This document shows, one piece after another, positions 1 to 64,000 of a stretch of DNA of 64,000 nucleotides (its first letter is position 1; every line of letters starts with the position of its first letter). The stretch comes from Cellulophaga algicola DSM 14237 (GTDB lineage Bacteria; Bacteroidota; Bacteroidia; Flavobacteriales; Flavobacteriaceae). Location: positions 3,038,001-3,102,000 of the forward strand of contig NC_014934.1 of assembly GCF_000186265.1 (NCBI RefSeq), in the 5' to 3' direction. The notes under the pieces are model-generated. The model was not told where the DNA came from, made no database searches, and worked only from the letters and a program-made list of their open reading frames with translations. Made by a program: the position numbers and the translations under genes.

Positions 1-397
1 TTTCCGTCAGGCTGTTAATATTACTTCCTGGTGCTAGGGTTGTTGTGTAGTCATTTTTAGCGTCGTCTTTTATCCGATTCCAGTATTTGGCTATCTTTTT
101 ATCGTTTTTAACAACAAAAGCATTGCCTTCAATCTTTAATTGTATTCTTTTTTCTGGATGATAAAGTAAGATGCAAACTTTAGGGTTTTCTATAATATGA
201 GTTACCTTTTTAGAGCGTTTATCGGTAAAGAAGCTAAGGTTCCATTCCTCTGAAAAATCACGCAATACCACCGTGCGCAATCTGGCCATTTTGTCTAACC
301 CTACAGTGCCTAAGGTGAAAAATCGGAAAGGATGTCCATACTCGGTAATCCCTTTTTTTAACTCTTCTTTTATCTCGGTAAATACGGTTGAAGTCAT
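1..397 (-). CDS. Pyridoxamine 5'-phosphate oxidase-family FMN-binding protein (partial, C-terminus outside window)
   Basis: I translated this frame by hand from the ATG at 397 down to the left edge; about 132 residues are visible without a stop. The product begins MTSTVFTEIKEELKKG and contains ARLRTVVLR, an FTDKRSKKV segment and ILLYHPEKRIQLKIEG. This is the split-barrel layout of the PNPOx-like flavin-binding family, where the R-T-V-V-L-R strand and the S-x-K segment line the FMN site. The family includes true PNP oxidases and many flavin reductases or stress proteins, so the substrate cannot be fixed from a partial sequence. The gene diverges from guaA and has its own -7 element at 415-422. 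The family assignment is fairly secure and the enzymatic role is not. Confidence 0.75.
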   Translation of the reverse strand, partial: MTSTVFTEIKEELKKGITEYGHPFRFFTLGTVGLDKMARLRTVVLRDFSEEWNLSFFTDKRSKKVTHIIENPKVCILLYHPEKRIQLKIEGNAFVVKNDKKIAKYWNRIKDDAKNDYTTTLAPGSNINSLTE

Positions 398-414
398 ACT
401 CTATTTATTTAATT

Positions 415-422
415 CAAAAATA
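415..422 (-). promoter_or_regulatory. Flavobacterial -7 element for the PNPOx-like gene
   Basis: The minus strand reads TATTTTTG here, matching the Bacteroidetes consensus TAnnTTTG, 17 nt upstream of the ATG at 397. No clear -33 TTG was found at the usual spacing. Confidence 0.5.
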
Positions 423-527
423 GTTTTAATTGCAAAAAAAAACGACTCTAATAGGCAAGAAAAAAAGGGGTTAAAAATTTTTATATAAATATAACGAAAA
501 GAACCTTTTCTAAAATTTACATTTTAC

Positions 528-535
528 TATTTTTG
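528..535 (+). promoter_or_regulatory. Flavobacterial -7 element immediately before guaA
   Basis: TATTTTTG matches TAnnTTTG but ends only 3 nt before the guaA ATG at 539. A start site 5-7 nt downstream of such an element would fall in or beside the start codon, so the transcript would be leaderless or nearly so, or another promoter upstream is used. Confidence 0.5.
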
Positions 536-538
536 CGG

Positions 539-2071
539 ATGCAAAATAACGTCCTGATTTTAGATTTTGGTTCTCAGTACACACAACTCATAGCTAGAAG
601 AGTTAGAGAGCTTAATATTTTTTGTGAGATTAAACCTTACAATAAACTCCCAGAAGATTTATCAACCTATAAAGCAGTGATACTTTCTGGCTCTCCTTTT
701 TCAGTGAGAGCAGAAGACGCTCCGCATCCAGATTTATCTGGGATACAAGGTAAGAAGCCAATGTTGGCAGTTTGCTACGGAGCGCAATATTTAGCACATT
801 TTCAAGGGGGTAATGTAGCGCCATCAAATACTAGAGAGTATGGTAGAGCTAATTTATCGTTCGTAAAATCTGACGAAGCTTTCTTTGATAAGATTAATGT
901 AGGGAGTCAAGTTTGGATGAGTCATTCAGATACTATAAAAGAATTACCAGCAAATGCAACCCGTTTAGCAAGTACTGATGATGTTGAAAATGCTGCATAC
1001 CGGTTGGAAGGTGAAGATACTTATGCAATTCAATTTCATCCAGAAGTATATCATTCTAAAGACGGGAAACAATTATTAGAAAACTTTTTAGTACATATAG
1101 CTAAAGTAGCGCAAACCTGGACACCAGATTCATTTGTAGAGACTACAGTAGCAGATTTAAAAGCAAAAATCGGTACCGATAAAGTTATATTAGGTCTTTC
1201 TGGAGGTGTAGATTCTTCAGTAGCAGCGATGTTATTACATAAAGCAATTGGAAAAAATTTGCACTGCATCTTCGTGAATAATGGATTGCTTCGTAAAGAT
1301 GAGTTTCCAAGTGTGTTGGAGCAATACGAAGGAATGGGACTTAACGTTAAAGGAGTAGATGCTTCGGCACGCTTTTTGGATGAATTAGCAGGAGAGAGTG
1401 ATCCAGAGAAAAAACGTAAAATAATTGGGCGTGTATTTATTGAGGTTTTTGATGATGAATCACATTTAGTAGAAAATGCAAAGTGGTTGGCTCAAGGAAC
1501 TATTTATCCTGATGTAATAGAATCTGTTTCTGCTACAGGAGGACCATCTGCAACCATAAAAAGTCATCATAATGTAGGGGGATTACCAGACTTTATGAAA
1601 TTAAGTGTAGTAGAGCCACTTCGTATGTTATTTAAAGATGAGGTGCGTAGAGTAGGAGCAAGTATGGGATTAGATCCTTTGTTATTAGGAAGACACCCTT
1701 TTCCTGGTCCTGGATTAGCCATCAGAATTCTTGGAGATATTACCCGAGAAAAAGTAGCAATTTTGCAAGAAGTAGATGCTATTTTTATAAATGGATTAAA
1801 GAGCGCAGGGCTTTATGATAAAGTTTGGCAAGCTGGTGCAATGCTTTTACCCGTAAATAGTGTAGGGGTAATGGGAGATGAGAGAACTTATGAAAAATGT
1901 GTAGCTTTACGCGCTGTAGAAAGTACCGATGGCATGACTGCTGATTGGGTAAATTTACCATATGAGTTTTTGCAAAAGACTTCTAATGATATTATCAATA
2001 AGGTTAGAGGGGTAAATAGAGTGGTATATGACATCAGTTCAAAGCCACCAGCAACTATTGAGTGGGAATAA
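539..2071 (+). CDS. guaA: GMP synthase (glutamine-hydrolysing)
   Basis: Converts XMP to GMP in the cytoplasm using ATP and glutamine, the last step of guanine nucleotide synthesis. The 510-residue product begins [20 protein letters not shown]. The N-terminal class I glutamine amidotransferase domain (about 1-195) has its nucleophile in LAVCYGAQY and the His/Glu pair in QFHPEVYHS. The ATP-pyrophosphatase domain (about 200-390) carries the P-loop [12 protein letters not shown], and the C-terminal dimerisation domain includes [14 protein letters not shown] chose the ATG at 539, because the two residues obtainable from the TTG at 533 precede the conserved start and lie inside the promoter-like element. 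Length and motifs are normal for the family. Confidence 0.98.
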
Positions 2072-2201
2072 AATTTAAAGTACTAATAATAACATAATCT
2101 GATTTAAAATGTTTATTTAAATAGGTATGATTACTTAAACTTGATAAGTAGTAATTTCTATTTGAAAGAAATAAAATCAACACTAAAGAAAATATAGTAA
2201 G

Positions 2202-4364
2202 ATGCAGAGACCATTCGCGAAATATTTTTTGTCAACACTAGTAGTTTTGTTGGTAAGCTTTTCGGCAGTTGCTCAAAAATTCACAACACATGCTGTGAAA
2301 AAAGGAGAAACTATTCATAGTATTTCTACACAGTATAAAACAACTCCTGAACGTATTTTAAATCTGAATAAGGAAATAAAGAATGTAGCGGAATTAAAAC
2401 CGAATACCATCTTGATTATTCCTTTAGACGCTAAAGCGGCAGATTCAAAAGGGGTTACGGTAAAAACTACGGCTGGTAATGGTACAGATGAAAGTAAAAG
2501 TATCATTATTGTACAAGAGGAGCCAACGAGTTTTATATCTTATAAAGTAAAGAGAAAAGATAATCTTTTTCGTTTATCAGAAAAATTTGATGTAAGTCAA
2601 GATGCGATAAAAAAATACAATAAAGAGTTGTATTCTGTGCAACTTAAAAAAGGAATGACTTTGAAAATTCCTAAGTTTAAAAAGATGAAACCAGAAGATA
2701 ATCCTTTTGATAATGGTCTTTTTGAAATGTATACGGTAAAACCAAAGGAAACTAGATGGTCTATCGTTAATAAATACGGTATTACAATTGATAGTCTTTT
2801 GGTGCTTAATCCGGACTTATCTAAACTAGATACCTATTTGGCCTCTGGTCAGGAGTTGCGTTTGCCTAAAAAAGCGGGGAGTACTATTGCAGATCAAACT
2901 TCACAACTATTTATTTCTTATACCGTTCCTCCTAAAAAAGGATTTTATGCTATTGAAAAAGAATTTGGAGCTACAGAAGCAGAGATTAAGGCATTAAACC
3001 CTGAAGTAAAAGATAGAGGATTGCAAGAAGGGATGGTCATTAGAATACCACAGAAAAAAACAGATAAAAAGTCTGTTAATACAGAGAACTTTAATTTTTA
3101 TGAAGTTAAACAAGGCGAAGGAGAATATTCTTTAAATAGAAAACTAGGCCTATCTTACAAAGAATTGCTGGCGTTAAACCCTGAGCTTCAAAATGGACTA
3201 AAAGCTGGAATGGTTTTAAAAATCCCAAAAGATAGCAATGGCGATTTTGAAGTGAAAAATTCCTTGATAATAGAAAACGTAGACCTTGTTAGTAAAATGA
3301 ATCTTTCTACAAAGCCTAACTTGGTGTTTTTATTACCGTTTAGATTGGATATGATAAATGTTGATAATAAATCTTCAGCAAGCGATGCCATTGTTAAAAG
3401 AAAGGATGCTAATTATAGTTTGGGTTTATATAGTGGTGCATTAGTTGCCTTAGATTCTATAAAAAAATTAGGGCTTACAGTGAATGTTTCTGTTTTTGAT
3501 ACTGAGAAAAGTGTCGAAAAAACTAGAGCATTATTGGCTAAGCCAGAACTTAAAAATGCGGATGCTGTAATAGGTCCTTTAGATTCTCAGTCATTACAAG
3601 AGGTTGCGGTACGTGTCGGTCAAAACCAAATTCCGGTAATAGCTCCGTTACCAGCTAAAAGCGATATTAGTCTTTCTAATGTATTTTATACCGTACCTTC
3701 TGATACCGATTTGATGAAGCATATGTTTTCTTATGTAAAAGAAAATGTAGGAACCGAAAATATAGTGGTTATCGCTGATGATGAGCATAAAGCAACAAAG
3801 GAATTGATTGTTAAAGAATTTCCAAATGCAAAGTCTTTACAATTGGTAGAGAAATATGCAATGAAAAATAAGATTGTAGCTTTACTCTCTTCTAGTCAAG
3901 AGAATTGGGTTTTCTTAGAAACAGATCAGTTAAACACTATTAATAGTGTAATTTCTGTATTGAATGCTTCTATTACAGATAAAAGAAAAATTCGTGTATT
4001 TACCACGAATAAAGGAAAAGCTTTTGATAGTGATAAAATAAACCATACGCATCTTTCTTATTTATCATTCACTTACCCTTCTGTTGATGGAGAAGATAAA
4101 AATGATTCTTTTGAGTCAGCTTATAAGAGAATGAATAAAGGGAAATCTCCAGATAAATTTGCACGTAGAGGTTTTGATATTACGTTTGATGTTTTATTGA
4201 AATTAGCGTACAAACAGAATCTTTTTGAGGCTTCAAAGTTTGTTGGAGAAACAAAATACAGTGCTAATAAGTTTAATTATACAAGAGAGGGTGCTGCAGG
4301 TTACCGTAATCACTCTAGTTATATTATGGCTTATGATGAGATGTGGATAAAACAATTAGATTAA
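2202..4364 (+). CDS. Secreted protein with five LysM-like repeats and a C-terminal periplasmic-binding (PBP1-like) domain
   Basis: A 720-residue exported protein. A Sec signal peptide is seen at 1-24 (hydrophobic LVVLLVSFSAVAQ, cleavage near AVAQ-K). Five LysM-type repeats follow at roughly 28-74, 113-158, 176-224, 238-286 and 299-343; each starts with a (Y/H)xVKxxE-like strand and ends in a basic I-P such as LIIP, LKIP or LRLP. LysM repeats bind peptidoglycan. From about 370 the chain changes to alternating segments such as LVFLLPFRLDM and ADAVIGPLDSQSLQEVA, resembling the type 1 periplasmic-binding fold of amino-acid receptors. This domain pairing is common in flavobacteria, with no defined role known to me. 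Its TAA is 2 nt before the OsmC-family gene, so the two are probably co-transcribed. Confidence 0.85.
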   Translation: MQRPFAKYFLSTLVVLLVSFSAVAQKFTTHAVKKGETIHSISTQYKTTPERILNLNKEIKNVAELKPNTILIIPLDAKAADSKGVTVKTTAGNGTDESKSIIIVQEEPTSFISYKVKRKDNLFRLSEKFDVSQDAIKKYNKELYSVQLKKGMTLKIPKFKKMKPEDNPFDNGLFEMYTVKPKETRWSIVNKYGITIDSLLVLNPDLSKLDTYLASGQELRLPKKAGSTIADQTSQLFISYTVPPKKGFYAIEKEFGATEAEIKALNPEVKDRGLQEGMVIRIPQKKTDKKSVNTENFNFYEVKQGEGEYSLNRKLGLSYKELLALNPELQNGLKAGMVLKIPKDSNGDFEVKNSLIIENVDLVSKMNLSTKPNLVFLLPFRLDMINVDNKSSASDAIVKRKDANYSLGLYSGALVALDSIKKLGLTVNVSVFDTEKSVEKTRALLAKPELKNADAVIGPLDSQSLQEVAVRVGQNQIPVIAPLPAKSDISLSNVFYTVPSDTDLMKHMFSYVKENVGTENIVVIADDEHKATKELIVKEFPNAKSLQLVEKYAMKNKIVALLSSSQENWVFLETDQLNTINSVISVLNASITDKRKIRVFTTNKGKAFDSDKINHTHLSYLSFTYPSVDGEDKNDSFESAYKRMNKGKSPDKFARRGFDITFDVLLKLAYKQNLFEASKFVGETKYSANKFNYTREGAAGYRNHSSYIMAYDEMWIKQLD

Positions 4365-4366
4365 AA

Positions 4367-4771
4367 ATGACAGCAAAAGTTACTTATTTAGGAGGTTTAA
4401 GAAATAGTTGTGAGCATTTAGCTTCAGGAGATATTTTTGCTACAGATGCTCCAGTAGATAATAATGGATTAGGTCAGGCTTTCTCTCCTACAGATACAGT
4501 TGCAACAGGTTTAGCAAGTTGCATGATGACAATGATGGGAATTAAGGCTAACGGTTTAGCGGTAGATCTAAAAGGAGCTACAGCAGGCGTAACCAAGCAT
4601 ATGGCCACTGAACCAAGAAGGATTTCTAAAATTGAAGTTGTGCTAAATTTACCTAGTGCTATTTCTGATAAGAACAGAAAGATTCTAGAGCATACCGCAA
4701 ATACATGTCCAGTGCACTTTAGTCTGCATCCAGCTATTGAAAAAGTAATTACGTTTCATTGGGATTTATAA
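4367..4771 (+). CDS. OsmC-family peroxiredoxin-like protein
   Basis: A 134-residue cytoplasmic protein of the OsmC/Ohr superfamily, which reduces organic hydroperoxides using a pair of cysteines. Both are visible, in GLASCMMTMM and ANTCPVHFSL. The start chosen is the ATG at 4367, 2 nt after the stop of the LysM gene; a longer version beginning at 4343 would overlap that gene and adds non-conserved residues. The 3' end overlaps the next gene by 13 nt. The window encodes a second member, the Ohr subfamily protein at 21751, and the two are clearly different subfamilies. Family assignment is strong; the substrate is inferred. Confidence 0.9.
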   Translation: MTAKVTYLGGLRNSCEHLASGDIFATDAPVDNNGLGQAFSPTDTVATGLASCMMTMMGIKANGLAVDLKGATAGVTKHMATEPRRISKIEVVLNLPSAISDKNRKILEHTANTCPVHFSLHPAIEKVITFHWDL

Positions 4772-5286
4772 GAATTATACCATTCTTTTTTGTGTTATTT
4801 ATCTTGCCACTTTCGGCTCAAGAAGAGGAAATTATCCTTTGGGATGCTAATACAAAATTGAGTTGGGCAGATTTTAAAGGAGAACCTACCAATACTAGAG
4901 CAGCTGCTGTAACCGCAAGTGGATTAACGTATAGTTTTTCTACGCTTCGGAAAAATGATGCTGTTGTTGAGGTTAATTTTGAAGTAAAATCTCATTTTTA
5001 TCCAAATGAATCATGGTACCGTCCAGAAGTATGTGATACTGTAATTTTAAAACATGAGCAGTTGCATTTCGACATTACTGAGTTGTATGCCAGAAAATTC
5101 TTAGAACGTTTGAATAAAGCCACCTTTACAAATAAAGCGAAAGCGGAAGTAAAGGCTATTTACAATCAAATTAATACAGACCTTAATGAGTACCAGAATC
5201 TATATGATGCTGAAACTAATTTTTCTCGCAACCGAGAGCAACAGGTAATTTGGGAAATTAGACTTAATAAACTATTGAAGGACTAA
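4759..5286 (+). CDS. DUF922 predicted secreted Zn-dependent protease
   Basis: A 175-residue product with an N-terminal signal peptide (IRIIPFFFVLFILPLSAQ) and a mature part containing LSWADFKGEP near the N-terminus, a hallmark of DUF922, and HEQLHFDI, an HExxH zinc-metalloprotease motif. The only available start in this frame is the TTG at 4759, because a TGA lies at 4738 and no ATG precedes the signal peptide. The gene therefore starts inside the last codons of the OsmC gene (13-nt overlap), suggesting translational coupling. Protease activity is a prediction from the motif; the substrate is unknown. Confidence 0.8.
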   Translation: MGFIRIIPFFFVLFILPLSAQEEEIILWDANTKLSWADFKGEPTNTRAAAVTASGLTYSFSTLRKNDAVVEVNFEVKSHFYPNESWYRPEVCDTVILKHEQLHFDITELYARKFLERLNKATFTNKAKAEVKAIYNQINTDLNEYQNLYDAETNFSRNREQQVIWEIRLNKLLKD

Positions 5287-5287
5287 T

Positions 5288-5322
5288 CTAATATGTGATG
5301 TCTATTAGACATCGCATATTAG
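5288..5322. terminator. Bidirectional stem-loop between convergent genes
   Basis: A 15-bp stem, CTAATATGTGATGTC (5288-5302) against 5308-5322, with one position that is a G-U pair in RNA and a TATTA loop. It lies between the DUF922 gene and the convergent isomerase-like gene, and includes the last codons and stop of the latter. There is no long T-tract, so a classical intrinsic terminator is not certain. Confidence 0.55.
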
Positions 5323-6174
5323 AAAGCCTTGCTTAAGGGAATCTATTTTATCATCTTTTTTTGGAAGAAACTCTTGTGCAACGTGCCCGGTAAATCCTGT
5401 TGCTAAAATTGCACGCATAATTGCTGGGTAGTATAATTCTTGTGATTCATCAACTTCATTCCTTCCAGGAACTCCAGCGGTATGGTAGTGCCCAAAATAC
5501 TGGTGGTTATCTTGTATAGTGCGAATAATATCACCCTCCATAATTTGCATGTGATAAATATCAAAAAGCAATTTAAAGCTTTCAGAATTTATTGCTTTGC
5601 ATAATTCTATGCCCCATGCAGAAGTATCACACATATAATCTTCATGATTAATTTTAGAATTAAGGAGTTCCATTTGAAGTACCACACCATGTTTTTCTGC
5701 CAATGGCATAATTTTTTTAAGACCTTCTGCACAGTTTTTAAGACCAACCTTATCATCCATGCCATTTCTATTTCCACTAAAACAAATTAGATTGGTATAG
5801 CCAGCTTCTGCTACTTTAGGAATTATTTGCTCGTAATCGGCAATTAATTCTTCGTGTAATTTTGGATCGTTCCAGCCTTCAGTAATTCCTTTTCCAGCAC
5901 CCCAACACATAGAAGCGTGAATATTATATTTTTTCAGTATTGGCCATTCTTCTGGTCCTGTTAAATCTATAGATTTTACACCTAGTTCATTTAATGTTTT
6001 TAAGAAGTCTTCTAATGGAATTTTACCAAAACACCAATGGCAAACGCTGTGATTGATATTGTTTTTCAATACAAAATCTTTTTTTAGAGTATCTATAGGG
6101 GCATTTGCAGCTTTGCAAGAGACAATGCCTAATGATCCTACAGCAGCAGTTCCAATGAATTTACGTCTTTCCAT
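5305..6174 (-). CDS. Hydroxypyruvate isomerase / sugar phosphate isomerase-epimerase-like TIM-barrel protein, exported
   Basis: A 289-residue protein of the xylose-isomerase-like TIM-barrel superfamily. It starts MERRKFIGTAAVGSLGIVSC, a twin-arginine-like or lipoprotein-like signal (Cys at 20), so it is probably exported. The barrel contains metal-site segments typical of the family: LQMELLNS (Glu), LLFDIYHMQI (Asp and His), FGHYHTAGVPGRNE (His) and AQEFLP (terminal Glu). The order E...DxYHxQ...HxA..PGR resembles hydroxypyruvate isomerase (Hyi). An exported version with a Tat-like leader is common in Bacteroidetes and is likely involved in sugar processing rather than glyoxylate metabolism; that is inference. 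A -7 element lies at 6200-6207. Confidence 0.8.
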   Translation of the reverse strand: MERRKFIGTAAVGSLGIVSCKAANAPIDTLKKDFVLKNNINHSVCHWCFGKIPLEDFLKTLNELGVKSIDLTGPEEWPILKKYNIHASMCWGAGKGITEGWNDPKLHEELIADYEQIIPKVAEAGYTNLICFSGNRNGMDDKVGLKNCAEGLKKIMPLAEKHGVVLQMELLNSKINHEDYMCDTSAWGIELCKAINSESFKLLFDIYHMQIMEGDIIRTIQDNHQYFGHYHTAGVPGRNEVDESQELYYPAIMRAILATGFTGHVAQEFLPKKDDKIDSLKQGFLICDV

Positions 6175-6199
6175 TTTTATTTTTTTAACAGGTGAATAT

Positions 6200-6207
6200 C
6201 AAATATA
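6200..6207 (-). promoter_or_regulatory. Flavobacterial -7 element for the isomerase-like gene
   Basis: The minus strand reads TATATTTG, a match to TAnnTTTG, 25 nt upstream of the ATG at 6174. Confidence 0.5.
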
Positions 6208-6396
6208 AATTATTTTGATGAATAAATGTAATTTAGACATTTAATAATAGTGATGTGATTTTAATTTTAAAATAACTTTTTTAATCGACTAGTTGTAAAA
6301 AATCATCAAATTAGCGCTGTAATCTAAGCATTTCTACTTTTAAATGAATAATTTTAACCCAAGAAACTTAAACGGTTTTTTATACTAATTATTTTC

Positions 6397-6633
6397 ATGG
6401 AAATAAAACCAGATACACGTAAATTAATAGAGTTAGCGCATTATCGGATGCCTTTTGGAAAGTATAAAGGACGTTATTTGGTTTCACTTCCAGAGCCTTA
6501 TTTGATATGGTTTCAGCAAAAAGGATTTCCTGAAGGTAAGCTGGGAGACTTGCTAAAAGCTATGACGGAGATTAAAATAAATGGTCTAGAAGGGCTTATC
6601 TATAAAATTCAGAAAGATTTTCCTAAACAATAA
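6397..6633 (+). CDS. DUF3820 family protein
   Basis: A 78-residue protein containing MPFGKYKGRYLVSLPEPYLIWF and a C-terminal Leu-rich helix. The MPFGKYKG...LP..YL.WF signature identifies DUF3820, a small cytoplasmic family often listed as a putative quorum-sensing-regulated factor. I know of no biochemical function. It stands alone, 222 bp after the divergent isomerase-like gene and upstream of pyrG, which has its own promoter. Confidence 0.8.
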   Translation: MEIKPDTRKLIELAHYRMPFGKYKGRYLVSLPEPYLIWFQQKGFPEGKLGDLLKAMTEIKINGLEGLIYKIQKDFPKQ

Positions 6634-6649
6634 GCCATATATGTGGTAG

Positions 6650-8308
<1,659 letters not shown>

Positions 8309-8346
8309 GATTACTGCCACTATGGCACAAATAATAGAATTGGGGC

Positions 8347-8354
8347 TATATTTG
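8347..8354 (+). promoter_or_regulatory. Flavobacterial -7 element for yidC
   Basis: TATATTTG, a perfect TAnnTTTG match, 58 nt upstream of the yidC ATG. It implies a 5' untranslated region of about 50 nt. Confidence 0.55.
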
Positions 8355-8412
8355 CACCTACTCGAAACTAGAAATGCACAATAAAAGCATAAGGTTTATT
8401 TAATAGTGATAA

Positions 8413-10269
8413 ATGGAAGAAAAGAAATTAGACGTAAAGTCGATAATTGGTTTTGTATTGATTTTTGGAATTTTGCTTTTTATGTTTTGGCAAAACCAAC
8501 CAACAGATGAAGAGGTAGCAGCAAAAAAAGTAGAGCAAGAGCAAATTGATGCTAAAGCTAAAGAAGAAAAGGTAGAAGTGAATACGGAACAAAAAGCTCC
8601 TGTATTAAATTTACAAGATTCTACAGCAGTTACAAATTATAAGAATACAATAGGTGCTTTCGGATTTACAAAACCTTCAGAAGAAACAACGGTTTTAGAA
8701 AACAATCTAGTTTACTTGAGAATTAGTAATAAGGGAGGGCAAATTATAGAGGCTAAAATGAAAAATTTTACCACCTATGATTCAATTCCTGTTTATTTAG
8801 TAAAAGATGGTAATGCTTCCTTTGCATTAAATTTTTCAACCAATGATAATCGCACATTAAATACAGCAGATTTATTTTTTGAACCTTCATTAACTACTAG
8901 CGGAGATAATCAAGTGCTTTCTATGAAAGCTAAGATTTCTGAAAATCAATTTTTAGAATACCGTTATGAAATGAAACCAGATGACTATCTGGTAGACTTT
9001 GCTATAAAAACTCAAGGATTAAGTAGCGTTATTAATAATACTAAGCCTATTAACTTAGATTGGAAATTAAAAGCGATTCGCCATTCTAAAAGTATTAAAT
9101 ATTCTAATAGGTATACTAGGCTAACGTATAATCATGAAGATGGTAAAATTAGTAAACTATCTGATAGTAGTGATGATGATGAAGAAACTGAAAAAGATGT
9201 GAAATGGTTATCATACCGTCAGCATTTTTTTAGCTCAATTTTGGCGACAAACAAACCTTTTGAATCGGCTAAATTATTTTCTAAAAACTTAGTAGAAGAC
9301 GAATCACATACTCAAAAGTATATGAAAGATTATGCTTCTGAGATGCCTTTGAAATTAGAAGGTGGAGAATTAAGTTATGCTATGAATTGGTATTATGGAC
9401 CAACAGATGCTAAAGTTTTAGCACAATATAAAGATTTAGGCTTAGAAGACTCTGTTCCTTTTGGTTGGGGTATTTTTGGATTGATTAATAGGTATGTATT
9501 TACTCCTTTATTTACTTTTCTAAGTGGAATGGTGCCAGCAGGTATAGCCATTATCATTATGACTATATTGGTGCGTTTGGCGATGTCTCCAGTGACCTAC
9601 AAATCATACTTATCTCAAGCTAAAATGAAGGTTCTAAAGCCTGAAATAGCAGAGATCAATGAAAAATATAAGGATAATGCAGCTAAAAAACAGCAAGAAA
9701 CAATGAAGCTGAATACAAAAGCAGGGGTGAGTCCATTAAGTGGCTGTATACCGGCTTTAATTCAAATGCCAATTTTCTATGCATTGTTTATGTTCTTCCC
9801 AACGTCTTTTGCACTACGTCAAAAGCCATTTTTATGGGCAGATGATTTATCGTCTTATGATGTAATAGCACAATTGCCATTCACGATACCTTTTTACGGA
9901 GATCACGTGAGTTTGTTTCCGATCTTGGCATCTATAGCTATCTTCTTTTATATGATGATGACAACGGGGCAGAATATGACGCAACAGCCAGGTATGCCAA
10001 ACATGAAGTTTATTATGTATTTATCACCATTAATGATGTTGGTATTTTTTAATAGTTATGCAAGTGGATTGAGTTTGTATTACTTCATCTCTAACCTAAT
10101 TACCATATTTATTATGTTAGCGATAAAGAATTTTATTCTAGATGATGCTAAAATTCATGCGCAAATACAAGAAAATAAGAAGAAGCCTAAGAAAGAAAAT
10201 AAGTTTCAACGTAAAATGCGTGAAATGATGGAACAGGCAGAAATTCAAAAGAACGCAGGTAAGAAGTAA
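8413..10269 (+). CDS. yidC: Membrane protein insertase YidC
   Basis: Inserts and folds inner-membrane proteins, alone or with the Sec translocon. The 618-residue protein has an N-terminal membrane anchor (IIGFVLIFGILLFMFWQNQP), a large periplasmic beta domain (about 55-360), and the conserved YidC/Oxa1 core with membrane segments near 370-395, 450-470, 500-520 and 535-570. Core motifs seen include MSPVTYKSYLSQAKM and SPLSGCIPALIQMPIFYALF. The tail is strongly basic (KENKFQRKMREMMEQ), as expected for ribosome contact. It follows pyrG, a common order in flavobacteria, and ends in a clear terminator. Confidence 0.97.
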   Translation: MEEKKLDVKSIIGFVLIFGILLFMFWQNQPTDEEVAAKKVEQEQIDAKAKEEKVEVNTEQKAPVLNLQDSTAVTNYKNTIGAFGFTKPSEETTVLENNLVYLRISNKGGQIIEAKMKNFTTYDSIPVYLVKDGNASFALNFSTNDNRTLNTADLFFEPSLTTSGDNQVLSMKAKISENQFLEYRYEMKPDDYLVDFAIKTQGLSSVINNTKPINLDWKLKAIRHSKSIKYSNRYTRLTYNHEDGKISKLSDSSDDDEETEKDVKWLSYRQHFFSSILATNKPFESAKLFSKNLVEDESHTQKYMKDYASEMPLKLEGGELSYAMNWYYGPTDAKVLAQYKDLGLEDSVPFGWGIFGLINRYVFTPLFTFLSGMVPAGIAIIIMTILVRLAMSPVTYKSYLSQAKMKVLKPEIAEINEKYKDNAAKKQQETMKLNTKAGVSPLSGCIPALIQMPIFYALFMFFPTSFALRQKPFLWADDLSSYDVIAQLPFTIPFYGDHVSLFPILASIAIFFYMMMTTGQNMTQQPGMPNMKFIMYLSPLMMLVFFNSYASGLSLYYFISNLITIFIMLAIKNFILDDAKIHAQIQENKKKPKKENKFQRKMREMMEQAEIQKNAGKK

Positions 10270-10288
10270 ACTAGATTTATAGTGTAAT

Positions 10289-10337
10289 AAAAAAAGCTCC
10301 TTTGCTAAGATTTAATTCTTGCTTAGGAGCTTTTTTG
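10289..10337 (+). terminator. Intrinsic terminator after yidC
   Basis: An inverted repeat AAAAAAGCTCCT ... AGGAGCTTTTTT with extra pairing inside (GCTAAG against CTTGC), ending in a T6 run, 20 nt after the yidC stop. Confidence 0.85.
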
Positions 10338-10471
10338 TTGAGGTTGGTTTGGTAAGATTTGGGACTTCAAAGATGCGACAAAGACTAAGTTTTTTAAAAT
10401 AATAGTTGCCAAATGCCGATTTCTGTATATTAAATAAACCTGTGGTGTTGTAACGCAAAAATATAGGGTAT

Positions 10472-10510
10472 AAAAAAAGAGGCTTACGAATTATAGTTGT
10501 AAGCCTCTTT
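10472..10510 (-). terminator. Intrinsic terminator after the fasciclin gene
   Basis: A perfect 12-bp stem AAAGAGGCTTAC (10476-10487) / GTAAGCCTCTTT (10499-10510). On the minus strand it is followed by a T-rich tract, downstream of the minus-strand fasciclin gene that ends at 10550. The interval 10338-10471 holds no gene that I recognise. Confidence 0.85.
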
Positions 10511-10549
10511 GTTATTTTTTAAAATAATACCGATGAAGTATCTAAAGTA

Positions 10550-11542
10550 TTATCTAATTACTCTGCTAATAGCGTGAATAATTCCGTTAGATGCTTGTAC
10601 ATCTGCTATAATGATAGGATTTAGTGTTGTATCATTTCCTGGTCCTACAATTCCAGCTGGTGCTGCGTTAATGGTGATATCACTACCTCCTAATGTAGCT
10701 ACAGTTTGACCGTCTAAGGCGGCTAATTCTGTAGAAACTACGTTGGCACCGGTAACTACATGTAATTCTAGAACTGTTTGTAGCGTAGCAACAGGAACAT
10801 CGCTCAATTGTGATAATTCCAAATCTGTTAAAAGCGCAGTAAACGCATCATTGGTTGGCGCGAATACAGTGAATGGTGCTGGTGCAGTACCATTTGCGGT
10901 GCTTAAAGCGGCAACATATTCAAATGATGAATCAGCTGTTAAGGCAGCTACTAGAGAAGAAAAACGAGCATCTGCCAAGGCAAAATCAACGACTGAAGGT
11001 AAGGTAATCACAGCATCTACTTTATGTATTACACCATTACTTGCTTGAATGTCTGCATCGATAACTTCTGAAATTCCATTAAAGGTAACGCCGCCTTCGG
11101 TTTTAAAATAAATACTCATGTGCGTGTCTGCTTTGGCTCCATTCGCTAGAGTAGAAGCGTAGTAGTTTCCTTGGGTGGTAAGCGCAGCTAAATCTGCAGC
11201 TTCAATCTTACCACTAATTACATGATTTAATAATACTTGTGTCAATACATCTGTTGGGATGTCCTGTAAAGTATTGTCACCCAAAAAAGCATCAAAAGCT
11301 TCATTAGTTGGTGCTAATACGGTAAATGGCCCATCGCCCTGTAATACAGCTGGTAATCCGCCATCTGCTGCAGTAAGCGCCGCTATTAAACTAGATAAGT
11401 TTGGATCTGCACTAGCTAGTGCTGTTATAGTAGTAGACTCTTGTACGACCGGATCATCAGAATCATCATCATTACATGCTGCAGCAAAAGTTAATAAAAA
11501 GAGACCTAAAAAAACGGATTTAAAGTTGAAATTGTTTTTCAT
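10550..11542 (-). CDS. Fasciclin (FAS1) domain lipoprotein, two FAS1 repeats
   Basis: A 330-residue surface or periplasmic lipoprotein. The signal peptide ends in the lipobox FAAAC, followed by the acidic run NDDDSDDP, which resembles the flavobacterial lipoprotein surface-export signal (Cys then acidic residues). Two FAS1 domains follow, at about 37-180 and 185-330. Each has the H1 motif (FTVLAPTNEAFDAFL, FTVFAPTNDAFTALL) and the H2 region with a L.NHV or L.LHV core and an ASNG(V/I)IH ending. FAS1 domains mediate adhesion to polymers or other proteins; the partner here is unknown. The gene is alone, with its own terminator. Confidence 0.92.
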   Translation of the reverse strand: MKNNFNFKSVFLGLFLLTFAAACNDDDSDDPVVQESTTITALASADPNLSSLIAALTAADGGLPAVLQGDGPFTVLAPTNEAFDAFLGDNTLQDIPTDVLTQVLLNHVISGKIEAADLAALTTQGNYYASTLANGAKADTHMSIYFKTEGGVTFNGISEVIDADIQASNGVIHKVDAVITLPSVVDFALADARFSSLVAALTADSSFEYVAALSTANGTAPAPFTVFAPTNDAFTALLTDLELSQLSDVPVATLQTVLELHVVTGANVVSTELAALDGQTVATLGGSDITINAAPAGIVGPGNDTTLNPIIIADVQASNGIIHAISRVIR

Positions 11543-11595
11543 AATTTTTAATTTTAAATAAATGTTTAGTGTTTTGAGTTAATTGCTAAACAATA

Positions 11596-11603
11596 TAAAG
11601 ATA
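11596..11603 (-). promoter_or_regulatory. Possible variant -7 element (TATCTTTA) for the fasciclin gene
   Basis: The minus strand reads TATCTTTA, one base from TAnnTTTG, 53 nt upstream of the ATG. The same octamer precedes the MATE gene and all four copies of the small secreted protein family, which makes it more credible than a single match. Confidence 0.35.
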
Positions 11604-11763
11604 TAATAATTATAAAAGGTTGCGTTTGTTTAATTTATTTTAATAAAACTTTAACAAAATAAAAAAGTAATAGGAGTTAATAATTCAGTCACTAAAATAA
11701 AAAAGCCCTCAATGAAATTATTATCCATGGGCACGACTAAGTGTTTTTGAGCATCTAATTTTG

Positions 11764-11771
11764 TATTTTTG
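11764..11771 (+). promoter_or_regulatory. Flavobacterial -7 element for mnmA
   Basis: TATTTTTG, a perfect TAnnTTTG match, 20 nt upstream of the mnmA ATG at 11792. Confidence 0.6.
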
Positions 11772-11791
11772 TGCTCCTATTTATTTAAAAA

Positions 11792-12982
11792 ATGAAAAAA
11801 GTTGTTGTTGGCCTTTCTGGTGGTGTTGATTCTAGTGTTGCTGCTTACTTATTAAAAGAGCAAGGGTATGAAGTGATTGGTCTTTTTATGAAAAACTGGC
11901 ACGATGATACCGTAACCATATCCGATGAATGTCCTTGGCTAGAAGATAGTAATGATGCGATGATTGTTGCAGAAAAATTAGGAATTCCTTTTCAAACCGT
12001 AGATCTAAGTGCGGAATATAAAGAGCGTATTGTTGATTATATGTTTGATGAGTATGCTAAAGGGCGTACGCCAAATCCAGATGTGCTTTGCAATCGAGAA
12101 ATAAAATTTGATGTTTTTATGAAGATCGCGCTGCAATTGGGAGCAGATTATGTTGCTACTGGGCATTACTGTAAAAAAGGAATTATTAAAAATAGTGATG
12201 GTTCAGAAACGTATCAGCTTTTAGCGGGAGAAGATCCTAATAAAGATCAATCATACTTTTTGTGTCAGTTGTCACAAGAACAGTTGGCGAAAACGCTATT
12301 TCCTGTAGGGGAGTTATTAAAACCTGAGGTTCGTAGAATTGCTGCGGCAAATGAATTGATTACGGCTGATAAAAAAGACTCGCAAGGACTTTGTTTTATT
12401 GGAAAAGTACGTTTGCCCGATTTTTTACAACAAAAATTAAAACCGAAAAAAGGAGTAATTATAGAGGTTCCTTCAACGATAGCGCACTTTCAAGAAGCGC
12501 CTACTGAGTTTTTAAATAAAAATGAAGAATTAGCCTATTTTGCGAAGAAACCAATTTATCATCTAACAGATGGTAAAGTAGTAGGGAACCATCAAGGAGC
12601 TCATTATTTTACCAAAGGACAACGTAAAGGCTTAGATGTTGGTGGTACTAAAGAACCTTTGTTTGTTATAGAAACAGATGTTGATGAAAATATTATTTAT
12701 ACAGGTCAAGGTAAAGCCCATCCAGGTTTGTATAGAAGAACCTTATTTGTTTCAGATGCAGAATTGCACTGGGTACGAACAGATCTAGCACTTAAAATGG
12801 ATGATTCTTTACAAGTACTGGCGCGTATACGTTACCGCCAAGAATTGCAGAAAGCAACATTATATAAAGTTGAAGGGGGTATGTATGTAGATTTTGAAGA
12901 AAAACAATCTGCTATAACCGAAGGGCAATTTGTAGCTTGGTATCTAAAAGATGATCTGATAGGTTCTGGTGTAATTTCATAA
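11792..12982 (+). CDS. mnmA: tRNA-specific 2-thiouridylase MnmA
   Basis: Adds sulfur to uridine-34 of Lys, Glu and Gln tRNAs, using ATP and a persulfide relay. The 396-residue product begins [20 protein letters not shown] with the PP-loop SGGVDSS. The two catalytic cysteines are in [13 protein letters not shown] and [10 protein letters not shown], and GHYC and DQSYFL match the family. The C-terminal part forms the usual beta-barrel RNA-binding domains. It leads a likely three-gene operon with the nitronate monooxygenase (3-nt gap) and mazG. Confidence 0.97.
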
Positions 12983-12985
12983 ACT

Positions 12986-13927
12986 ATGCAAAATAGAATT
13001 ACAGAATTATTTGATATTCAATATCCTATTATCCAAGGAGGTATGATTTGGGCCAGTGGATGGCGTTTAGCCTCTGCTGTTTCTAACGCCGGAGGCTTGG
13101 GTATTATTGGTGCCGGGTCTATGTATCCGGAGGTCCTGCGAGAACATATTCTTAAATGTCAAAATGCTACTGATAAACCCTTTGCAGTTAATATTCCCAT
13201 GTTATATCCAGATTTGGAGCAACTCATGAATATTATTGTTGAGTTGGGAGTGAAAATAGTATTTACCTCTGCTGGGAATCCTAAAACGTGGACTTCTTTT
13301 TTCAAGGAAAAAGGCATTACCGTAGTGCATGTAGTGAGTAGTGTAAAATTTGCATTGAAAGCGCAAGAAGCAGGAGTAGATGCTATTGTAGCCGAAGGTT
13401 TTGAAGCTGGAGGTCATAATGGAAGAGATGAAACAACGACCTTAACCCTTATTCCTTCCGTAAAAGAAAAAATTTCTATTCCAGTAATAGCTGCAGGGGG
13501 TATTGCTACAGGTAGTGCTATGCTTGCAGTTATGGTTTTAGGAGCAGATGGAGTGCAAGTGGGGAGTCGGTTTGTAGCAAGTACGGAAGCGTCATCACAT
13601 CAAGCTTTTAAAGAGAAAGTAGTTGAAATAGGAGAAGGCGATACACATTTGACTTTAAAGGAACTAGCGCCAGTACGTTTGATAAAAAATACATTTTACG
13701 AGGAGGTGCAACGTACATATGCAGATGGCGCTACCAAAGATGATTTAGTCGCTCTTTTAGGAAGAGCACGTGCCAAACGCGGTATGTTTGAAGGAGATAT
13801 GGAAGCGGGTGAATTAGAAATTGGCCAAGTATCGTCGCTGATTCATGATATAAAACCAGCGAAAATTATTGTAGAAGATATGGTTCGAGAATTTGAAGCA
13901 GCAAAAGAAAGAGTAAGGACCATTTAA
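12986..13927 (+). CDS. Nitronate monooxygenase family FMN oxidoreductase
   Basis: A 313-residue TIM-barrel flavoprotein of the NMO/FabK family. Visible are QYPIIQGGMIWASGWRLA at the N-terminus, NAGGLGIIGAG, AEGFEAGGHNGRDE (the GGH catalytic or FMN segment) and AAGGIATG with GADGVQVGSRFV (phosphate binding). Family members oxidise nitronates or, as FabK, reduce enoyl-ACP; the sequence alone does not separate the two. It starts 3 nt after mnmA and is followed 13 nt later by mazG, so it is probably co-transcribed. Confidence 0.88.
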   Translation: MQNRITELFDIQYPIIQGGMIWASGWRLASAVSNAGGLGIIGAGSMYPEVLREHILKCQNATDKPFAVNIPMLYPDLEQLMNIIVELGVKIVFTSAGNPKTWTSFFKEKGITVVHVVSSVKFALKAQEAGVDAIVAEGFEAGGHNGRDETTTLTLIPSVKEKISIPVIAAGGIATGSAMLAVMVLGADGVQVGSRFVASTEASSHQAFKEKVVEIGEGDTHLTLKELAPVRLIKNTFYEEVQRTYADGATKDDLVALLGRARAKRGMFEGDMEAGELEIGQVSSLIHDIKPAKIIVEDMVREFEAAKERVRTI

Positions 13928-13940
13928 AGAATACACGGAC

Positions 13941-14714
13941 ATGAATTCTCGAAAAAAACAATTAGAGGCTTTTGATAGACTACTAACAATAATGGATGAA
14001 TTAAGGACGCAATGTCCATGGGATAAAAAACAAACCATGGAAACCTTAAGGCATTTAACGATAGAAGAAACCTATGAATTAGGTGACGCTATCCTTGAAA
14101 ACAATTTGCAAGAAGTAAAAAAGGAATTAGGAGATGTTTTGCTACACATCGTATTTTACGCCAAAATAGGAAGTGAAACCAATGACTTTGATATTGCCGA
14201 TGTTGCCAATGAAATTTGTGATAAACTCATTCATAGGCATCCACATATCTATGGCGATGTTAAGGTTGAAAATGAAGAAGAGGTAAAACAAAACTGGGAA
14301 AAGTTAAAGCTTAAGGAAGGTAGAAAAAGTGTTTTAGAAGGTGTTCCAAAAGGTTTGCCTGCTTTGGTAAAAGCAAGTAGAATACAAGATAAGGTTGCTG
14401 CGGTTGGTTTTGATTGGGAACGACCAGAACAAGTATGGGAGAAAGTACAAGAAGAATTACAGGAGTTGCATGAAGAAGTTGAAAAGAAAGATGCAGATGC
14501 AATGGAGGCGGAGTTTGGTGATGTTTTTTTCTCGCTAGTAAACTATGCTCGTTTTTTAAAAATAAATCCTGAAAATGCTTTAGAACGCACAAATAAGAAG
14601 TTTATAGGCAGGTTTCAATACCTTGAAAGTAAAGCTAAAACATTAGGGAAAGAATTAAAAGATATGACTTTAGCAGAAATGGATGTATTCTGGGAAGAGG
14701 CTAAAAAACATTAA
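13941..14714 (+). CDS. mazG: Nucleoside triphosphate pyrophosphohydrolase MazG
   Basis: Hydrolyses NTPs and dNTPs to monophosphates, acting as a house-cleaning and stringent-response modulating enzyme. The 257-residue protein has the two tandem MazG domains of the E. coli type: the first has CPWDKKQTMETLRHLTIEE and ELGDVLLHIVFYAKI, the second has EEVEKKDADAMEAEFGDVFFSLVNYARF. The ExxE...ExxD metal-binding sets are present in both. Last gene of the mnmA operon. Confidence 0.95.
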   Translation: MNSRKKQLEAFDRLLTIMDELRTQCPWDKKQTMETLRHLTIEETYELGDAILENNLQEVKKELGDVLLHIVFYAKIGSETNDFDIADVANEICDKLIHRHPHIYGDVKVENEEEVKQNWEKLKLKEGRKSVLEGVPKGLPALVKASRIQDKVAAVGFDWERPEQVWEKVQEELQELHEEVEKKDADAMEAEFGDVFFSLVNYARFLKINPENALERTNKKFIGRFQYLESKAKTLGKELKDMTLAEMDVFWEEAKKH

Positions 14715-14762
14715 AATTTAAATAAAGAATTTTAATTGAAAGATTTAGAAAAACTAAGCGTG

Positions 14763-14770
14763 TATCTTTA
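14763..14770 (+). promoter_or_regulatory. Possible variant -7 element (TATCTTTA) for the MATE gene
   Basis: TATCTTTA lies 23 nt upstream of the TTG start of the MATE gene. It is one base off TAnnTTTG. Confidence 0.35.
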
Positions 14771-14793
14771 CCGCCCAATAAATAAATAACCTT

Positions 14794-16164
14794 TTGTTAC
14801 AACAATATACCAAAGAATTTAAATACAATTTGACCCTAGCGGTTCCTGTTATTTTGGGGATGCTGGGGCATACATTTGTTCAGCTTGCAGATAATATCAT
14901 GGTAGGGCAATTGGGTACTGCGGAACTAGCTGCAGTATCATTAGGGAATAGTTTTGTTTTCGTAGCGATGTCTTTGGGAATTGGCTTTTCTACCGCAATA
15001 ACTCCTTTAGTAGCAGAAGCAGATGCTGCGGGGAAAAAACAAGAGGGAAAAAGCGCCTTAAAACACGGTTTGTTACTCTGCACTGTTTTAGGTTTGTTTT
15101 TATTTGGAGTCATTATGTTGGCCAAACCGGTCATGCATTTAATGAAACAACCACCAGAAGTGGTAGCGTTAGCAATGCCCTATTTAGATTTAGTAGCTTT
15201 ATCATTAGTTCCATTGATTATTTTTCAAGCCTTCAAACAATTTTCCGATGGTCTGTCCCAGACTAAATATCCTATGTATGCTACGATCATAGCAAACGTA
15301 GTGAACATAACACTGAACTACCTTTTAATTTTTGGTAATTTTGGATTTCCTAAAATGGGAATCGTAGGGGCAGCAATAGGTACTTTAGCTTCTCGGGTAA
15401 TTATGGTATTATTTATTTGGCTCCTATTAAGGAGTAAAAAGAAATTCCATGATTATGTTACAGGATTTAATTTTGCAAAACTTGAAAGTAGAGTCATTGA
15501 AAAGATTTTTAGTCTCGGTTTTCCATCAGCACTGCAAATGTTTTTTGAAGTAGGTATATTTACCTCTGCTGTATGGTTAAGCGGAGTGCTAGGGAAAAAT
15601 CACCAGGCAGCAAATCAAATAGCGTTAAACCTGTCTAGTATGACATTCATGGTAGGTATGGGATTAGGGGTTGCTGCTATGATACGCGTAGGAAACCAGA
15701 AAGGATTGTCCGATTTTAAATCATTAAGGCGCATAGCAATTTCAATATTTTTCTTGACCTTTTTATTAATGATTGTATTTGCAGCGATCTTCTTTATTTT
15801 TAATCAGTGGCTACCAACTATTTATTTAAATGTAGATGATGTTGCCAATCAAGCGGATAATATGGAGGTGATTTCTATAGCAGCCCAATTATTAATTGTT
15901 GCCGCTATCTTTCAGATTTCCGATGGTTTACAAGTGGTAATATTGGGTGCATTAAGAGGGTTGCAAGATGTAGTAGTACCAACTTTTATTACATTTATTG
16001 CGTATTGGTTGATTGGTTTTCCGACAAGTTATTATTTAAGTTTGCACACAGAATTAAAAAGTACAGGTATTTGGATAGGATTGTTAGTAGGTTTAACAGC
16101 CTCGGCCATACTATTGTATATTAGGTTCAATGTGCAGACAAAAAAGAAAATAGCAGCAGCATAA
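14794..16164 (+). CDS. MATE family multidrug efflux transporter
   Basis: A 456-residue inner-membrane cation/drug antiporter with twelve predicted membrane segments. The N-terminal signature AVPVILGMLGHTFVQLADNIMVGQLGTAELAA is typical of the MatE fold, and the second half repeats it (KIFSLGFPSALQMFFEVGIFTSA). The gene has to begin at the TTG at 14794: an in-frame TAA lies at 14779 and the next ATG would remove part of the first membrane helix. The gene follows mazG by 79 nt and probably has its own promoter. The transported drug or metabolite cannot be predicted. Confidence 0.93.
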   Translation: MLQQYTKEFKYNLTLAVPVILGMLGHTFVQLADNIMVGQLGTAELAAVSLGNSFVFVAMSLGIGFSTAITPLVAEADAAGKKQEGKSALKHGLLLCTVLGLFLFGVIMLAKPVMHLMKQPPEVVALAMPYLDLVALSLVPLIIFQAFKQFSDGLSQTKYPMYATIIANVVNITLNYLLIFGNFGFPKMGIVGAAIGTLASRVIMVLFIWLLLRSKKKFHDYVTGFNFAKLESRVIEKIFSLGFPSALQMFFEVGIFTSAVWLSGVLGKNHQAANQIALNLSSMTFMVGMGLGVAAMIRVGNQKGLSDFKSLRRIAISIFFLTFLLMIVFAAIFFIFNQWLPTIYLNVDDVANQADNMEVISIAAQLLIVAAIFQISDGLQVVILGALRGLQDVVVPTFITFIAYWLIGFPTSYYLSLHTELKSTGIWIGLLVGLTASAILLYIRFNVQTKKKIAAA

Positions 16165-16210
16165 TTTTCTTTTAGAAGCTATATATTGATCAATTTCAGT
16201 CAAATAATCG

Positions 16211-16218
16211 TATTTTTG
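16211..16218 (+). promoter_or_regulatory. Flavobacterial -7 element for the 16.2-18.7 kb operon
   Basis: TATTTTTG matches TAnnTTTG, 20 nt upstream of the ATG at 16239. Confidence 0.6.
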
Positions 16219-16238
16219 ACCCTCTTAAAAAATTAACT

Positions 16239-16466
16239 ATGGAGTTTCCTAAATTCTTATTAGGCGATAATACAGATTACCCAACCGCAATATTCGTAAT
16301 ACATACGGAGTACCCAAGATTTATAATCAACCTGGAGAATGATGAGGTAGAATGGTTAGAAGATTTTACGGCGGATGATGAAAATGAATTAGAATCAGAA
16401 GCAGAAAATCTTATAGAGCAAGCAACTGCTTTTTACGATAGAGAGGTAGCTCGCTACGAAGAATAA
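16239..16466 (+). CDS. Small acidic conserved hypothetical protein
   Basis: A 75-residue, strongly acidic protein (begins MEFPKFLLGDNTDYPTAIFV; long Asp/Glu stretches after residue 40). It has no signal peptide or membrane segment, so it is probably cytoplasmic. I believe short proteins with this FLLGDNTDYP.AIFVIHTEYPRFIIN pattern are conserved in Bacteroidetes, but I know no function. It begins 20 nt after a good -7 element and ends 5 nt before the PAP2 gene, so it heads that operon. Confidence 0.75.
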   Translation: MEFPKFLLGDNTDYPTAIFVIHTEYPRFIINLENDEVEWLEDFTADDENELESEAENLIEQATAFYDREVARYEE

Positions 16467-16471
16467 CTTTC

Positions 16472-17041
16472 ATGCTAGAAGAGCTTTTACAATCCGATAA
16501 AAATATTTTTCTTTTTTTAAACCATTTAGGAACTCCTACTTGGGATGTTTTTTGGTTGTTTGTAACTAATAAGTTAAGCGCTATTCCGCTTTACATCGTA
16601 TTAGCTTTTTTATTTTATAAAAGTTTTGGTTTAAAAAGAACACTACTATTACTTGTCGTAATTGCACTAATGATTACCGCTACAGATCAAGTAGCTAATT
16701 TGTTTAAGTATGGTTTTAAGCGCTTAAGACCTTGTCACGATGAAGAAATAGGAGCATTGGTTCGTTTGGTTAAAAGCTCTTGCGGAGGTCAATATGGCTA
16801 TTTTTCTGCTCATGCTTCCAATTCCTTTGCAATTGCCCTATTTTTAGGACAATTATTAAAAGAAAAGCATAAAAACATAGGTTATTTACTACTTCTTTGG
16901 GCGCTTATAGTCGCTTATAGTCGTATTTATATTGGAGTACATTATCCATTAGATGTGATAACGGGTAGTCTAATTGGTCTCATTTTTAGTTGGTTATTTA
17001 TAAAGTTGTATATATTTGCAACTCAGAAGTTTAGTTTATGA
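16472..17041 (+). CDS. PAP2-family membrane phosphatase (lipid phosphatase)
   Basis: A 189-residue integral membrane protein with the three acid-phosphatase motifs: KYGFKRLRP (KxxxxxxRP), FSAHASNSF (variant of PSGH, His kept) and SRIYIGVHYPLDV (SRxxxxxHxxxD). The active site faces the periplasm. Family members dephosphorylate undecaprenyl diphosphate, phosphatidylglycerol phosphate or lipid A. It overlaps the following GT39 gene by 4 nt (ATGA), so they are translationally coupled. The neighbourhood of lipid-linked glycosyltransferases suggests a lipid A or polyprenyl-phosphate substrate; that is inference. Confidence 0.9.
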   Translation: MLEELLQSDKNIFLFLNHLGTPTWDVFWLFVTNKLSAIPLYIVLAFLFYKSFGLKRTLLLLVVIALMITATDQVANLFKYGFKRLRPCHDEEIGALVRLVKSSCGGQYGYFSAHASNSFAIALFLGQLLKEKHKNIGYLLLLWALIVAYSRIYIGVHYPLDVITGSLIGLIFSWLFIKLYIFATQKFSL

Positions 17042-18699
17042 TATCTAATACAAGGTATTGGCTTTTATTATTTTTTATAAGTGTCGTATATATAGCTGGA
17101 CTATTTTCTACGTTGTTTGAAAATGATTCGGCCCAATTTGCAGTGATGGCCATGAGAATGGCCCAAGAAAACGATTTTATAAATTTAATAAAGGGAACTA
17201 ATGAATACCTAGACAAGCCTCATATGCATTATTGGCTTGCTGCGTTATCTTTCAAGATTTTTGGGCTCCACGATTGGGCCTATCGTATTCCTGGAATGCT
17301 AGCTATATTTTTAGGAGCCTATAGTTGTTTTGGTTTAGGAAGGTTATTATATAATGAATATGTAGGCAAAACTGCGGCTTTAATTTTTCTTACCTCACAA
17401 ACTATAGTTTTATCTGTAATAGATGTTAGAACAGATGCAGTATTAACCGGTTTTACAATTTTTGCGCTTTGGCAACTGACTAGCTATATTAATAAAAATT
17501 TCCTTTTAAATATTGTTTTAGGAGCTTTTGGAGCAGGTATAGCCTTTTCTACAAAGGGGCAAATTGCATTGGTAGTTTTAGGGCTTCCTATATTGTGTCA
17601 TTTAGCATACACGCGTAAATGGATACAGTTTATCAATTGGCGCGTTCTTATTGGTGTTTTGGTTTTTGCAATTACAATAACGCCTATTCTTTATGCGTAT
17701 TACCTACAATTTGATCTGCATCCAGAAAAAATAATTCGCGGTCAGAGCAATAGAAGTGGGATATTTTTTATTCTGTGGGAACAGAGTTTTGAACGTATGA
17801 GTGGTGAAGGAATCGGGAAAAATAGTAGTGACTATTTCTTCTTTTTTCACACTTTTTTATGGGTTTTCTTACCCTGGACCCTAATAGGGTTATTTGCTTA
17901 TTATTGTAAAGTAAAAACATTTATAAAACTTAAATTTAAATACAATCCTAAATACGAATTTTTAACGCTTGGAGGTATTACATTTATTTTTATAGTGATC
18001 AGTTTTGCTCAATTTAAATTACCTCACTATTTAAATATTGTAATTCCACTATTTGCAATACTTACCGCAGCATATTTACATAGCTTAAATGTACATTCAA
18101 AAGATAAAACTATTAAAATTATCTTAGGAATTCAGTATTTTATATTTGCACTCATATTTGTTGGAACTACATTATTCTGTTTTTATGTATTTGAATTTGA
18201 GTCTATTATATCTTATGTTTTATTTGCTGTTGCAGGTGTAATTTGCATCTATTTTACATTGAAGCAAGAGGCTTATGCTATTCGCGTCTTAACAATAGCA
18301 TCATTAGCTTCTCTTTTGTTAAACTCCGTTTTAAACTTTCACTTTTATCCTAATTTATTAGCGTATCAGGCAGGTTCTGCAATGGCTAAAGTTGTTGCTA
18401 AAAATAACATTCCAGTAGATAAAATTTATAAATTGAGTGAAGAGCATACCTGGTCTTTAGATTTTTATAATCAGAAACCCGTTCAAATCACAAAAATAGA
18501 TGCTCTAGAAGACATTGAAGATTCTTGGGTGTATATATCTGGAGATGAATTACTGCAGTTAAGAGATGTTGGTCTAGATTGGGATCAGCAGTATGAGGTG
18601 GATGATTTTAGAATAACCAGGCTTCAAGCTAGATTTTTAAATCCGGCTACTCGTAAAAAAGTAATCAAACATAAGTACTTAATTCACCTCGTAAATTAA
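17038..18699 (+). CDS. GT39-family polytopic glycosyltransferase (ArnT-like)
   Basis: A 553-residue inner-membrane protein with about 11-12 membrane segments and a soluble C-terminal tail. Early in the chain are ENDSAQFAVMAMRM (the Glu-Asn-Asp acidic loop of the GT-C fold, where the catalytic acidic residue lies) and DKPHMHYWLAALSFKIFG, which resembles the DKPPL.YWL motif of ArnT and other dolichyl/undecaprenyl-phosphate-sugar mannosyltransferases. Such enzymes transfer a sugar from a polyprenyl-phosphate donor to lipid A or proteins in the periplasm. The start overlaps the PAP2 stop by 4 nt. The gene ends tail-to-tail with, and overlaps by 4 nt, the YbhN-like gene on the other strand. Confidence 0.88.
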   Translation: MISNTRYWLLLFFISVVYIAGLFSTLFENDSAQFAVMAMRMAQENDFINLIKGTNEYLDKPHMHYWLAALSFKIFGLHDWAYRIPGMLAIFLGAYSCFGLGRLLYNEYVGKTAALIFLTSQTIVLSVIDVRTDAVLTGFTIFALWQLTSYINKNFLLNIVLGAFGAGIAFSTKGQIALVVLGLPILCHLAYTRKWIQFINWRVLIGVLVFAITITPILYAYYLQFDLHPEKIIRGQSNRSGIFFILWEQSFERMSGEGIGKNSSDYFFFFHTFLWVFLPWTLIGLFAYYCKVKTFIKLKFKYNPKYEFLTLGGITFIFIVISFAQFKLPHYLNIVIPLFAILTAAYLHSLNVHSKDKTIKIILGIQYFIFALIFVGTTLFCFYVFEFESIISYVLFAVAGVICIYFTLKQEAYAIRVLTIASLASLLLNSVLNFHFYPNLLAYQAGSAMAKVVAKNNIPVDKIYKLSEEHTWSLDFYNQKPVQITKIDALEDIEDSWVYISGDELLQLRDVGLDWDQQYEVDDFRITRLQARFLNPATRKKVIKHKYLIHLVN

Positions 18700-19565
18700 G
18701 GATTCGTCTGTAACTTCGGTTTTTTAAAGTGATAGTAAATGCCAATAAACGATACGGATGCAGTAATTAAGAAAAACACCATACTGATACTTATGGATGT
18801 ACTTTCGTCTAAATTCAATAGGGTAGCACCATAGAAGAACGTTAGTTCTCTACTTCCTATACCGCCTATGGTTAAAGGGATAACAGAGACAATTGAAGAT
18901 ATTAAAAATATAAAAAGATACGCCACCGTATTACTTTCAAAGTTTAATGCTTTTAAGATAAATAGTACGCTAATTAATTGAGATAATTGCACTAAAGCAG
19001 AATATCCAAATGTTTTCCAAAAAATAGAAAGCACATAATTAAAGAATTTCTTAGTTAAAAACCAGAAAACTACAATGCTTAAGACTATTGCAGTAATAGC
19101 ATAGATTTCAATATTTTTTAAGAAGCTTACCTTAAGAAAAATAATAAGAAGGCAAGCGTATATAAAAAGCAATAATAAACCGCTTAAACGATCTAAAACT
19201 AATACGGATACAATTTTTTTAGTGTCTACAGGGAACTCCTTTTTAATAATGTACCCTTTGTAAGCGTCACCACCAATACCACCAGGTAAAAATAGATTGT
19301 AGAACATACCTAATGCATACAGCTTCAAATTACTTTTATGGGTTAGCAATACATTTAATTGATGAAAATATAAATTAACTCTAAAAGCAGAAATAACCTT
19401 AGATATGATAAAGAATAGTGTAGCTAAACTTAAGTATAATGGATCTGTTTTTTTTAAGGTTTCAAAAACATCCGTATAATTAATTTTAGTAAAAACAAAG
19501 TATAGTAAAACAGCACTAATTATAATTTTAAGTGCTGTTACTAGCTTTTTATTGGGCTTTATCAC
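18696..19565 (-). CDS. YbhN / lysylphosphatidylglycerol synthase TM-domain (flippase-like) protein
   Basis: A 289-residue membrane protein with about eight hydrophobic segments and the family segments YNLFLPGGIGGDAYKGY and SIVSVIPLTIGGIGSRELTFFYGA, characteristic of UPF0104/YbhN and the MprF flippase half. It is presumed to move or handle a lipid. It starts with GTG at 19565 inside the last 17 nt of the upstream GT2 gene, indicating translational coupling and a joint task. A role in flipping a polyprenyl-linked sugar made by the GT2 enzyme is an attractive inference, not shown. Confidence 0.85.
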   Translation of the reverse strand: MIKPNKKLVTALKIIISAVLLYFVFTKINYTDVFETLKKTDPLYLSLATLFFIISKVISAFRVNLYFHQLNVLLTHKSNLKLYALGMFYNLFLPGGIGGDAYKGYIIKKEFPVDTKKIVSVLVLDRLSGLLLLFIYACLLIIFLKVSFLKNIEIYAITAIVLSIVVFWFLTKKFFNYVLSIFWKTFGYSALVQLSQLISVLFILKALNFESNTVAYLFIFLISSIVSVIPLTIGGIGSRELTFFYGATLLNLDESTSISISMVFFLITASVSFIGIYYHFKKPKLQTNP

Positions 19566-20505
19566 CTATAAGAATTTTTTTAATTCGGTATGGTCGTTTC
19601 TGTTGTGATTCATAATAGGTTCTAATTAGTAATTCCATCACAATACCTATTGTAAATAGTTGAATACCAGCCAATATAAACATCAATCCAAAAATTAATA
19701 ATGGACGATTGCCAATATCTTCACCCATTAACTTAACGACAAGTAGATAGATGTTTATTGCGCCACCTAAAAGCATAAGTAAAACTCCGAAAATTCCGAA
19801 TAAGTGAATAGGTCTTTGAAAGTATTTACGAATGAATAATAACAACATCATATCTGCAATTACTTTAAATACTCTTTCTAAACCATATTTAGAAACCCCT
19901 GCATGTCTTGCATGATGTTTTACAGGTACCTGCTTAATTTGTGCGCCTTCTAAATAGGCTAGCAACGTTATAAAGCGATGCATTTCTCCGTATAAATTTA
20001 GATCTTTTGCAATATCTTTAGTAAATACCTTTAAGGCACAACCATTATCCTTTATGTCTAATTTAGTCACACGACGAACTAAAAAATTTGCAATTTTAGA
20101 AGGGATTTTCTTTACTAAAGAATCTTTTCTTTTTTGACGAATACCAGTAATTAAATCATATTCTCCTTCAATCGCATAAGAAAGCATTTGAGGAATATCA
20201 CTAGGGTCATTCTGTAAATCGCCATCCATAGTGATAATGTATTCTCCTTCTGCATAATCTATTCCTGCGGCCAAGGCTAAACTTTGTCCGTAGTTTTTCT
20301 TTAATTCTATTAAATGAACTTTGCTATCGTTCATTTTTTTAACCATCATGCGTGTTGCATCTGTAGAGAAATCATCTATGTAAATGATCTGATAAGAATA
20401 CCCAACCAGACTTTCATGGATTTTTTCGGTAAGTAAAACAACATTGTCTTCTTCATTATATAAAGGAACAACAATAGAAAGAAGCGCGTTAGTTAAAACA
20501 GTCAT
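19549..20505 (-). CDS. GT2-family polyprenyl-phosphate glycosyltransferase (DPM1/GtrB/ArnC-like)
   Basis: A 318-residue enzyme: a GT-A domain (1-225) beginning LLSIVVPLYNEEDNV, with the DxD-like MDGDLQNDP motif and the acceptor region KVFTKD..., followed by two C-terminal membrane helices (about 235-290: LFGIFGVLLMLLGGAINIYLL and LLIFGLMFILAGIQLFTIG). This layout is that of the GtrB/ArnC-type enzymes that charge undecaprenyl phosphate with a sugar on the cytoplasmic side. It precedes and overlaps the flippase-like gene and is convergent with the PAP2-GT39 pair, giving the full set for periplasmic sugar transfer. The -7 element is at 20525-20532. Confidence 0.92.
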   Translation of the reverse strand: MTVLTNALLSIVVPLYNEEDNVVLLTEKIHESLVGYSYQIIYIDDFSTDATRMMVKKMNDSKVHLIELKKNYGQSLALAAGIDYAEGEYIITMDGDLQNDPSDIPQMLSYAIEGEYDLITGIRQKRKDSLVKKIPSKIANFLVRRVTKLDIKDNGCALKVFTKDIAKDLNLYGEMHRFITLLAYLEGAQIKQVPVKHHARHAGVSKYGLERVFKVIADMMLLLFIRKYFQRPIHLFGIFGVLLMLLGGAINIYLLVVKLMGEDIGNRPLLIFGLMFILAGIQLFTIGIVMELLIRTYYESQQKRPYRIKKILIGDKAQ

Positions 20506-20524
20506 AGTAATTAAATTGAAGCTG

Positions 20525-20532
20525 CAAATTTA
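20525..20532 (-). promoter_or_regulatory. Flavobacterial -7 element for the GT2/flippase pair
   Basis: The minus strand reads TAAATTTG, matching TAnnTTTG, 19 nt upstream of the ATG at 20505. Confidence 0.5.
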
Positions 20533-20538
20533 TGCTTT

Positions 20539-21621
20539 TTATTTAAGTTCCTTTTGGTGTATCGCCAACAATTGCTCTGCAGCAACAAATGGGGACACTT
20601 TTGCATTCATAACCTGTACTGTAAGTTGTTTTAGTTGTTCTTGTATGGCATCATCTTCATAAAATCGTATTTTTAGATTGTCTTCTATAGTTTGAAGTAA
20701 CCAAAATTTATTTTGATACTTTCTCTTTTCATACATCGAATTTAAAGTTGCTTTTTTAAAATTTATAATGGTTTGCCAGACTTCAGAAATACCTTCGTTT
20801 TCTAAAGCGGAACATTGCAATACCATAGGAATCCAGCCATTTTCTTTTGGCGGATAAAAGTGTAGGGCTCTAGTAAATTCTATGCTTGCTAGTTTGGTTG
20901 CTTGTTTATTTTTTCCGTCGGCTTTATTGATGACAATAGTATCCGTCATTTCCATAATGCCTCTTTTTATTCCTTGTAACTCATCTCCGGCTCCAGCAAG
21001 TTTTAGTAATAAAAAAAAATCGACCATGCCATGTACTGCTGTTTCACTTTGGCCAACACCAACAGTTTCAATTAAAATAACATCAAAGTTGGCAGCTTCA
21101 CATAAAATAATAGATTCCCTTGTTTTTCTTGCAACGCCTCCTAAAGAATCTCCTGAAGGAGATGGTCTTATAAAGGCATTCTCATCTTTAACCAAAGCCT
21201 CCATTCTTGTTTTGTCTCCTAAAATACTTCCGCTACTTAAAGAGCTCGTTGGATCTACTGCCAGAACAGCTACTTTTTTACCTATACCCGTAAGGTATTT
21301 GCCTAAAGCTTCAATAAATGTGCTTTTACCTACACCTGGCACTCCTGTGATACCTACTCGTAAGGTGTTTTTTTTATTTGAAATACAAGCTTCAATTATT
21401 TGATTGGCTTGTGCTAAATGTGTTCTATTCTTACTTTCAACTAAGGTAATAGCTCTACTTAGTGCTATTTTATCTCCGCTATTAATATCTTGAATTAGGC
21501 TAGCTACAGACGGTTGTTTTTTTCTAAAGTTTTTTATTCTAGCAATAGAAGCTTCATTAGAAATAGCATTAAGATGTATTCCCTCTTTTTCTTCTAGAGC
21601 TGATTTTTTATTTTTTTTCAA
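20539..21621 (-). CDS. meaB: Methylmalonyl-CoA mutase-associated GTPase MeaB
   Basis: A G3E P-loop GTPase of the MeaB/ArgK type that protects and loads the B12-dependent methylmalonyl-CoA mutase. The 360-residue protein has Walker A GVTGVPGVGKST-like sequence (GITGVPGVGKSTFIEAL), AVDPTSSLSSGSILGDKTRM, the switch ETVGVGQSE and the NKAD guanine-specificity motif. The start is TTG at 21621; no ATG precedes the conserved domain. A B12 adenosyltransferase at 36310 in the same window fits a cobalamin-dependent mutase elsewhere in the genome. Confidence 0.95.
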   Translation of the reverse strand: MKKNKKSALEEKEGIHLNAISNEASIARIKNFRKKQPSVASLIQDINSGDKIALSRAITLVESKNRTHLAQANQIIEACISNKKNTLRVGITGVPGVGKSTFIEALGKYLTGIGKKVAVLAVDPTSSLSSGSILGDKTRMEALVKDENAFIRPSPSGDSLGGVARKTRESIILCEAANFDVILIETVGVGQSETAVHGMVDFFLLLKLAGAGDELQGIKRGIMEMTDTIVINKADGKNKQATKLASIEFTRALHFYPPKENGWIPMVLQCSALENEGISEVWQTIINFKKATLNSMYEKRKYQNKFWLLQTIEDNLKIRFYEDDAIQEQLKQLTVQVMNAKVSPFVAAEQLLAIHQKELK

Positions 21622-21750
21622 GGAGATAATTGGTGTTTTATAGAAAAATAAGGCTTTTTACTAAACATTCACACAAATTTAATAATTCATTTTTCGTCAG
21701 TGATTGTTCTATTAGTATATTATGGTCTTAAACTATTAAAATAAATTGAA

Positions 21751-22176
21751 ATGAAAACAATATTCGAATCAAGTGCAACAAATACAGGTGGTAGGTCTGG
21801 TCATGTAACTACGGAAGGCGGACTAATTGATTTAGATGTGAAAATGCCGAACGGCAAAGATCCTATCGAAGAAAAATATACAAATCCAGAACAATTATTC
21901 GCTGCAGCCTATTCTACCTGTTTTGCGGGTGCCTTGCAAGCTGTAGCTAAAGAAAACGGAGTAGATGATTTAGGTGATTTTAGTGTTACCGCTATTATTG
22001 GTTTTGGTAAAGATGAAGATGGTTTTAATATCGAAGCAACTTTAGATGCTTATTTACCTACTGTGGATAAAGAAAAAGGAGAAGAGCTAATTAATGCAGC
22101 TCATGAAATTTGCCCTTATAGCAAAGCTACCAGAGATAATATTACTGTAAATCTTAATTTGCTTTTAGACGAATAA
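21751..22176 (+). CDS. ohr: Organic hydroperoxide resistance protein, Ohr subfamily
   Basis: Reduces organic hydroperoxides with a reactive Cys pair, recharged by lipoylated proteins. The 141-residue product has the N-terminal ATNTGGRSGHVTTEGG, the peroxidatic cysteine in AAYSTCFAGAL and the resolving cysteine in HEICPYSKATRDN. The RSG.V and CPYSKATR motifs are diagnostic of Ohr rather than OsmC. The gene is monocistronic, divergent from meaB, and ends at a terminator. No MarR-type OhrR regulator is seen next to it. Confidence 0.93.
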   Translation: MKTIFESSATNTGGRSGHVTTEGGLIDLDVKMPNGKDPIEEKYTNPEQLFAAAYSTCFAGALQAVAKENGVDDLGDFSVTAIIGFGKDEDGFNIEATLDAYLPTVDKEKGEELINAAHEICPYSKATRDNITVNLNLLLDE

Positions 22177-22205
22177 AAATTTACAACTCAGTTTACTAAA
22201 AATAA

Positions 22206-22228
22206 AGCCCGATTATTCGGGTTTTTTT
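22206..22228. terminator. Bidirectional intrinsic terminator between ohr and the aldose epimerase gene
   Basis: Stem CCCGA (22208-22212) / TCGGG (22217-22221) flanked by AAA and T7, between two convergent genes. Confidence 0.75.
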
Positions 22229-23129
22229 ATGCTTTGAATCTAAATATAGATTGGTTAAAATATTTTTCTCCTTTGTTTAAAACACTCGACGGGAAATTGG
22301 GTTGATTAGGAGCATCAGGATAGTTTTGTGTTTCAAAACAGATAGATCCTGTAGTTTCTGGCGTGTAAATGACTACTGCAGCTTGGTTGGTTGTTACTTC
22401 TAAAGTAATTCCGGAAATTGCAGAATGTACTGATGCGCAAATTTCTTTACGCTTATCAATTACAAAAGGAGTATCTAGGCGTGTTGTGTTTATTTTTTTA
22501 TTTTCTAAGAAATCATACTTGGTATGCGCAACTTCAGTTAGTTTCCCCGTAGGGATAAGGTTGTCATACGTATCTAGAATTTTAGTACAATCTAATTGTA
22601 AGTCGTAATGGTTTATTTCGGCTGTGTTGTCTAATTTAAAGTATGAGTGATTTGTTAAATTAACTACTGTTTTTTGATCAGTTGTGGCTTCATGGGTAAC
22701 AATTAAAGCATTGTCTTCTAAAGTATACGTAACGCTTACTTTTAAAGTACCAGGATAGCCTTCTTCCAGGTGTTCACTTATATATGAAAGTTTTATAAAT
22801 GGATTACCTCCGTGATTAACTTCATCAACTTTAAAATACTTCTTATTAAAACCTGCGGAACCACCATGTAGGTGAACACCTTTTTCTTCTTGTATAGGGT
22901 ATATTTTTTTATCAAGAGTAAATTCTCCTTTAGAGATTCTTCCTGCATAACGCCCAATACACGCACCTAAAAACATAGGATTGTCTAAGTAGTCTTTAGG
23001 TTGTTCAAAACCAACGACCATATTGGTAGGATTGCCGTTTTTATCTTTTACAATAATCTTTTGAATAATGGCGCCAAAATCTAGAACAGTAAGTTCAATC
23101 TTGTTATTTTTAATAGTATTTTGAATCAA
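22227..23129 (-). CDS. Aldose 1-epimerase (galactose mutarotase)
   Basis: Interconverts alpha and beta anomers of hexoses. Family motifs visible are LDFGAIIQ near the N-terminus, FLGACIGRYAGRISKGEF, GVHLHGGSAGFNKK (with the His), NLTNHSYFKL (catalytic His) and the C-terminal VIYTPETTGSICFETQNYPDAPN (catalytic Glu region). I placed the start at the TTG at 23129, giving 300 residues beginning close to the conserved domain. The frame stays open to an ATG at 23216, but the 29 extra residues (rich in Asn, Lys and Phe) are unlike family N-termini and would leave a single base between this gene and the divergent sigma factor gene, with no room for promoters. Family assignment is firm and the start is uncertain. 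Confidence 0.88.
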   Translation of the reverse strand: MIQNTIKNNKIELTVLDFGAIIQKIIVKDKNGNPTNMVVGFEQPKDYLDNPMFLGACIGRYAGRISKGEFTLDKKIYPIQEEKGVHLHGGSAGFNKKYFKVDEVNHGGNPFIKLSYISEHLEEGYPGTLKVSVTYTLEDNALIVTHEATTDQKTVVNLTNHSYFKLDNTAEINHYDLQLDCTKILDTYDNLIPTGKLTEVAHTKYDFLENKKINTTRLDTPFVIDKRKEICASVHSAISGITLEVTTNQAAVVIYTPETTGSICFETQNYPDAPNQPNFPSSVLNKGEKYFNQSIFRFKA

Positions 23130-23217
23130 AGCTGAAAAATTTATAAACAAATTTAAACTTTTTTGCAACACTTTAATAATGCTATCGTCTTTAAGGTAAC
23201 AACAATTATAAACCATC

Positions 23218-23775
23218 TTGGAAAAAGTGCTAAAATTCCAAACAGTTCTAATAGAACAATGTAAGGCTAACGATCGTAGAGCGCAAATGAAGCTTTATGA
23301 AAAGTACTGTGATGGCATGTACTGTGTCGTGATGCGGTATTTGCAAAATAGTGATGATGCAGAAGACGTTTTGCAGGAATCATTTATTAAAGCATTTTTG
23401 AAAATAGATCAGTTTAAAGGAGAAGTGACCTTTGGTGCATGGCTAAAAAAAATTGTTATTCATAAATGTATAGATTTTTTAAAGGCTAAGCGTAATGCAC
23501 ATATTTCGATAGAAGAGAATGAATTGCTTCTTGTTGAAGATGACGATTGGGATGTAGAAGTATCAATAACCATTGAGGAAGTGCGAACAGCTATTCATAC
23601 CATTTCAGAAAAATATAGGTATGTTCTACTGCTCTATTTAATGGAAGGATATGATCATTCAGAAATTTCTCAGATTTTGAATATTCAGGAAACCACTTGT
23701 AGAACACAACTAATGAGAGGTAAAGCTTATTTAAAAGAACATTTAATAAAAAATAAATATGAATCAAGATCTTAG
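23218..23775 (+). CDS. ECF-type RNA polymerase sigma factor (sigma-70 family)
   Basis: A 185-residue sigma factor with region 2 (about 20-90: MKLYEKYCDGMYCVVMRYLQ, DAEDVLQESFIKAF, FGAWLKKIVIHKCIDFLKA) and region 4 (about 120-175: YVLLLYLMEGYDHSEISQIL, CRTQLMRGKAYLKE). It starts with TTG at 23218, the first usable codon upstream of region 2. It overlaps the next gene, a membrane protein that is probably its anti-sigma factor, by 17 nt. This layout is typical for flavobacterial ECF sigma factors answering envelope signals. Confidence 0.93.
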   Translation: MEKVLKFQTVLIEQCKANDRRAQMKLYEKYCDGMYCVVMRYLQNSDDAEDVLQESFIKAFLKIDQFKGEVTFGAWLKKIVIHKCIDFLKAKRNAHISIEENELLLVEDDDWDVEVSITIEEVRTAIHTISEKYRYVLLLYLMEGYDHSEISQILNIQETTCRTQLMRGKAYLKEHLIKNKYESRS

Positions 23776-24343
23776 AAACCTTTTTAAAGAAACACCTGAA
23801 AAGGAGGGTTATAGCTTAAATTCTGGTCATAAGGAACGTTTTGCTAATCGCTTAGATCAAGAATTGCCTAAAAAGACAATTGTACCCATTTTATTTTTTA
23901 TGAAAATTGCAGCCACGGTATTAATCATGATTGGCGTAGGTGTTTATTTCTATGCCAGTAATCGGGTTGAGATTATGGTCGAAAACCCAAGCGTAGTGGG
24001 GTTAGCTGAAAAATCTGAAATTCAAGAGATTTCTTTAGGTGATTTATCACCTGATCTTAAAAAAGTAGAGAACTATTATTTGGCAACTATCAACCTAGAG
24101 TTGGCAAAATTAGAAGTATCTAAAGAGAATAAAGGATTGGTAGAAGGTTTTATGGAACGATTAGCAGAATTGAATAAAGAGTACCAAGGCCTCAATAAAG
24201 AATTAAATGCCATTGGGCCAAATGATCAAACTATTTCAGCGCTAATACAAAATTTACAGTTGCGTTTACAGTTGTTGCAGAAATTAAAGAACAAGTTAAC
24301 CGAATTAAAATCATCAAAAAATGAAACAGCAATCAGTATATAA
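23759..24343 (+). CDS. Probable anti-sigma factor, single-pass membrane protein
   Basis: A 194-residue protein with a short cytoplasmic N-terminus containing an FKETPEKEGYSLNSGHKERFANRLD segment, one membrane helix (about 47-66: ILFFMKIAATVLIMIGVGVYFYA) and a charged helical C-terminus (about 100-190, coiled-coil-like, rich in Leu, Lys and Glu). I recognise no named domain. Position and topology, directly coupled to the sigma factor upstream and to the DUF4097-like gene downstream (23-nt overlap), point to an anti-sigma role. The confidence reflects that this is context rather than homology. Confidence 0.7.
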   Translation: MNQDLRNLFKETPEKEGYSLNSGHKERFANRLDQELPKKTIVPILFFMKIAATVLIMIGVGVYFYASNRVEIMVENPSVVGLAEKSEIQEISLGDLSPDLKKVENYYLATINLELAKLEVSKENKGLVEGFMERLAELNKEYQGLNKELNAIGPNDQTISALIQNLQLRLQLLQKLKNKLTELKSSKNETAISI

Positions 24344-25847
24344 ACTAGTATTCATATTCTTATGCATAGTAACTTCTGGGAACGCTCAAAAGCAGACTAA
24401 AACCTATCTTGAAAATTTTAATGTAAAGGAGAATGCTATAATCAATATCAATACATCACATACCGATATTGAATTTGAGACGTGGGATAAAAACCAAATA
24501 GAAATAGAAGTAGTAATAGAAATAGAAGGAGCTTCTAATAATGATATGGCAAGTTATTTTAAGCAAAACGAACTGAATATTGCAGGAAATAGTAGTCAAA
24601 TAACCATTACTTCGGGAACACAGAATTCTTGGACGGCGCTTCATACTCCAGGCGCATTTAAAAGTTCATGGGATGCTAATGAATTTGAATTACCAGAGAT
24701 AGGTGAGCTGCCAGAAATAGAGCATTTAGCGCTTATGTTAGATTCTCTTGAATTTCCTGAAATTCCTAGAATAAATGTTCCAGAATTTGATTTAGAAGCG
24801 TTTAAGAAAGACGGTGACGTTTATATGAAAAAATGGCAAACAGCATTTGATGCAGGTTTTTCTGAAAAAGATAGGAAAGCATTTAGCGAATTAGAAAAAA
24901 AGGTGGAAGCAGAGCATCAGAAAGCAGAAAAAATAAGACTTGAAATGATGAGCACCAGAGAGAAAGCGTATGAAGAGCGCAGGGCAAAATTAACTGCTGC
25001 ACGAGCTGAACGTTTTGGTGAATTAGAAGAAAGAAAAGAGTATTTAGAAGAGCGTAGGGCAGCGTATAAAGAAAAGCGAGGAGCAATGCTTGAGGAGTTA
25101 AAAGAAAAATCGGAATATAAAAAGCAGCAATTTGCAGGTAGAAGAACAGATACTATACTGAGTGACGCGATATCGTTTGGCTATTACACGATGCCAAATG
25201 TATATTACCAGTCGTCTAATGCGAAGGGTGTTAATTCTAAAATAAAAGTAAAAAAACATATAAAAATAAAAATGCCCAAGTCTGTAACCCTTAAAATGAA
25301 CATACGCCATGGAGAGGTTAAGCTTGCAGCGAATACCAAAAATATTCAAGGAACTTTTGCGTATTCAGGATTGTATGCCAATAGTATTGATGGCGATCAA
25401 ACGCAAATTGATGTTTCATACTCACCTGTAAACATTCAAAATTGGAATTACGGTAAATTAAAAGTGAGTTATTCAGATAATGTTTCTATAAATACAGTCA
25501 AGAATTTAACACTAAGTGCTACGTCTTCAGAGGTCACAATTGCGCATTTATTAAAAAATATTTTTGCTAAAAATAACTTCGGTTCCTTAAAAATAAATGA
25601 GGTTAGTAAAGATTATTCGGCAATAGATGTATCTGTACAGAACGGAGCGCTAAAGTGTAAAATACCAAAATCCCCATTTACAATTACGGTAAATGAGGAG
25701 AGTTCTAAAGTAATAGCACCTACATCATTAAATTTAGTAAAGACTAAAAATGATAAAACTACCCTAAGTAAAGGGTATTATCTTTCTAAAAATACAGATA
25801 AGACCTTTACTGTTAATGCTAAATACAGTGAAGTGGTGCTAGAGTAG
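24321..25847 (+). CDS. Secreted DUF4097-like beta-repeat protein with a long charged helical insertion
   Basis: A 508-residue protein with a signal peptide (LVFIFLCIVTSGNAQ, cleavage near residue 22). The N-terminal part (24-100: LENFNVKENAIININTSHTDIEFETWDKNQIEIEV) and the C-terminal part (about 315-505) consist of the short beta strands of DUF4097-type adhesin-like beta-helix proteins. Between them (about 165-275) lies a very charged helical stretch with repeated EERRAKL and EERKEYLEERRAAYKEKRG type segments, probably a coiled coil. The gene overlaps the anti-sigma gene, so it is likely an operon member and perhaps the output of that sigma pathway. Function unknown. Confidence 0.75.
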   Translation: MKQQSVYKLVFIFLCIVTSGNAQKQTKTYLENFNVKENAIININTSHTDIEFETWDKNQIEIEVVIEIEGASNNDMASYFKQNELNIAGNSSQITITSGTQNSWTALHTPGAFKSSWDANEFELPEIGELPEIEHLALMLDSLEFPEIPRINVPEFDLEAFKKDGDVYMKKWQTAFDAGFSEKDRKAFSELEKKVEAEHQKAEKIRLEMMSTREKAYEERRAKLTAARAERFGELEERKEYLEERRAAYKEKRGAMLEELKEKSEYKKQQFAGRRTDTILSDAISFGYYTMPNVYYQSSNAKGVNSKIKVKKHIKIKMPKSVTLKMNIRHGEVKLAANTKNIQGTFAYSGLYANSIDGDQTQIDVSYSPVNIQNWNYGKLKVSYSDNVSINTVKNLTLSATSSEVTIAHLLKNIFAKNNFGSLKINEVSKDYSAIDVSVQNGALKCKIPKSPFTITVNEESSKVIAPTSLNLVKTKNDKTTLSKGYYLSKNTDKTFTVNAKYSEVVLE

Positions 25848-25848
25848 T

Positions 25849-26514
25849 TTAATGATTACCTTTCTTTATTAGTTCAGGAAATTTACTTTGAAATTTTTTC
25901 AACCTAGGTACAGAGACACCTCTTATGTAAGAATTGTCAGGGTGTTTTTTTTCATAATCTTGATGGTAATCTTCTGCATCATAAAAGATATCAAATTTGG
26001 TAACCTCTGTAGCTAATGGCTTATTGTAGACCTTATCATTTTTTAATTTAGTCATATAAGCTTCAATAATTTTTTTCTCATTGTCATTTTTATAAAAGGC
26101 AATAGATCTATATTGTTTTCCCATATCTGGGCGCTGACCATCTACAGTTGTTGGGTCATGAGAGCCAAAGTATACCTTCACTAAAGTTTCAAAACTTACT
26201 TCTTTAGGATTATAATAAATTTTTACGGCCTCTGCATGTGTAGTCCTGCCGTAACCAACGGCCTCATACGTAGGGTTTTTTTCTTTTCCTCCAGAATAAC
26301 CAGAAACAACTTCTTTAACACCCTTGACACTTTCAAATATAGCTTCTACACACCAGAAACAGCCACTCGCAAAATATGCAGTTTCATAAGAAGACAAATC
26401 TTGAGCAGGAACCTCGCTATGTATGGGCGTAATTTGTTTGTCTTTTATTTTTGATTGGCAGCTCGTAGTAACCAATGCTAGGAGTGCAATAGATGTAATT
26501 TGTAAATATTTCAT
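25849..26514 (-). CDS. msrA: Peptide-methionine (S)-S-oxide reductase MsrA, lipoprotein form
   Basis: Repairs oxidised methionine in proteins. The 221-residue protein has a lipoprotein signal ending LALVTTSCQSK, so it acts in the periplasm or envelope. The catalytic motif is FASGCFWCVEAIFE, followed by GVKEVVSGYSGG, GRTTHAEAVKIYYNP, FGSHDPTTVDGQRPDMGKQYRS and a C-terminal AEDYHQDY. All are MsrA hallmarks. No MsrB domain is fused. It is convergent with the DUF4097-like gene, 1 nt apart. Confidence 0.95.
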   Translation of the reverse strand: MKYLQITSIALLALVTTSCQSKIKDKQITPIHSEVPAQDLSSYETAYFASGCFWCVEAIFESVKGVKEVVSGYSGGKEKNPTYEAVGYGRTTHAEAVKIYYNPKEVSFETLVKVYFGSHDPTTVDGQRPDMGKQYRSIAFYKNDNEKKIIEAYMTKLKNDKVYNKPLATEVTKFDIFYDAEDYHQDYEKKHPDNSYIRGVSVPRLKKFQSKFPELIKKGNH

Positions 26515-26597
26515 AGTGTTTTTTATTATTAGTGGTATATCTTTAAATTTACTTACGGAGTGCTGCTTACCTAAGTTGTTAATTATATATTAAATTT

Positions 26598-27556
26598 TAG
26601 AGGTCAGTAGCTAACTTCGTATCTTGATACTCAGTAAATATATTAAATTATGGATATTTTCAAGGGTCAAAATCTTCTAGAGTTCTCTGATTGCTTCAAA
26701 ACGGACAATGATTGCAAAGAATATTTAGCAAATATTAAGTCTAAAACCCCTTTTAAATGTTCTAGATGCAATCATATAGCCTGTCAAACACGTGCTGATT
26801 TCTCTAGGCAATGTAATATTTGTAGACATACAGAATCCGCAACAGCAGATACATTATTTCACAAGGTAAAGTTTGGTGTTCGCAAAGCATTTTTTATTTG
26901 TTTTGAGATGGCTACAAGCACGAAAAGCTTATCTGCAAGTTATATGGGAGTACGTTACGGAGTAACAGAAAAAACAGCTAGACTTTTTATGCTTAAGGTC
27001 AGAGAAGCTATGTCTTCGAGTGGGAATAATCCTATGGACGGAGTTGTTCATGTAGATGAATTTGTTTTAGGGGGCAGAGAAGAAACAAAAGTTGGCAGAA
27101 GCTACAATGCTAAGAAAAAGAAGGCGGTTACAGCTGTTCAGCTTACAGAAGATGGAAAGGTAAAAAGAATGTATGCTATGAAAATAGATGATTTTTCAGC
27201 ACAATCCTTACAATATATTTTTGTCAACCATATCAGCCGAAACGCAAAGATTACTACAGATAAATGGAGAGGCTATAGTCCTATTGCAAAGGCTTACGAC
27301 ATCACACAAATAGAAAGTAATGGAGGGTTAAATTTTAAAGCGCTTCATACAATGATACATCAGGTTAAATCTTGGATAAGAACAACTTATTCTTGGGTTA
27401 GTGACAATAATTTAAATAGATATTTCAATGAATTTTGTTTTAGAATAAGCAGATCTCAAAGTAAAGCTACAATATTCAATAATCTTATTGTTAAAATGGT
27501 CAATAATGATAAAATCAATCAAGCTGAATTAATAAGTAATTAACTACTGACCTCTA
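26598..27556 (+). mobile_element. Complete IS1595-family insertion sequence, 959 bp
   Basis: The ends are imperfect terminal inverted repeats: the left end reads TAGAGGTCAGTAGCTAA (26598-26614) and the reverse complement of the right end reads TAGAGGTCAGTAGTTAA, one mismatch in 17. Directly outside is an 8-bp direct repeat, TTAAATTT at 26590-26597 and 27557-27564, the target-site duplication length expected for IS1595. It holds one intact transposase gene. The preserved duplication and intact frame suggest a recent insertion. It lies 46 nt upstream of the M23 peptidase start codon, so it may affect that gene's expression. Confidence 0.93.
26650..27543 (+). CDS. IS1595-family transposase (ISXO2-like DDE domain)
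   Basis: A 297-residue transposase. The N-terminal zinc ribbon is visible (CSRCNHIACQ...CNICRH, about residues 38-60), followed by a helix-turn-helix-like region with ATSTKSLSASYMGVRYGVTEKTARL. The DDE-type ISXO2 catalytic domain follows, with VVHVDEFVLGGREE (first Asp), TTDKWRGYSP (second Asp) and WIRTTYSWVSDNNLNRYFNEFCFRIS near the C-terminus, in which the catalytic Glu is expected. Length is normal and no frameshift is seen. Confidence 0.92.
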   Translation: MDIFKGQNLLEFSDCFKTDNDCKEYLANIKSKTPFKCSRCNHIACQTRADFSRQCNICRHTESATADTLFHKVKFGVRKAFFICFEMATSTKSLSASYMGVRYGVTEKTARLFMLKVREAMSSSGNNPMDGVVHVDEFVLGGREETKVGRSYNAKKKKAVTAVQLTEDGKVKRMYAMKIDDFSAQSLQYIFVNHISRNAKITTDKWRGYSPIAKAYDITQIESNGGLNFKALHTMIHQVKSWIRTTYSWVSDNNLNRYFNEFCFRISRSQSKATIFNNLIVKMVNNDKINQAELISN

Positions 27557-27602
27557 TTAAATTTAATTGCTTAGGCTATACATAATCATTTGTTGTAAAT
27601 AT

Positions 27603-28289
27603 ATGAACCTATTAGAAGACTTATTGTTAGACTATTCTAAAAAGAGTATCTCCATTTTAGATGCAGAGATTTCGATTACTAGCTATTGTGCATTAGATCT
27701 CTCTATTTCTAATGATTTTTTAACTACTGTAGCAATAACAGATCCGAAGGAATGCCAGGAATATATAGATAAGGTGCTCACTTTAAATAAAGCAGAAGTA
27801 GCTTACGGAGGTTATTTAGAAAGAAGAAACCTCTATGCGGATAAATCTAATTTTTCAAAAGAGCATAGCGTGGCTAGAAATATACATTTAGGTATTGATT
27901 ATTGGGCAAATGCAGGCACTAAAGTTTTAGTTCCTATTGAAGGTAAGGTGCATAGTTTTAAAAATAACAGTACGGTGGGCGATTATGGTCCAACAATTAT
28001 TTTAGAGCACATTCTTAATAAAGTATCTTTTTATACGCTATATGGTCACTTGTCTCTAGATTCAATTAAAGATTTAAAAACTGGTCAGGTTTTTAAAAGA
28101 GGTACTTGCATTGGGTCTTTAGGGACTCCAGATATAAATGTAAATTATGCACCACACCTACATTTTCAGGTTATAAAATCTATACAGGAGTATATGGGTG
28201 ACTATCCAGGGGTGTGTAGTGCTCAAGATCTAGAATTTTACAAGAATAATTGTCCAAACCCCAATCTTCTATTAAAAATAGGTGTTTAA
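27603..28289 (+). CDS. M23-family metallopeptidase (LytM-type)
   Basis: A 228-residue protein with the LytM/M23 zinc-site residues: HLGIDYWANAGTKVLVPIEGKV (HxxxD ligands), YGHL, and HLHFQV (HxH). M23 enzymes cut peptide cross-links in peptidoglycan. No signal peptide is seen, which is unusual for a cell-wall enzyme, and the N-terminal 90 residues match no domain that I know. The ATG at 27603 was chosen; an upstream in-frame TTG at 27567 lies next to the insertion sequence's target duplication. The insertion 46 nt upstream may have replaced its promoter. The repeat array begins 4 nt after its stop codon. Confidence 0.85.
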   Translation: MNLLEDLLLDYSKKSISILDAEISITSYCALDLSISNDFLTTVAITDPKECQEYIDKVLTLNKAEVAYGGYLERRNLYADKSNFSKEHSVARNIHLGIDYWANAGTKVLVPIEGKVHSFKNNSTVGDYGPTIILEHILNKVSFYTLYGHLSLDSIKDLKTGQVFKRGTCIGSLGTPDINVNYAPHLHFQVIKSIQEYMGDYPGVCSAQDLEFYKNNCPNPNLLLKIGV

Positions 28290-28293
28290 AAAC

Positions 28294-28968
28294 CATCGGT
28301 AAAATACCGATAATTACGATGATAGAATTTTGAAGTAAAAACCGTTATCGGATAAAAATCTGCTTACATCTAGATAATCCCCAGTCACCGATAGTTAAAT
28401 GGTATTGGGCGAGAATCGACGAAATACGCTTTAGCTTGGTAGTATCTTTACAGTATAATACACAAGTCATGAAAACTATCTTAACTATTTTATTTGTTCT
28501 TTTTATCGGTCTATTTGCTCAAGCACAAGATGCTAAAGCAGAAGTAAAGGTAGCTGCACAAGTAGAAAGTGTTGTTTTAGTTTCTTCAACAATAGAAGCT
28601 ACATTAAATAGTAACGAAACTAAAGTTGCTCGTTTATACATGGATAGAAATTATAAAGTAAAAAAGCCTTGTCTTTTTACACAAAAGCAAACAAAACTAA
28701 ATTAGCATAATTTTACTTGATCCATACGTTATATAATTCACGTACATCTTTATAGTTTTTTTTGCATAGAATCTTCTCTTCTCCGTATCATTTAATTTAC
28801 CTCTTTATTATTTAGTATTTGTTTTTAGCGCTATGTGCTTTGAACTTAATTTTTTATTACTAGAAGAACGTGTCTCAAGTACGCTATTCTAAAAGATATG
28901 GTATTAGTTACTTTTTCTCTGCTATATGTATTCTGCTGATGTAGCTATGGAAAAGACATATTTGTAAT
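28294..28968 (+). repeat. Tandem repeat unit 1 (675 bp) with a small secreted protein gene
   Basis: First of three tandem near-identical units. It comprises a 175-nt leader (28294-28468), a small gene and a 263-nt tail. The leader opens with the hairpin ATCGGTA / TACCGAT and has further ACCGTTATCGG and CACCGATAG motifs. The 263-nt tail (28706-28968) holds no gene that I can support. Only scattered differences separate it from unit 2. Confidence 0.9.
28469..28705 (+). CDS. Small secreted protein, array copy 1 (C-terminal frameshift)
   Basis: A 78-residue protein with a clear Sec signal peptide (MKTILTILFVLFIGLFAQA, cleavage before QDAKAE). The mature part ends KVARLYMDRNYKVKKP. The A-run after KV has six A's (GTAAAAAAG) where copies 2 and 3 have seven, so the last 15-17 residues are read in another frame (PCLFTQKQTKLN instead of ALSFYTKANKTKLA). 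The start ATG follows the conserved TATCTTTA element by 18 nt. Small flavobacterial proteins with a similar (V)ARLY...VKK.L.F.TK tail exist to my knowledge, but none has an assigned function. Confidence 0.75.
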   Translation: MKTILTILFVLFIGLFAQAQDAKAEVKVAAQVESVVLVSSTIEATLNSNETKVARLYMDRNYKVKKPCLFTQKQTKLN

Positions 28969-29644
28969 CATCGGTAAAATACCGATAATTACGGTGATAA
29001 AATTTAGTAGTAAAAACCGTTATCGGATAAAAATCTGCTTACATCTAGATAATCCCCAGTCGCCGATAGTTAAATGGTATTGGGCGAGAATCGACGAAAT
29101 ACGCTTTAGCTTGGTAGTATCTTTACAGTATAATACACAAGTCATGAAAACTATCTTAACTATTTTATTTGTTCTTTTTATCGGTCTATTTGCTCAAGCA
29201 CAAGATGCTAAAGCAGAAGTAAAGGTAGCTGCACAAGTAGAAAGTGTTGTTTTAGTTTCTTCAACAATAGAAGCTACATTAAATAGTAACGAAACTAAAG
29301 TTGCTCGTTTATACATGGATAGAAATTATAAAGTAAAAAAAGCCTTGTCTTTTTACACAAAAGCAAACAAAACTAAATTAGCATAATTTTACTTGATCCA
29401 TACGTTATATAATTCACGTACATCTTTAAAGTTTTTTTTGCATAGAATCTTCTCTTCTCCGTATCATTTAATTTACCTCTTTATTATTTAGTATTTGTTT
29501 TTAGCGCTATGTGCTTTGAACTTAATTTTTTATTACTAGAAGAACGTGTCTCAAGTACGCTATTCTAAAAGATATGGTATTAGTTACTTTTTCTCTGCTA
29601 TATGTATTCTGCTGATGTGGCTATGGAAAATACATACTTGTAAT
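28969..29644 (+). repeat. Tandem repeat unit 2 (676 bp)
   Basis: Second unit: leader 28969-29143, gene 29144-29386, tail 29387-29644. It differs from unit 1 at a few positions only (for example the ATT-ACG-GTG leader variant and the extra A in the coding A-run). The tail is nearly identical to the unit 1 tail and contains no supported gene. Confidence 0.9.
29144..29386 (+). CDS. Small secreted protein, array copy 2
   Basis: An 80-residue full-length member of the array family. The signal peptide and mature sequence are identical to copy 1 up to the A-run, then continue ALSFYTKANKTKLA. The mature protein (about 60 residues) is basic at its C-terminus, has no cysteine, and is predicted to be released to the periplasm or exterior. 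Frame reads through from upstream, but the ATG at 29144 begins the signal peptide and sits 18 nt after TATCTTTA, so I take it as the start. Confidence 0.8.
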   Translation: MKTILTILFVLFIGLFAQAQDAKAEVKVAAQVESVVLVSSTIEATLNSNETKVARLYMDRNYKVKKALSFYTKANKTKLA

Positions 29645-30062
29645 CATCGGTAAAATACCGATAATTACGATGATAGAATTTTGAAGTAAAAACCGTTATC
29701 GGATAAAAATCTGCTTACATCTAGATAATTCCCAGTCACCGATAGTTAAATGGTATTGGGCGAGAATCGACGAAATACGCTTTAGCTTGGTAGTATCTTT
29801 ACAGTATAATACACAAGTCATGAAAACTATCTTAACTATTTTATTTGTTCTTTTTATCGGTCTATTTGCTCAAGCACAAGATGCTAAAGTAGAAGTAAAG
29901 GTAGCTGCACAAATAGAAAGTGTTGTTTTAGTTCCTTCAACAATAGAGGCTACATTAAATAGTAGCGAAACTAAAGTTGCTCGTTTATACATGGATAGAA
30001 ATTATAAAGTAAAAAAAGCCTTGTCTTTTTACACAAAAGCAAACAAAACTAAATTAGCATAA
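29645..30062 (+). repeat. Tandem repeat unit 3 (partial: leader and gene, no tail)
   Basis: The third unit matches units 1 and 2 through the leader (29645-29819) and the gene (29820-30062). At the stop codon its sequence changes abruptly, and instead of the shared tail it continues into a small membrane-peptide gene at 30065. Confidence 0.88.
29820..30062 (+). CDS. Small secreted protein, array copy 3
   Basis: An 80-residue member, differing from copy 2 by a few residues (KVEVK, AAQIES, LVPSTIEA, NSSETK). Signal peptide and the C-terminal KVARLYMDRNYKVKKALSF segment are unchanged. The differences fall mostly in the mature N-terminal half, while the C-terminal segment is invariant in all intact copies, suggesting it is the functional part. 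It is followed after 2 nt by a membrane-peptide gene. Confidence 0.8.
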   Translation: MKTILTILFVLFIGLFAQAQDAKVEVKVAAQIESVVLVPSTIEATLNSSETKVARLYMDRNYKVKKALSFYTKANKTKLA

Positions 30063-30064
30063 GT

Positions 30065-30175
30065 ATGGAAGTATCATTAATACTAGTAATAGCTCTTACA
30101 TTCTTTAATATTATAAGGTTAAATATACAGACTACTTCAAAAATGAAAGAGATGTTTGTTGCTATGAAAAAATAA
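30065..30175 (+). CDS. 36-residue membrane peptide downstream of copy 3
   Basis: A short open frame found by reading past copy 3: the ATG at 30065 is 2 nt after that gene's stop, and the frame ends TAA at 30173-30175. The product begins MEVSLILVIALTFFNIIRL, a single hydrophobic helix, followed by a basic tail ending FVAMKK. The same arrangement (2-nt gap, N-terminal hydrophobic helix, basic tail) follows copy 4 with a different sequence, which supports a real gene. A terminator follows at 30216. No function is known. Confidence 0.6.
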   Translation: MEVSLILVIALTFFNIIRLNIQTTSKMKEMFVAMKK

Positions 30176-30215
30176 AGTCACTCCTTAGTAGAGTCTAGTC
30201 TTAAAATAATAGAAT

Positions 30216-30241
30216 AAAAGGTTCCTGAAAAGGAACCTTTT
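30216..30241 (+). terminator. Intrinsic terminator of the copy 3 two-gene unit
   Basis: A 10-bp stem AAAAGGTTCC (30216-30225) / GGAACCTTTT (30232-30241) with loop TGAAAA, 40 nt after the membrane-peptide stop. Confidence 0.85.
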
Positions 30242-30480
30242 ATAGTTTAATAATTAAACCATTTGCAATTGCATTTAGAGGTCTTTTTAGGAGGTTATGG
30301 CTGTTTCCAATACTCATATCAAATTGTACTTTTAGAATCTCTAATATGTTGTAAAAAAGAGAAATAAGGATTCTAGATTGTGCTTGTTGTTTGGAAATTT
30401 AAATGAGTTGTATTTAATTGAATTGTAATAGTTCTCAACATAAAAGATGAATTTTAAACCTTTTATTCGAAATGATGAAA
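30242..30480. other. Spacer between array copies 3 and 4
   Basis: Non-coding as far as I can see. It does not resemble the tails of units 1 and 2. A 25-codon minus-strand frame (30240-30317) is present but is weakly supported. Confidence 0.5.
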
Positions 30481-30662
30481 GGGTAAATACCGATTAACGA
30501 CCTGAAATTACGATGATGCATTTTTAAGTGAATTACCGTTATCGGACAAAGGGTTCTTTACACCCTGATAAAGTTCATTCACCGTTAGATAAATGGTGTT
30601 GGGCGAAAATCGACGAAACGCACTTTAGCTTGGTAGTATCTTTACAGTGTAATATCCAAGTC
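30481..30662 (+). promoter_or_regulatory. Conserved leader of array copy 4
   Basis: It keeps, despite overall divergence, the blocks ATACCGAT, TTACCGTTATCGGA, CACCGTTAG and the 3' block from TTGGGCGA through ACTTTAGCTTGGTAGTATC, TTTACAGT and AAGTC-ATG. TATCTTTA is at 30637-30644, 18 nt before the ATG. Conservation between copy 4 and copies 1-3 of a non-coding stretch of about 180 nt suggests a regulatory role (operator array or structured 5' RNA). Confidence 0.55.
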
Positions 30663-30893
30663 ATGAAAGCAATTGTAACTATTTTATTTGTTCTTTTTAT
30701 CGGTTTATTCGCCCAAGCTCAAGAAGCGAAAGTAGCTACTCAAACAGAAAATGTTGTTTTGGTTGCTCCAACGGTAAAGACTACATTAAATAGTAATGAA
30801 ACTAAGGTTGCACGTTTATATATGGATAGAAACTATAAAGTGAAAAAGGAATTATCTTTTTATACAAAAGCAAACAAAACTAAATTAGCATAA
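30663..30893 (+). CDS. Small secreted protein, diverged array copy 4
   Basis: A 76-residue homologue of the array proteins. Signal peptide MKAIVTILFVLFIGLFAQA, then QEAKVATQTENVVLVAPTVKTTLNSNETKVARLYMDRNYKVKKELSF and the same KANKTKLA end. It is four residues shorter after the signal than copies 2 and 3, and differs at about a quarter of mature positions while keeping the C-terminal segment. This shows that selection maintains that segment. Confidence 0.8.
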   Translation: MKAIVTILFVLFIGLFAQAQEAKVATQTENVVLVAPTVKTTLNSNETKVARLYMDRNYKVKKELSFYTKANKTKLA

Positions 30894-30895
30894 TT

Positions 30896-31015
30896 ATGAT
30901 GGTAACAACTATAGTACTAATAACTTCAATTCCTCTTGTAATTTTATTTTTAAATACCAAACAGAATACAGCTAAACAGTTAAAGACCGTAAAGGTAAAA
31001 GTAACTAAACGTTAA
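30896..31015 (+). CDS. 39-residue membrane peptide downstream of copy 4
   Basis: Short open frame starting 2 nt after the copy 4 stop (tandem ATG codons at 30896 and 30899) and ending TAA at 31013-31015. The product has a hydrophobic helix (TIVLITSIPLVILFL) then a basic tail ending KVKVTKR. Same position, spacing and topology as the peptide after copy 3, but little sequence identity. The convergent histidine kinase gene ends 12 nt downstream. Confidence 0.6.
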   Translation: MMVTTIVLITSIPLVILFLNTKQNTAKQLKTVKVKVTKR

Positions 31016-31027
31016 GTAGCCTATAGT

Positions 31028-32233
31028 TTATGCGATTGGTTGAAAGTTTTGACCAATCTCTTTAAATGTTATAATATAATTGGTTCCTTTTTTAGAGGCA
31101 TCTTTTAAGATAGAACCCTGCAGTTGTCTTGTAAGGTTGTAGATAAGTTTTAATCCCAGAGACGTTGTTGTTTGTGGTGTGATACTTTCTTCATAACCAT
31201 CTCCATTATCACCAATGTTTAAGACGTAATCCTGATCTTCTTGGCCTTTTTTAAGAGCGATACTTATTTCGCCTTCACCATTGTCTTTAATACCATATTT
31301 TAAAGAATTTGTAATGGCTTCATTAATAAGAAGTCCTAATGGGATGGCAGTATCTATTCCAAGATTAATATCTATAATATCAATAGCTACTTTTATTCTA
31401 TTATCAGTTCCTTTTATAGACCGGACTAAGTAATCACTTAATTCCTCTACGTACGACTTGTATTCAATTTTTGATAAGTCTTCACGCATGTACAGCATTT
31501 CATGTACCATAGCCATAGAGTTAACCCTATTCTGGCTACTCTTAATCATTTTTTTCATTTCCTCATCTTTCATGTTTCTTGCTTGTAAACTTAAAAGACT
31601 AGATACGGTTTGCAAATTATTTTTTACACGATGGTGTACTTCTTTAATAAGCGTTTCTTTTTCACGTACTTTTTGTTCGACCTCCATTTTGGATTTGTAC
31701 AAATTATAATGTGTTTTGACCAATATCTTACCAAATACTCCGCCTAGTATATATAAGGAGAAAAGAATACTTATAAAATTAAAGAGATCTTTTGAGTCTT
31801 CAGGAACTACATTCCTAATATAAGGAAGATTTAGAATAGACTGAAAGTAAATTAAGGTAACGATAATGAATGCACAATAGAGGTAAACTTCTCCATAGCG
31901 CTTTGTAGTTACATAGCCAGCAAAAACAACTAAGCCTAAGACAAAAATAAATGCGCTGTTAATACCGCCGCTAAATAAGGTAATAATAATACAGCTAAAT
32001 AAAGTTACAAGTGATGTAACATTATACATCAATGATAAATTTTGATGCTTTTTAAATGCAAAGGTGTTTGCTAGGTTTATAATCGAAAATAAAAAAAACA
32101 CGTACGGAATTACTTCTGTAATCTTTAAAAAGTAAATACATATGAAACCAAACACTAAGGATAGGGCTGATGAGATGTAATTTACTTTTAGAATTAGGTT
32201 TTTTTTGGTTTTAAGGCGTTGTTGGTGAGCCAT
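31028..32233 (-). CDS. Membrane-bound sensor histidine kinase (HisKA_2 type)
   Basis: A 401-residue inner-membrane kinase. The first 180 residues form about six membrane helices with almost no periplasmic loops. A short coiled linker (KMEVEQKVREKETLIKEV) leads to the HisKA_2 phosphoacceptor EVHHRVKNNLQTVSSLLSLQ, followed by a HATPase_c domain with LLINEAITNSLKYG (N box), IGDNGDGYE (G1) and SLGLKLIYNLTRQL (G2). Such HWE/HisKA_2 kinases usually signal to a response regulator, but none is encoded next to it. It is convergent with the small-peptide array; whether they are linked is unknown. Confidence 0.92.
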   Translation of the reverse strand: MAHQQRLKTKKNLILKVNYISSALSLVFGFICIYFLKITEVIPYVFFLFSIINLANTFAFKKHQNLSLMYNVTSLVTLFSCIIITLFSGGINSAFIFVLGLVVFAGYVTTKRYGEVYLYCAFIIVTLIYFQSILNLPYIRNVVPEDSKDLFNFISILFSLYILGGVFGKILVKTHYNLYKSKMEVEQKVREKETLIKEVHHRVKNNLQTVSSLLSLQARNMKDEEMKKMIKSSQNRVNSMAMVHEMLYMREDLSKIEYKSYVEELSDYLVRSIKGTDNRIKVAIDIIDINLGIDTAIPLGLLINEAITNSLKYGIKDNGEGEISIALKKGQEDQDYVLNIGDNGDGYEESITPQTTTSLGLKLIYNLTRQLQGSILKDASKKGTNYIITFKEIGQNFQPIA

Positions 32234-32367
32234 TTATTTAGTTTTACTGCTAATAATTTTCCTTAACAGGTGGAATTTCCAAGCATTAAGATAAGTATTT
32301 TCTCTATAATACCATCAAAATACAAAGAATCTTATGTAAAACTAAATATGTTTTTTGGTTAAAAGCA

Positions 32368-32397
32368 AAAACGACAGCCATTATAGGCTGTCGTTTT
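32368..32397 (-). terminator. Intrinsic terminator after secA
   Basis: A perfect 12-bp stem AAAACGACAGCC (32368-32379) / GGCTGTCGTTTT (32386-32397) with a 6-nt loop, downstream of the minus-strand secA gene. Confidence 0.85.
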
Positions 32398-32418
32398 AGA
32401 ATATATTTTATATGAAAA

Positions 32419-35400
32419 TTAATGCGCTGTGATCACCCATTCTCCTTTTGAAAGAAGTGGTTCGGCTTGTTTAAACTTTACCGTTTTACTTTCTCCAGAC
32501 ATTACATTTTTAATAGTAACACGGTCATTACGTCCAATTTTTGGAGCTTCACGGGTTATTGTCTCGGTAATTGCAGGTCTGCTTCCTTGATTTTGACCTA
32601 CAGCTCGATGTTGTGCAGCAAGTTCATCACTATTTAAAACCTCTTCTTTACTAACGTTTAAACTTTCTTTAGGCTCACTAATAGTTTTGGCTTCTTGAAT
32701 GTTAGTATCGTTGCCATTAGGGATTTCTCCTTTATATAAGAATGCTACAACTTCTTTATTAACGTTTTCAATCATTCCTTTGAATAATTCAAAAGCTTCA
32801 AACTTGTAAATTAACAATGGATCTTTTTGTTCGTGAACCGCAAGTTGTACAGATTGCTTCAATTCATCCATTTTACGTAAATGAACTTTCCATGCATCAT
32901 CAACGATGGCTAAAGTGATATTTTTCTCAAAATCTGTAATCAACTGTTTACCTTCACTCTCATAAGCTTCTTTTAAATTGGTAACAATATTAAAAGTTTT
33001 TATGCCATCAGAGAAAGGAACCACAATACGTTCAAATTTGTTTGCATCATCTTCAAATACATTTTTAATTACCCGATTTGCAACGGTAGCACTACGCTCC
33101 ATTTTATCTTGATAATGTTGGTATGCATTTTTATACAATAAAGATGCTATTTCTTGAACACTTCTCTTTGTAAATTCTTCTTCTGATAACGGGGACGTAA
33201 TCGAGAAGTATTTAATCAATTCAAATTCAAAATTCTTATAATCACTAGCATTCTTATTTGTTTCCGTAATTACTTCGCAAGTGTCATAGATCATATTTGC
33301 AATATCAACCTTTAGACGCTCACCTTGTAAGGCATGACGACGACGTTTGTAGACAACCTCACGTTGTGCATTCATTACATCATCATACTCTAATAATCGC
33401 TTACGAACTCCAAAGTTGTTCTCTTCAACTTTTTTCTGAGCACGCTCAATAGATTTGGTCATCATTGAATGCTGAATAACTTCACCATCTTCTAAGCCCA
33501 TTCTGTCCATCATTTTTGCTACTCTGTCAGAACCAAATAAACGCATTAGGTTATCTTCAAGAGATACATAGAATTGTGAACTTCCTGGATCTCCTTGACG
33601 TCCAGAACGACCTCTTAATTGGCGGTCAACACGACGAGAATCATGACGTTCTGTCCCAACAATTGCTAAACCACCTGCTTTTTTAACGGCTTCTGATAAT
33701 TTAATATCGGTACCACGACCAGCCATGTTTGTAGCAATAGTTACAATACCAGCTTTACCAGCTTCTTCAACAATATCTGCCTCTTTTTTATGCATTTTAG
33801 CATTCAAAACATTATGAGGAACTTTGCGAATACTAAGCATACGAGATAAAAGCTCAGAGATTTCAACAGATGTTGTACCTATTAAAACAGGTCTTCCAGC
33901 AGCAGAAAGTTTAGTAACTTCTTCAATTATCGCATTATACTTTTCACGTTTTGTTTTATAAATTAAATCATTTCTATCATCTCTAGCAATAGGCCTGTTG
34001 GTAGGAATCTCCATAACATCTAGTTTGTAGATTTCCCAAAACTCTCCTGCTTCTGTTATAGCTGTACCCGTCATACCGGCAAGCTTATTATACATTCTAA
34101 AGTAGTTTTGTAAAGTAACTGTGGCAAAAGTCTGTGTTGCAGCTTCAATTTTTACACTTTCTTTAGCTTCAATAGCTTGGTGTAATCCGTCAGAATAACG
34201 ACGACCGTCCATAATACGACCCGTTTGTTCATCAACAATCATTACCTTATTTTCCATAACAACATATTCTACATCTTTTTCAAAAAGTGTATATGCTTTT
34301 AATAGTTGATTTAAAGTATGAATACGTTCGCTTTTAATACCAAATTCTTTGAAAAGTTCTTCTTTAAGTTCAGCCTCTTGCTCAACATCAAGATTTTGAC
34401 TTTCAATTTTAGCGATGTCTCCACCAATATCAGGCATTAAGAAGAAGGTAGGATCTTGTTCCCCAGAGATATGTTCTACTCCTTTTTCGGTAAGCTCTAT
34501 CTGATTATTTTTTTCGTCGATAACAAACCAAAGTGCCTCATCTACTTTTGGCATTTCACGGTTGTTATCTTGCATGTAGTAATTCTCAGTTTTTTGAAGC
34601 AGTTGTTTTACACCTTCTTCACTTAAGAATTTTATTAATGCTTTATTTTTTGGTAATCCACGGTGAACTCTTAATAATTGAAAACCACCTTCTTTAGTAT
34701 CACCAGAAGAAATTAATTTTTTAGCTTCCGCTAAAACGCCTGTTAGATATTGCTTTTGTAAGGTTACAATATCGTTTACTTTTGGTTTTAATTGATCAAA
34801 TTCTTGAATGTCTCCTTTTGGTACAGGACCAGAAATAATTAAAGGGGTACGTGCATCATCTACCAAAACAGAATCGACCTCATCTACAATAGCAAAGTTG
34901 TGCGGACGTTGTACTAAATCACTTGGCGTATGCGCCATGTTATCTCTCAAATAATCAAAACCGAATTCATTATTTGTACCGTAAGTAATATCTGCATTAT
35001 AGGCTGCGCGTCTACCATCAGAATTTGGTTGATGATTATCTATACATTCTATAGTAATACCGTGAAATTGAAATATTGGAGCCATCCAAGCGCTATCACG
35101 TTTGGCTAAGTAATCATTTACCGTTACTAAATGAACTCCATTACCTGTCAATGCATTTAAATATAAGGGTAAAGTTGCTACTAAAGTTTTACCTTCTCCT
35201 GTGTGCATTTCAGCAATTTTGCCTTCATGTAATGCAATACCACCAATAAGCTGAACATCATAATGTACCATGTCCCAGGTAACCTCTTTACCAGCTGCAT
35301 TCCATGAATTCTGCCAGATAGCTTTATCACCTTCTAAAGCAACATACTCTTTTGTTCCAGAAAGCTGTCTGTCATACTCAGAGGCAGTTACTTCTATTGT

Positions 35401-35781
35401 AGTATTATTAGCAAAACGTTTTGATGTTTCTTTGACAACAGCAAAGGCTTCTGGTAATATAGCTTTTAGCGTTTTTTCAGAAATTTCATAAACTTCCTTT
35501 TTAAGGGCGTCTATTTCTGCGTAGATATCTTCATTTTTGTCAATATCTTTTGAGTTTTTCACTTCTGCTTCAAGCGCCTGAATCTGATCGTTAATGACTT
35601 GTGTGTCATTTTTAATTTGTGCTTTGAATGAAAGTGTTTTATTTCGGATTTCATCATTGCTTAAACCAGCAAGTTCTTGTTCGAAAGAATGAATCTTATC
35701 TATGATAGGTTGTAGTTCTTTGACATCTTTCTTAGCCTTATCGCCTACAAAAACTTTTAAAACAGAATTTAAAAAACTCAT
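32419..35781 (-). CDS. secA: Protein translocase ATPase SecA
   Basis: Motor ATPase that drives preproteins through SecYEG. The 1120-residue protein begins MSFLNSVLKVFVGDKAKKDVKEL. It has HTGEGKTLVATLPLYL (Walker A), AIVDEVDSVLVDDARTPLIISGP (DEAD-like Walker B, shifted into the VDSVLVDDAR form), TIATNMAGRGTDIKL and RQLRGRSGRQGDPG (motor domain 2), and a helical scaffold near 840-1000. It is about 220 residues longer than E. coli SecA, with extra sequence around residues 340-500, as in other Bacteroidetes. The C-terminal zinc-binding CxC...CH motif is absent; the protein ends ...SKGEWVITAH. Confidence 0.97.
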   Translation of the reverse strand: MSFLNSVLKVFVGDKAKKDVKELQPIIDKIHSFEQELAGLSNDEIRNKTLSFKAQIKNDTQVINDQIQALEAEVKNSKDIDKNEDIYAEIDALKKEVYEISEKTLKAILPEAFAVVKETSKRFANNTTIEVTASEYDRQLSGTKEYVALEGDKAIWQNSWNAAGKEVTWDMVHYDVQLIGGIALHEGKIAEMHTGEGKTLVATLPLYLNALTGNGVHLVTVNDYLAKRDSAWMAPIFQFHGITIECIDNHQPNSDGRRAAYNADITYGTNNEFGFDYLRDNMAHTPSDLVQRPHNFAIVDEVDSVLVDDARTPLIISGPVPKGDIQEFDQLKPKVNDIVTLQKQYLTGVLAEAKKLISSGDTKEGGFQLLRVHRGLPKNKALIKFLSEEGVKQLLQKTENYYMQDNNREMPKVDEALWFVIDEKNNQIELTEKGVEHISGEQDPTFFLMPDIGGDIAKIESQNLDVEQEAELKEELFKEFGIKSERIHTLNQLLKAYTLFEKDVEYVVMENKVMIVDEQTGRIMDGRRYSDGLHQAIEAKESVKIEAATQTFATVTLQNYFRMYNKLAGMTGTAITEAGEFWEIYKLDVMEIPTNRPIARDDRNDLIYKTKREKYNAIIEEVTKLSAAGRPVLIGTTSVEISELLSRMLSIRKVPHNVLNAKMHKKEADIVEEAGKAGIVTIATNMAGRGTDIKLSEAVKKAGGLAIVGTERHDSRRVDRQLRGRSGRQGDPGSSQFYVSLEDNLMRLFGSDRVAKMMDRMGLEDGEVIQHSMMTKSIERAQKKVEENNFGVRKRLLEYDDVMNAQREVVYKRRRHALQGERLKVDIANMIYDTCEVITETNKNASDYKNFEFELIKYFSITSPLSEEEFTKRSVQEIASLLYKNAYQHYQDKMERSATVANRVIKNVFEDDANKFERIVVPFSDGIKTFNIVTNLKEAYESEGKQLITDFEKNITLAIVDDAWKVHLRKMDELKQSVQLAVHEQKDPLLIYKFEAFELFKGMIENVNKEVVAFLYKGEIPNGNDTNIQEAKTISEPKESLNVSKEEVLNSDELAAQHRAVGQNQGSRPAITETITREAPKIGRNDRVTIKNVMSGESKTVKFKQAEPLLSKGEWVITAH

Positions 35782-35910
35782 ACGGTAAATTATTTTTTTT
35801 AATCTATGCTATAACCATACCAAAGGTATTATGCCGGAATAACATGACAGAATGAACTATAATAAACAGCAATATTGATAATGCTGTCACTCAAGTTCAA
35901 AATTAAGTAA

Positions 35911-35937
35911 AAAAAAAGCCTCAAATGAGACTTTTTT
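35911..35937 (-). terminator. Intrinsic terminator after the DUF2795 gene
   Basis: Stem AAAGCCTC (35915-35922) / GAGACTTT (35927-35934), one G-U pair on the minus-strand RNA, then a run of A's on plus (U's in that RNA). Confidence 0.75.
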
Positions 35938-35957
35938 AATGTTATTACGTTAATATT

Positions 35958-36182
35958 TTAATATTCGTCCTCGTTCCAAAGGTAATCTTCTTCCGTTGGG
36001 TAGTCTGGCCAAATTTCTTCGATAGATTCGTAAATTTCACCGCCTTCTTCTTCCATAGACTGTAGATTTTCTACAACCTCTAGTGGAGCTCCGGTTCTAA
36101 TTGCATAATCTATCAATTCGTCTTTGGTAGCTGGCCAAGGTGCATCACTTAAATAAGACGCTAATTCTAAAGTCCAATACAT
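35958..36182 (-). CDS. DUF2795 domain protein
   Basis: A 74-residue, very acidic protein with the DUF2795 core MYWTLELASYLSDAPWPATKDELIDYAIRTGAPLEVVENLQ. The family is small, cytoplasmic and without a known function. The C-terminal 30 residues are rich in Glu and Asp. It has its own -7 element at 36209-36216 and a terminator, so it is monocistronic. Confidence 0.85.
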   Translation of the reverse strand: MYWTLELASYLSDAPWPATKDELIDYAIRTGAPLEVVENLQSMEEEGGEIYESIEEIWPDYPTEEDYLWNEDEY

Positions 36183-36208
36183 GTTAGTGGTATTATTTTA
36201 ATTTTTTG

Positions 36209-36216
36209 CAAAACTA
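36209..36216 (-). promoter_or_regulatory. Flavobacterial -7 element for the DUF2795 gene
   Basis: The minus strand reads TAGTTTTG, matching TAnnTTTG, 26 nt upstream of the ATG at 36182. Confidence 0.55.
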
Positions 36217-36277
36217 AATTTTAAAATGATATATCCAAGTTTTTTCGTAGTTATTAATAAATTATTTTTTAATAAAT

Positions 36278-36302
36278 ATGCTAATATGTTGATTATTAGC
36301 AT
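36278..36302 (-). terminator. Stem-loop downstream of the adenosyltransferase gene
   Basis: A 9-bp stem ATGCTAATA (36278-36286) / TATTAGCAT (36294-36302), just after the minus-strand gene's end at 36310. AT-rich and without a clean T-tract, so a weak terminator. Confidence 0.5.
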
Positions 36303-36309
36303 TTTGTTA

Positions 36310-36882
36310 TTATTTTTTTTCTGGAATCCATTTTATTTCTTCAACGTTTAAATGAGCAGATAAACCCCGACCAAGCATAAACAGATAATCTGATAGTCTA
36401 TTTAAATAACGTAAAACATTTGCTTCAAAGGGTTCATTGTCATTTAAATGTGATGCAATACGTTCTGCTCTTCGGCATACCGTTCTGGCAATATGACAGT
36501 ATGACACGGTTGTATGGCCCCCTGGTAAAATAAAATGAGTCATTGGAGGTAAGTTAGCTTCAATAGTGTCCATTTCTTGTTCTAGCAGCAAAATATCATC
36601 GGCACTAATTTTATCAATATTTAAACGTTCTTTTCCGTTTTTTAATAGTGCTTTTTCAGGATCGGTTGCTAAGACGGCACCTACAATAAATAATTTATGC
36701 TGAATAAGGGTGAGAATGTCTTTAGAATGCTGATCTATTTCTTGATCACGAATTAAACCTATCCATGAATTTAATTCATCTATAGTTCCGTAGCTTTCAA
36801 TTCTAATATGATGTTTAGGAACCCGAGTACCTCCAAAAAGTGCTGTTGTACCTTTGTCTCCTGTTTTTGTATAAATCTTCAT
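36310..36882 (-). CDS. ATP:cob(I)alamin adenosyltransferase, PduO type
   Basis: Attaches the adenosyl group to cob(I)alamin, producing coenzyme B12. The 190-residue protein begins MKIYTKTGDKGTTALFGGTRV (the TKTGDKG.T ATP-binding N-terminus) and has ESYGTIDELNSWIG, FILPGG, ARTVCRRAERI and RYLNRLSDYLFMLGR, all PduO-family signatures. It fits with meaB at 20.5 kb in supplying methylmalonyl-CoA mutase. It is the last gene of a minus-strand set that runs from the ABC-F gene at 39456. Confidence 0.95.
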   Translation of the reverse strand: MKIYTKTGDKGTTALFGGTRVPKHHIRIESYGTIDELNSWIGLIRDQEIDQHSKDILTLIQHKLFIVGAVLATDPEKALLKNGKERLNIDKISADDILLLEQEMDTIEANLPPMTHFILPGGHTTVSYCHIARTVCRRAERIASHLNDNEPFEANVLRYLNRLSDYLFMLGRGLSAHLNVEEIKWIPEKK

Positions 36883-36923
36883 TGCTTCTGATTTTCTTTA
36901 GTAGAATTACGTCTTTTAGGAAG

Positions 36924-37049
36924 TTAGCGTTTGTTGCGATCCATAAACCTGCGGTTTTTTCGTTCTTTTGTTCTCTTTTTATTTTTAAGGAGGTTTCCTA
37001 TGAAAATAACAGCCAAAACAGCAAATGATATGTAAATGATGTACTTCAT
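36924..37049 (-). CDS. 41-residue membrane protein
   Basis: A short open frame read from the ATG at 37049 to TAA at 36924-36926. It encodes one hydrophobic helix (YIISFAVLAVIFIGNLL-like; begins MKYIIYISFAVLAVIFIGNL) followed by a very basic tail (KKRTKERKNRRFMDRNKR). It lies between the methyltransferase-relative gene and the adenosyltransferase gene on the same strand, in a gap that would otherwise be 198 nt. Small membrane proteins with this topology are common and hard to assign. No function is proposed. Confidence 0.6.
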   Translation of the reverse strand: MKYIIYISFAVLAVIFIGNLLKNKKRTKERKNRRFMDRNKR

Positions 37050-37080
37050 TTTTAATAGAATTTAAACTAAAATTACAGGT

Positions 37081-37569
37081 TTATATCCGAATCTTAAAAT
37101 GTTCTTTTACTTGTTCCCGTCTAAAAAATAGAATACCACAGTGAAAGGTATCAATGCTTACCGTCACTTTTTCTAATGTAATAAGCTGGTTCCAATGTGT
37201 GTAGTTTTTATTAATGGCATTAATAAAAATGAGTGTTTCATTAGTAACGCTATTTATATTCCTTAAATAGGCTAAGTTTTTTTCAGAAAGAGTGTCTAAG
37301 TAAATAAAATCAACAGAATTATCATCGGCAACTATTTTAGGAAATTTTTGCTGTACTAATTTTTCTAGTTCCGTATTTCTGTCTTTAAAACAGACTTTAG
37401 AACTATTAAAATAATCCAATAGTTTTAAAGCCGTATTTAAAGATTTGTCAGAGGTGTGTTTTTGATTCTTGTACAAGCACTTGGTTACAAGAGCATACAC
37501 AAAAGGGGAGTGCACCCCATGCTGATTGGTTGATGAAAAGATAAAAAATAAATACCTTAGAAATTGCAT
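37081..37569 (-). CDS. Shortened relative of the flavobacterial class I SAM-methyltransferase family
   Basis: A 162-residue protein. The N-terminus (FLRYLFFIFSSTNQHGVHSPFVYALVTKCLY) and C-terminus (KVTVSIDTFHCGILFFRREQVKEHF) match a flavobacterial family of class I methyltransferases of, from memory, about 230-255 residues. The middle part that carries the SAM-binding E-L-G-T-S-L-G-I motif in those proteins is missing, while a DFIYLD strand and a LIFINAINKNYTHW strand that fit the C-terminal half of the fold remain. It therefore probably cannot bind SAM normally. It is 6 nt downstream of the ABC-F gene. Confidence 0.65.
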   Translation of the reverse strand: MQFLRYLFFIFSSTNQHGVHSPFVYALVTKCLYKNQKHTSDKSLNTALKLLDYFNSSKVCFKDRNTELEKLVQQKFPKIVADDNSVDFIYLDTLSEKNLAYLRNINSVTNETLIFINAINKNYTHWNQLITLEKVTVSIDTFHCGILFFRREQVKEHFKIRI

Positions 37570-37575
37570 TTTAAA

Positions 37576-39456
37576 TTACTCTATAAGTGCAGAAAGTTCA
37601 AACCAACGTTCTGTTTTAGCTTCAATAGCCGCTCCTATTTCCTTTAGTTCAATAGATAACTTGTCTATTTGCTCACCGCTTAATGAAGAATCTGTAAATT
37701 TATGTTGTGTTGCTTCTTTTTTGCTTTCGAGTTTTTTAATCTCTTTTTCAAGATTAGTGTACTCTTTTTGCTCGTTAAAAGTTAACTTCTTTTTATCTTC
37801 TTTTTTTTTGGAACTTTTATCGGTGTCCGTACTTGTCGTATTATTTTCTTTTTTAGCAGCTCGGCTTTCTAATACAGCACTATCCTCGTAAGATCTAAAA
37901 TCTGAGTAATTGCCAGGAAAATCTTCAATAACAGCATCACCTCTAAATACAAATAAGTGATCTACAATTTTATCCATGAAGTAACGGTCGTGAGATACTA
38001 CTAATAGACATCCTGGGAAATCCATTAAGAAGCTTTCTAGAACGTTTAGCGTTACAATATCTAAATCGTTGGTAGGTTCATCAAGAATTAAAAAGTTTGG
38101 ATTCTGAATTAAAATAGTACATAAATACAAACGCTTACGTTCGCCACCACTTAATTTGCTTACAAAATCATACTGTTTTTTACGGTCAAATAGAAAGCGT
38201 TCTAGTAATTGTTGGGCAGATATTTGTCTGCCTTTCATTAACGGAATGTAATCACCAAATTCACGAATTACATCAATAACTTTTTGGCCTTCTTTTATAT
38301 CAATACCTTTTTGTGTGTAATAGCCAAATTTAATAGTTTCACCAACGACAACTTTTCCGCTATCTGGCTCATCTAATCCGCTTAAGATATTTAGGAAAGT
38401 AGACTTTCCAGATCCATTTTTACCGATAATACCAAGGCGTTCTCCGCGAAGGAAATTATACTCAAACTTATCTAATATTGGTTTTCCAGGGTATGATTTT
38501 GAAATTTTATGGAGTTCAAGAATTTTACTTCCCATACGTGCCATGTTAATCTCCAATTCTACCTCGTTCTCATTTCTACGCTTGCTTGCTTTATCTTTTA
38601 TTTCGTAGAAATCATCTATTCTAGATTTAGATTTTGTAGTTCTAGCCTTTGGCTGTCTGCGCATCCAATCCAATTCTTTTTTGAATAAAAGTTTAGATTT
38701 ATGTTGTTCTGTAGCTTCTTGTTCTATCCTGTTCTCTTTCTTTTCTAAATAATAAGAGTAGTTCCCTTTATAAGGGTACATGATGCCTTCGTCTAATTCT
38801 ATAATTTCATTACATACGCGTTCTAGAAAGTAGCGATCATGCGTTACCATGAATAATGTCATGTTTTCTTTAGCAAAATACTCCTCTAGCCATTCAATCA
38901 TTTCTAGATCTAAATGGTTGGTAGGCTCATCAAGTACTAATAAATCTGGTTTATTAATCAGTGCATTTGCTAAGGCTAAACGCTTTTTCTGTCCCCCAGA
39001 AAGGATATCTACTTTAAGGTGAATATCGTTTAAATTAAGCTTTGATAAAATTTGCTTGTATTGTGTTTCAAAATCCCAGGCTTGAAAGCGTTCCATACCT
39101 TCAAAAGCAGTTTGATATGCATCTGCATCTTCAGGGTTTTCTAAAGCATGTTCGTAAGCTCTAATTACTTTAAGCACTTCATTGTCAGACGCGAAGATTG
39201 TTTCTTCGATAGTTAGATTAGGATCTAAATTAGGTTCTTGATCTAAAAACGAAACACGAATTCCTTTTCGGTAATTTACTTGCCCGGAATCTGGAGTGTC
39301 TAATCCTGATAATATATTTAAAATAGAGGTTTTTCCACTTCCGTTTTTAGCGATAAGCGCTATTTTTTGGTCTTTGTTTATTCCGAAAGATATATCAGAA
39401 AATAAAACGTGTTCGCCGTAGGCTTTTGCAATATTTTCTACTGATAATAGATTCAT
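37576..39456 (-). CDS. uup: ABC-F family ATPase, Uup-like
   Basis: A 626-residue soluble protein with two ABC ATPase domains (about 1-250 and 315-535) and no membrane part. Walker A: AKNGSGKTS and GKNGSGKST; signatures LSGGQKKRLALA and LSGGERKRLYL; Walker B LLVLDEPTNHLD and FLILDEPTNDLD. The linker between domains is basic (PKARTTKSKSRIDDFYEI). The C-terminus has the Uup-type charged coiled coil (KKEDKKKLTFNEQKEYTNLEKEIKKL). ABC-F proteins act on ribosomes or DNA repair; Uup protects against DNA rearrangement. Regulated from the -7 element at 39479. Confidence 0.92.
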   Translation of the reverse strand: MNLLSVENIAKAYGEHVLFSDISFGINKDQKIALIAKNGSGKTSILNILSGLDTPDSGQVNYRKGIRVSFLDQEPNLDPNLTIEETIFASDNEVLKVIRAYEHALENPEDADAYQTAFEGMERFQAWDFETQYKQILSKLNLNDIHLKVDILSGGQKKRLALANALINKPDLLVLDEPTNHLDLEMIEWLEEYFAKENMTLFMVTHDRYFLERVCNEIIELDEGIMYPYKGNYSYYLEKKENRIEQEATEQHKSKLLFKKELDWMRRQPKARTTKSKSRIDDFYEIKDKASKRRNENEVELEINMARMGSKILELHKISKSYPGKPILDKFEYNFLRGERLGIIGKNGSGKSTFLNILSGLDEPDSGKVVVGETIKFGYYTQKGIDIKEGQKVIDVIREFGDYIPLMKGRQISAQQLLERFLFDRKKQYDFVSKLSGGERKRLYLCTILIQNPNFLILDEPTNDLDIVTLNVLESFLMDFPGCLLVVSHDRYFMDKIVDHLFVFRGDAVIEDFPGNYSDFRSYEDSAVLESRAAKKENNTTSTDTDKSSKKKEDKKKLTFNEQKEYTNLEKEIKKLESKKEATQHKFTDSSLSGEQIDKLSIELKEIGAAIEAKTERWFELSALIE

Positions 39457-39478
39457 GTAATTTTTGTATTAGAACTGG

Positions 39479-39486
39479 CAAAGTTA
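39479..39486 (-). promoter_or_regulatory. Flavobacterial -7 element for the uup operon
   Basis: The minus strand reads TAACTTTG (TAnnTTTG), 22 nt upstream of the ATG at 39456. It overlaps the last codons of the DUF4105 gene. Confidence 0.55.
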
Positions 39487-40662
39487 GTGAACTCTAGCAG
39501 ACCTTAGCGAATAAATTAAAAAGGAATATCTAACGACCAATGCAAGCACAATTGGAATTATTAAAATGCTGAATATTTGTACTTTAAGTAGCCAAAGTAG
39601 CATCGCTATAAAAATACAAACTAGTAGTACAATTAAGTAGGGTATCATCCATTTTGGAGTAATACTCTTTTTAAATACGATAAAAGCAATGAAAGTATTT
39701 AAAGGAAATGTCCATAAGAAATTAAAGTTCTTTGCTGTAGCTTGATGATCTGTTCCGAACCAAAGGAAAACTATTAAAATGCCTGCTAAACCTGTGATAA
39801 GGAACAATGTAAAATCTAAATACCTAGATCGTTTTTTGGTTTTATAATCTTTTAGTGTCATTAGGCATACGAGTATACCTATTAGGGATAACCAAAATAA
39901 TGGCGATAAAAAAAAGTTATGCTCTTTTTTTACGGGTGTTTCCTTCAATAGGATGGTGTCATTTGAAATTAGCTTCTTTCCATTTAAAGTAGCGTATGGT
40001 AATTGTTTGTATACATATATAGGGAGAAATAAATGTTCCCAAGGTGTTGCTTTTTTATCTATTACGGAGCCTAATGCTAAATCTATTCCGAAATTTGACC
40101 ATGAATTTATTTCTAAATTTTGATGTATTAATTCTCTGAATGTATATTGGTTTTCTAAGTGGTTGTATTCAAATTTTAATTTATTGCCTAAAACTGTTTT
40201 TAGTGCATCAGGTATTCTGGTAGAGCAATTATCAAATAAGAAATCATATTTGTAGAATCTATTTTCAGGAAGATGGTTGTTTTCTAAAAATTTTAAAAAA
40301 TCATTTCTTTCCGCTAAGGTGAGTTGTAAATCTTGTTCTCTTACCCATCTGTTTTCTAGTTCATACCCATATAAAAAACCGGAAAAGGATTCTCGTGCTA
40401 AGGAATATAATAATTTTCCTTGTGTAAATTTTACATAAAAATTCGGCGTATTAAAATCAAAATGGCCATAATTATAAACTACATCAATACCTAATGTTGG
40501 GTCTTGAACCCGTATGGCGCTATGGCCAAATTTAGCGTAAAGCTCATCTGCAGTCCCCACAGTTAGGATGCTTATTTTTGATTTAGAGGAAAGTGTTGGT
40601 TGAGAAAATCCAAATAAAGAAAAAGCAAAAAGGAAACCTAGAATATATTTTTTAAATGGCAT
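39484..40662 (-). CDS. DUF4105 membrane protein (Lnb-like N-terminal periplasmic domain)
   Basis: A 392-residue protein with a signal peptide (YILGFLFAFSLFGFSQ), a periplasmic DUF4105 domain (about 30-215) and five C-terminal membrane helices (about 250-385). The domain contains KFGHSAIRVQ and YDFLFDNCSTRIPDAL, giving conserved His and Cys. DUF4105 proteins have been linked to lipoprotein N-acylation (Lnb) in some bacteria, which would fit a Bacteroidota cell without an obvious Lnt, but this is inference from family knowledge. Codon start ATG at 40662. Confidence 0.82.
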   Translation of the reverse strand: MPFKKYILGFLFAFSLFGFSQPTLSSKSKISILTVGTADELYAKFGHSAIRVQDPTLGIDVVYNYGHFDFNTPNFYVKFTQGKLLYSLARESFSGFLYGYELENRWVREQDLQLTLAERNDFLKFLENNHLPENRFYKYDFLFDNCSTRIPDALKTVLGNKLKFEYNHLENQYTFRELIHQNLEINSWSNFGIDLALGSVIDKKATPWEHLFLPIYVYKQLPYATLNGKKLISNDTILLKETPVKKEHNFFLSPLFWLSLIGILVCLMTLKDYKTKKRSRYLDFTLFLITGLAGILIVFLWFGTDHQATAKNFNFLWTFPLNTFIAFIVFKKSITPKWMIPYLIVLLVCIFIAMLLWLLKVQIFSILIIPIVLALVVRYSFLIYSLRSARVH

Positions 40663-40761
40663 AGTTTGGGGTAATGATTTTCTGCAAACAAATATGCGAA
40701 GAATTTATTTGAGATAATTAGTTCCGGTAAAAATATCCTATTTTTACCAAAAGCTTAACAC

Positions 40762-41526
40762 ATGAAAAAATACGTACCAAATCTTATTACTTTGCTTAAT
40801 TTATTCTGCGGATGTATTGCTGTCTTCTTTGCTGTACACGGAGTTTTTGAAATGGTAGCATTGTTTGTTTTTTTAGGGATAATTTTTGATTATTTTGACG
40901 GATTTGCAGCACGAATACTTAATGTGAAAAGCGAATTAGGTTTGCAGTTAGATTCACTAGCAGATATGGTTACAAGTGGTGTTGTACCTGGTATTGTAAT
41001 GTTTAAGCTCTTAGAAATGTCATCAACAGGTGGTTGGAGTAGTGGTTTGTTGTCAGAAAGCTCAGGAATGGTTACATGGCAATCTTTTAAAATAAACCCT
41101 CAAGAATTGATTCCTCTTTTAGGGTTAATTGTTACGCTAGCTTCTGCTTATCGCTTGGCAAAATTTAATATAGATGAAAATCAGACCAATTCTTTTATTG
41201 GATTACCAACGCCTGCCAATACCTTATTAATTATTTCACTGCCTTTGATCTTATTATATCAAAATAATGAAATACTGAATAGCATTATACTAAACCAATG
41301 GTTTTTAATAGGGTTAACCTTCGTAAGTGCCTACTTATTAAATTCTAATGTAGCGTTATTTGCGTTGAAATTTAAGAATTGGAGTTTTAAAGATAATGCG
41401 ATTCGATATGTATTTATAATAATGAGTTTAGTGCTTTTAGTTACCTTAAAATTTATGGCAGTACCAGTGATTATCCTCTTTTATATTCTTATTTCGGTAC
41501 TAAGTGCACTAGGAGAGAAAAAATAA
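40762..41526 (+). CDS. pssA: CDP-diacylglycerol-serine O-phosphatidyltransferase
   Basis: Makes phosphatidylserine, the precursor of phosphatidylethanolamine, in the inner membrane. The 254-residue polytopic protein has the CDP-alcohol phosphatidyltransferase motif (DGxxARx8GxxxDxxxD) in DYFDGFAARILNVKSELG and LQLDSLAD. It starts MKKYVPNLITLLNLFCGCIA, typical of the type II PssA family. It is divergent from the DUF4105 gene and a TATTTTTA element lies just upstream. Confidence 0.93.
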   Translation: MKKYVPNLITLLNLFCGCIAVFFAVHGVFEMVALFVFLGIIFDYFDGFAARILNVKSELGLQLDSLADMVTSGVVPGIVMFKLLEMSSTGGWSSGLLSESSGMVTWQSFKINPQELIPLLGLIVTLASAYRLAKFNIDENQTNSFIGLPTPANTLLIISLPLILLYQNNEILNSIILNQWFLIGLTFVSAYLLNSNVALFALKFKNWSFKDNAIRYVFIIMSLVLLVTLKFMAVPVIILFYILISVLSALGEKK

Positions 41527-41816
41527 TTGTAAAGACTTTGTGATGGGGCAGTTGGGGTACGTTAATTTTTACATGAATTGTTATTTTTACGATAGTAACA
41601 ATTCTCACCGATGAAATTTTCACAAGGTGCCGATTAGTGATCATGCGGCCAATAGCTATAGTAAACCATTTTTCTTATTACTCTCTCTCTTTACTTCATT
41701 GAAAATGAGAAAACAGCTGTAGTTTAACAGTTGTAAATAATAGCAGCGTTGTTTGGGGTCTTTATTTGGTGTGTAGGTTTTGCATTATTTTAAATAACTA
41801 CTTAAAAATTAAGTAT
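41527..41816. other. Intergenic region without a recognised gene
   Basis: The 290 nt between pssA and the convergent lptB gene contain only frames shorter than about 25 codons. I see no convincing terminator, RNA or repeat in it. Confidence 0.4.
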
Positions 41817-42554
41817 CTAAAACACTTTCTTTTTACGGAGCTCAAAATTCTGACCTAAATACACTTTACGTACCATCTCATCTGCAGCTAAATCTTCAGG
41901 GATTCCTGATTTTAAAATTCCGCCTTCAAACATTAGATACGAACGTTCTGTAATCGCTAGGGTTTCTTGAACGTTGTGATCGGTAATTAAAATACCAATA
42001 TTCTTTTCTTTCAGTTGTGAAACTATACGTTGTATGTCTTCTACTGCTACAGGATCTACACCAGCAAAAGGTTCGTCTAATAGAATAAATTTTGGGTCGG
42101 TAGCTAAAGCGCGAGCAATCTCGGTTCTTCTGCGTTCTCCTCCCGAAAGTAGATCGCCACGGTTTTTACGAATATGTCCAAGACTGAATTCTTCTATTAA
42201 AGATTCCATTTTCATTTCTTGCTCTTTCTTGCTCAGCTTCGTAAGTTGTAAAACACTTAAAATGTTTTCTTCAATACTTAGCTTTCTAAATACAGAAGCT
42301 TCTTGAGCAAGGTATCCTATTCCGTTTTGTGCTCTCTTGTACATCGGGAACTTGGTAATATCCTTGTCATCTAAATAAATATTACCGCCATTAGGTTTTA
42401 CTAAACCAACGATCATATAGAAGGAGGTAGTTTTTCCGGCTCCATTTGGACCAAGAAGTCCTACAATTTCTCCTTGATTAACTTCTAATGAAATTCCTTT
42501 AACTACTGGTCGTCCTCTATAGGACTTCATTATATTGTCTGCACGTAACTTCAT
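41817..42554 (-). CDS. lptB: LPS export ABC transporter ATP-binding protein LptB
   Basis: ATPase of the LptB2FG extractor that drives LPS from the inner membrane. The 245-residue protein has [16 protein letters not shown] (Walker A), [12 protein letters not shown] (the Q-loop region typical of LptB), [16 protein letters not shown] (signature) and [16 protein letters not shown] (Walker B). SFYMIVGL and PIAVEDI-like segments distinguish LptB from other ATPases. It ends the kdsD-tatC-AhpD-lptB set, in which kdsD and lptB both serve LPS. It has its own -7 element. Confidence 0.95.
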
Positions 42555-42596
42555 AAATGCTAGTTCGTTGTTGGTTTTTACCTAATTTTCCTAGTT

Positions 42597-42604
42597 CAAA
42601 ACTA
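42597..42604 (-). promoter_or_regulatory. Flavobacterial -7 element for lptB
   Basis: The minus strand reads TAGTTTTG (TAnnTTTG), 42 nt upstream of the lptB ATG at 42554. Confidence 0.5.
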
Positions 42605-42648
42605 AAGGAAAATGTGGTCCCTCTCTATTAATTAGTGAATATTTAACC

Positions 42649-43002
42649 CTATTCTTTTTCTTGTGCTTCTAGTTCTTCCCAATATTCGTAAGCTCTACGT
42701 AGGTGTGGAACCACAATTGTACCACCCACTAAAGTAGCGATACTTAAGGTTTCCATAACTTCTTCTTTAGTAGCACCCTCGTTATGAGAACTTTCTAAAT
42801 GGTACTTTACGCAATCATCACAACGTAAAACAGCCGAAGCTACAAGTCCTAGAAGTTCTTTAGTTTTAACATCAAGAGCACCAGATGCAAAAGCATTTGT
42901 GTCTAAATTAAAGATTCTTTTAATTATTTTATTATTATCAGCGAGTAGCTTATCGTTCATTTTAGAACGGTAGGCGTTGAATTCTTCTATTTGATTAGGC
43001 AT
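42649..43002 (-). CDS. Carboxymuconolactone decarboxylase / AhpD-like protein
   Basis: A 117-residue all-helical protein of the CMD/AhpD family, with the redox motif in VASAVLRCDDCVKYHLESSHNEGATKEEVMETLSIA (CxxC followed by the distal His). Members act as alkylhydroperoxidases or decarboxylases; the CxxC and His favour a redox role. It overlaps the upstream tatC gene by 8 nt, indicating translational coupling. Confidence 0.88.
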   Translation of the reverse strand: MPNQIEEFNAYRSKMNDKLLADNNKIIKRIFNLDTNAFASGALDVKTKELLGLVASAVLRCDDCVKYHLESSHNEGATKEEVMETLSIATLVGGTIVVPHLRRAYEYWEELEAQEKE

Positions 43003-43831
43003 TTTTCTTTCTTTTTGCTTCTTTTTTTAAATCTTTTCGAATCACATATCCTGAGATATAAATACTTACTTGGTATAAGATAATAATAGGAATAGAGACT
43101 ACTATTTGACTAGCAACATCTGGAGGCGTGATTACCGCAGATAAAATCAAAACAATTACTAGTGCTATTTTTCGATATTTTTTTAATATTTCAGGGGTAA
43201 CTAATCCTATTTTTGTTAGGAAATAGATGATAATAGGTAGTTCAAATATAATACCACAAGCAATTACAGATGATCTTAAGGTTGAGATGTAGGAACTAAG
43301 GTCAAATTCATTTTTAACCACATCACTGACCGAATAAGTTCCTAAAAAGTTAATAGATAAAGGAGCTACAACATAATAACCAAATAATACGCCCAAGAAA
43401 AATAAGAAAGAAGCTATAAAAATAAAACCTCTAGAGTTTTTGCGTTCTTTTTCATAGAGTCCAGGACTAATAAACTTCCACATTTCAAATAAAATATACG
43501 GAAATGCGACAATAATTCCGGCCCAAATTGCGGTCCAAATATCAGCAGAAAACTGGCCCGCCATGGTTCTACTTTGTATGGTAAATGGTAATTCTTCAGC
43601 ACAGAAATCAGACGTAAAATTAAAAAACTTAGCAATATCACAAAAGAATCGGTAGGTGACAAAATTCATTTTACTAGGTGCAAAAATTACCCAGTCAAAA
43701 ATATAACGGCTAAAAGCAAAAGCTACTGAGCTTACAATTAGTACTGCTAACGTGGAACGGATTAAGTGCCAGCGTAACTCTTCTAGATGGTCTAAAAATG
43801 ACATATCTACGGTGTCTTTTTTCTTTGCCAT
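42995..43831 (-). CDS. tatC: Sec-independent protein translocase TatC
   Basis: Core receptor of the twin-arginine export system. The 278-residue polytopic protein begins with SFLDHLEELRWHLIRSTLAVL (the cytoplasmic N-terminal signature with the conserved Glu in LEELR) and has six membrane helices with GLYEKERKNSRGF and FELPIIIYFLTKIGLV. It is longer than E. coli TatC by about 20 residues, including a loop at 60-95. No tatA is adjacent. The twin-arginine-like leaders of 5305 and 53038 in this window could be its substrates. Confidence 0.95.
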   Translation of the reverse strand: MAKKKDTVDMSFLDHLEELRWHLIRSTLAVLIVSSVAFAFSRYIFDWVIFAPSKMNFVTYRFFCDIAKFFNFTSDFCAEELPFTIQSRTMAGQFSADIWTAIWAGIIVAFPYILFEMWKFISPGLYEKERKNSRGFIFIASFLFFLGVLFGYYVVAPLSINFLGTYSVSDVVKNEFDLSSYISTLRSSVIACGIIFELPIIIYFLTKIGLVTPEILKKYRKIALVIVLILSAVITPPDVASQIVVSIPIIILYQVSIYISGYVIRKDLKKEAKRKKNA

Positions 43832-44796
43832 TATAAAATTCCTTCGTTGATTAAATTATGTATATGAACAATACCTTTATAAGTACCATTCTCTATTGAA
43901 ATAAGTTGAGATATGTTTTTGGCTTGCATTAATTCTAAAGCTTTAACAGCAAGAGCATCATTCTCTATAGTTTTAGGATTCGCAGACATGATGTCACGAG
44001 CAGTGAGTCCTTTTATGTCGTCATACTTGTTAAGCATTCTACGAATGTCTCCATCGGTAACGATACCCACAATTTTATTATTTTCTAAGACCGCAGTTAC
44101 TCCCAGCATTTTTGCAGAAATTTCTACGATGACCTGTTTAACGTCAGAATTAACGGTTACTTGTGGCTTCATGTTATTTTCAACAATATCAGAAACGCGA
44201 AGGTAGAGTCTTTTGCCAAGAGAGCCCCCAGGATGGAATTTTGCAAAGTCTTTACTGCTAAACCCGCGTAATTCTAAAAGGCAAACAGCTAAAGCATCGC
44301 CCATCACTAATTGCGCTGTTGTACTTGTTGTTGGTGCTAAATTATTGGGGCAAGCTTCTTTTTCTACAAAAGTATTTAGAATATAATTTGATTGTTTAGC
44401 CAGTACCGAATCTAAATTTCCAGTCATGGCAATAAGCGTATTTCCAGTTTTTTTTATTAAAGGAACAAGCATTTTTATTTCAGGAGTATTGCCACTTTTA
44501 GAAATGCAAATAACAGTATCATTTTCTTGGACGGTGCCTAAGTCGCCATGAATTGCATCAGCAGCATGCATAAATATAGCGGGAGTGCCGGTAGAATTAA
44601 GTGTTGCAACTATTTTTGAAGCAATTAAAGCACTTTTTCCAATTCCAGAAATAATAATTCGCCCTGTAGAATTTAATATATGATTGATAGTATTCGCAAA
44701 ATTAGCATCTAATAATGAAGATAAATTTTGAATGGCATTAGCTTCATTTTCTATGGTTCTTCTTGCTATGTCAAGTATCGCAGTATTATTTTTCAA
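43831..44796 (-). CDS. kdsD: KpsF/GutQ family arabinose-5-phosphate isomerase
   Basis: Interconverts ribulose-5-phosphate and arabinose-5-phosphate, the first step toward KDO and LPS. The 321-residue protein has an SIS sugar-isomerase domain (about 40-175: GRIIISGIGKSALIASKIVATLNSTGTPAIF, ISKSGNTPEI) and two C-terminal CBS domains (about 205-320). The start is TTG at 44796, giving MKNNTAILDIARR; no ATG lies in the preceding in-frame region. It adjoins tatC (shares one base at 43831). Its -7 element is at 44853. Confidence 0.92.
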   Translation of the reverse strand: MKNNTAILDIARRTIENEANAIQNLSSLLDANFANTINHILNSTGRIIISGIGKSALIASKIVATLNSTGTPAIFMHAADAIHGDLGTVQENDTVICISKSGNTPEIKMLVPLIKKTGNTLIAMTGNLDSVLAKQSNYILNTFVEKEACPNNLAPTTSTTAQLVMGDALAVCLLELRGFSSKDFAKFHPGGSLGKRLYLRVSDIVENNMKPQVTVNSDVKQVIVEISAKMLGVTAVLENNKIVGIVTDGDIRRMLNKYDDIKGLTARDIMSANPKTIENDALAVKALELMQAKNISQLISIENGTYKGIVHIHNLINEGIL

Positions 44797-44852
44797 ATCA
44801 ATTAATTCAATTATCTGATTGTATTCCTAAAAGAATGTCTTATATTTAGTTA

Positions 44853-44860
44853 CAAAATTA
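44853..44860 (-). promoter_or_regulatory. Flavobacterial -7 element for the kdsD-tatC-AhpD set
   Basis: The minus strand reads TAATTTTG (TAnnTTTG), 56 nt upstream of the kdsD TTG start. Confidence 0.5.
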
Positions 44861-45000
44861 CATAAACTTAATGTTAAAAGATATTTTAAATTCTTTAAAG
44901 TAAACTTTTGTTTTTTGTGTTAATTTTAAACTTGCTAAGAAACTAACTAAATCGTATATAAAACACGAACTTAGCATCAGTATTAATAGTAAAATATATT

Positions 45001-47202
45001 ATGAGTTTGAGTGAAATTGATTTGCATTCCTCACTAAAAAAATATTTTGGATTTTCAGAGTTCAAAGGACTTCAAGAAAGTGTAATTACAAGTATTCTTG
45101 AGGGTAAAAATTGTTTTGTTGTAATGCCAACCGGCGGTGGAAAATCGCTTTGTTACCAACTTCCTGCATTAATGCAAGAAGGTACTGCAATAATAGTTTC
45201 CCCACTTATTGCGTTAATGAAAAACCAAGTAGATGCCATTCGTGGTATTTCGTCAGAACATGGCATTGCTCATGTTTTGAATTCTTCATTAACAAAAACA
45301 GAAATAAAACAGGTGAAAAGCGATATTACTAGTGGTATCACTAAATTGCTTTATGTAGCACCAGAATCATTGACTAAAGACGAGTATGTTGAGTTTTTAC
45401 AATCTGTAAAACTATCATTCGTTGCTGTTGATGAGGCGCACTGTATTTCTGAATGGGGTCATGATTTTAGACCTGAATATCGAAATTTAAGAAGTATTAT
45501 TAGTCGTTTAGATGATACAATTCCTATTATAGGACTTACGGCAACTGCGACCCCTAAAGTGCAGGAGGATATTATAAAAAATTTAGGTATTACAGATGCT
45601 GATTTATTTAAGGCATCATTTAATAGGCCTAATTTATTTTATGAAGTACGGCCTAAAACCCAAAATATAGAAGCGGATATTATACGTTTTGTCAAACAAA
45701 ATACTGGTAAATCGGGTATAATTTATTGTCTGAGTAGGAAAAAAGTAGAAGAGTTAGCTCAAATACTACAAGTAAATGGCGTAAGTGCGGTACCATATCA
45801 CGCTGGTTTTGATACTAAAACACGATCAAAATATCAAGATATGTTCTTGATGGAGGGTGTAGATGTTGTGGTGGCAACCATTGCTTTCGGTATGGGGATA
45901 GATAAACCAGATGTTAGGTTTGTTATTCACCATGATATTCCTAAAAGTATAGAAAGTTATTACCAGGAAACGGGTAGAGCAGGTAGAGATGGTGGTGAAG
46001 GTCATTGCTTGGCTTTTTATTCTTATAAAGATATTGAGAAGTTAGAAAAATTTATGTCTGGAAAACCTGTTGCCGAACAGGAGATTGGTAATGCATTGTT
46101 ACAAGAAATGGTAGCTTATGCAGAAACTTCTATGTCTAGGAGAAAGTTTATTCTGCATTATTTTGGGGAACATTTTGATGATGTGACAGGAGATGGAGCT
46201 CTAATGGATGACAATACAAAAAATCCGAAACAGAAAGAAGAAGCTAAAGATGATTTGGTTAAAGTGATTCAAGTGGTACAGGGTACCATGGAAAAATTTA
46301 AATCTAAAGAAATCGTAAAAGTACTTACAGGAAAAGTAAATGCTATTATCGCTTCACATAAGACAGATGAAAAACCATTTTTTGGTATAGGAGACGATAG
46401 AGACAAAGAACATTGGATGGCATTAGTGCGCCAAGGTTTGGTAGCTGGGTATTTGCGTAAAGAAATTGAGCAATACGGAATACTACATGTGACACCTAAA
46501 GGGGCAGAATTTGCAAAAAATCCAGTTTCTTTTATGATGACGAAGGATCATGTGTACAATCAAGCAGCAGATGATGCTATTGTTAGTGCCGCAAAAAGTA
46601 GTGGTGGCGTAACAGATGAAGCTTTGCTTAAAGTGTTAAAAGATCTTAGAAAGAAGCAAGGTCAGAAATTAGAAGTCCCTCCTTTTGTTATTTTCCAAGA
46701 TCCATCTTTACAAGATATGGCGCTAAAGTATCCTATAACTTTAGAAGAACTTGTAAATATTCATGGAGTAGGAGAAGGTAAAGCAAAAAAATACGGAAAG
46801 CCTTTTGTAGATTTTATTAAAAAATATGTCGAGGAGAATGATATTACTCGCCCTGATGATTTAATCGTTAAGAGTACAGGAGCCAATTCTGCTTTAAAAT
46901 TGTATATCATCCAGAATGTAGATCGTAAACTACCTTTAGATGATATTGCTTCGGCAAAAGGAATCGCTATTCCTGAGTTGATAAAAGAGATGGAACAAAT
47001 TGTGTATAGTGGTACCAAACTAAATATTACCTATTGGGTAGATGATGTACTAGATGAAGATCAGCAAGAAGAACTGCATGACTACTTTTTAGAAGCAGAT
47101 TCTGATAACATAGATTTAGCCTTAAAAGAGTTTGATGGCGATTATGAAGATGAGGATCTTAGATTGTATCGCATCAAATTTATTAGTGAAGTAGCCAATT
47201 AA
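45001..47202 (+). CDS. recQ: ATP-dependent DNA helicase RecQ
   Basis: Superfamily 2 helicase acting in recombination repair. The 733-residue protein has the helicase core (1-340) with VVMPTGGGKSLCYQLPA (Walker A), VDEAHCISEWGHDFRPEYR (DEAH and RecQ signature), GLTATATP and QETGRAGRDGGEGHCL (motif VI). The RQC domain follows at about 350-500 and an HRDC domain near 525-600 (EVPPFVIFQDPSLQDMALKYP). In the RQC region the four zinc-binding cysteines of E. coli RecQ are absent: SRRKFILHYFGEHFDDVTGDG runs into an acidic segment. A C-terminal acidic extension (650-733) is also present. Confidence 0.95.
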   Translation: MSLSEIDLHSSLKKYFGFSEFKGLQESVITSILEGKNCFVVMPTGGGKSLCYQLPALMQEGTAIIVSPLIALMKNQVDAIRGISSEHGIAHVLNSSLTKTEIKQVKSDITSGITKLLYVAPESLTKDEYVEFLQSVKLSFVAVDEAHCISEWGHDFRPEYRNLRSIISRLDDTIPIIGLTATATPKVQEDIIKNLGITDADLFKASFNRPNLFYEVRPKTQNIEADIIRFVKQNTGKSGIIYCLSRKKVEELAQILQVNGVSAVPYHAGFDTKTRSKYQDMFLMEGVDVVVATIAFGMGIDKPDVRFVIHHDIPKSIESYYQETGRAGRDGGEGHCLAFYSYKDIEKLEKFMSGKPVAEQEIGNALLQEMVAYAETSMSRRKFILHYFGEHFDDVTGDGALMDDNTKNPKQKEEAKDDLVKVIQVVQGTMEKFKSKEIVKVLTGKVNAIIASHKTDEKPFFGIGDDRDKEHWMALVRQGLVAGYLRKEIEQYGILHVTPKGAEFAKNPVSFMMTKDHVYNQAADDAIVSAAKSSGGVTDEALLKVLKDLRKKQGQKLEVPPFVIFQDPSLQDMALKYPITLEELVNIHGVGEGKAKKYGKPFVDFIKKYVEENDITRPDDLIVKSTGANSALKLYIIQNVDRKLPLDDIASAKGIAIPELIKEMEQIVYSGTKLNITYWVDDVLDEDQQEELHDYFLEADSDNIDLALKEFDGDYEDEDLRLYRIKFISEVAN

Positions 47203-47227
47203 GCATTCATTTTATACTTAAAATTTT

Positions 47228-47265
47228 AAATAACACTCCTATTTTTTAGGAGTGTTATTTTTTTA
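47228..47265 (+). terminator. Intrinsic terminator after recQ
   Basis: A perfect 14-bp stem AAATAACACTCCTA (47228-47241) / TAGGAGTGTTATTT (47247-47260), followed by T's. Confidence 0.88.
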
Positions 47266-47361
47266 TAGGCATATTGCTAAAATGTTAATTCTTATTAATT
47301 ATAGATTAAATCTTCTATTTAAGCTTTTAGTTCCATTGTTTTTTTATAGTTTTACGGAGTA

Positions 47362-47442
47362 AACTTTAGGGGTGTTCCTATTTTTGGAACTGAGACATAC
47401 CCTTTGAACCTGATGCGGTTAGTACCGCCGAAGGGAAAAGTT
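47362..47442 (+). ncRNA. TPP (thiamin) riboswitch
   Basis: The RNA contains the conserved THI core: GGGGTG then CTGAGA, ATACCCTTTGAACCTGAT (P4/P5 junction), GCGGTTAGTACCGC (P5 arm) and GAAGGGAA. P1 forms between AACTTT (47362-47367) and AAAGTT (47437-47442). It lies 130 nt upstream of thiS and controls the thiamin operon in response to TPP. The P3 arm is short (TTCC ... GGAA). Confidence 0.95.
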
Positions 47443-47445
47443 GAA

Positions 47446-47467
47446 AAACACCTTGAAATGGGTGTTT
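47446..47467 (+). promoter_or_regulatory. Probable expression-platform hairpin of the TPP riboswitch
   Basis: AAACACC (47446-47452) pairs with GGTGTTT (47461-47467). The same AACACC could instead pair with GGTGTT inside the riboswitch core (47371-47376), so the two structures would exclude each other. No long T-run follows, so the control might be by another mechanism than simple termination. Confidence 0.45.
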
Positions 47468-47571
47468 GCAACCTTTTCATAATTGTGCGCTTTGTTCTTA
47501 AAAGCGTATCATATTTTCAAAGAATATTCTCTGCTTTTAAATTTTACAGCATATTTAAAAATATCCTGTAC

Positions 47572-47775
47572 ATGATTTCTATTGTTGTAAACGAAAAAAG
47601 AATGGGCATCGAAGAAAATTCGAATGTTATTCACCTTCTTAATCACCTCAAAGCCACTCAAGATGGTATTGCTGTTGCTATTAATAGCATGGTTATTTCT
47701 AAAGATTTCTGGAAGTATGAAATTCTTTTCGAGAATGACGTAGTTCTAATTATCAAGGCTACACAAGGCGGATAA
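47572..47775 (+). CDS. thiS: Sulfur carrier protein ThiS
   Basis: Carries sulfur as a C-terminal thiocarboxylate for thiazole synthesis. The 67-residue ubiquitin-like protein begins MISIVVNEKRMGIEENSNVIHLL and ends IKATQGG, the required Gly-Gly tail. The ATG at 47572 was chosen; the frame stays open upstream to the riboswitch region but those residues are not ThiS-like. First gene of the operon. Confidence 0.93.
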   Translation: MISIVVNEKRMGIEENSNVIHLLNHLKATQDGIAVAINSMVISKDFWKYEILFENDVVLIIKATQGG

Positions 47776-47813
47776 TCTGCAAAACTACACACTAGATTCT
47801 ATTACCTATATAA

Positions 47814-49697
<1,884 letters not shown>

Positions 49698-49713
49698 AAT
49701 AATTAGGAGGTTC

Positions 49714-49736
49714 CTACGCCTTGAAAAAAGGCGTAG
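49714..49736 (+). terminator. Stem-loop between thiC and the downstream ThiE-like gene
   Basis: A 9-bp stem CTACGCCTT (49714-49722) / AAGGCGTAG (49728-49736), without a T-tract. It may slow polymerase or protect the 3' end of the thiC message rather than terminate. Confidence 0.45.
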
Positions 49737-49851
49737 TCGGGCTTTTCGTTATATCTTTTGCGTATTCATGTAATTTTATTTCATTTTACTCCATAAATTT
49801 ACACGAACAGCTAGCAAAAGGATGCCACTGCAATCCCTAACCCAAATAATT

Positions 49852-50448
49852 ATGATAGTTCTTATTGCACCAGAAGAAGATATTGCTAATGAAATTGAAA
49901 TTTTGAATCAACTTTTTGAGGAAGGTTTAACCTGTTATCATTTTAGAAAACCTAACAAAAGCTATCAAGAGCATAGTGATTATTTAAATCAAATAGCATC
50001 AAAATACCATAATCGTATTGTGGTTCATTTTCATCACGAATTAGTTAATGAATTCAGTTTAAAAGGGATTCACTTTCAGGAACAAAAAAGAATAGACCAT
50101 ATAGATAATCCTGGGCAATATTTTAAGCCCTTAGATATGTACGGAAAAACGATTAGTTCTTCTTTTCATGATCCAGAAGTGTTAAACGCTTGTGAGTTTG
50201 AGTTTGACTATCACTTATTAAGTCCTGTGTTTTCTTCAATCTCTAAAAAAGGATATGAAGGCAAAGGTTTTGATGTGAATCATATTGAAAAAAGAATCAT
50301 AGGTATGGGGGGTGTTACTAAAGACAACATTGCAGAAATGCATCGATTAGGTTTTAAAGGTGTGGGCGTTTTAGGAGGAATTTGGAATAGCGTGTCGCCA
50401 GTAGCAGAATTCAAAGCAATGCAAGCGTATTATAGCAAAAATAAATAG
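49852..50448 (+). CDS. Thiamine phosphate synthase-like (ThiE/TenI family) protein
   Basis: A 198-residue TIM-barrel of the ThiE/TenI family, starting MIVLIAPEEDIANEIEILNQ. It differs from the true ThiE next to it: it begins with an unusual FEEGLTCYHFRKP, and the phosphate-binding GMGGVTKDNIAEMHRLGFKGVGVLGGIW region is conserved. Such second family members in flavobacterial thi operons could be TenI-type thiazole tautomerases, which aromatise the thiazole; that is an inference. The ATG at 49852 is preferred over 49822 because it fits the domain start. Confidence 0.8.
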   Translation: MIVLIAPEEDIANEIEILNQLFEEGLTCYHFRKPNKSYQEHSDYLNQIASKYHNRIVVHFHHELVNEFSLKGIHFQEQKRIDHIDNPGQYFKPLDMYGKTISSSFHDPEVLNACEFEFDYHLLSPVFSSISKKGYEGKGFDVNHIEKRIIGMGGVTKDNIAEMHRLGFKGVGVLGGIWNSVSPVAEFKAMQAYYSKNK

Positions 50449-50482
50449 TAAGGACTAATATATAAATACAAATATAGCACTA

Positions 50483-51136
50483 ATGCAATTACCTAATTTA
50501 CACTACATCTCTCAAGGAGAAACCCCTCAAGAGCATTTAAAAAATATAAAAAGTGCTTGTACTGCAGGAGCAACTTTGGTACAATTAAGGTTAAAAAATT
50601 TAAGCCCGAAGAAGGTTTTAAAATTTGCGAGCGAAGCCAAAGAGATTACAGATCATTACCAAACACGATTAATAATTAATGATCATTATAGAATAGCAAA
50701 AGAGGTAAAAGCAGATGGTGTTCATTTAGGAAGAACAGATACGTGCCCTTCTATAGCACGAAAGTATTTAGAAAGCTGGCAAATTATTGGAGGCACTGCA
50801 AATACAATTAGTGATTGTAATGCGCTGATTGCAAAAAATGTAGATTATATTGGTGTAGGGCCTTATCATTTTACAAAAACAAAAGAAAGTCTGAGTCCTA
50901 TTCTTGGCCTTGAAGGCTATGCGGCTATACTTGAAAAACTAAAAACAACTATTCCAATAATAGCTGTTGGTGGTATAACGGTTACGGATGTTCCTGAAAT
51001 TTTAAAAACAGGAGTTTATGGTGTTGCAGTGGCAACAGCCATTACAAAAGACTTCAATACAATTACACTTTTTAAAAAAATATTAGAAAAATCTGATATT
51101 GAAGAACAGGTGTGGAAACCAAAACAAACGGTATAA
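50483..51136 (+). CDS. thiE: Thiamine phosphate synthase ThiE
   Basis: Joins HMP pyrophosphate and the thiazole phosphate into thiamin phosphate. The 217-residue barrel has [16 protein letters not shown] near the N-terminus, [24 protein letters not shown] (the IINDH...ADGVHLG core), [15 protein letters not shown] and the PIIAVGGI phosphate-binding strand. These are canonical ThiE motifs. It ends 2 nt before thiG. Confidence 0.95.
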
Positions 51137-51138
51137 AT

Positions 51139-51909
51139 ATGATTGATTTACTTCATATAGCAGATAAAAAATTTACCTCAAGACTATTTACAGGTACAGG
51201 TAAGTTTTCAAGTTCTCAGAAAATGAAAGAAGCTATTTTAGCTTCCGAGAGTGAGCTGATAACGGTTGCTTTAAAACGTGTGGATTTAGAATGCGAATCT
51301 GATGATCTTCTAAGTTATTTAAGCCATGATAACATAAGTTTATTGCCGAATACTTCTGGAGTCCGTACCGCAAAAGAAGCTGTTTTTGCCGCACAATTAT
51401 CAAGAGAAGCGCTTAACACTAATTGGATAAAATTAGAAATTCATCCAGACCCTCGTTATTTATTACCAGACCCTATAGAAACTTTAAAAGCAGCCGAAGA
51501 ATTAGTAAAACTAGGTTTTGTTGTTATGCCATATATACATGCGGACCCAGTTTTGTGCAAGCGTTTAGAAGATGTTGGGGTGCAATGTGTAATGCCTCTT
51601 GGAGCTCCTATAGGTAGCAATAAAGGAATAAAAACAGAAGATTTTTTAAAAATCATTATAGAACAAAGTAATATTCCTGTGATTGTAGATGCAGGAATAG
51701 GTGCGCCATCACACGCAGCATATGCCATGGAACTGGGAGCCGATGCTGTTTTGGTAAATACAGCGATAGCCGTTTCTCAAAACCCAGTAATGATGGGGCA
51801 TGCTTTTAAACTAGCCGTTGATGCAGGAAGAATGGCTTACCTAGCAAAACTTGCACCTATCAAAGAACAAGCTGAAGCGAGTAGTCCATTAACATCATTC
51901 TTGAACTAA
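51139..51909 (+). CDS. thiG: Thiazole synthase ThiG
   Basis: Condenses DXP, dehydroglycine and sulfur from ThiS to the thiazole. The 256-residue TIM-barrel begins [27 protein letters not shown]. It has the core [48 protein letters not shown] (Schiff-base Lys in KLEIH) and [11 protein letters not shown] and [32 protein letters not shown] chose the ATG at 51139, because starting at the GTG at 51112 would add nine residues in the end of thiE. Confidence 0.96.
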
Positions 51910-51925
51910 CTTTAAAAATAATTCT

Positions 51926-53035
51926 ATGTCTTTCAAAACTATATTTAAGCAATACGATTGGAATACCTTAGAAAAGGAAATCTATGAGGTTACCACAGCT
52001 GAGGTTGCGCAAGTACTTCAAAAAGAAAAGATAGCATTAGAAGATTTTAAAGCGTTGATATCTCCCGCCGCAAAACCTTTTTTGGAGCAAATGGCACAGC
52101 GAAGCAATCAGCTTACAAAAAAACGCTTTGGAAATACAATTCAAATGTATATTCCCATGTATTTATCAAACGAATGTCAGAATATTTGTACCTATTGCGG
52201 ATTTAGCATGACCAATAAAATTCCAAGAAAAACCTTAACGGATGCTGAGATTTTAAAAGAGGTAGCCAAGATTAAAAGCTTAGGATATGATCATATTTTG
52301 TTAGTTACTGGGGAGGCTAATAAAACGGTAGGAGTTTCGTATATAAAGCATGCTATCGAATTGATAAAAAATAATTTTTCCAATATAAGCATGGAGGTGC
52401 AACCGTTAGACCAAGAGGAATATGAAGCCTTAGTAGCTGCAGGCCTATATGCTGTTTTGGTATATCAAGAAACGTATCATGAAGCCACCTATAAAGTACA
52501 TCACCCGAAAGGGAAAAAGTCAAATTTTCAATATCGTTTAGATACTCCAGATAGATTAGGAAAAGCAGGAATTCATAAAATAGGTATTGGTGCTTTATTT
52601 GGATTAGAAGATTGGCGTGTAGATAGTTTTTATACGGCTTTGCATTTACGGTATTTGCAAAAGACCTATTGGAAAACAAAATATTCTATTTCTTTTCCAC
52701 GATTACGACCTTTTGAAGGTGATGTAGCCCCTAAAGTAGAAATGACAGATTCAGATTTAGTGCAATTAATTTGTGCGTATCGCTTGCTCGATGAAGATGT
52801 GGAGTTATCTATGTCTACCCGGGAAAGCGAAAAATTTAGAGATCACATTATTCATTTAGGCATTACGTCTATCAGTGCAGAATCTAAAACCAATCCTGGA
52901 GGGTATAGTGTAGCGCCACAATCCTTAGAGCAGTTTGAAATTTCTGACGAGCGTTCTACTGCAGAAATAAAAGCAATGATTCAATCTCAAGGATATGAGG
53001 TTGTATTCAAAGATTGGGATAAAGCCTATTCTTAA
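51926..53035 (+). CDS. thiH: 2-iminoacetate synthase ThiH (radical SAM)
   Basis: Cleaves tyrosine to dehydroglycine for ThiG. The 369-residue protein has the radical-SAM cluster motif NECQNICTYCGFSM (CxxxCxxC), the SAM-binding LVTGEA, and the C-terminal region YWKTKYSISFPRLRPFEGD. It closes the operon: thiD and thiF are not found downstream. Only 2 nt separate its stop from the convergent S66 gene. Confidence 0.96.
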   Translation: MSFKTIFKQYDWNTLEKEIYEVTTAEVAQVLQKEKIALEDFKALISPAAKPFLEQMAQRSNQLTKKRFGNTIQMYIPMYLSNECQNICTYCGFSMTNKIPRKTLTDAEILKEVAKIKSLGYDHILLVTGEANKTVGVSYIKHAIELIKNNFSNISMEVQPLDQEEYEALVAAGLYAVLVYQETYHEATYKVHHPKGKKSNFQYRLDTPDRLGKAGIHKIGIGALFGLEDWRVDSFYTALHLRYLQKTYWKTKYSISFPRLRPFEGDVAPKVEMTDSDLVQLICAYRLLDEDVELSMSTRESEKFRDHIIHLGITSISAESKTNPGGYSVAPQSLEQFEISDERSTAEIKAMIQSQGYEVVFKDWDKAYS

Positions 53036-53037
53036 AT

Positions 53038-54093
53038 TTACAGCACGGATTTTTCCTGTAGTTTCAGCGTCATTTTATCCGCATCAAAAGTGGCCTTAAT
53101 GCCAATAGGAAGTGTCATGTTGTTTTTCACGTGACCAAAACTCATACCGTAGGCCGCAGGAATATTCATAGGTTTAATTCGGTCTAAAATAACTTCTTTA
53201 AGGGTAAAGCCTCCGGAAGAAACTGGTTTATCACAGCCATTGCAAACACCAATCATGATAGCGGCTGCATTTTTAAACGTAGCACCTTCAATTAATTGGG
53301 TAAGCATCCGATCTATTCGGTACGGAGCTTCTTCTACATCTTCTATAAAAACAATAGCATCGGTAAAATCTATTTCATGTGGTGTACCAATCAACGCATT
53401 GATGAGAGTTAAACTTCCTCCTACCAATTTACCCGTAGCTTTTCCTGTGGTAATCGTATACCGATCAAACTCCGGATTGTTTAAAAGTACCTCGTCTTTA
53501 AGAACAGCATTTTTTATGAGGAGCTGGTTTTCAGGATGGATGATTACATTCTCTAATTGTTGAATGGAATAGTCATCGTCTAAAGTGCTCCCCACTGGGC
53601 CATGAAAAGTAATAAGTCCGGTCTCGGAATATATGCCATTGGCTAATGCGGTAATATCACTAAATCCCACAAGTACTTTTGGGTTGTTTTTGATTAGCTC
53701 ATACTCCAGAAGATGCATAATTCTTGTGCAACCGTATCCGCCTCGAGCACATAAAATTCCGTCTATATTAGGGTTGGCAAACATTTCGTTAACATCATCA
53801 GCGCGTTCTGTATCGGTATTGCTAAAATAACCGTGGTTCCAGAGTATACGCTCCGTATGGTATGGAACAAAGCCCATTTTAATCAGTGTTTCTTTTGCTT
53901 TTTCTAAGACCTCAGGCTTTACCGCATAACCCGGAGCAATTAAACCAATGGTATCCCCTTTTTTAAGACGCTTAGGTTTAATACTTTCTATCGTTTTTTT
54001 ATGCTGTTTTACGTTGGCGAAAATAGAAAAGGGTAGGAGCGACACTACTGAAACACCTATAATATTACTGAAAAAAGTTCTGCGAGATTTCAT
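53038..54093 (-). CDS. S66-family LD-carboxypeptidase (muramoyltetrapeptide carboxypeptidase)
   Basis: Cuts the terminal D-alanine from peptidoglycan tetrapeptides. The 351-residue protein has a basic leader (MKSRRTFFSNIIGVSVVSLLPFSIF), resembling a Tat or Sec signal, so it is probably periplasmic. Catalytic segments are visible: CARGGYGCTRIM, VLVGFSDITALANG (nucleophile Ser), FIEDVEEAPYRIDRML (Glu), and AYGMSFGHVKNN (His). The Ser-Glu-His triad matches the S66 family. Confidence 0.92.
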   Translation of the reverse strand: MKSRRTFFSNIIGVSVVSLLPFSIFANVKQHKKTIESIKPKRLKKGDTIGLIAPGYAVKPEVLEKAKETLIKMGFVPYHTERILWNHGYFSNTDTERADDVNEMFANPNIDGILCARGGYGCTRIMHLLEYELIKNNPKVLVGFSDITALANGIYSETGLITFHGPVGSTLDDDYSIQQLENVIIHPENQLLIKNAVLKDEVLLNNPEFDRYTITTGKATGKLVGGSLTLINALIGTPHEIDFTDAIVFIEDVEEAPYRIDRMLTQLIEGATFKNAAAIMIGVCNGCDKPVSSGGFTLKEVILDRIKPMNIPAAYGMSFGHVKNNMTLPIGIKATFDADKMTLKLQEKSVL

Positions 54094-54139
54094 TCTAATG
54101 GTTTAAAGGCGATTTGTAGGGTATTTTAAAAATAGGAAT

Positions 54140-54985
54140 TTATTCTTCTCTATCTGGCCATACATTAGGATGCTCTCCGCTATACCCTAGTTTTGGAATA
54201 TCATTAATCTGTTGAATTTCTTCTTGTGTTAATTTAAAATCGAAAATATCAATATTTTCTTTGATGCGTTCTTTTGTTGTCGATTTTGGAATTACAATAA
54301 CCTCATGCTGCGTTACCCAGCGTAAACAAACTTTGGCAACTGTAGTTTTATGATTTTGAGCAATTTTTTTTAATGTTTCGTTTTCTAAAACGGCTCCTCT
54401 GCCAAGAGGCGACCAAGATTGTACCGTAATATTTTTAGTTTTACAATATGCCGTAACAGCTGGTTGCCAATATCCAGGGTGAAATTCTATCTGATTAATA
54501 GCGGGTAAAACTCGTGCTGTTTTAAAAAGCGCTTCTAAATGTCCTGGCCAAAAATTACTAACACCAATAGATTTTATTTTCCCTTCGGTCTGCAAATCTT
54601 CCATAGCGCGCCATGCTTCCGCATTTGCATGCTGCCAATGATCATAATTTTTAGCATTTGCAGGCCAATGAATCAAGTATAAGTCTATGTATTCTAATTG
54701 TAGTTTTTGTAGAGAGGTTTCAAATTCAGATTTAGCCTCTTCATAGGAAAGGTTTTCTCTCCATAATTTTGTAGTAACTTTAATTTCTTCTCTAGGAACA
54801 CCACTTAGTTTGATGCCTTTACCAACGGCTTCTTCATTGTTATATTTTGCAGCAGTATCTAGCAAGCGATAGCCATTTTTTAAAGCAAATTTAACAGCTT
54901 CAATACCTTCTTGTTCTGTTGCTTTATACGTTCCAAAACCTATAATAGGTATTTTATTTCCGTCATTTAAAACAATTTCTTTCAT
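54140..54985 (-). CDS. Aldo/keto reductase
   Basis: A 281-residue NADPH-dependent reductase of the AKR superfamily. The catalytic tetrad is in RLLDTAAKYNNE (Asp and Tyr), VTTKLW (Lys) and DLYLIHWP (His). The cofactor-binding region is VIVIPKSTTKERIKEN. It resembles 2,5-diketo-D-gluconate reductase-type proteins, but the substrate cannot be fixed. The gene is 46 nt upstream (in transcription) of the S66 gene. Confidence 0.93.
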   Translation of the reverse strand: MKEIVLNDGNKIPIIGFGTYKATEQEGIEAVKFALKNGYRLLDTAAKYNNEEAVGKGIKLSGVPREEIKVTTKLWRENLSYEEAKSEFETSLQKLQLEYIDLYLIHWPANAKNYDHWQHANAEAWRAMEDLQTEGKIKSIGVSNFWPGHLEALFKTARVLPAINQIEFHPGYWQPAVTAYCKTKNITVQSWSPLGRGAVLENETLKKIAQNHKTTVAKVCLRWVTQHEVIVIPKSTTKERIKENIDIFDFKLTQEEIQQINDIPKLGYSGEHPNVWPDREE

Positions 54986-55152
54986 GTGGGTTCTCTATTT
55001 TATAAGCTTGTAATGTGCTATCTACTTTTGATACATTAAATATATTGATAAACTATATATGGAGGGTAATAAGCAGGGGCATTTAACTTTTTATTGAGAG
55101 TGATAATCAGAGAAGTATGGTAAAACTATTCGTCATGAAATTTAATGGTTGT

Positions 55153-55761
55153 TTAATTGGAATCTGGAGTACCGTCCGTATAATTTATTTGTTTATCTAA
55201 AGTGCCATCTTGCAGGTAGGTACACCATTCTCCTTCTTTTTTACCGTTTTTATAACGTCCTTCTTCTTTTAATTTGCCAATTTCATAATAGTAGTCTTTA
55301 AAAATTCCATTACCAGAGGTCCCAAATGATGTGCTATATAGTATTTCGTTTTTAGTATTGTATACTCTATATTTATCTATAATTAAGCCGTGTTGCCAGC
55401 ATTCTTGTTTGAGTAATTTGTCATTATAAGTTGTTTTCCATATGCCATTTTTTCGATTATTGAGAAAGGTGCCAGTTGATATATAACCTGTCATTTTGCC
55501 AAAGGAAAAGTCTGATTCCTCCTCAAGAATATCTGTAACTTCTTCATTTTCGTTATCATCAATGATAAGATATATGGAGTATTCCTTATTCTCTATTTTT
55601 TTATTTTTGTAATTATAGTTGTAAATAATTATGCCATTAGTTGTTTTAACTTCTACAAATAAAGAATTCAAAAATAATGGAGGCAGATTGGGGATACTTC
55701 CCTGACCGCTTGCAAATAAACTAGTGCAAAATATTAGAATGCTAAAACAAATATTTTTCAT
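55153..55761 (-). CDS. Secreted MORN-type repeat protein, paralogue A
   Basis: A 202-residue protein with a signal peptide (LIFCTSLFASGQG) and, in the C-terminal half, MORN-variant repeats of the type DYYYEIGKLKEEGRYKNGKKEGEWCTYLQDG followed by TLDKQINYTDG. Such repeats occur in the YwqK-like family. The N-terminal half is variable compared with paralogue B and may set specificity. The C-terminal half of about 80 residues is nearly identical to the protein encoded at 56008. Function unknown; close linkage of two similar but N-terminally different copies suggests diversification. Confidence 0.78.
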   Translation of the reverse strand: MKNICFSILIFCTSLFASGQGSIPNLPPLFLNSLFVEVKTTNGIIIYNYNYKNKKIENKEYSIYLIIDDNENEEVTDILEEESDFSFGKMTGYISTGTFLNNRKNGIWKTTYNDKLLKQECWQHGLIIDKYRVYNTKNEILYSTSFGTSGNGIFKDYYYEIGKLKEEGRYKNGKKEGEWCTYLQDGTLDKQINYTDGTPDSN

Positions 55762-56007
55762 TTTATATAAAATTTGATTATATTTTTTTTGAGCTTTTCA
55801 TTGAGCTTCCAAAAATATTTTTTATTTATTCGTTTTTTTTTGGGATACCGAGCCTTAGTTAAATTTTTTATATTTAATAATTATTAATACAAATTGGCAG
55901 GGGAACCTAAAGCAAATTAGCCTTGTCAATATAATGCATTTAACTTTTTTTTAATAGCAAATTTTGAGAGCTATTGTAGCTATTTTATTATGAATTTCAA
56001 TAGTTAA
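55762..56007. repeat. Duplicated upstream flank between the MORN paralogues
   Basis: The region shares similar blocks with 56638-56900: TTTGATTATAT after the start codon's upstream side, then an ATTGA...TTCCAAAAA block and an A/T-rich stretch. A GCATTTAACTTTTT block at 55937 also recurs near 55078. This indicates that the duplication included the flanks. No gene is present. Confidence 0.5.
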
Positions 56008-56637
56008 TTATTTGGTATCCGGATTTCCGTCTGTATAATTTATTTGTTTATCTAAAGTACCATCTTTTAAGTAAGTACACCATTCTCCTTCTTTTTTACC
56101 TTTTTTATAACGTCCTTCTTCTTTTAATTCGCCAATTTCATAATAGTAGTCTTTAAAAATGCCATTGCCGGATGTCCCAAATGATGTGCTATAGAGTATT
56201 TCGTTTTTAGTACTGTATACCCTATAATCGCCAGTTATTAGTCCATGTCTCCAATTTTCTTTTTTAACTATTCTATTTTTTTGTTTAGTTTCCCATAGTC
56301 CATTCTTGAATCCATTTTTAAATATTCCTATTTCAATATTTTTATCAGTTTTGTATTTGCTAAAGGGTAGATCATATTGTAATGTCATTCTTGGACCATC
56401 ACTGTCATTTATAATAGAATCTTTTTTAGAGGAGTCTTTGTAAAATATAAGAATGTTATAATCACCTTCTAAAGCAGAATTTACTTCATATTGGTATAGC
56501 GGAATACCTTGTTTAAGAACTATTTTAAAATCATAAGAATTTGTTGGTCTAACATTAATATCTGGAGAGATTCTCTTGTTTTGAGAGGACACTATCGAAA
56601 TCATAAAACAAAAAAATAGCTTTATTATATACTTCAT
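56008..56637 (-). CDS. Secreted MORN-type repeat protein, paralogue B
   Basis: A 209-residue protein with a short signal peptide (IIKLFFCFMISIVSSQ). The N-terminal half (about 20-120) differs from paralogue A, while the C-terminal half from VYSTKNEILYSTSFGTSG onward is almost the same (ELKEEGRYKKGKKEGEWCTYLKDG). The repeats form MORN-like GxYxxGKKEGxW hairpins. A dedicated promoter was not identified. Function unknown. Confidence 0.78.
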   Translation of the reverse strand: MKYIIKLFFCFMISIVSSQNKRISPDINVRPTNSYDFKIVLKQGIPLYQYEVNSALEGDYNILIFYKDSSKKDSIINDSDGPRMTLQYDLPFSKYKTDKNIEIGIFKNGFKNGLWETKQKNRIVKKENWRHGLITGDYRVYSTKNEILYSTSFGTSGNGIFKDYYYEIGELKEEGRYKKGKKEGEWCTYLKDGTLDKQINYTDGNPDTK

Positions 56638-56975
56638 TTGGTGTAAAATTTGATTATATCATCTTGCAATGCCTTCCATTGAAATTTCCAAAAAGATTTT
56701 CTTTTATTAGCATAGTCCATGAAATTTTCTGTTTTTTAAATGTTCATGATATCGGATCTTAGATATTTATTTTGTGTTTAATAATTTAATAATACATACT
56801 GGGACTCTAATCTACAGAAACCTAGATTATTGAACTATAAAGTGCTGCCAAATTTTAATACACTAAATATAGACAATAGTAAGTAAAGACATTTATCTTT
56901 TTATGGAACGTTACCAAAAAAAAAGCACTTTATAGGCGGCCTATAAAGTGCTTTTTAAAAATTAAGAAATTATAA
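56638..56975. other. Intergenic region with duplicated MORN flank and a terminator
   Basis: 338 nt without a gene. It holds the upstream flank of paralogue B, with blocks shared with 55762-56007, and a terminator for the lipoprotein gene at 56917-56958. A CATTTATCTTTTTATGG block at 56892 resembles the blocks near 55078 and 55937. Confidence 0.5.
56917..56958 (-). terminator. Strong intrinsic terminator after the acidic lipoprotein gene
   Basis: A perfect 17-bp stem AAAAAGCACTTTATAGG (56922-56938) / 56942-56958 with a 3-nt loop CGG. On the minus strand it is followed by a T-run, directly downstream of the gene that ends at 56976. Confidence 0.9.
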
Positions 56976-57533
56976 TTACTCTACAGAGACGTCGAAAGAT
57001 ACTAAAATATCGGTTTCTCCTCCTGCACTCTCAATACCATCATTTGGTTTTGTAGGCTCATGACGTAATGTAAACGTTATAGATCCTGTACTTGCTGCAC
57101 CTGTTGTTAATGTAAATTCCGTTCCTAATGGGTTGCCATCGCTGTCATTATTACTGTACGCTGTTGTAGCGTCAAGTCCTGAACTTATCGTATAGAAAAA
57201 TTGGTGCTCATCACTTTCTTCTTCTACTTCTTCCGTAATATCCTCAGCAGGGCTTTCTGTTTCATTTAGCAAAACGATAGCACCATCGTAGGTTGTTCCT
57301 GAAACAAAGTTTCCTGAAATAGTAATTACCGGAGCATCTGATCCATCACCATCTAAATCCCTAGATTGTAAAGTGATGACCTCACTACCATCATTAGGGG
57401 TAAGTGTTACCGTCATAGTCGTAATTACTTCTTCCTCGTTTACAATTTCTGGAGTGTTGTCATCATCATCTGAACATGATGCGAAAGATAATGCTGCTAC
57501 TACTGCCAAACTTAGTGTTTTGATTGTTTTCAT
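56976..57533 (-). CDS. Acidic lipoprotein encoded after the TonB-dependent receptor
   Basis: A 185-residue lipoprotein with lipobox LSFASC followed by SDDDDN, the acidic surface-export pattern. The mature protein is a beta-rich sequence with segments DITEEVEEESDEHQFFYTI and SITFTLRHEPTKPNDG. It has many Asp/Glu and some His, and could bind metal. It begins 22 nt after the receptor's stop codon, so the two are an operon. Pairings of such lipoproteins with receptors are common in flavobacteria; the specific function is unknown. Confidence 0.75.
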   Translation of the reverse strand: MKTIKTLSLAVVAALSFASCSDDDDNTPEIVNEEEVITTMTVTLTPNDGSEVITLQSRDLDGDGSDAPVITISGNFVSGTTYDGAIVLLNETESPAEDITEEVEEESDEHQFFYTISSGLDATTAYSNNDSDGNPLGTEFTLTTGAASTGSITFTLRHEPTKPNDGIESAGGETDILVSFDVSVE

Positions 57534-57555
57534 TGTACTTGTTGTTTTAAATAGA

Positions 57556-59955
57556 TTAATAATTAAATTTAAGATTGAATAAAAGGTTTCTCCCTAAATC
57601 ATCAGCATAATAACGCAAGCTGTTTAGGTAATTTCTGTATCGTGTATTTAAAAGATTGGTAACGCTAAAGCCTAATGTTAGGTTAGATTTTTTAGTAATT
57701 GGAAAATCGATACTTGACCTAAAATTTAATAGGTGATACGCATTAGGTGGTGTGCTAACATCTACTAATTCAAAGGTTTCTGATTGAGCAATGTACACTT
57801 CAAAATTGTTATTTGGATACTCGTTCTGGCGAAAAACATATTCACTTTGTAGGGCTAGCTTCAAATTGTTTTCTTTTAAATTCTGATACTTAATTTCATT
57901 GGTGGTATTCACTGGGGGCATACTAATTAGAGCGCCGTTACTATTACGATCATAGCCTTTTGTTAAAGAAAATTGATGTTTGAATTCAAAATTTTTGATG
58001 AATGCATAGGTAGCATCAATATCAACACCCAATAATTGTGCATTTGTTTGTCGGTATTCCCACACCTGAAAATTTCCTCTTATCGTCTGCTCTACTTTAG
58101 TAGGCTCTATTACTATAAAATTATTGATGTTATTTATAAATGGTTGAATAGTGAAACTAAAAACATCGCCATTTTTCTGTAAGGTTAAAGCAACTTTGTT
58201 GGCAATTTCACTTGAAAAATTTAAATCTCCCAGTTCAATTCTTGAAGCGGAGTGGTGCAAACCTTCACTAAACAATTCAGAAGGGTTTGGTACTCGAGAG
58301 GCCAATGAATAATTGAAAAATAATTTAAGTTTGTCGCTAAAAGAATACGTAGAACCTATTGTACCTGATGCATTATAAAAATTGTATTGAGGATTGGTTA
58401 AAATTTGATTATCAAATTCTTCTACGACAATTTCAGGAAAAAGTTCATCATAATTTCTTTCTTCCCAGAATGAGGTTCTGTAAAATTTGAATACATCCAT
58501 ATAGCTATAATCAAATCTTGCCCCTGCTTCTAGTACCCAATTATCTTGTAGTTGAAAGGTGCCGATGCCATAAACTCCTAAGTCATATTTTTCGTAATCA
58601 GGTATTAACCTTCGAACACCCGTAGATGGATCCGCAAAATTATCTTGATACCTAGCCATAATACCCGATTTTAATGTGGTATTATTAGATAATTTACTTT
58701 CAATATCTAATAGTAAGGTATGTGTTTTTAAAACCAGATCTAATGATGGTTTTTCAGAATCATCACCCACACGAATGTCATATTCAAGCCTATGATTTTG
58801 CTGATAGTCGTATTGTAAGCTTACTTTACCCAAACCAGCGAACTTTTTGAAAGCTTTTAACCGAGCTAATTGATGGGTGATATCTTGTTTGGGATTACCT
58901 ATATCATAGGTAAAATCATTAATAATTAAAGGTGTATTACTATTTATTGCCCTAACTTGATCTTCCGCGCCACCAATGTGTGATGCAGATAAAATTCCTA
59001 TTTTATTTTTGTAGAAGGAGTAATACCCTTCTATTCCATAGTTGAATTTATTAAGTCCAAAACGTAGAGACGCGCTATTTTCAGAGGTGCCAGTATTACT
59101 TAGTATATAATCAGGAGCTTCAAAATCTCCATATCTTTTTCTAGTGCCTTGCAGGGTACCAAACCAGCCGCTATTTGAGCTTTTTGTTAGTTTTGATGTT
59201 AGTGTTGAGCCTCTGCCATTGGAACTTGCTGCAACTATGGTTTTTCCATACAAACTATCTTTGATGAAAATGGCCTGTGGCTCAGTAATAATCACTCCGG
59301 CTATAGCATCTCCACCGTATTGAATGGCTCCAGCACCTTTAATTAGCGTTATGCGATCTGCAGTGTTCACATCAATGTTGGGTGCATGTTCAACACCCCA
59401 CTCTTGATCTTCCATGCGCACGCCATTGTTGATCAGCACTACGCGGCTACTGTGTAAACCATTGATCATGGGTTTGACAACAGTACTTCCTGTATTTAGA
59501 GAGCTTACGCCAGATAAACTATTCAGCGCATCCCCTAAGGATCCATTGCTATATTGTTCAATAGATTCTTGTTCTAATTTGCTTTCAGCTACTGTATTTA
59601 TTTTAGTATTCTCCTTATGGCCTCTAAGAACTATTTCATTTAATTCCTCTAAATGGTGTTCCAACTGGAAATATTTACTCGTATTTCCTTGTACTTTTAC
59701 CTTATAACCGCTGGTTAAGCAGTAGGGATGAGAAATTTGAATAGCATACGTTTGATCACAAAGATTTTGGATGTTAAAATTTCCATTGCTATCCGTGATT
59801 GCTGTTTGTTCTGTTCCTGCAATAATAACAAGCGCTCCAACTAGAGCGGTACCATCATGTGAGTCTGTTATTTTACCCGATAGTGTATTATTGCAATTTT
59901 GCGATATTGATGATAAACTGCTCAATAGCAGTACCATCAGTGCATAAATGCGCAT
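57556..59955 (-). CDS. TonB-dependent outer-membrane receptor, probably metal-related
   Basis: A 799-residue receptor with a signal peptide (LMVLLLSSLSSIS), a CarboxypepD_reg-like N-terminal domain (about 22-100: GKITDSHDGTALVGALVIIAGTEQ), a plug (about 115-225, with SGVSSLNTGSTVVKPMINGLHSSRVVLINNGVRME and LIKGAGAIQYGGDAIAG) and a 22-strand-type barrel ending in FNLKFNY. In the operon it is preceded by a His/Cys-rich small protein and followed by an acidic lipoprotein. That neighbourhood, together with the plug, is seen in flavobacterial zinc/copper uptake loci, so metal uptake is a reasonable inference. Confidence 0.88.
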   Translation of the reverse strand: MRIYALMVLLLSSLSSISQNCNNTLSGKITDSHDGTALVGALVIIAGTEQTAITDSNGNFNIQNLCDQTYAIQISHPYCLTSGYKVKVQGNTSKYFQLEHHLEELNEIVLRGHKENTKINTVAESKLEQESIEQYSNGSLGDALNSLSGVSSLNTGSTVVKPMINGLHSSRVVLINNGVRMEDQEWGVEHAPNIDVNTADRITLIKGAGAIQYGGDAIAGVIITEPQAIFIKDSLYGKTIVAASSNGRGSTLTSKLTKSSNSGWFGTLQGTRKRYGDFEAPDYILSNTGTSENSASLRFGLNKFNYGIEGYYSFYKNKIGILSASHIGGAEDQVRAINSNTPLIINDFTYDIGNPKQDITHQLARLKAFKKFAGLGKVSLQYDYQQNHRLEYDIRVGDDSEKPSLDLVLKTHTLLLDIESKLSNNTTLKSGIMARYQDNFADPSTGVRRLIPDYEKYDLGVYGIGTFQLQDNWVLEAGARFDYSYMDVFKFYRTSFWEERNYDELFPEIVVEEFDNQILTNPQYNFYNASGTIGSTYSFSDKLKLFFNYSLASRVPNPSELFSEGLHHSASRIELGDLNFSSEIANKVALTLQKNGDVFSFTIQPFINNINNFIVIEPTKVEQTIRGNFQVWEYRQTNAQLLGVDIDATYAFIKNFEFKHQFSLTKGYDRNSNGALISMPPVNTTNEIKYQNLKENNLKLALQSEYVFRQNEYPNNNFEVYIAQSETFELVDVSTPPNAYHLLNFRSSIDFPITKKSNLTLGFSVTNLLNTRYRNYLNSLRYYADDLGRNLLFNLKFNY

Positions 59956-59994
59956 AAATATTCTTGATTAAATTTAAAAAAAATGTTTTTTTAA

Positions 59995-60336
59995 TTAAGC
60001 AAGAAAACTAGGAGGGCCCCTTAGAGAAGTGTTGTTGTTATTGAAAGAATTGATAAATTGAGTTGTAAAACTATTGGTTACTTTTAAAGAAAAAGTAGTT
60101 TTTACCAACTCGGGATAAGATGAAAGATCATAGGTGAATGAAAAGAAATGAAAGTCGCAAATATGACAATCAAGAGATTTCTGGTGAATATGGGTATTTT
60201 GGTTATCCTGATCTTTACAGGTAGTGTGCTCGTGGTTTTCAAAAGAATGTACAAATTGAATAGCTAAAGGCAACATCATAAACAACAGTAGAAATACTGC
60301 CGTTAGTGCTTTAGAAATATAATTTGTTTTTTTCAT
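59995..60336 (-). CDS. Small Cys/His-rich exported protein upstream of the receptor
   Basis: A 113-residue protein with an N-terminal membrane/signal segment (ALTAVFLLLFMMLPLAIQF) and a Cys/His-rich region at about 30-65 (FENHEHTTCKDQDNQNTHIH and CHICDFHFF). The end is SLRGPPSFLA. This arrangement of Cys and His is metal-binding in look, and similar proteins sit before metal receptors in flavobacteria, to my knowledge. It starts the receptor operon, 39 nt upstream of the receptor gene. Confidence 0.72.
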   Translation of the reverse strand: MKKTNYISKALTAVFLLLFMMLPLAIQFVHSFENHEHTTCKDQDNQNTHIHQKSLDCHICDFHFFSFTYDLSSYPELVKTTFSLKVTNSFTTQFINSFNNNNTSLRGPPSFLA

Positions 60337-60355
60337 TTTTAGCTATAGCTAGCCG

Positions 60356-60363
60356 CAAATCTA
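60356..60363 (-). promoter_or_regulatory. Flavobacterial -7 element for the receptor operon
   Basis: The minus strand reads TAGATTTG (TAnnTTTG), 19 nt upstream of the ATG at 60336. Confidence 0.55.
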
Positions 60364-60410
60364 AAAAACAAATCAACACAGAAAAAATTTATAGCTCTTA
60401 TTGTAATTCT

Positions 60411-60425
60411 TTAACTTTTTGTTAA
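60411..60425. promoter_or_regulatory. Candidate operator dyad (TTAAC-N5-GTTAA)
   Basis: A short perfect inverted repeat with a 5-nt spacer, 48 nt upstream of the -7 element of the receptor operon. It is similar in style, but not in sequence, to binding sites of Fur-family repressors. Weak evidence. Confidence 0.25.
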
Positions 60426-60466
60426 GTTTTAAAGGAAAATCAATTTTTATTAAATTTTGACGCTGT

Positions 60467-61023
60467 TTATGGAGCCAACATAGCATTTCTAGCTTCGGGG
60501 CTATTGTGACTCGTATTGATGATAAAATCATAGCCATTGATATACGTTCTATACTTATTTTGTTCCATTAGCGTACTGACATCTTGTGACAGTTTAATGT
60601 TGAAAATTTCAAAAAACTATAGCAGCTATGGTTTCTTTGCTTGAAGTAGCATCTACTTGTACGCCTTGAGAGGCAAAAAAATAGCATAAATCACCTCTTT
60701 TATCTGCGGGTACTTGACATCCCATTCGTTTTCATAGGTTTCTATAAATGGGATGATGGTGGCTTGAAATTTTGTTATTTCATCTGTACGAAGCATAATG
60801 AGGCCTAATTCTTTTCCACTGATATATACGTTCTCTCCAGAATCTTCAATACGTGCTAAACCGTCACTAATGTTTTGATTTACTTTTCGGGCACTTTTAA
60901 TATTCCAGCCATCAATTAAATTAATAGTCCATCCTATCTCAGGAGCATGGAAAGTTTTTTCTTCTTTGAACAAGCGTTACTAAATATAACGATTAGGCAT
61001 AGCATAAGAAGTTTGAATTTCAT
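60467..61023 (-). pseudogene. Frameshifted lipoprotein gene
   Basis: Four overlapping fragments of what looks like one lipoprotein of about 180 residues, in three reading-frame changes. The lipoprotein signal (MKFKLLMLCLIVIFSNACSK) begins at the ATG at 61023; the main body, APEIGWTINLIDGWNIKSAR to YPQIKEVIYAIF, runs in another frame (60973-60653); then FASQGVQVDATSSKETIAA in a third; then FEIFNIKLSQDVSTLMEQ and YINGYDFIINTSHNSPEARN in a fourth, ending TAA at 60467-60469. Each change falls in a short A- or T-run (near 60965, 60682 and 60617) and could be repaired by one base. No function is recognised. Confidence 0.75.
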
Positions 61024-61099
61024 ACTGAAGGTAATAGCTATTTTAAATTAGAGGAATACGAAGATTTTGTACCTATTATTTTGGTGAGTTTACTCCCTA

Positions 61100-62236
61100 T
61101 TACCGCTCACTAGGATTCTCAATCTCATTATTTTCAGCTGGGTTTTTTGTAAACGGAAATACAAATTGCCGCGCAAATCCTTTTGGGAATTTTACATCAC
61201 CTAATCCTGTACTTTCTGGCCAGGTTGTTCCCATAGGATAATAGGTTCCGAAGAGCATATCGATAAATGGAAAATGAATAGCGAAGTTTTTATCATAGGC
61301 TTTTGGATCGTCTGAATGATGCCAATGATGGTATTGCGGAGTTACAAAAACATAGCGTAGCAACCCAAAATTTATCCGGGTGTTAGAATGTGCTAAAACT
61401 GCCTGGAAAGAAACAATTACAATATACGTGGTAAAGACAGCCGGACTAAACCCAAATACATATAAGGGTAAGAAAGATACTGCGCGCACCACTATTAAAT
61501 CTACAAAATGGGTTCTAGAACCTGCTAACCAGTCAATGTCTTTGGTAGAATGATGTACGGAATGAAAACGCCATAAATACGGGATTTTATGAAAAAAGTA
61601 ATGACCTGTATATTGAAATAAATCTGATACCAGTAAGGCTAATAACAGTTGAGGTATAAACCATATGCCTTGAATCCATTCTTGAAAACCAGATAACCCA
61701 ATGTTAGAAAAAGCCAATACTGCGGGTAACTGTACTAATACTCCCGTAACTTGAATTAGTAAATGACTAATAATAAAATAAACTAAATCTGTTCTCCATT
61801 CTTCATGAAATTTTGTTTGTGTTAACCGTTTAGGTAAAAATAATTCCATAGGAATGAATATAACCGCAGAAATTAAAATATCTAGCAAGAGCCAATCCAT
61901 GCCAATCGTAAAACGCTTGGAGTCTATTTCTTGGTATTCCGGTAATCCATTAGCAAGAAAAATTGATGCAGCGATGAGGATAATCGCATAGAAACCAAGT
62001 TTTGTTTTTTTGCTGAGAATAAAACTGGTTAAAGCAAAGGCAAAAGATAAGGTAAGGACTATTAAAAAAGCCCACTTTACATAGCCTGGCTTGTAGAGCG
62101 CACGAAAATCTGCTGTAGTTAAATACTCAGGATAGTAAGCACAAATAGTGGTTCCAAAGCAGATTATAGCTAAAAATATCGAGATGTAACCGCTAATTTT
62201 ACCTTCGCCTATTTTAAGTCTTTTATTTTGATTCAT
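61100..62236 (-). CDS. Sterol desaturase / fatty acid hydroxylase-family membrane enzyme
   Basis: A 378-residue integral membrane di-iron enzyme. About eight hydrophobic segments are present, and the histidine boxes are seen in GHYFFHKIPYLWRFHSVHHSTKD (HxxxH and HxxHH) and VTPQYHHWHHSDDP (HHxxHH). It belongs to the FA_hydroxylase superfamily, in which members hydroxylate or desaturate lipids or sterols. The substrate is unknown. It follows, in transcription, the WG-repeat gene by 174 nt. Confidence 0.9.
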   Translation of the reverse strand: MNQNKRLKIGEGKISGYISIFLAIICFGTTICAYYPEYLTTADFRALYKPGYVKWAFLIVLTLSFAFALTSFILSKKTKLGFYAIILIAASIFLANGLPEYQEIDSKRFTIGMDWLLLDILISAVIFIPMELFLPKRLTQTKFHEEWRTDLVYFIISHLLIQVTGVLVQLPAVLAFSNIGLSGFQEWIQGIWFIPQLLLALLVSDLFQYTGHYFFHKIPYLWRFHSVHHSTKDIDWLAGSRTHFVDLIVVRAVSFLPLYVFGFSPAVFTTYIVIVSFQAVLAHSNTRINFGLLRYVFVTPQYHHWHHSDDPKAYDKNFAIHFPFIDMLFGTYYPMGTTWPESTGLGDVKFPKGFARQFVFPFTKNPAENNEIENPSER

Positions 62237-62339
62237 TATAAGTGGTATGTTGGTTGGTATTTTATTTGGTTAAACTTATAACGTAAAATGCTTAAGTTTT
62301 GGTATTTATCGTAATTCTTTATTTTTTAGCACCGAAGGA

Positions 62340-62382
62340 CCGCTATGTTTTATTTTTTAGTATATAAAATAAAACATAGCGG
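62340..62382. repeat. Perfect 17-bp inverted repeat
   Basis: CCGCTATGTTTTATTTT (62340-62356) pairs perfectly with 62366-62382, with a 9-nt loop, in the gap between the WG-repeat and desaturase genes. There is no T-tract on either side, so it is not a standard intrinsic terminator. Confidence 0.7.
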
Positions 62383-62410
62383 TATAGATAGCAATAGAAT
62401 TTAAAATCTT

Positions 62411-64000
62411 TTAGTCCTGTTTAGGGATAAGGTCTCCTTTGTAATTATACGTTTTACTTCCATAATCAAACTTATAAATTCTTCTACCTTGATCATCTTT
62501 ACTTAAAAAATTCATGTAAGATTCTTCAGTGTCTACTAAAACCTTTCCGTTTACGTCTATAAGTTTATATGTTCCATTGAAGCGAGCGGCTGTTATACCA
62601 TCTTCAAACGGTTCTGCAGTTTCATATTTTGGAGGGATAACGCTTTTCCCTTTCGGGTCTATAAACCCAATAAGATCACCATTACTTACTAAAATTCTGT
62701 TATCGGATAATCCATCATAAACTCTAGTAACATTTGGGACTGGTGTTTCATTACCCATCATATCAATAATGAAGTATGAATTATTTCTAAAACCAAAAAG
62801 TATTTCACCTACCTCAGTTAGCTTATCATACTTTTTTGGACCTATAGGCTTATAGTTAGAAAAAAATAGTTCAATGGCATCGTTTTCATCTTCTGGTTGA
62901 ATACCTGCTAATCCATTTTTGTAAGCTACAAGATTATAGACGAGTAGGGTGTCTAAACTTTTGTTTACTCTGTTTAAATGGTAATAATATTCATTATCCT
63001 CATAATAATCGCCACTAATGTTTACAAGACTTATGTTGTCATTTTTTATCTTTATTTGATGCGCTCCGTTTGCATTTAAAAATATAAGCGAATCATCAGT
63101 ACTCATATTAAATAATTCATCTATAGCATTAAAAGGGTGAGTATTGTGTGCTGTAAATTTTACTTTCTCGTTTTCTGTATCCTTACTAAATAATAGTTTT
63201 ATGGCATCTACGTGTCCATAGAAATAATATTCTCGATGGAAGAGTCCGTCCTTATCATTAAAGTAATCAATATTGTTTAAGTGTTTGCGTAAGTATTTTT
63301 GAAAATCTGCGGTACTTTTAAAATCTCCATCATTCAGTTTTTCTTGTACTATTTTCAAATACTTTAACATTTCGCTAAATATACCTTCAGAATCTCCGGG
63401 AGCTATAGTATTGCTAGAAGAACCACTTCTATCTATAAGTTTACCTTCCTTATTATATCCTTGAACTACAAATGGTGATGCTATGGTATCTGAGAGGGTA
63501 ATGTAAGCGTAGTTATTATCCGTTTTTACTAATTTAATCTCACCTCCTTTATAATTAGTTTTATTATTTTTATTGGATACTTCTACACTATCATAATCTT
63601 TTATATAAGCTAACTCGTAAGAAATATCAATGCTATCTATAGGTTTAGCGGTACCCCAACCTTCTCTATCAAAACTAAAATCTACCATATAATTTTCAAC
63701 GCTATCTGTTTTAATTTCGCCAGAGTGATAGTAGATTTTGGTAGGGCTAAAAGTTTGACTGATACCTTGCCCTAATTCTAAAGGTCTTCTTTGATCCGTA
63801 TTTGTAAATGAAAATTTAAGATGACTTTCATAAGATTCAAAATATTGATCAAATACGACACTATTAAATTGATTCAAGGCGTTATGAATACCAGTAGTAT
63901 CGATCTTAAATTCTTCTCCATATTTTTCATCCTCTTTTTTGATGCTTTTGATGCTATTAGAAAAAGAACCATCAAAGAAATTTAAAAAAGCTTCAAATTG
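62411..64000 (-). CDS. WG-repeat-containing protein (partial, N-terminus outside window)
   Basis: The frame is open from TAA at 62411 to the right edge, giving 529 residues without a start. The visible C-terminal part has WG-type beta repeats: GFIDPKGKSVIPPKYETAEPFEDGITAARFNGTYKLIDVNGKVL, the GxIDxxGxxVIPPxYxxAxxFxxGxAxV pattern. The N-terminal part (EEFKIDTTGIHNALNQFNSVVFDQY) is unassigned. An internal TTG at 63877 is not the start, because the frame and similar sequence continue upstream. Probably exported and of unknown function. Confidence 0.82.
   Translation of the reverse strand, partial: QFEAFLNFFDGSFSNSIKSIKKEDEKYGEEFKIDTTGIHNALNQFNSVVFDQYFESYESHLKFSFTNTDQRRPLELGQGISQTFSPTKIYYHSGEIKTDSVENYMVDFSFDREGWGTAKPIDSIDISYELAYIKDYDSVEVSNKNNKTNYKGGEIKLVKTDNNYAYITLSDTIASPFVVQGYNKEGKLIDRSGSSSNTIAPGDSEGIFSEMLKYLKIVQEKLNDGDFKSTADFQKYLRKHLNNIDYFNDKDGLFHREYYFYGHVDAIKLLFSKDTENEKVKFTAHNTHPFNAIDELFNMSTDDSLIFLNANGAHQIKIKNDNISLVNISGDYYEDNEYYYHLNRVNKSLDTLLVYNLVAYKNGLAGIQPEDENDAIELFFSNYKPIGPKKYDKLTEVGEILFGFRNNSYFIIDMMGNETPVPNVTRVYDGLSDNRILVSNGDLIGFIDPKGKSVIPPKYETAEPFEDGITAARFNGTYKLIDVNGKVLVDTEESYMNFLSKDDQGRRIYKFDYGSKTYNYKGDLIPKQD

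Follow-up and report, generated by a model that had tools for sequence, protein, structure and literature searches.

Why should a bacterium keep several near-identical copies of one small gene in tandem, each behind the same conserved stretch of upstream DNA? The question arises in the window, a stretch of 64,000 nucleotides from Cellulophaga algicola DSM 14237, at the following features:

28294..28468, forward strand: predicted operator/promoter of copy 1 (98% identity with those of copies 2 and 3; a CG half-site pair at -80; profile)
28469..28705, forward strand: family gene copy 1, 78 codons, with a frameshift (an A-run of six, one short of the seven in copies 2 and 3)
28969..29143, forward strand: predicted operator/promoter of copy 2 (98% identity; CG half-site pair; promoter-box analysis)
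29144..29386, forward strand: family gene copy 2, intact, 80 aa
29645..29819, forward strand: predicted operator/promoter of copy 3 (98% identity; CG half-site pair)
29820..30062, forward strand: family gene copy 3, intact, 80 aa, 95% identical to copy 2
30065..30175, forward strand: 36-aa membrane peptide, of a subtype without the KVRV tail that is common to loci L048, L049 and L050
30488..30662, forward strand: predicted operator/promoter of copy 4 (matches the leader of copy 1 at 81% over 160 nt)
30663..30893, forward strand: family gene copy 4, by the tree an apparent old paralogue, 76 aa, 84% identity to copy 2
30896..31015, forward strand: 39-aa membrane peptide with a basic tail
31028..32233, reverse strand: membrane HisKA_2 histidine kinase (Pfam HisKA_2, E 1.4e-28; about six hydrophobic segments; linkage)

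The array and its protein family

The first three units are spaced 675 and 676 nt apart and are 98% identical over a 300-nt reference stretch, on which the fourth unit scores 70%. The original prediction, that the first three encode one and the same 80-residue protein, holds for the near identity of the units but not for their products, as copy 1 is out of frame from its six-A run onward and ends in KVKKPCLFTQKQTKLN after 78 residues, while copies 2 and 3 differ at 4 of 80 residues. A fourth, diverged copy with a still recognisable leader had also been described: the divergence of the unit and the similarity of its upstream region are both real, but in a tree of five genomes (some deeper forks of which are weak) copy 4 groups with the last copy of genome G010, has those of G016 and G005 nearby and stands apart from copies 1-3, which cluster within their own genome as the four first copies of G010 do. 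On the evidence of this tree, copy 4 is an old paralogue, more than a decayed fourth copy. Similar arrays occur at the same genomic place in other Cellulophaga assemblies, with one to five copies at this home locus.

The family protein is built of a signal peptide, a variable acidic linker and a conserved basic C-terminus that carries the motif RLYK-x-KN-x-K-x-KK-x-L-x-F. By reading, the aligned members begin with a Sec-type signal peptide ending in AQA or similar, and the proteins are small, basic and probably exported; six relatives carry the C-terminal motif without a signal peptide (four matches were lost, having no called start, and three lie outside the alignment). Estimates of dN/dS from 95 between-genome pairs among 16 genes from four genomes are 0.08 for the signal peptide, 0.24 for the linker and 0.08 for the C-terminus. 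The frames, linker included, are thus under purifying selection, the codon-level constraint between genomes that the original prediction had called for, and this selection together with the similar arrays in other Cellulophaga assemblies counts against chance and artefact.

Searches of 19 members gave no Pfam or NCBIfam match above the curated cut-offs (best sub-cut-off E 0.0037 and 0.0025, respectively, for one member each), solved structures gave no usable match (best E 2.1) and a plasmid search for relatives gave none. We found no title or abstract describing the family, and its proteins are absent from the passages of PMC8776804, PMC13288928 and PMC11946311 picked by our search terms. The family is probably undescribed: an unnamed gene family with its own long, family-specific switch region before each copy. 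Of the 397 Flavobacteriaceae genomes sampled, 70, representing 41 genera, give a strong match to it. These 70 form one clade by a control gene, and an unrelated control regulator has its most similar copies in precisely the same set. Since all 70 sampled genomes of this marine clade keep the family with its conserved operator, often in multiple copies, it likely matters to these bacteria.

A membrane peptide of 36-39 residues follows the last gene in many arrays, and matching peptides stand behind a family gene in 36 of the 78 loci scanned, 18 of which yielded no seed sequence. Consistent with the original description of small proteins with a signal peptide, conserved upstream DNA and C-terminus, linked membrane peptides and no described function, those of the window are real frames at 30065-30175 and 30896-31015.

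A predicted operator upstream of each copy

Half-site and promoter-box analysis of 47 of the 93 listed upstream regions revealed an operator of three half-site pairs, 20-21 bp apart and oriented forward, reverse and forward, that lies above a promoter-like box placed some 20 nt ahead of the ATG. In 193 promoters the CG-CG spacing peaks at 20 (194 counts) and 21 (173 counts), with further peaks at 26 and 33 between pairs. One operator profile was built on 194 upstream regions of at least 190 nt (193 unique). Of 107 family genes outside Cellulophaga, 93 carry the operator (E≤1e-3) by another profile, made from 58 Cellulophaga upstream regions. Leaving out other-strand matches within 260 bp of a family gene, this Cellulophaga-trained profile has a single match that lies farther than 260 bp from a family gene, and the reversed control also has one (E 0.075). 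A degenerate operator pattern, allowed at most two mismatches, gave 24 sites in 10 other genomes, all of them located at family genes. The operator is restricted to the family. A wider regulon was considered and rejected: the 10 genomes hold six three-mismatch sites away from family genes versus 13 control sites in all, and in the window's own genome the pattern recovers the four array copies plus two three-mismatch sites, with two for the control. With its length, regularity and specificity for the family, the operator is suited as bait for the regulator.

The 175-nt stretch, originally called a leader, reads as promoter DNA, not RNA. That it is a structured leader RNA is hardly credible: its conservation extends over a long stretch and the operator profile also hits these places on the other strand, which makes part of the region dyad-symmetric, but RNAalifold gives 0 consensus base pairs over 47 upstream sequences, no Rfam family reaches the gathering score at the array (only sub-threshold matches, E 1.4 or worse), and the half-sites lie above the promoter-like box.

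Kinase, candidate regulator and phage relatives

In many genera a membrane HisKA_2 kinase gene lies close to family genes. The sensor occurs in 60 of 70 family-bearing genomes (the match is absent from the other 10) versus 7 of 327 others, and when one kinase gene per genome was taken from 54 of the 60 genomes that have kinase and family and measured against the family genes listed, at least 46 of the 54 lay within 20 kb of one. Six of 18 Cellulophaga arrays (L060, L061 and L063-L066) have no adjoining kinase. A LytTR regulator orthologue is found in 70 of 70 family-bearing genomes versus 12 of 327 others; the candidate gene, at C1:3892996-3893748 of the window's own genome, is unlinked, about 0.8 Mb from the array, and the gene after it encodes a HisKA_2 kinase too. 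Both the kinase linkage and the LytTR co-occurrence are confounded by clade: because the unrelated control regulator marks the same 70 genomes, the co-occurrence comes down to a single clade with few independent events, which weakens it as proof of the regulator. Pairs fitting the LytTR half-site consensus (at least 8 of 9 positions) occur in 41 of 193 promoters, compared to a mean of 19.7 and a maximum of 32 in 20 shuffles, an apparent enrichment that is only modest. Autoregulation was also considered, and the operator has no match in 14 LytTR stretches or seven regulator neighbourhoods. The regulator that putatively binds the operator would most likely be this LytTR response regulator.

A profile built on host genes alone picked up family relatives in Cellulophaga and Maribacter phages, in two clear lineages and a third, weaker one; these relatives start with what looks like a signal peptide. 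With the search size set to four million, the E values were 1.3e-9 and about 2e-5 to 4e-5. Searching IMG/VR with the family alignment confirmed no relatives, and using the phage proteins as queries returned only contigs taken for those of known phages. The Cellulophaga and Maribacter relatives make a role in phage-host contact directly testable in existing laboratory phage-host pairs.

A proposed circuit, its alternatives and known systems

The family, operator, membrane peptide, kinase linkage and phage relatives are computed results, from which we infer export, the identity of the regulator, a dosage effect, an envelope role and conflict with phages. We propose a kinase-controlled, multi-copy envelope protein that stands under a shared operator and is itself imitated by phages, a reading to which we give slightly less than an even chance. 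The array product is a small basic protein with a signal peptide ending in AQA, an acidic linker and a basic C-terminus. Each copy would be transcribed separately from a box like the flavobacterial -7 element, with the shared operator above it. The direct repeats would be bound by a dedicated regulator that switches the copies on together, so that copy number would set output; this regulator is most likely the unlinked LytTR protein, which HisKA_2 kinases would feed. The last gene of many arrays would also yield the single-helix membrane peptide. The cell envelope would be where the product acts, and the relatives carried by lytic phages that infect at least two host genera may mimic it or disturb its action. 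More speculatively, and with considerably less confidence, this could be a core envelope-signalling or defence circuit of a marine Flavobacteriaceae clade, with array-amplified products, a private six-half-site operator and a HisKA_2/LytTR pathway, for which unrelated lytic phages separately acquired the protein to hijack or blunt the circuit.

An unlikely alternative, modelled on the Agr or Com circuits of Gram-positive bacteria, is peptide signalling, in which the linked kinase would sense the exported protein or a cut piece of it, the regulator would switch on the array as positive feedback and phages would supply decoy signals. The membrane kinase close to family genes, the operator of direct repeats and the phage-encoded relatives are consistent with it, but the conserved part is the C-terminus whereas the linker drifts, some Cellulophaga keep family genes without a neighbouring kinase, and the regulator gene is unlinked. 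Slightly less probable again is receptor shielding, whereby the envelope protein would block an outer-membrane phage receptor and phages would use it for superinfection exclusion, as phage Cor or Llp proteins bind an outer-membrane protein and stop phage entry. The phage relatives have signal-peptide-like starts and belong to lineages infecting genera that have the family; against this, a Cys after residue 20 is found in only 7 of 194 members, so most members lack a Cor/Llp-type lipoprotein anchor.

We rate at the same low level duplication without the dosage selection that was originally suggested, where copies arise, gene conversion homogenises them and neutral decay follows. This touches copy number only and is compatible with the proposed circuit: copy birth, death and gene conversion could also produce the range of one to five, copy 1 is frameshifted, and first copies cluster within their genome here and in G010, but retention with a conserved operator throughout the 70 clade genomes, often in multiple copies, argues against it. 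A bacteriocin or toxin, as once suggested for the array, is very improbable: the protein is small, basic, probably exported and has a variable stretch, but the linker too is under purifying selection, no Pfam or NCBIfam family matches, and the aligned members have, by reading, a Sec-type signal and not the double-glycine leader of class II bacteriocins, so that the sequence lends the suggestion no support.

Compared to known systems, the nearest phage family is PHROG 26162, of unknown function, which shares the C-terminal motif with the host family. Its profile matches 16 of 19 family members (E≤0.1, best 8.1e-6) in the C-terminal part only (residues 50-76 of copy 2); it comprises short phage proteins without the host operator and does not describe the full host family. 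The Cor/Llp superinfection-exclusion lipoproteins are likewise small phage-encoded envelope proteins, but most members here have no lipobox, and the host family is large, chromosomal and served by an operator of its own. Promoters under LytTR control also have direct repeats about 21 bp apart above the promoter, whereas the array operator has three pairs alternating in orientation and a half-site only weakly like the LytTR consensus. Unlike Agr/Com circuits, the array has a kinase of the HisKA_2 type, no response regulator in its locus, a Gram-negative host, multi-copy arrays and a product of about 60 mature residues; it resembles them in its small, probably exported product, its direct-repeat sites, a possible LytTR regulator and a membrane histidine kinase encoded near putative signal genes in many genera.

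The array and its protein family

The array unit is present four times in the window (spacings 675, 676 and 843) and encodes small basic proteins with a signal peptide, a variable acidic linker and a conserved basic C-terminus. The original prediction gave copies 1 to 3 the same product: copies 2 and 3 are intact genes (80 residues each, mutual identity 95%), and copy 1 has an A-run of six versus seven in copies 2 and 3, its product differing and ending at 78 residues, which may reflect a real change or a homopolymer error. The product of copy 4 has 76 residues.

Features of the window, C1:3038001-3102000 (window positions)
26650-27543, IS1595-family transposase gene, flanked by msrA and the M23 peptidase gene
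28469-30893, family copies 1 to 4
30065-30175, membrane peptide after copy 3
30896-31015, membrane peptide after copy 4
31028-32233 (-), HisKA_2 kinase gene, about six hydrophobic segments
47358-47453 (+), TPP riboswitch (Rfam match, 78.6 bits)
49731-49851 (-), Flavo-1 RNA (Rfam match, 45.6 bits)

In a tree built from promoter plus gene of five genomes, copies 1 to 3 clustered (support 100/99), as did the four first copies of genome G010 (86/88). Copy 4 paired with G010's last copy (98/97), the G016 and G005 last copies fell together (99/97), and these two pairs and the single gene of G001 formed one group with weak support (79/94). Since the tree groups copy 4 with last copies of other genomes, we regard it as an older paralogue, and copies 1 to 3, because they cluster, as recent duplicates or homogenised. 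A family gene of another genus is broken by a TAG stop in its array region (L144, G250 C11:301260), paralleling broken copy 1. The transposase gene of the window is absent from the corresponding place in L048, L049 and L050; elsewhere in the window genome, a near-identical ORF adjoins a further LytTR gene (L096).

The array proteins fit no family in Pfam or NCBIfam, and named relatives are chiefly from Cellulophaga, with one Maribacter MAG and one Prolixibacter match confined to the signal peptide. The pI within copy 2 is 4.6 for the linker and 10.3 for the final 28 residues, and 183 of 194 members exceed pI 9 after residue 20. Across 16 genes from four close genomes, dN/dS was 0.08 for the signal peptide, 0.24 for the linker and 0.08 for the C-terminus. 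Judging from the signal peptide, the proteins are predicted to be exported.

All 18 sampled Cellulophaga genomes, the window genome included, have family members, with 1 to 5 copies at the home locus; the main array adjoins the M23 peptidase gene in 15/18 (other genes replace it in L052 and L053) and lies on the secA side in 17/18, counts in which L062 and L063 are truncated at contig ends. The window genome has three further dispersed relatives, the third without a signal peptide. Relatives with the C-terminal motif and no signal peptide also occur in L073, L076 and L084-L087, where we read metG and ferritin-like genes nearby. Among 397 Flavobacteriaceae genomes, sampled from a larger group, strong matches (E 4.3e-13 or better) occurred in 70, from 41 genera, weak ones (3.4e-10 to 1e-3) in 40 and none in 287. 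The same 70 genomes, and no others, carry the closest versions of a control regulator unrelated to the family (89-100% identity, versus 83% or less in the remaining genomes among those listed), and the family thus marks one clade with every sampled member positive.

In many arrays the last family gene is followed by a peptide of 36-39 residues, which has a basic tail and a single hydrophobic stretch. Scanning 78 loci with a profile built on 19 seeds (E<=2e-5) detected it in 36, and 18 of these 36 had supplied no seed; every match was located downstream of a family gene, at a distance of <=400 nt, and many of the 42 loci without it contain only dispersed or cut family copies. The peptide after copy 3 belongs to the subtype common to L048-L050.

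The proposed upstream operator and its candidate regulators

We read the conserved stretch of about 175 nt upstream of the family genes as operator DNA; RNAalifold found 0 base pairs among 47 upstream sequences. Counted from the ATG, a reverse pair of CG half-sites (about -122 and -103) is flanked by two forward pairs (about -174 and -154, and about -81 and -60), with CG-CG spacing maxima at 20 and 21 bp and additional peaks, between pairs, at 26 and 33 bp. Downstream of them, about 20 nt before the ATG, is a TAnnTTTA/G-like box, which resembles the flavobacterial -7 motif. A profile from 58 Cellulophaga upstreams (E<=1e-3) was applied to 40 stretches from other genera and detected 93 of their 107 family genes, with a single match >260 bp from any family gene; its reversed-sequence control gave one match (E 0.075). 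Sites with <=2 mismatches to the proximal pair were all just upstream of family genes (24/24, 10 genomes). A profile made from the genes' own upstreams matched at 187/194, a partly circular count because those same upstreams built it; the seven genes without a match include the three tested relatives that lack a signal peptide.

The kinase lies between array and secA in 11/18 Cellulophaga genomes and is missing from that position in six (L060, L061, L063-L066), L062 being cut. Its sensor region was found in 60/70 family-bearing versus 7/327 other genomes. In at least 46 of 54 genomes checked, the kinase gene was <=20 kb from a family gene, the others being on another contig (seven) or 245 kb off (one), among the family genes listed. 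In L135, L136, L138, L139 and L160, from several genera, the kinase itself stands in two or three adjacent copies beside arrays.

The window genome encodes 14 LytTR genes, two of which, a candidate and a control, were covered by co-occurrence counts. The candidate (C1:3892996-3893748 on the window's contig) was picked because its receiver resembled a HisKA_2 partner; the next gene encodes a HisKA_2 kinase (E 3.8e-27) of the window kinase's class. Its orthologues (E 4e-83 or better) occurred in 70/70 family-bearing versus 12/327 other genomes, and in 67/67 kinase-bearing genomes. The control receiver occurred in 286/397 genomes, and clade restriction is therefore not general among LytTR genes. 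As family, kinase and regulator are confined to one clade, their co-occurrence represents few independent events. LytTR consensus matches were only modestly enriched in family promoters.

Relatives in phages

PHROG 26162 matched the C-terminus of 16/19 family members (best E 8.1e-6). Searching 50,697 phage records by tblastn, copy 2 returned eight listed records, all Cellulophaga baltica phages (E ~5-6), and a relative without signal peptide eight, all Maribacter forsetii phages (E 2), values not significant on their own. Read out, the matches prove to be small proteins whose N-termini resemble signal peptides: gp19 of phi18:2 with kin in phi18:1, phi17:1, phi12:1 and phi12:3, and a 65-residue relative containing EVARLYKFKNSRIKKALNFETKK in the Maribacter phages Colly and Molly. 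A profile from host genes only matched phage relatives at E 1.3e-9 (Molly), 2.2e-5 and 3.6e-5 (search size four million). The third lineage (phiST, phi19:2, phi13:1), matched at E 0.8, is the weakest case; the phiST match sits in an unannotated 71-residue ORF (L218:2881-3096) that starts like a signal peptide, contains the family motif and ends TKLC like the Molly protein, and the phiST and phi13:1 ORFs scored ~1.5e-6 in a small set only.

The host operator profile had no match in the fetched phage stretches. In Colly, tandem CCGTTTAACGTTTT repeats with a spacing of 21 bp occur in three places, one preceding the family relative and one a metalloprotease gene:
L212 ~2014-2052
MT732450 3299-3337
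MT732450 120500-120538

A signalling role for the array proteins and receptor shielding by them are live alternatives. On the best-supported view, the array encodes an envelope protein that is exported, present in multiple copies and imitated by phages, and a single dedicated switch, probably two-component, controls it.
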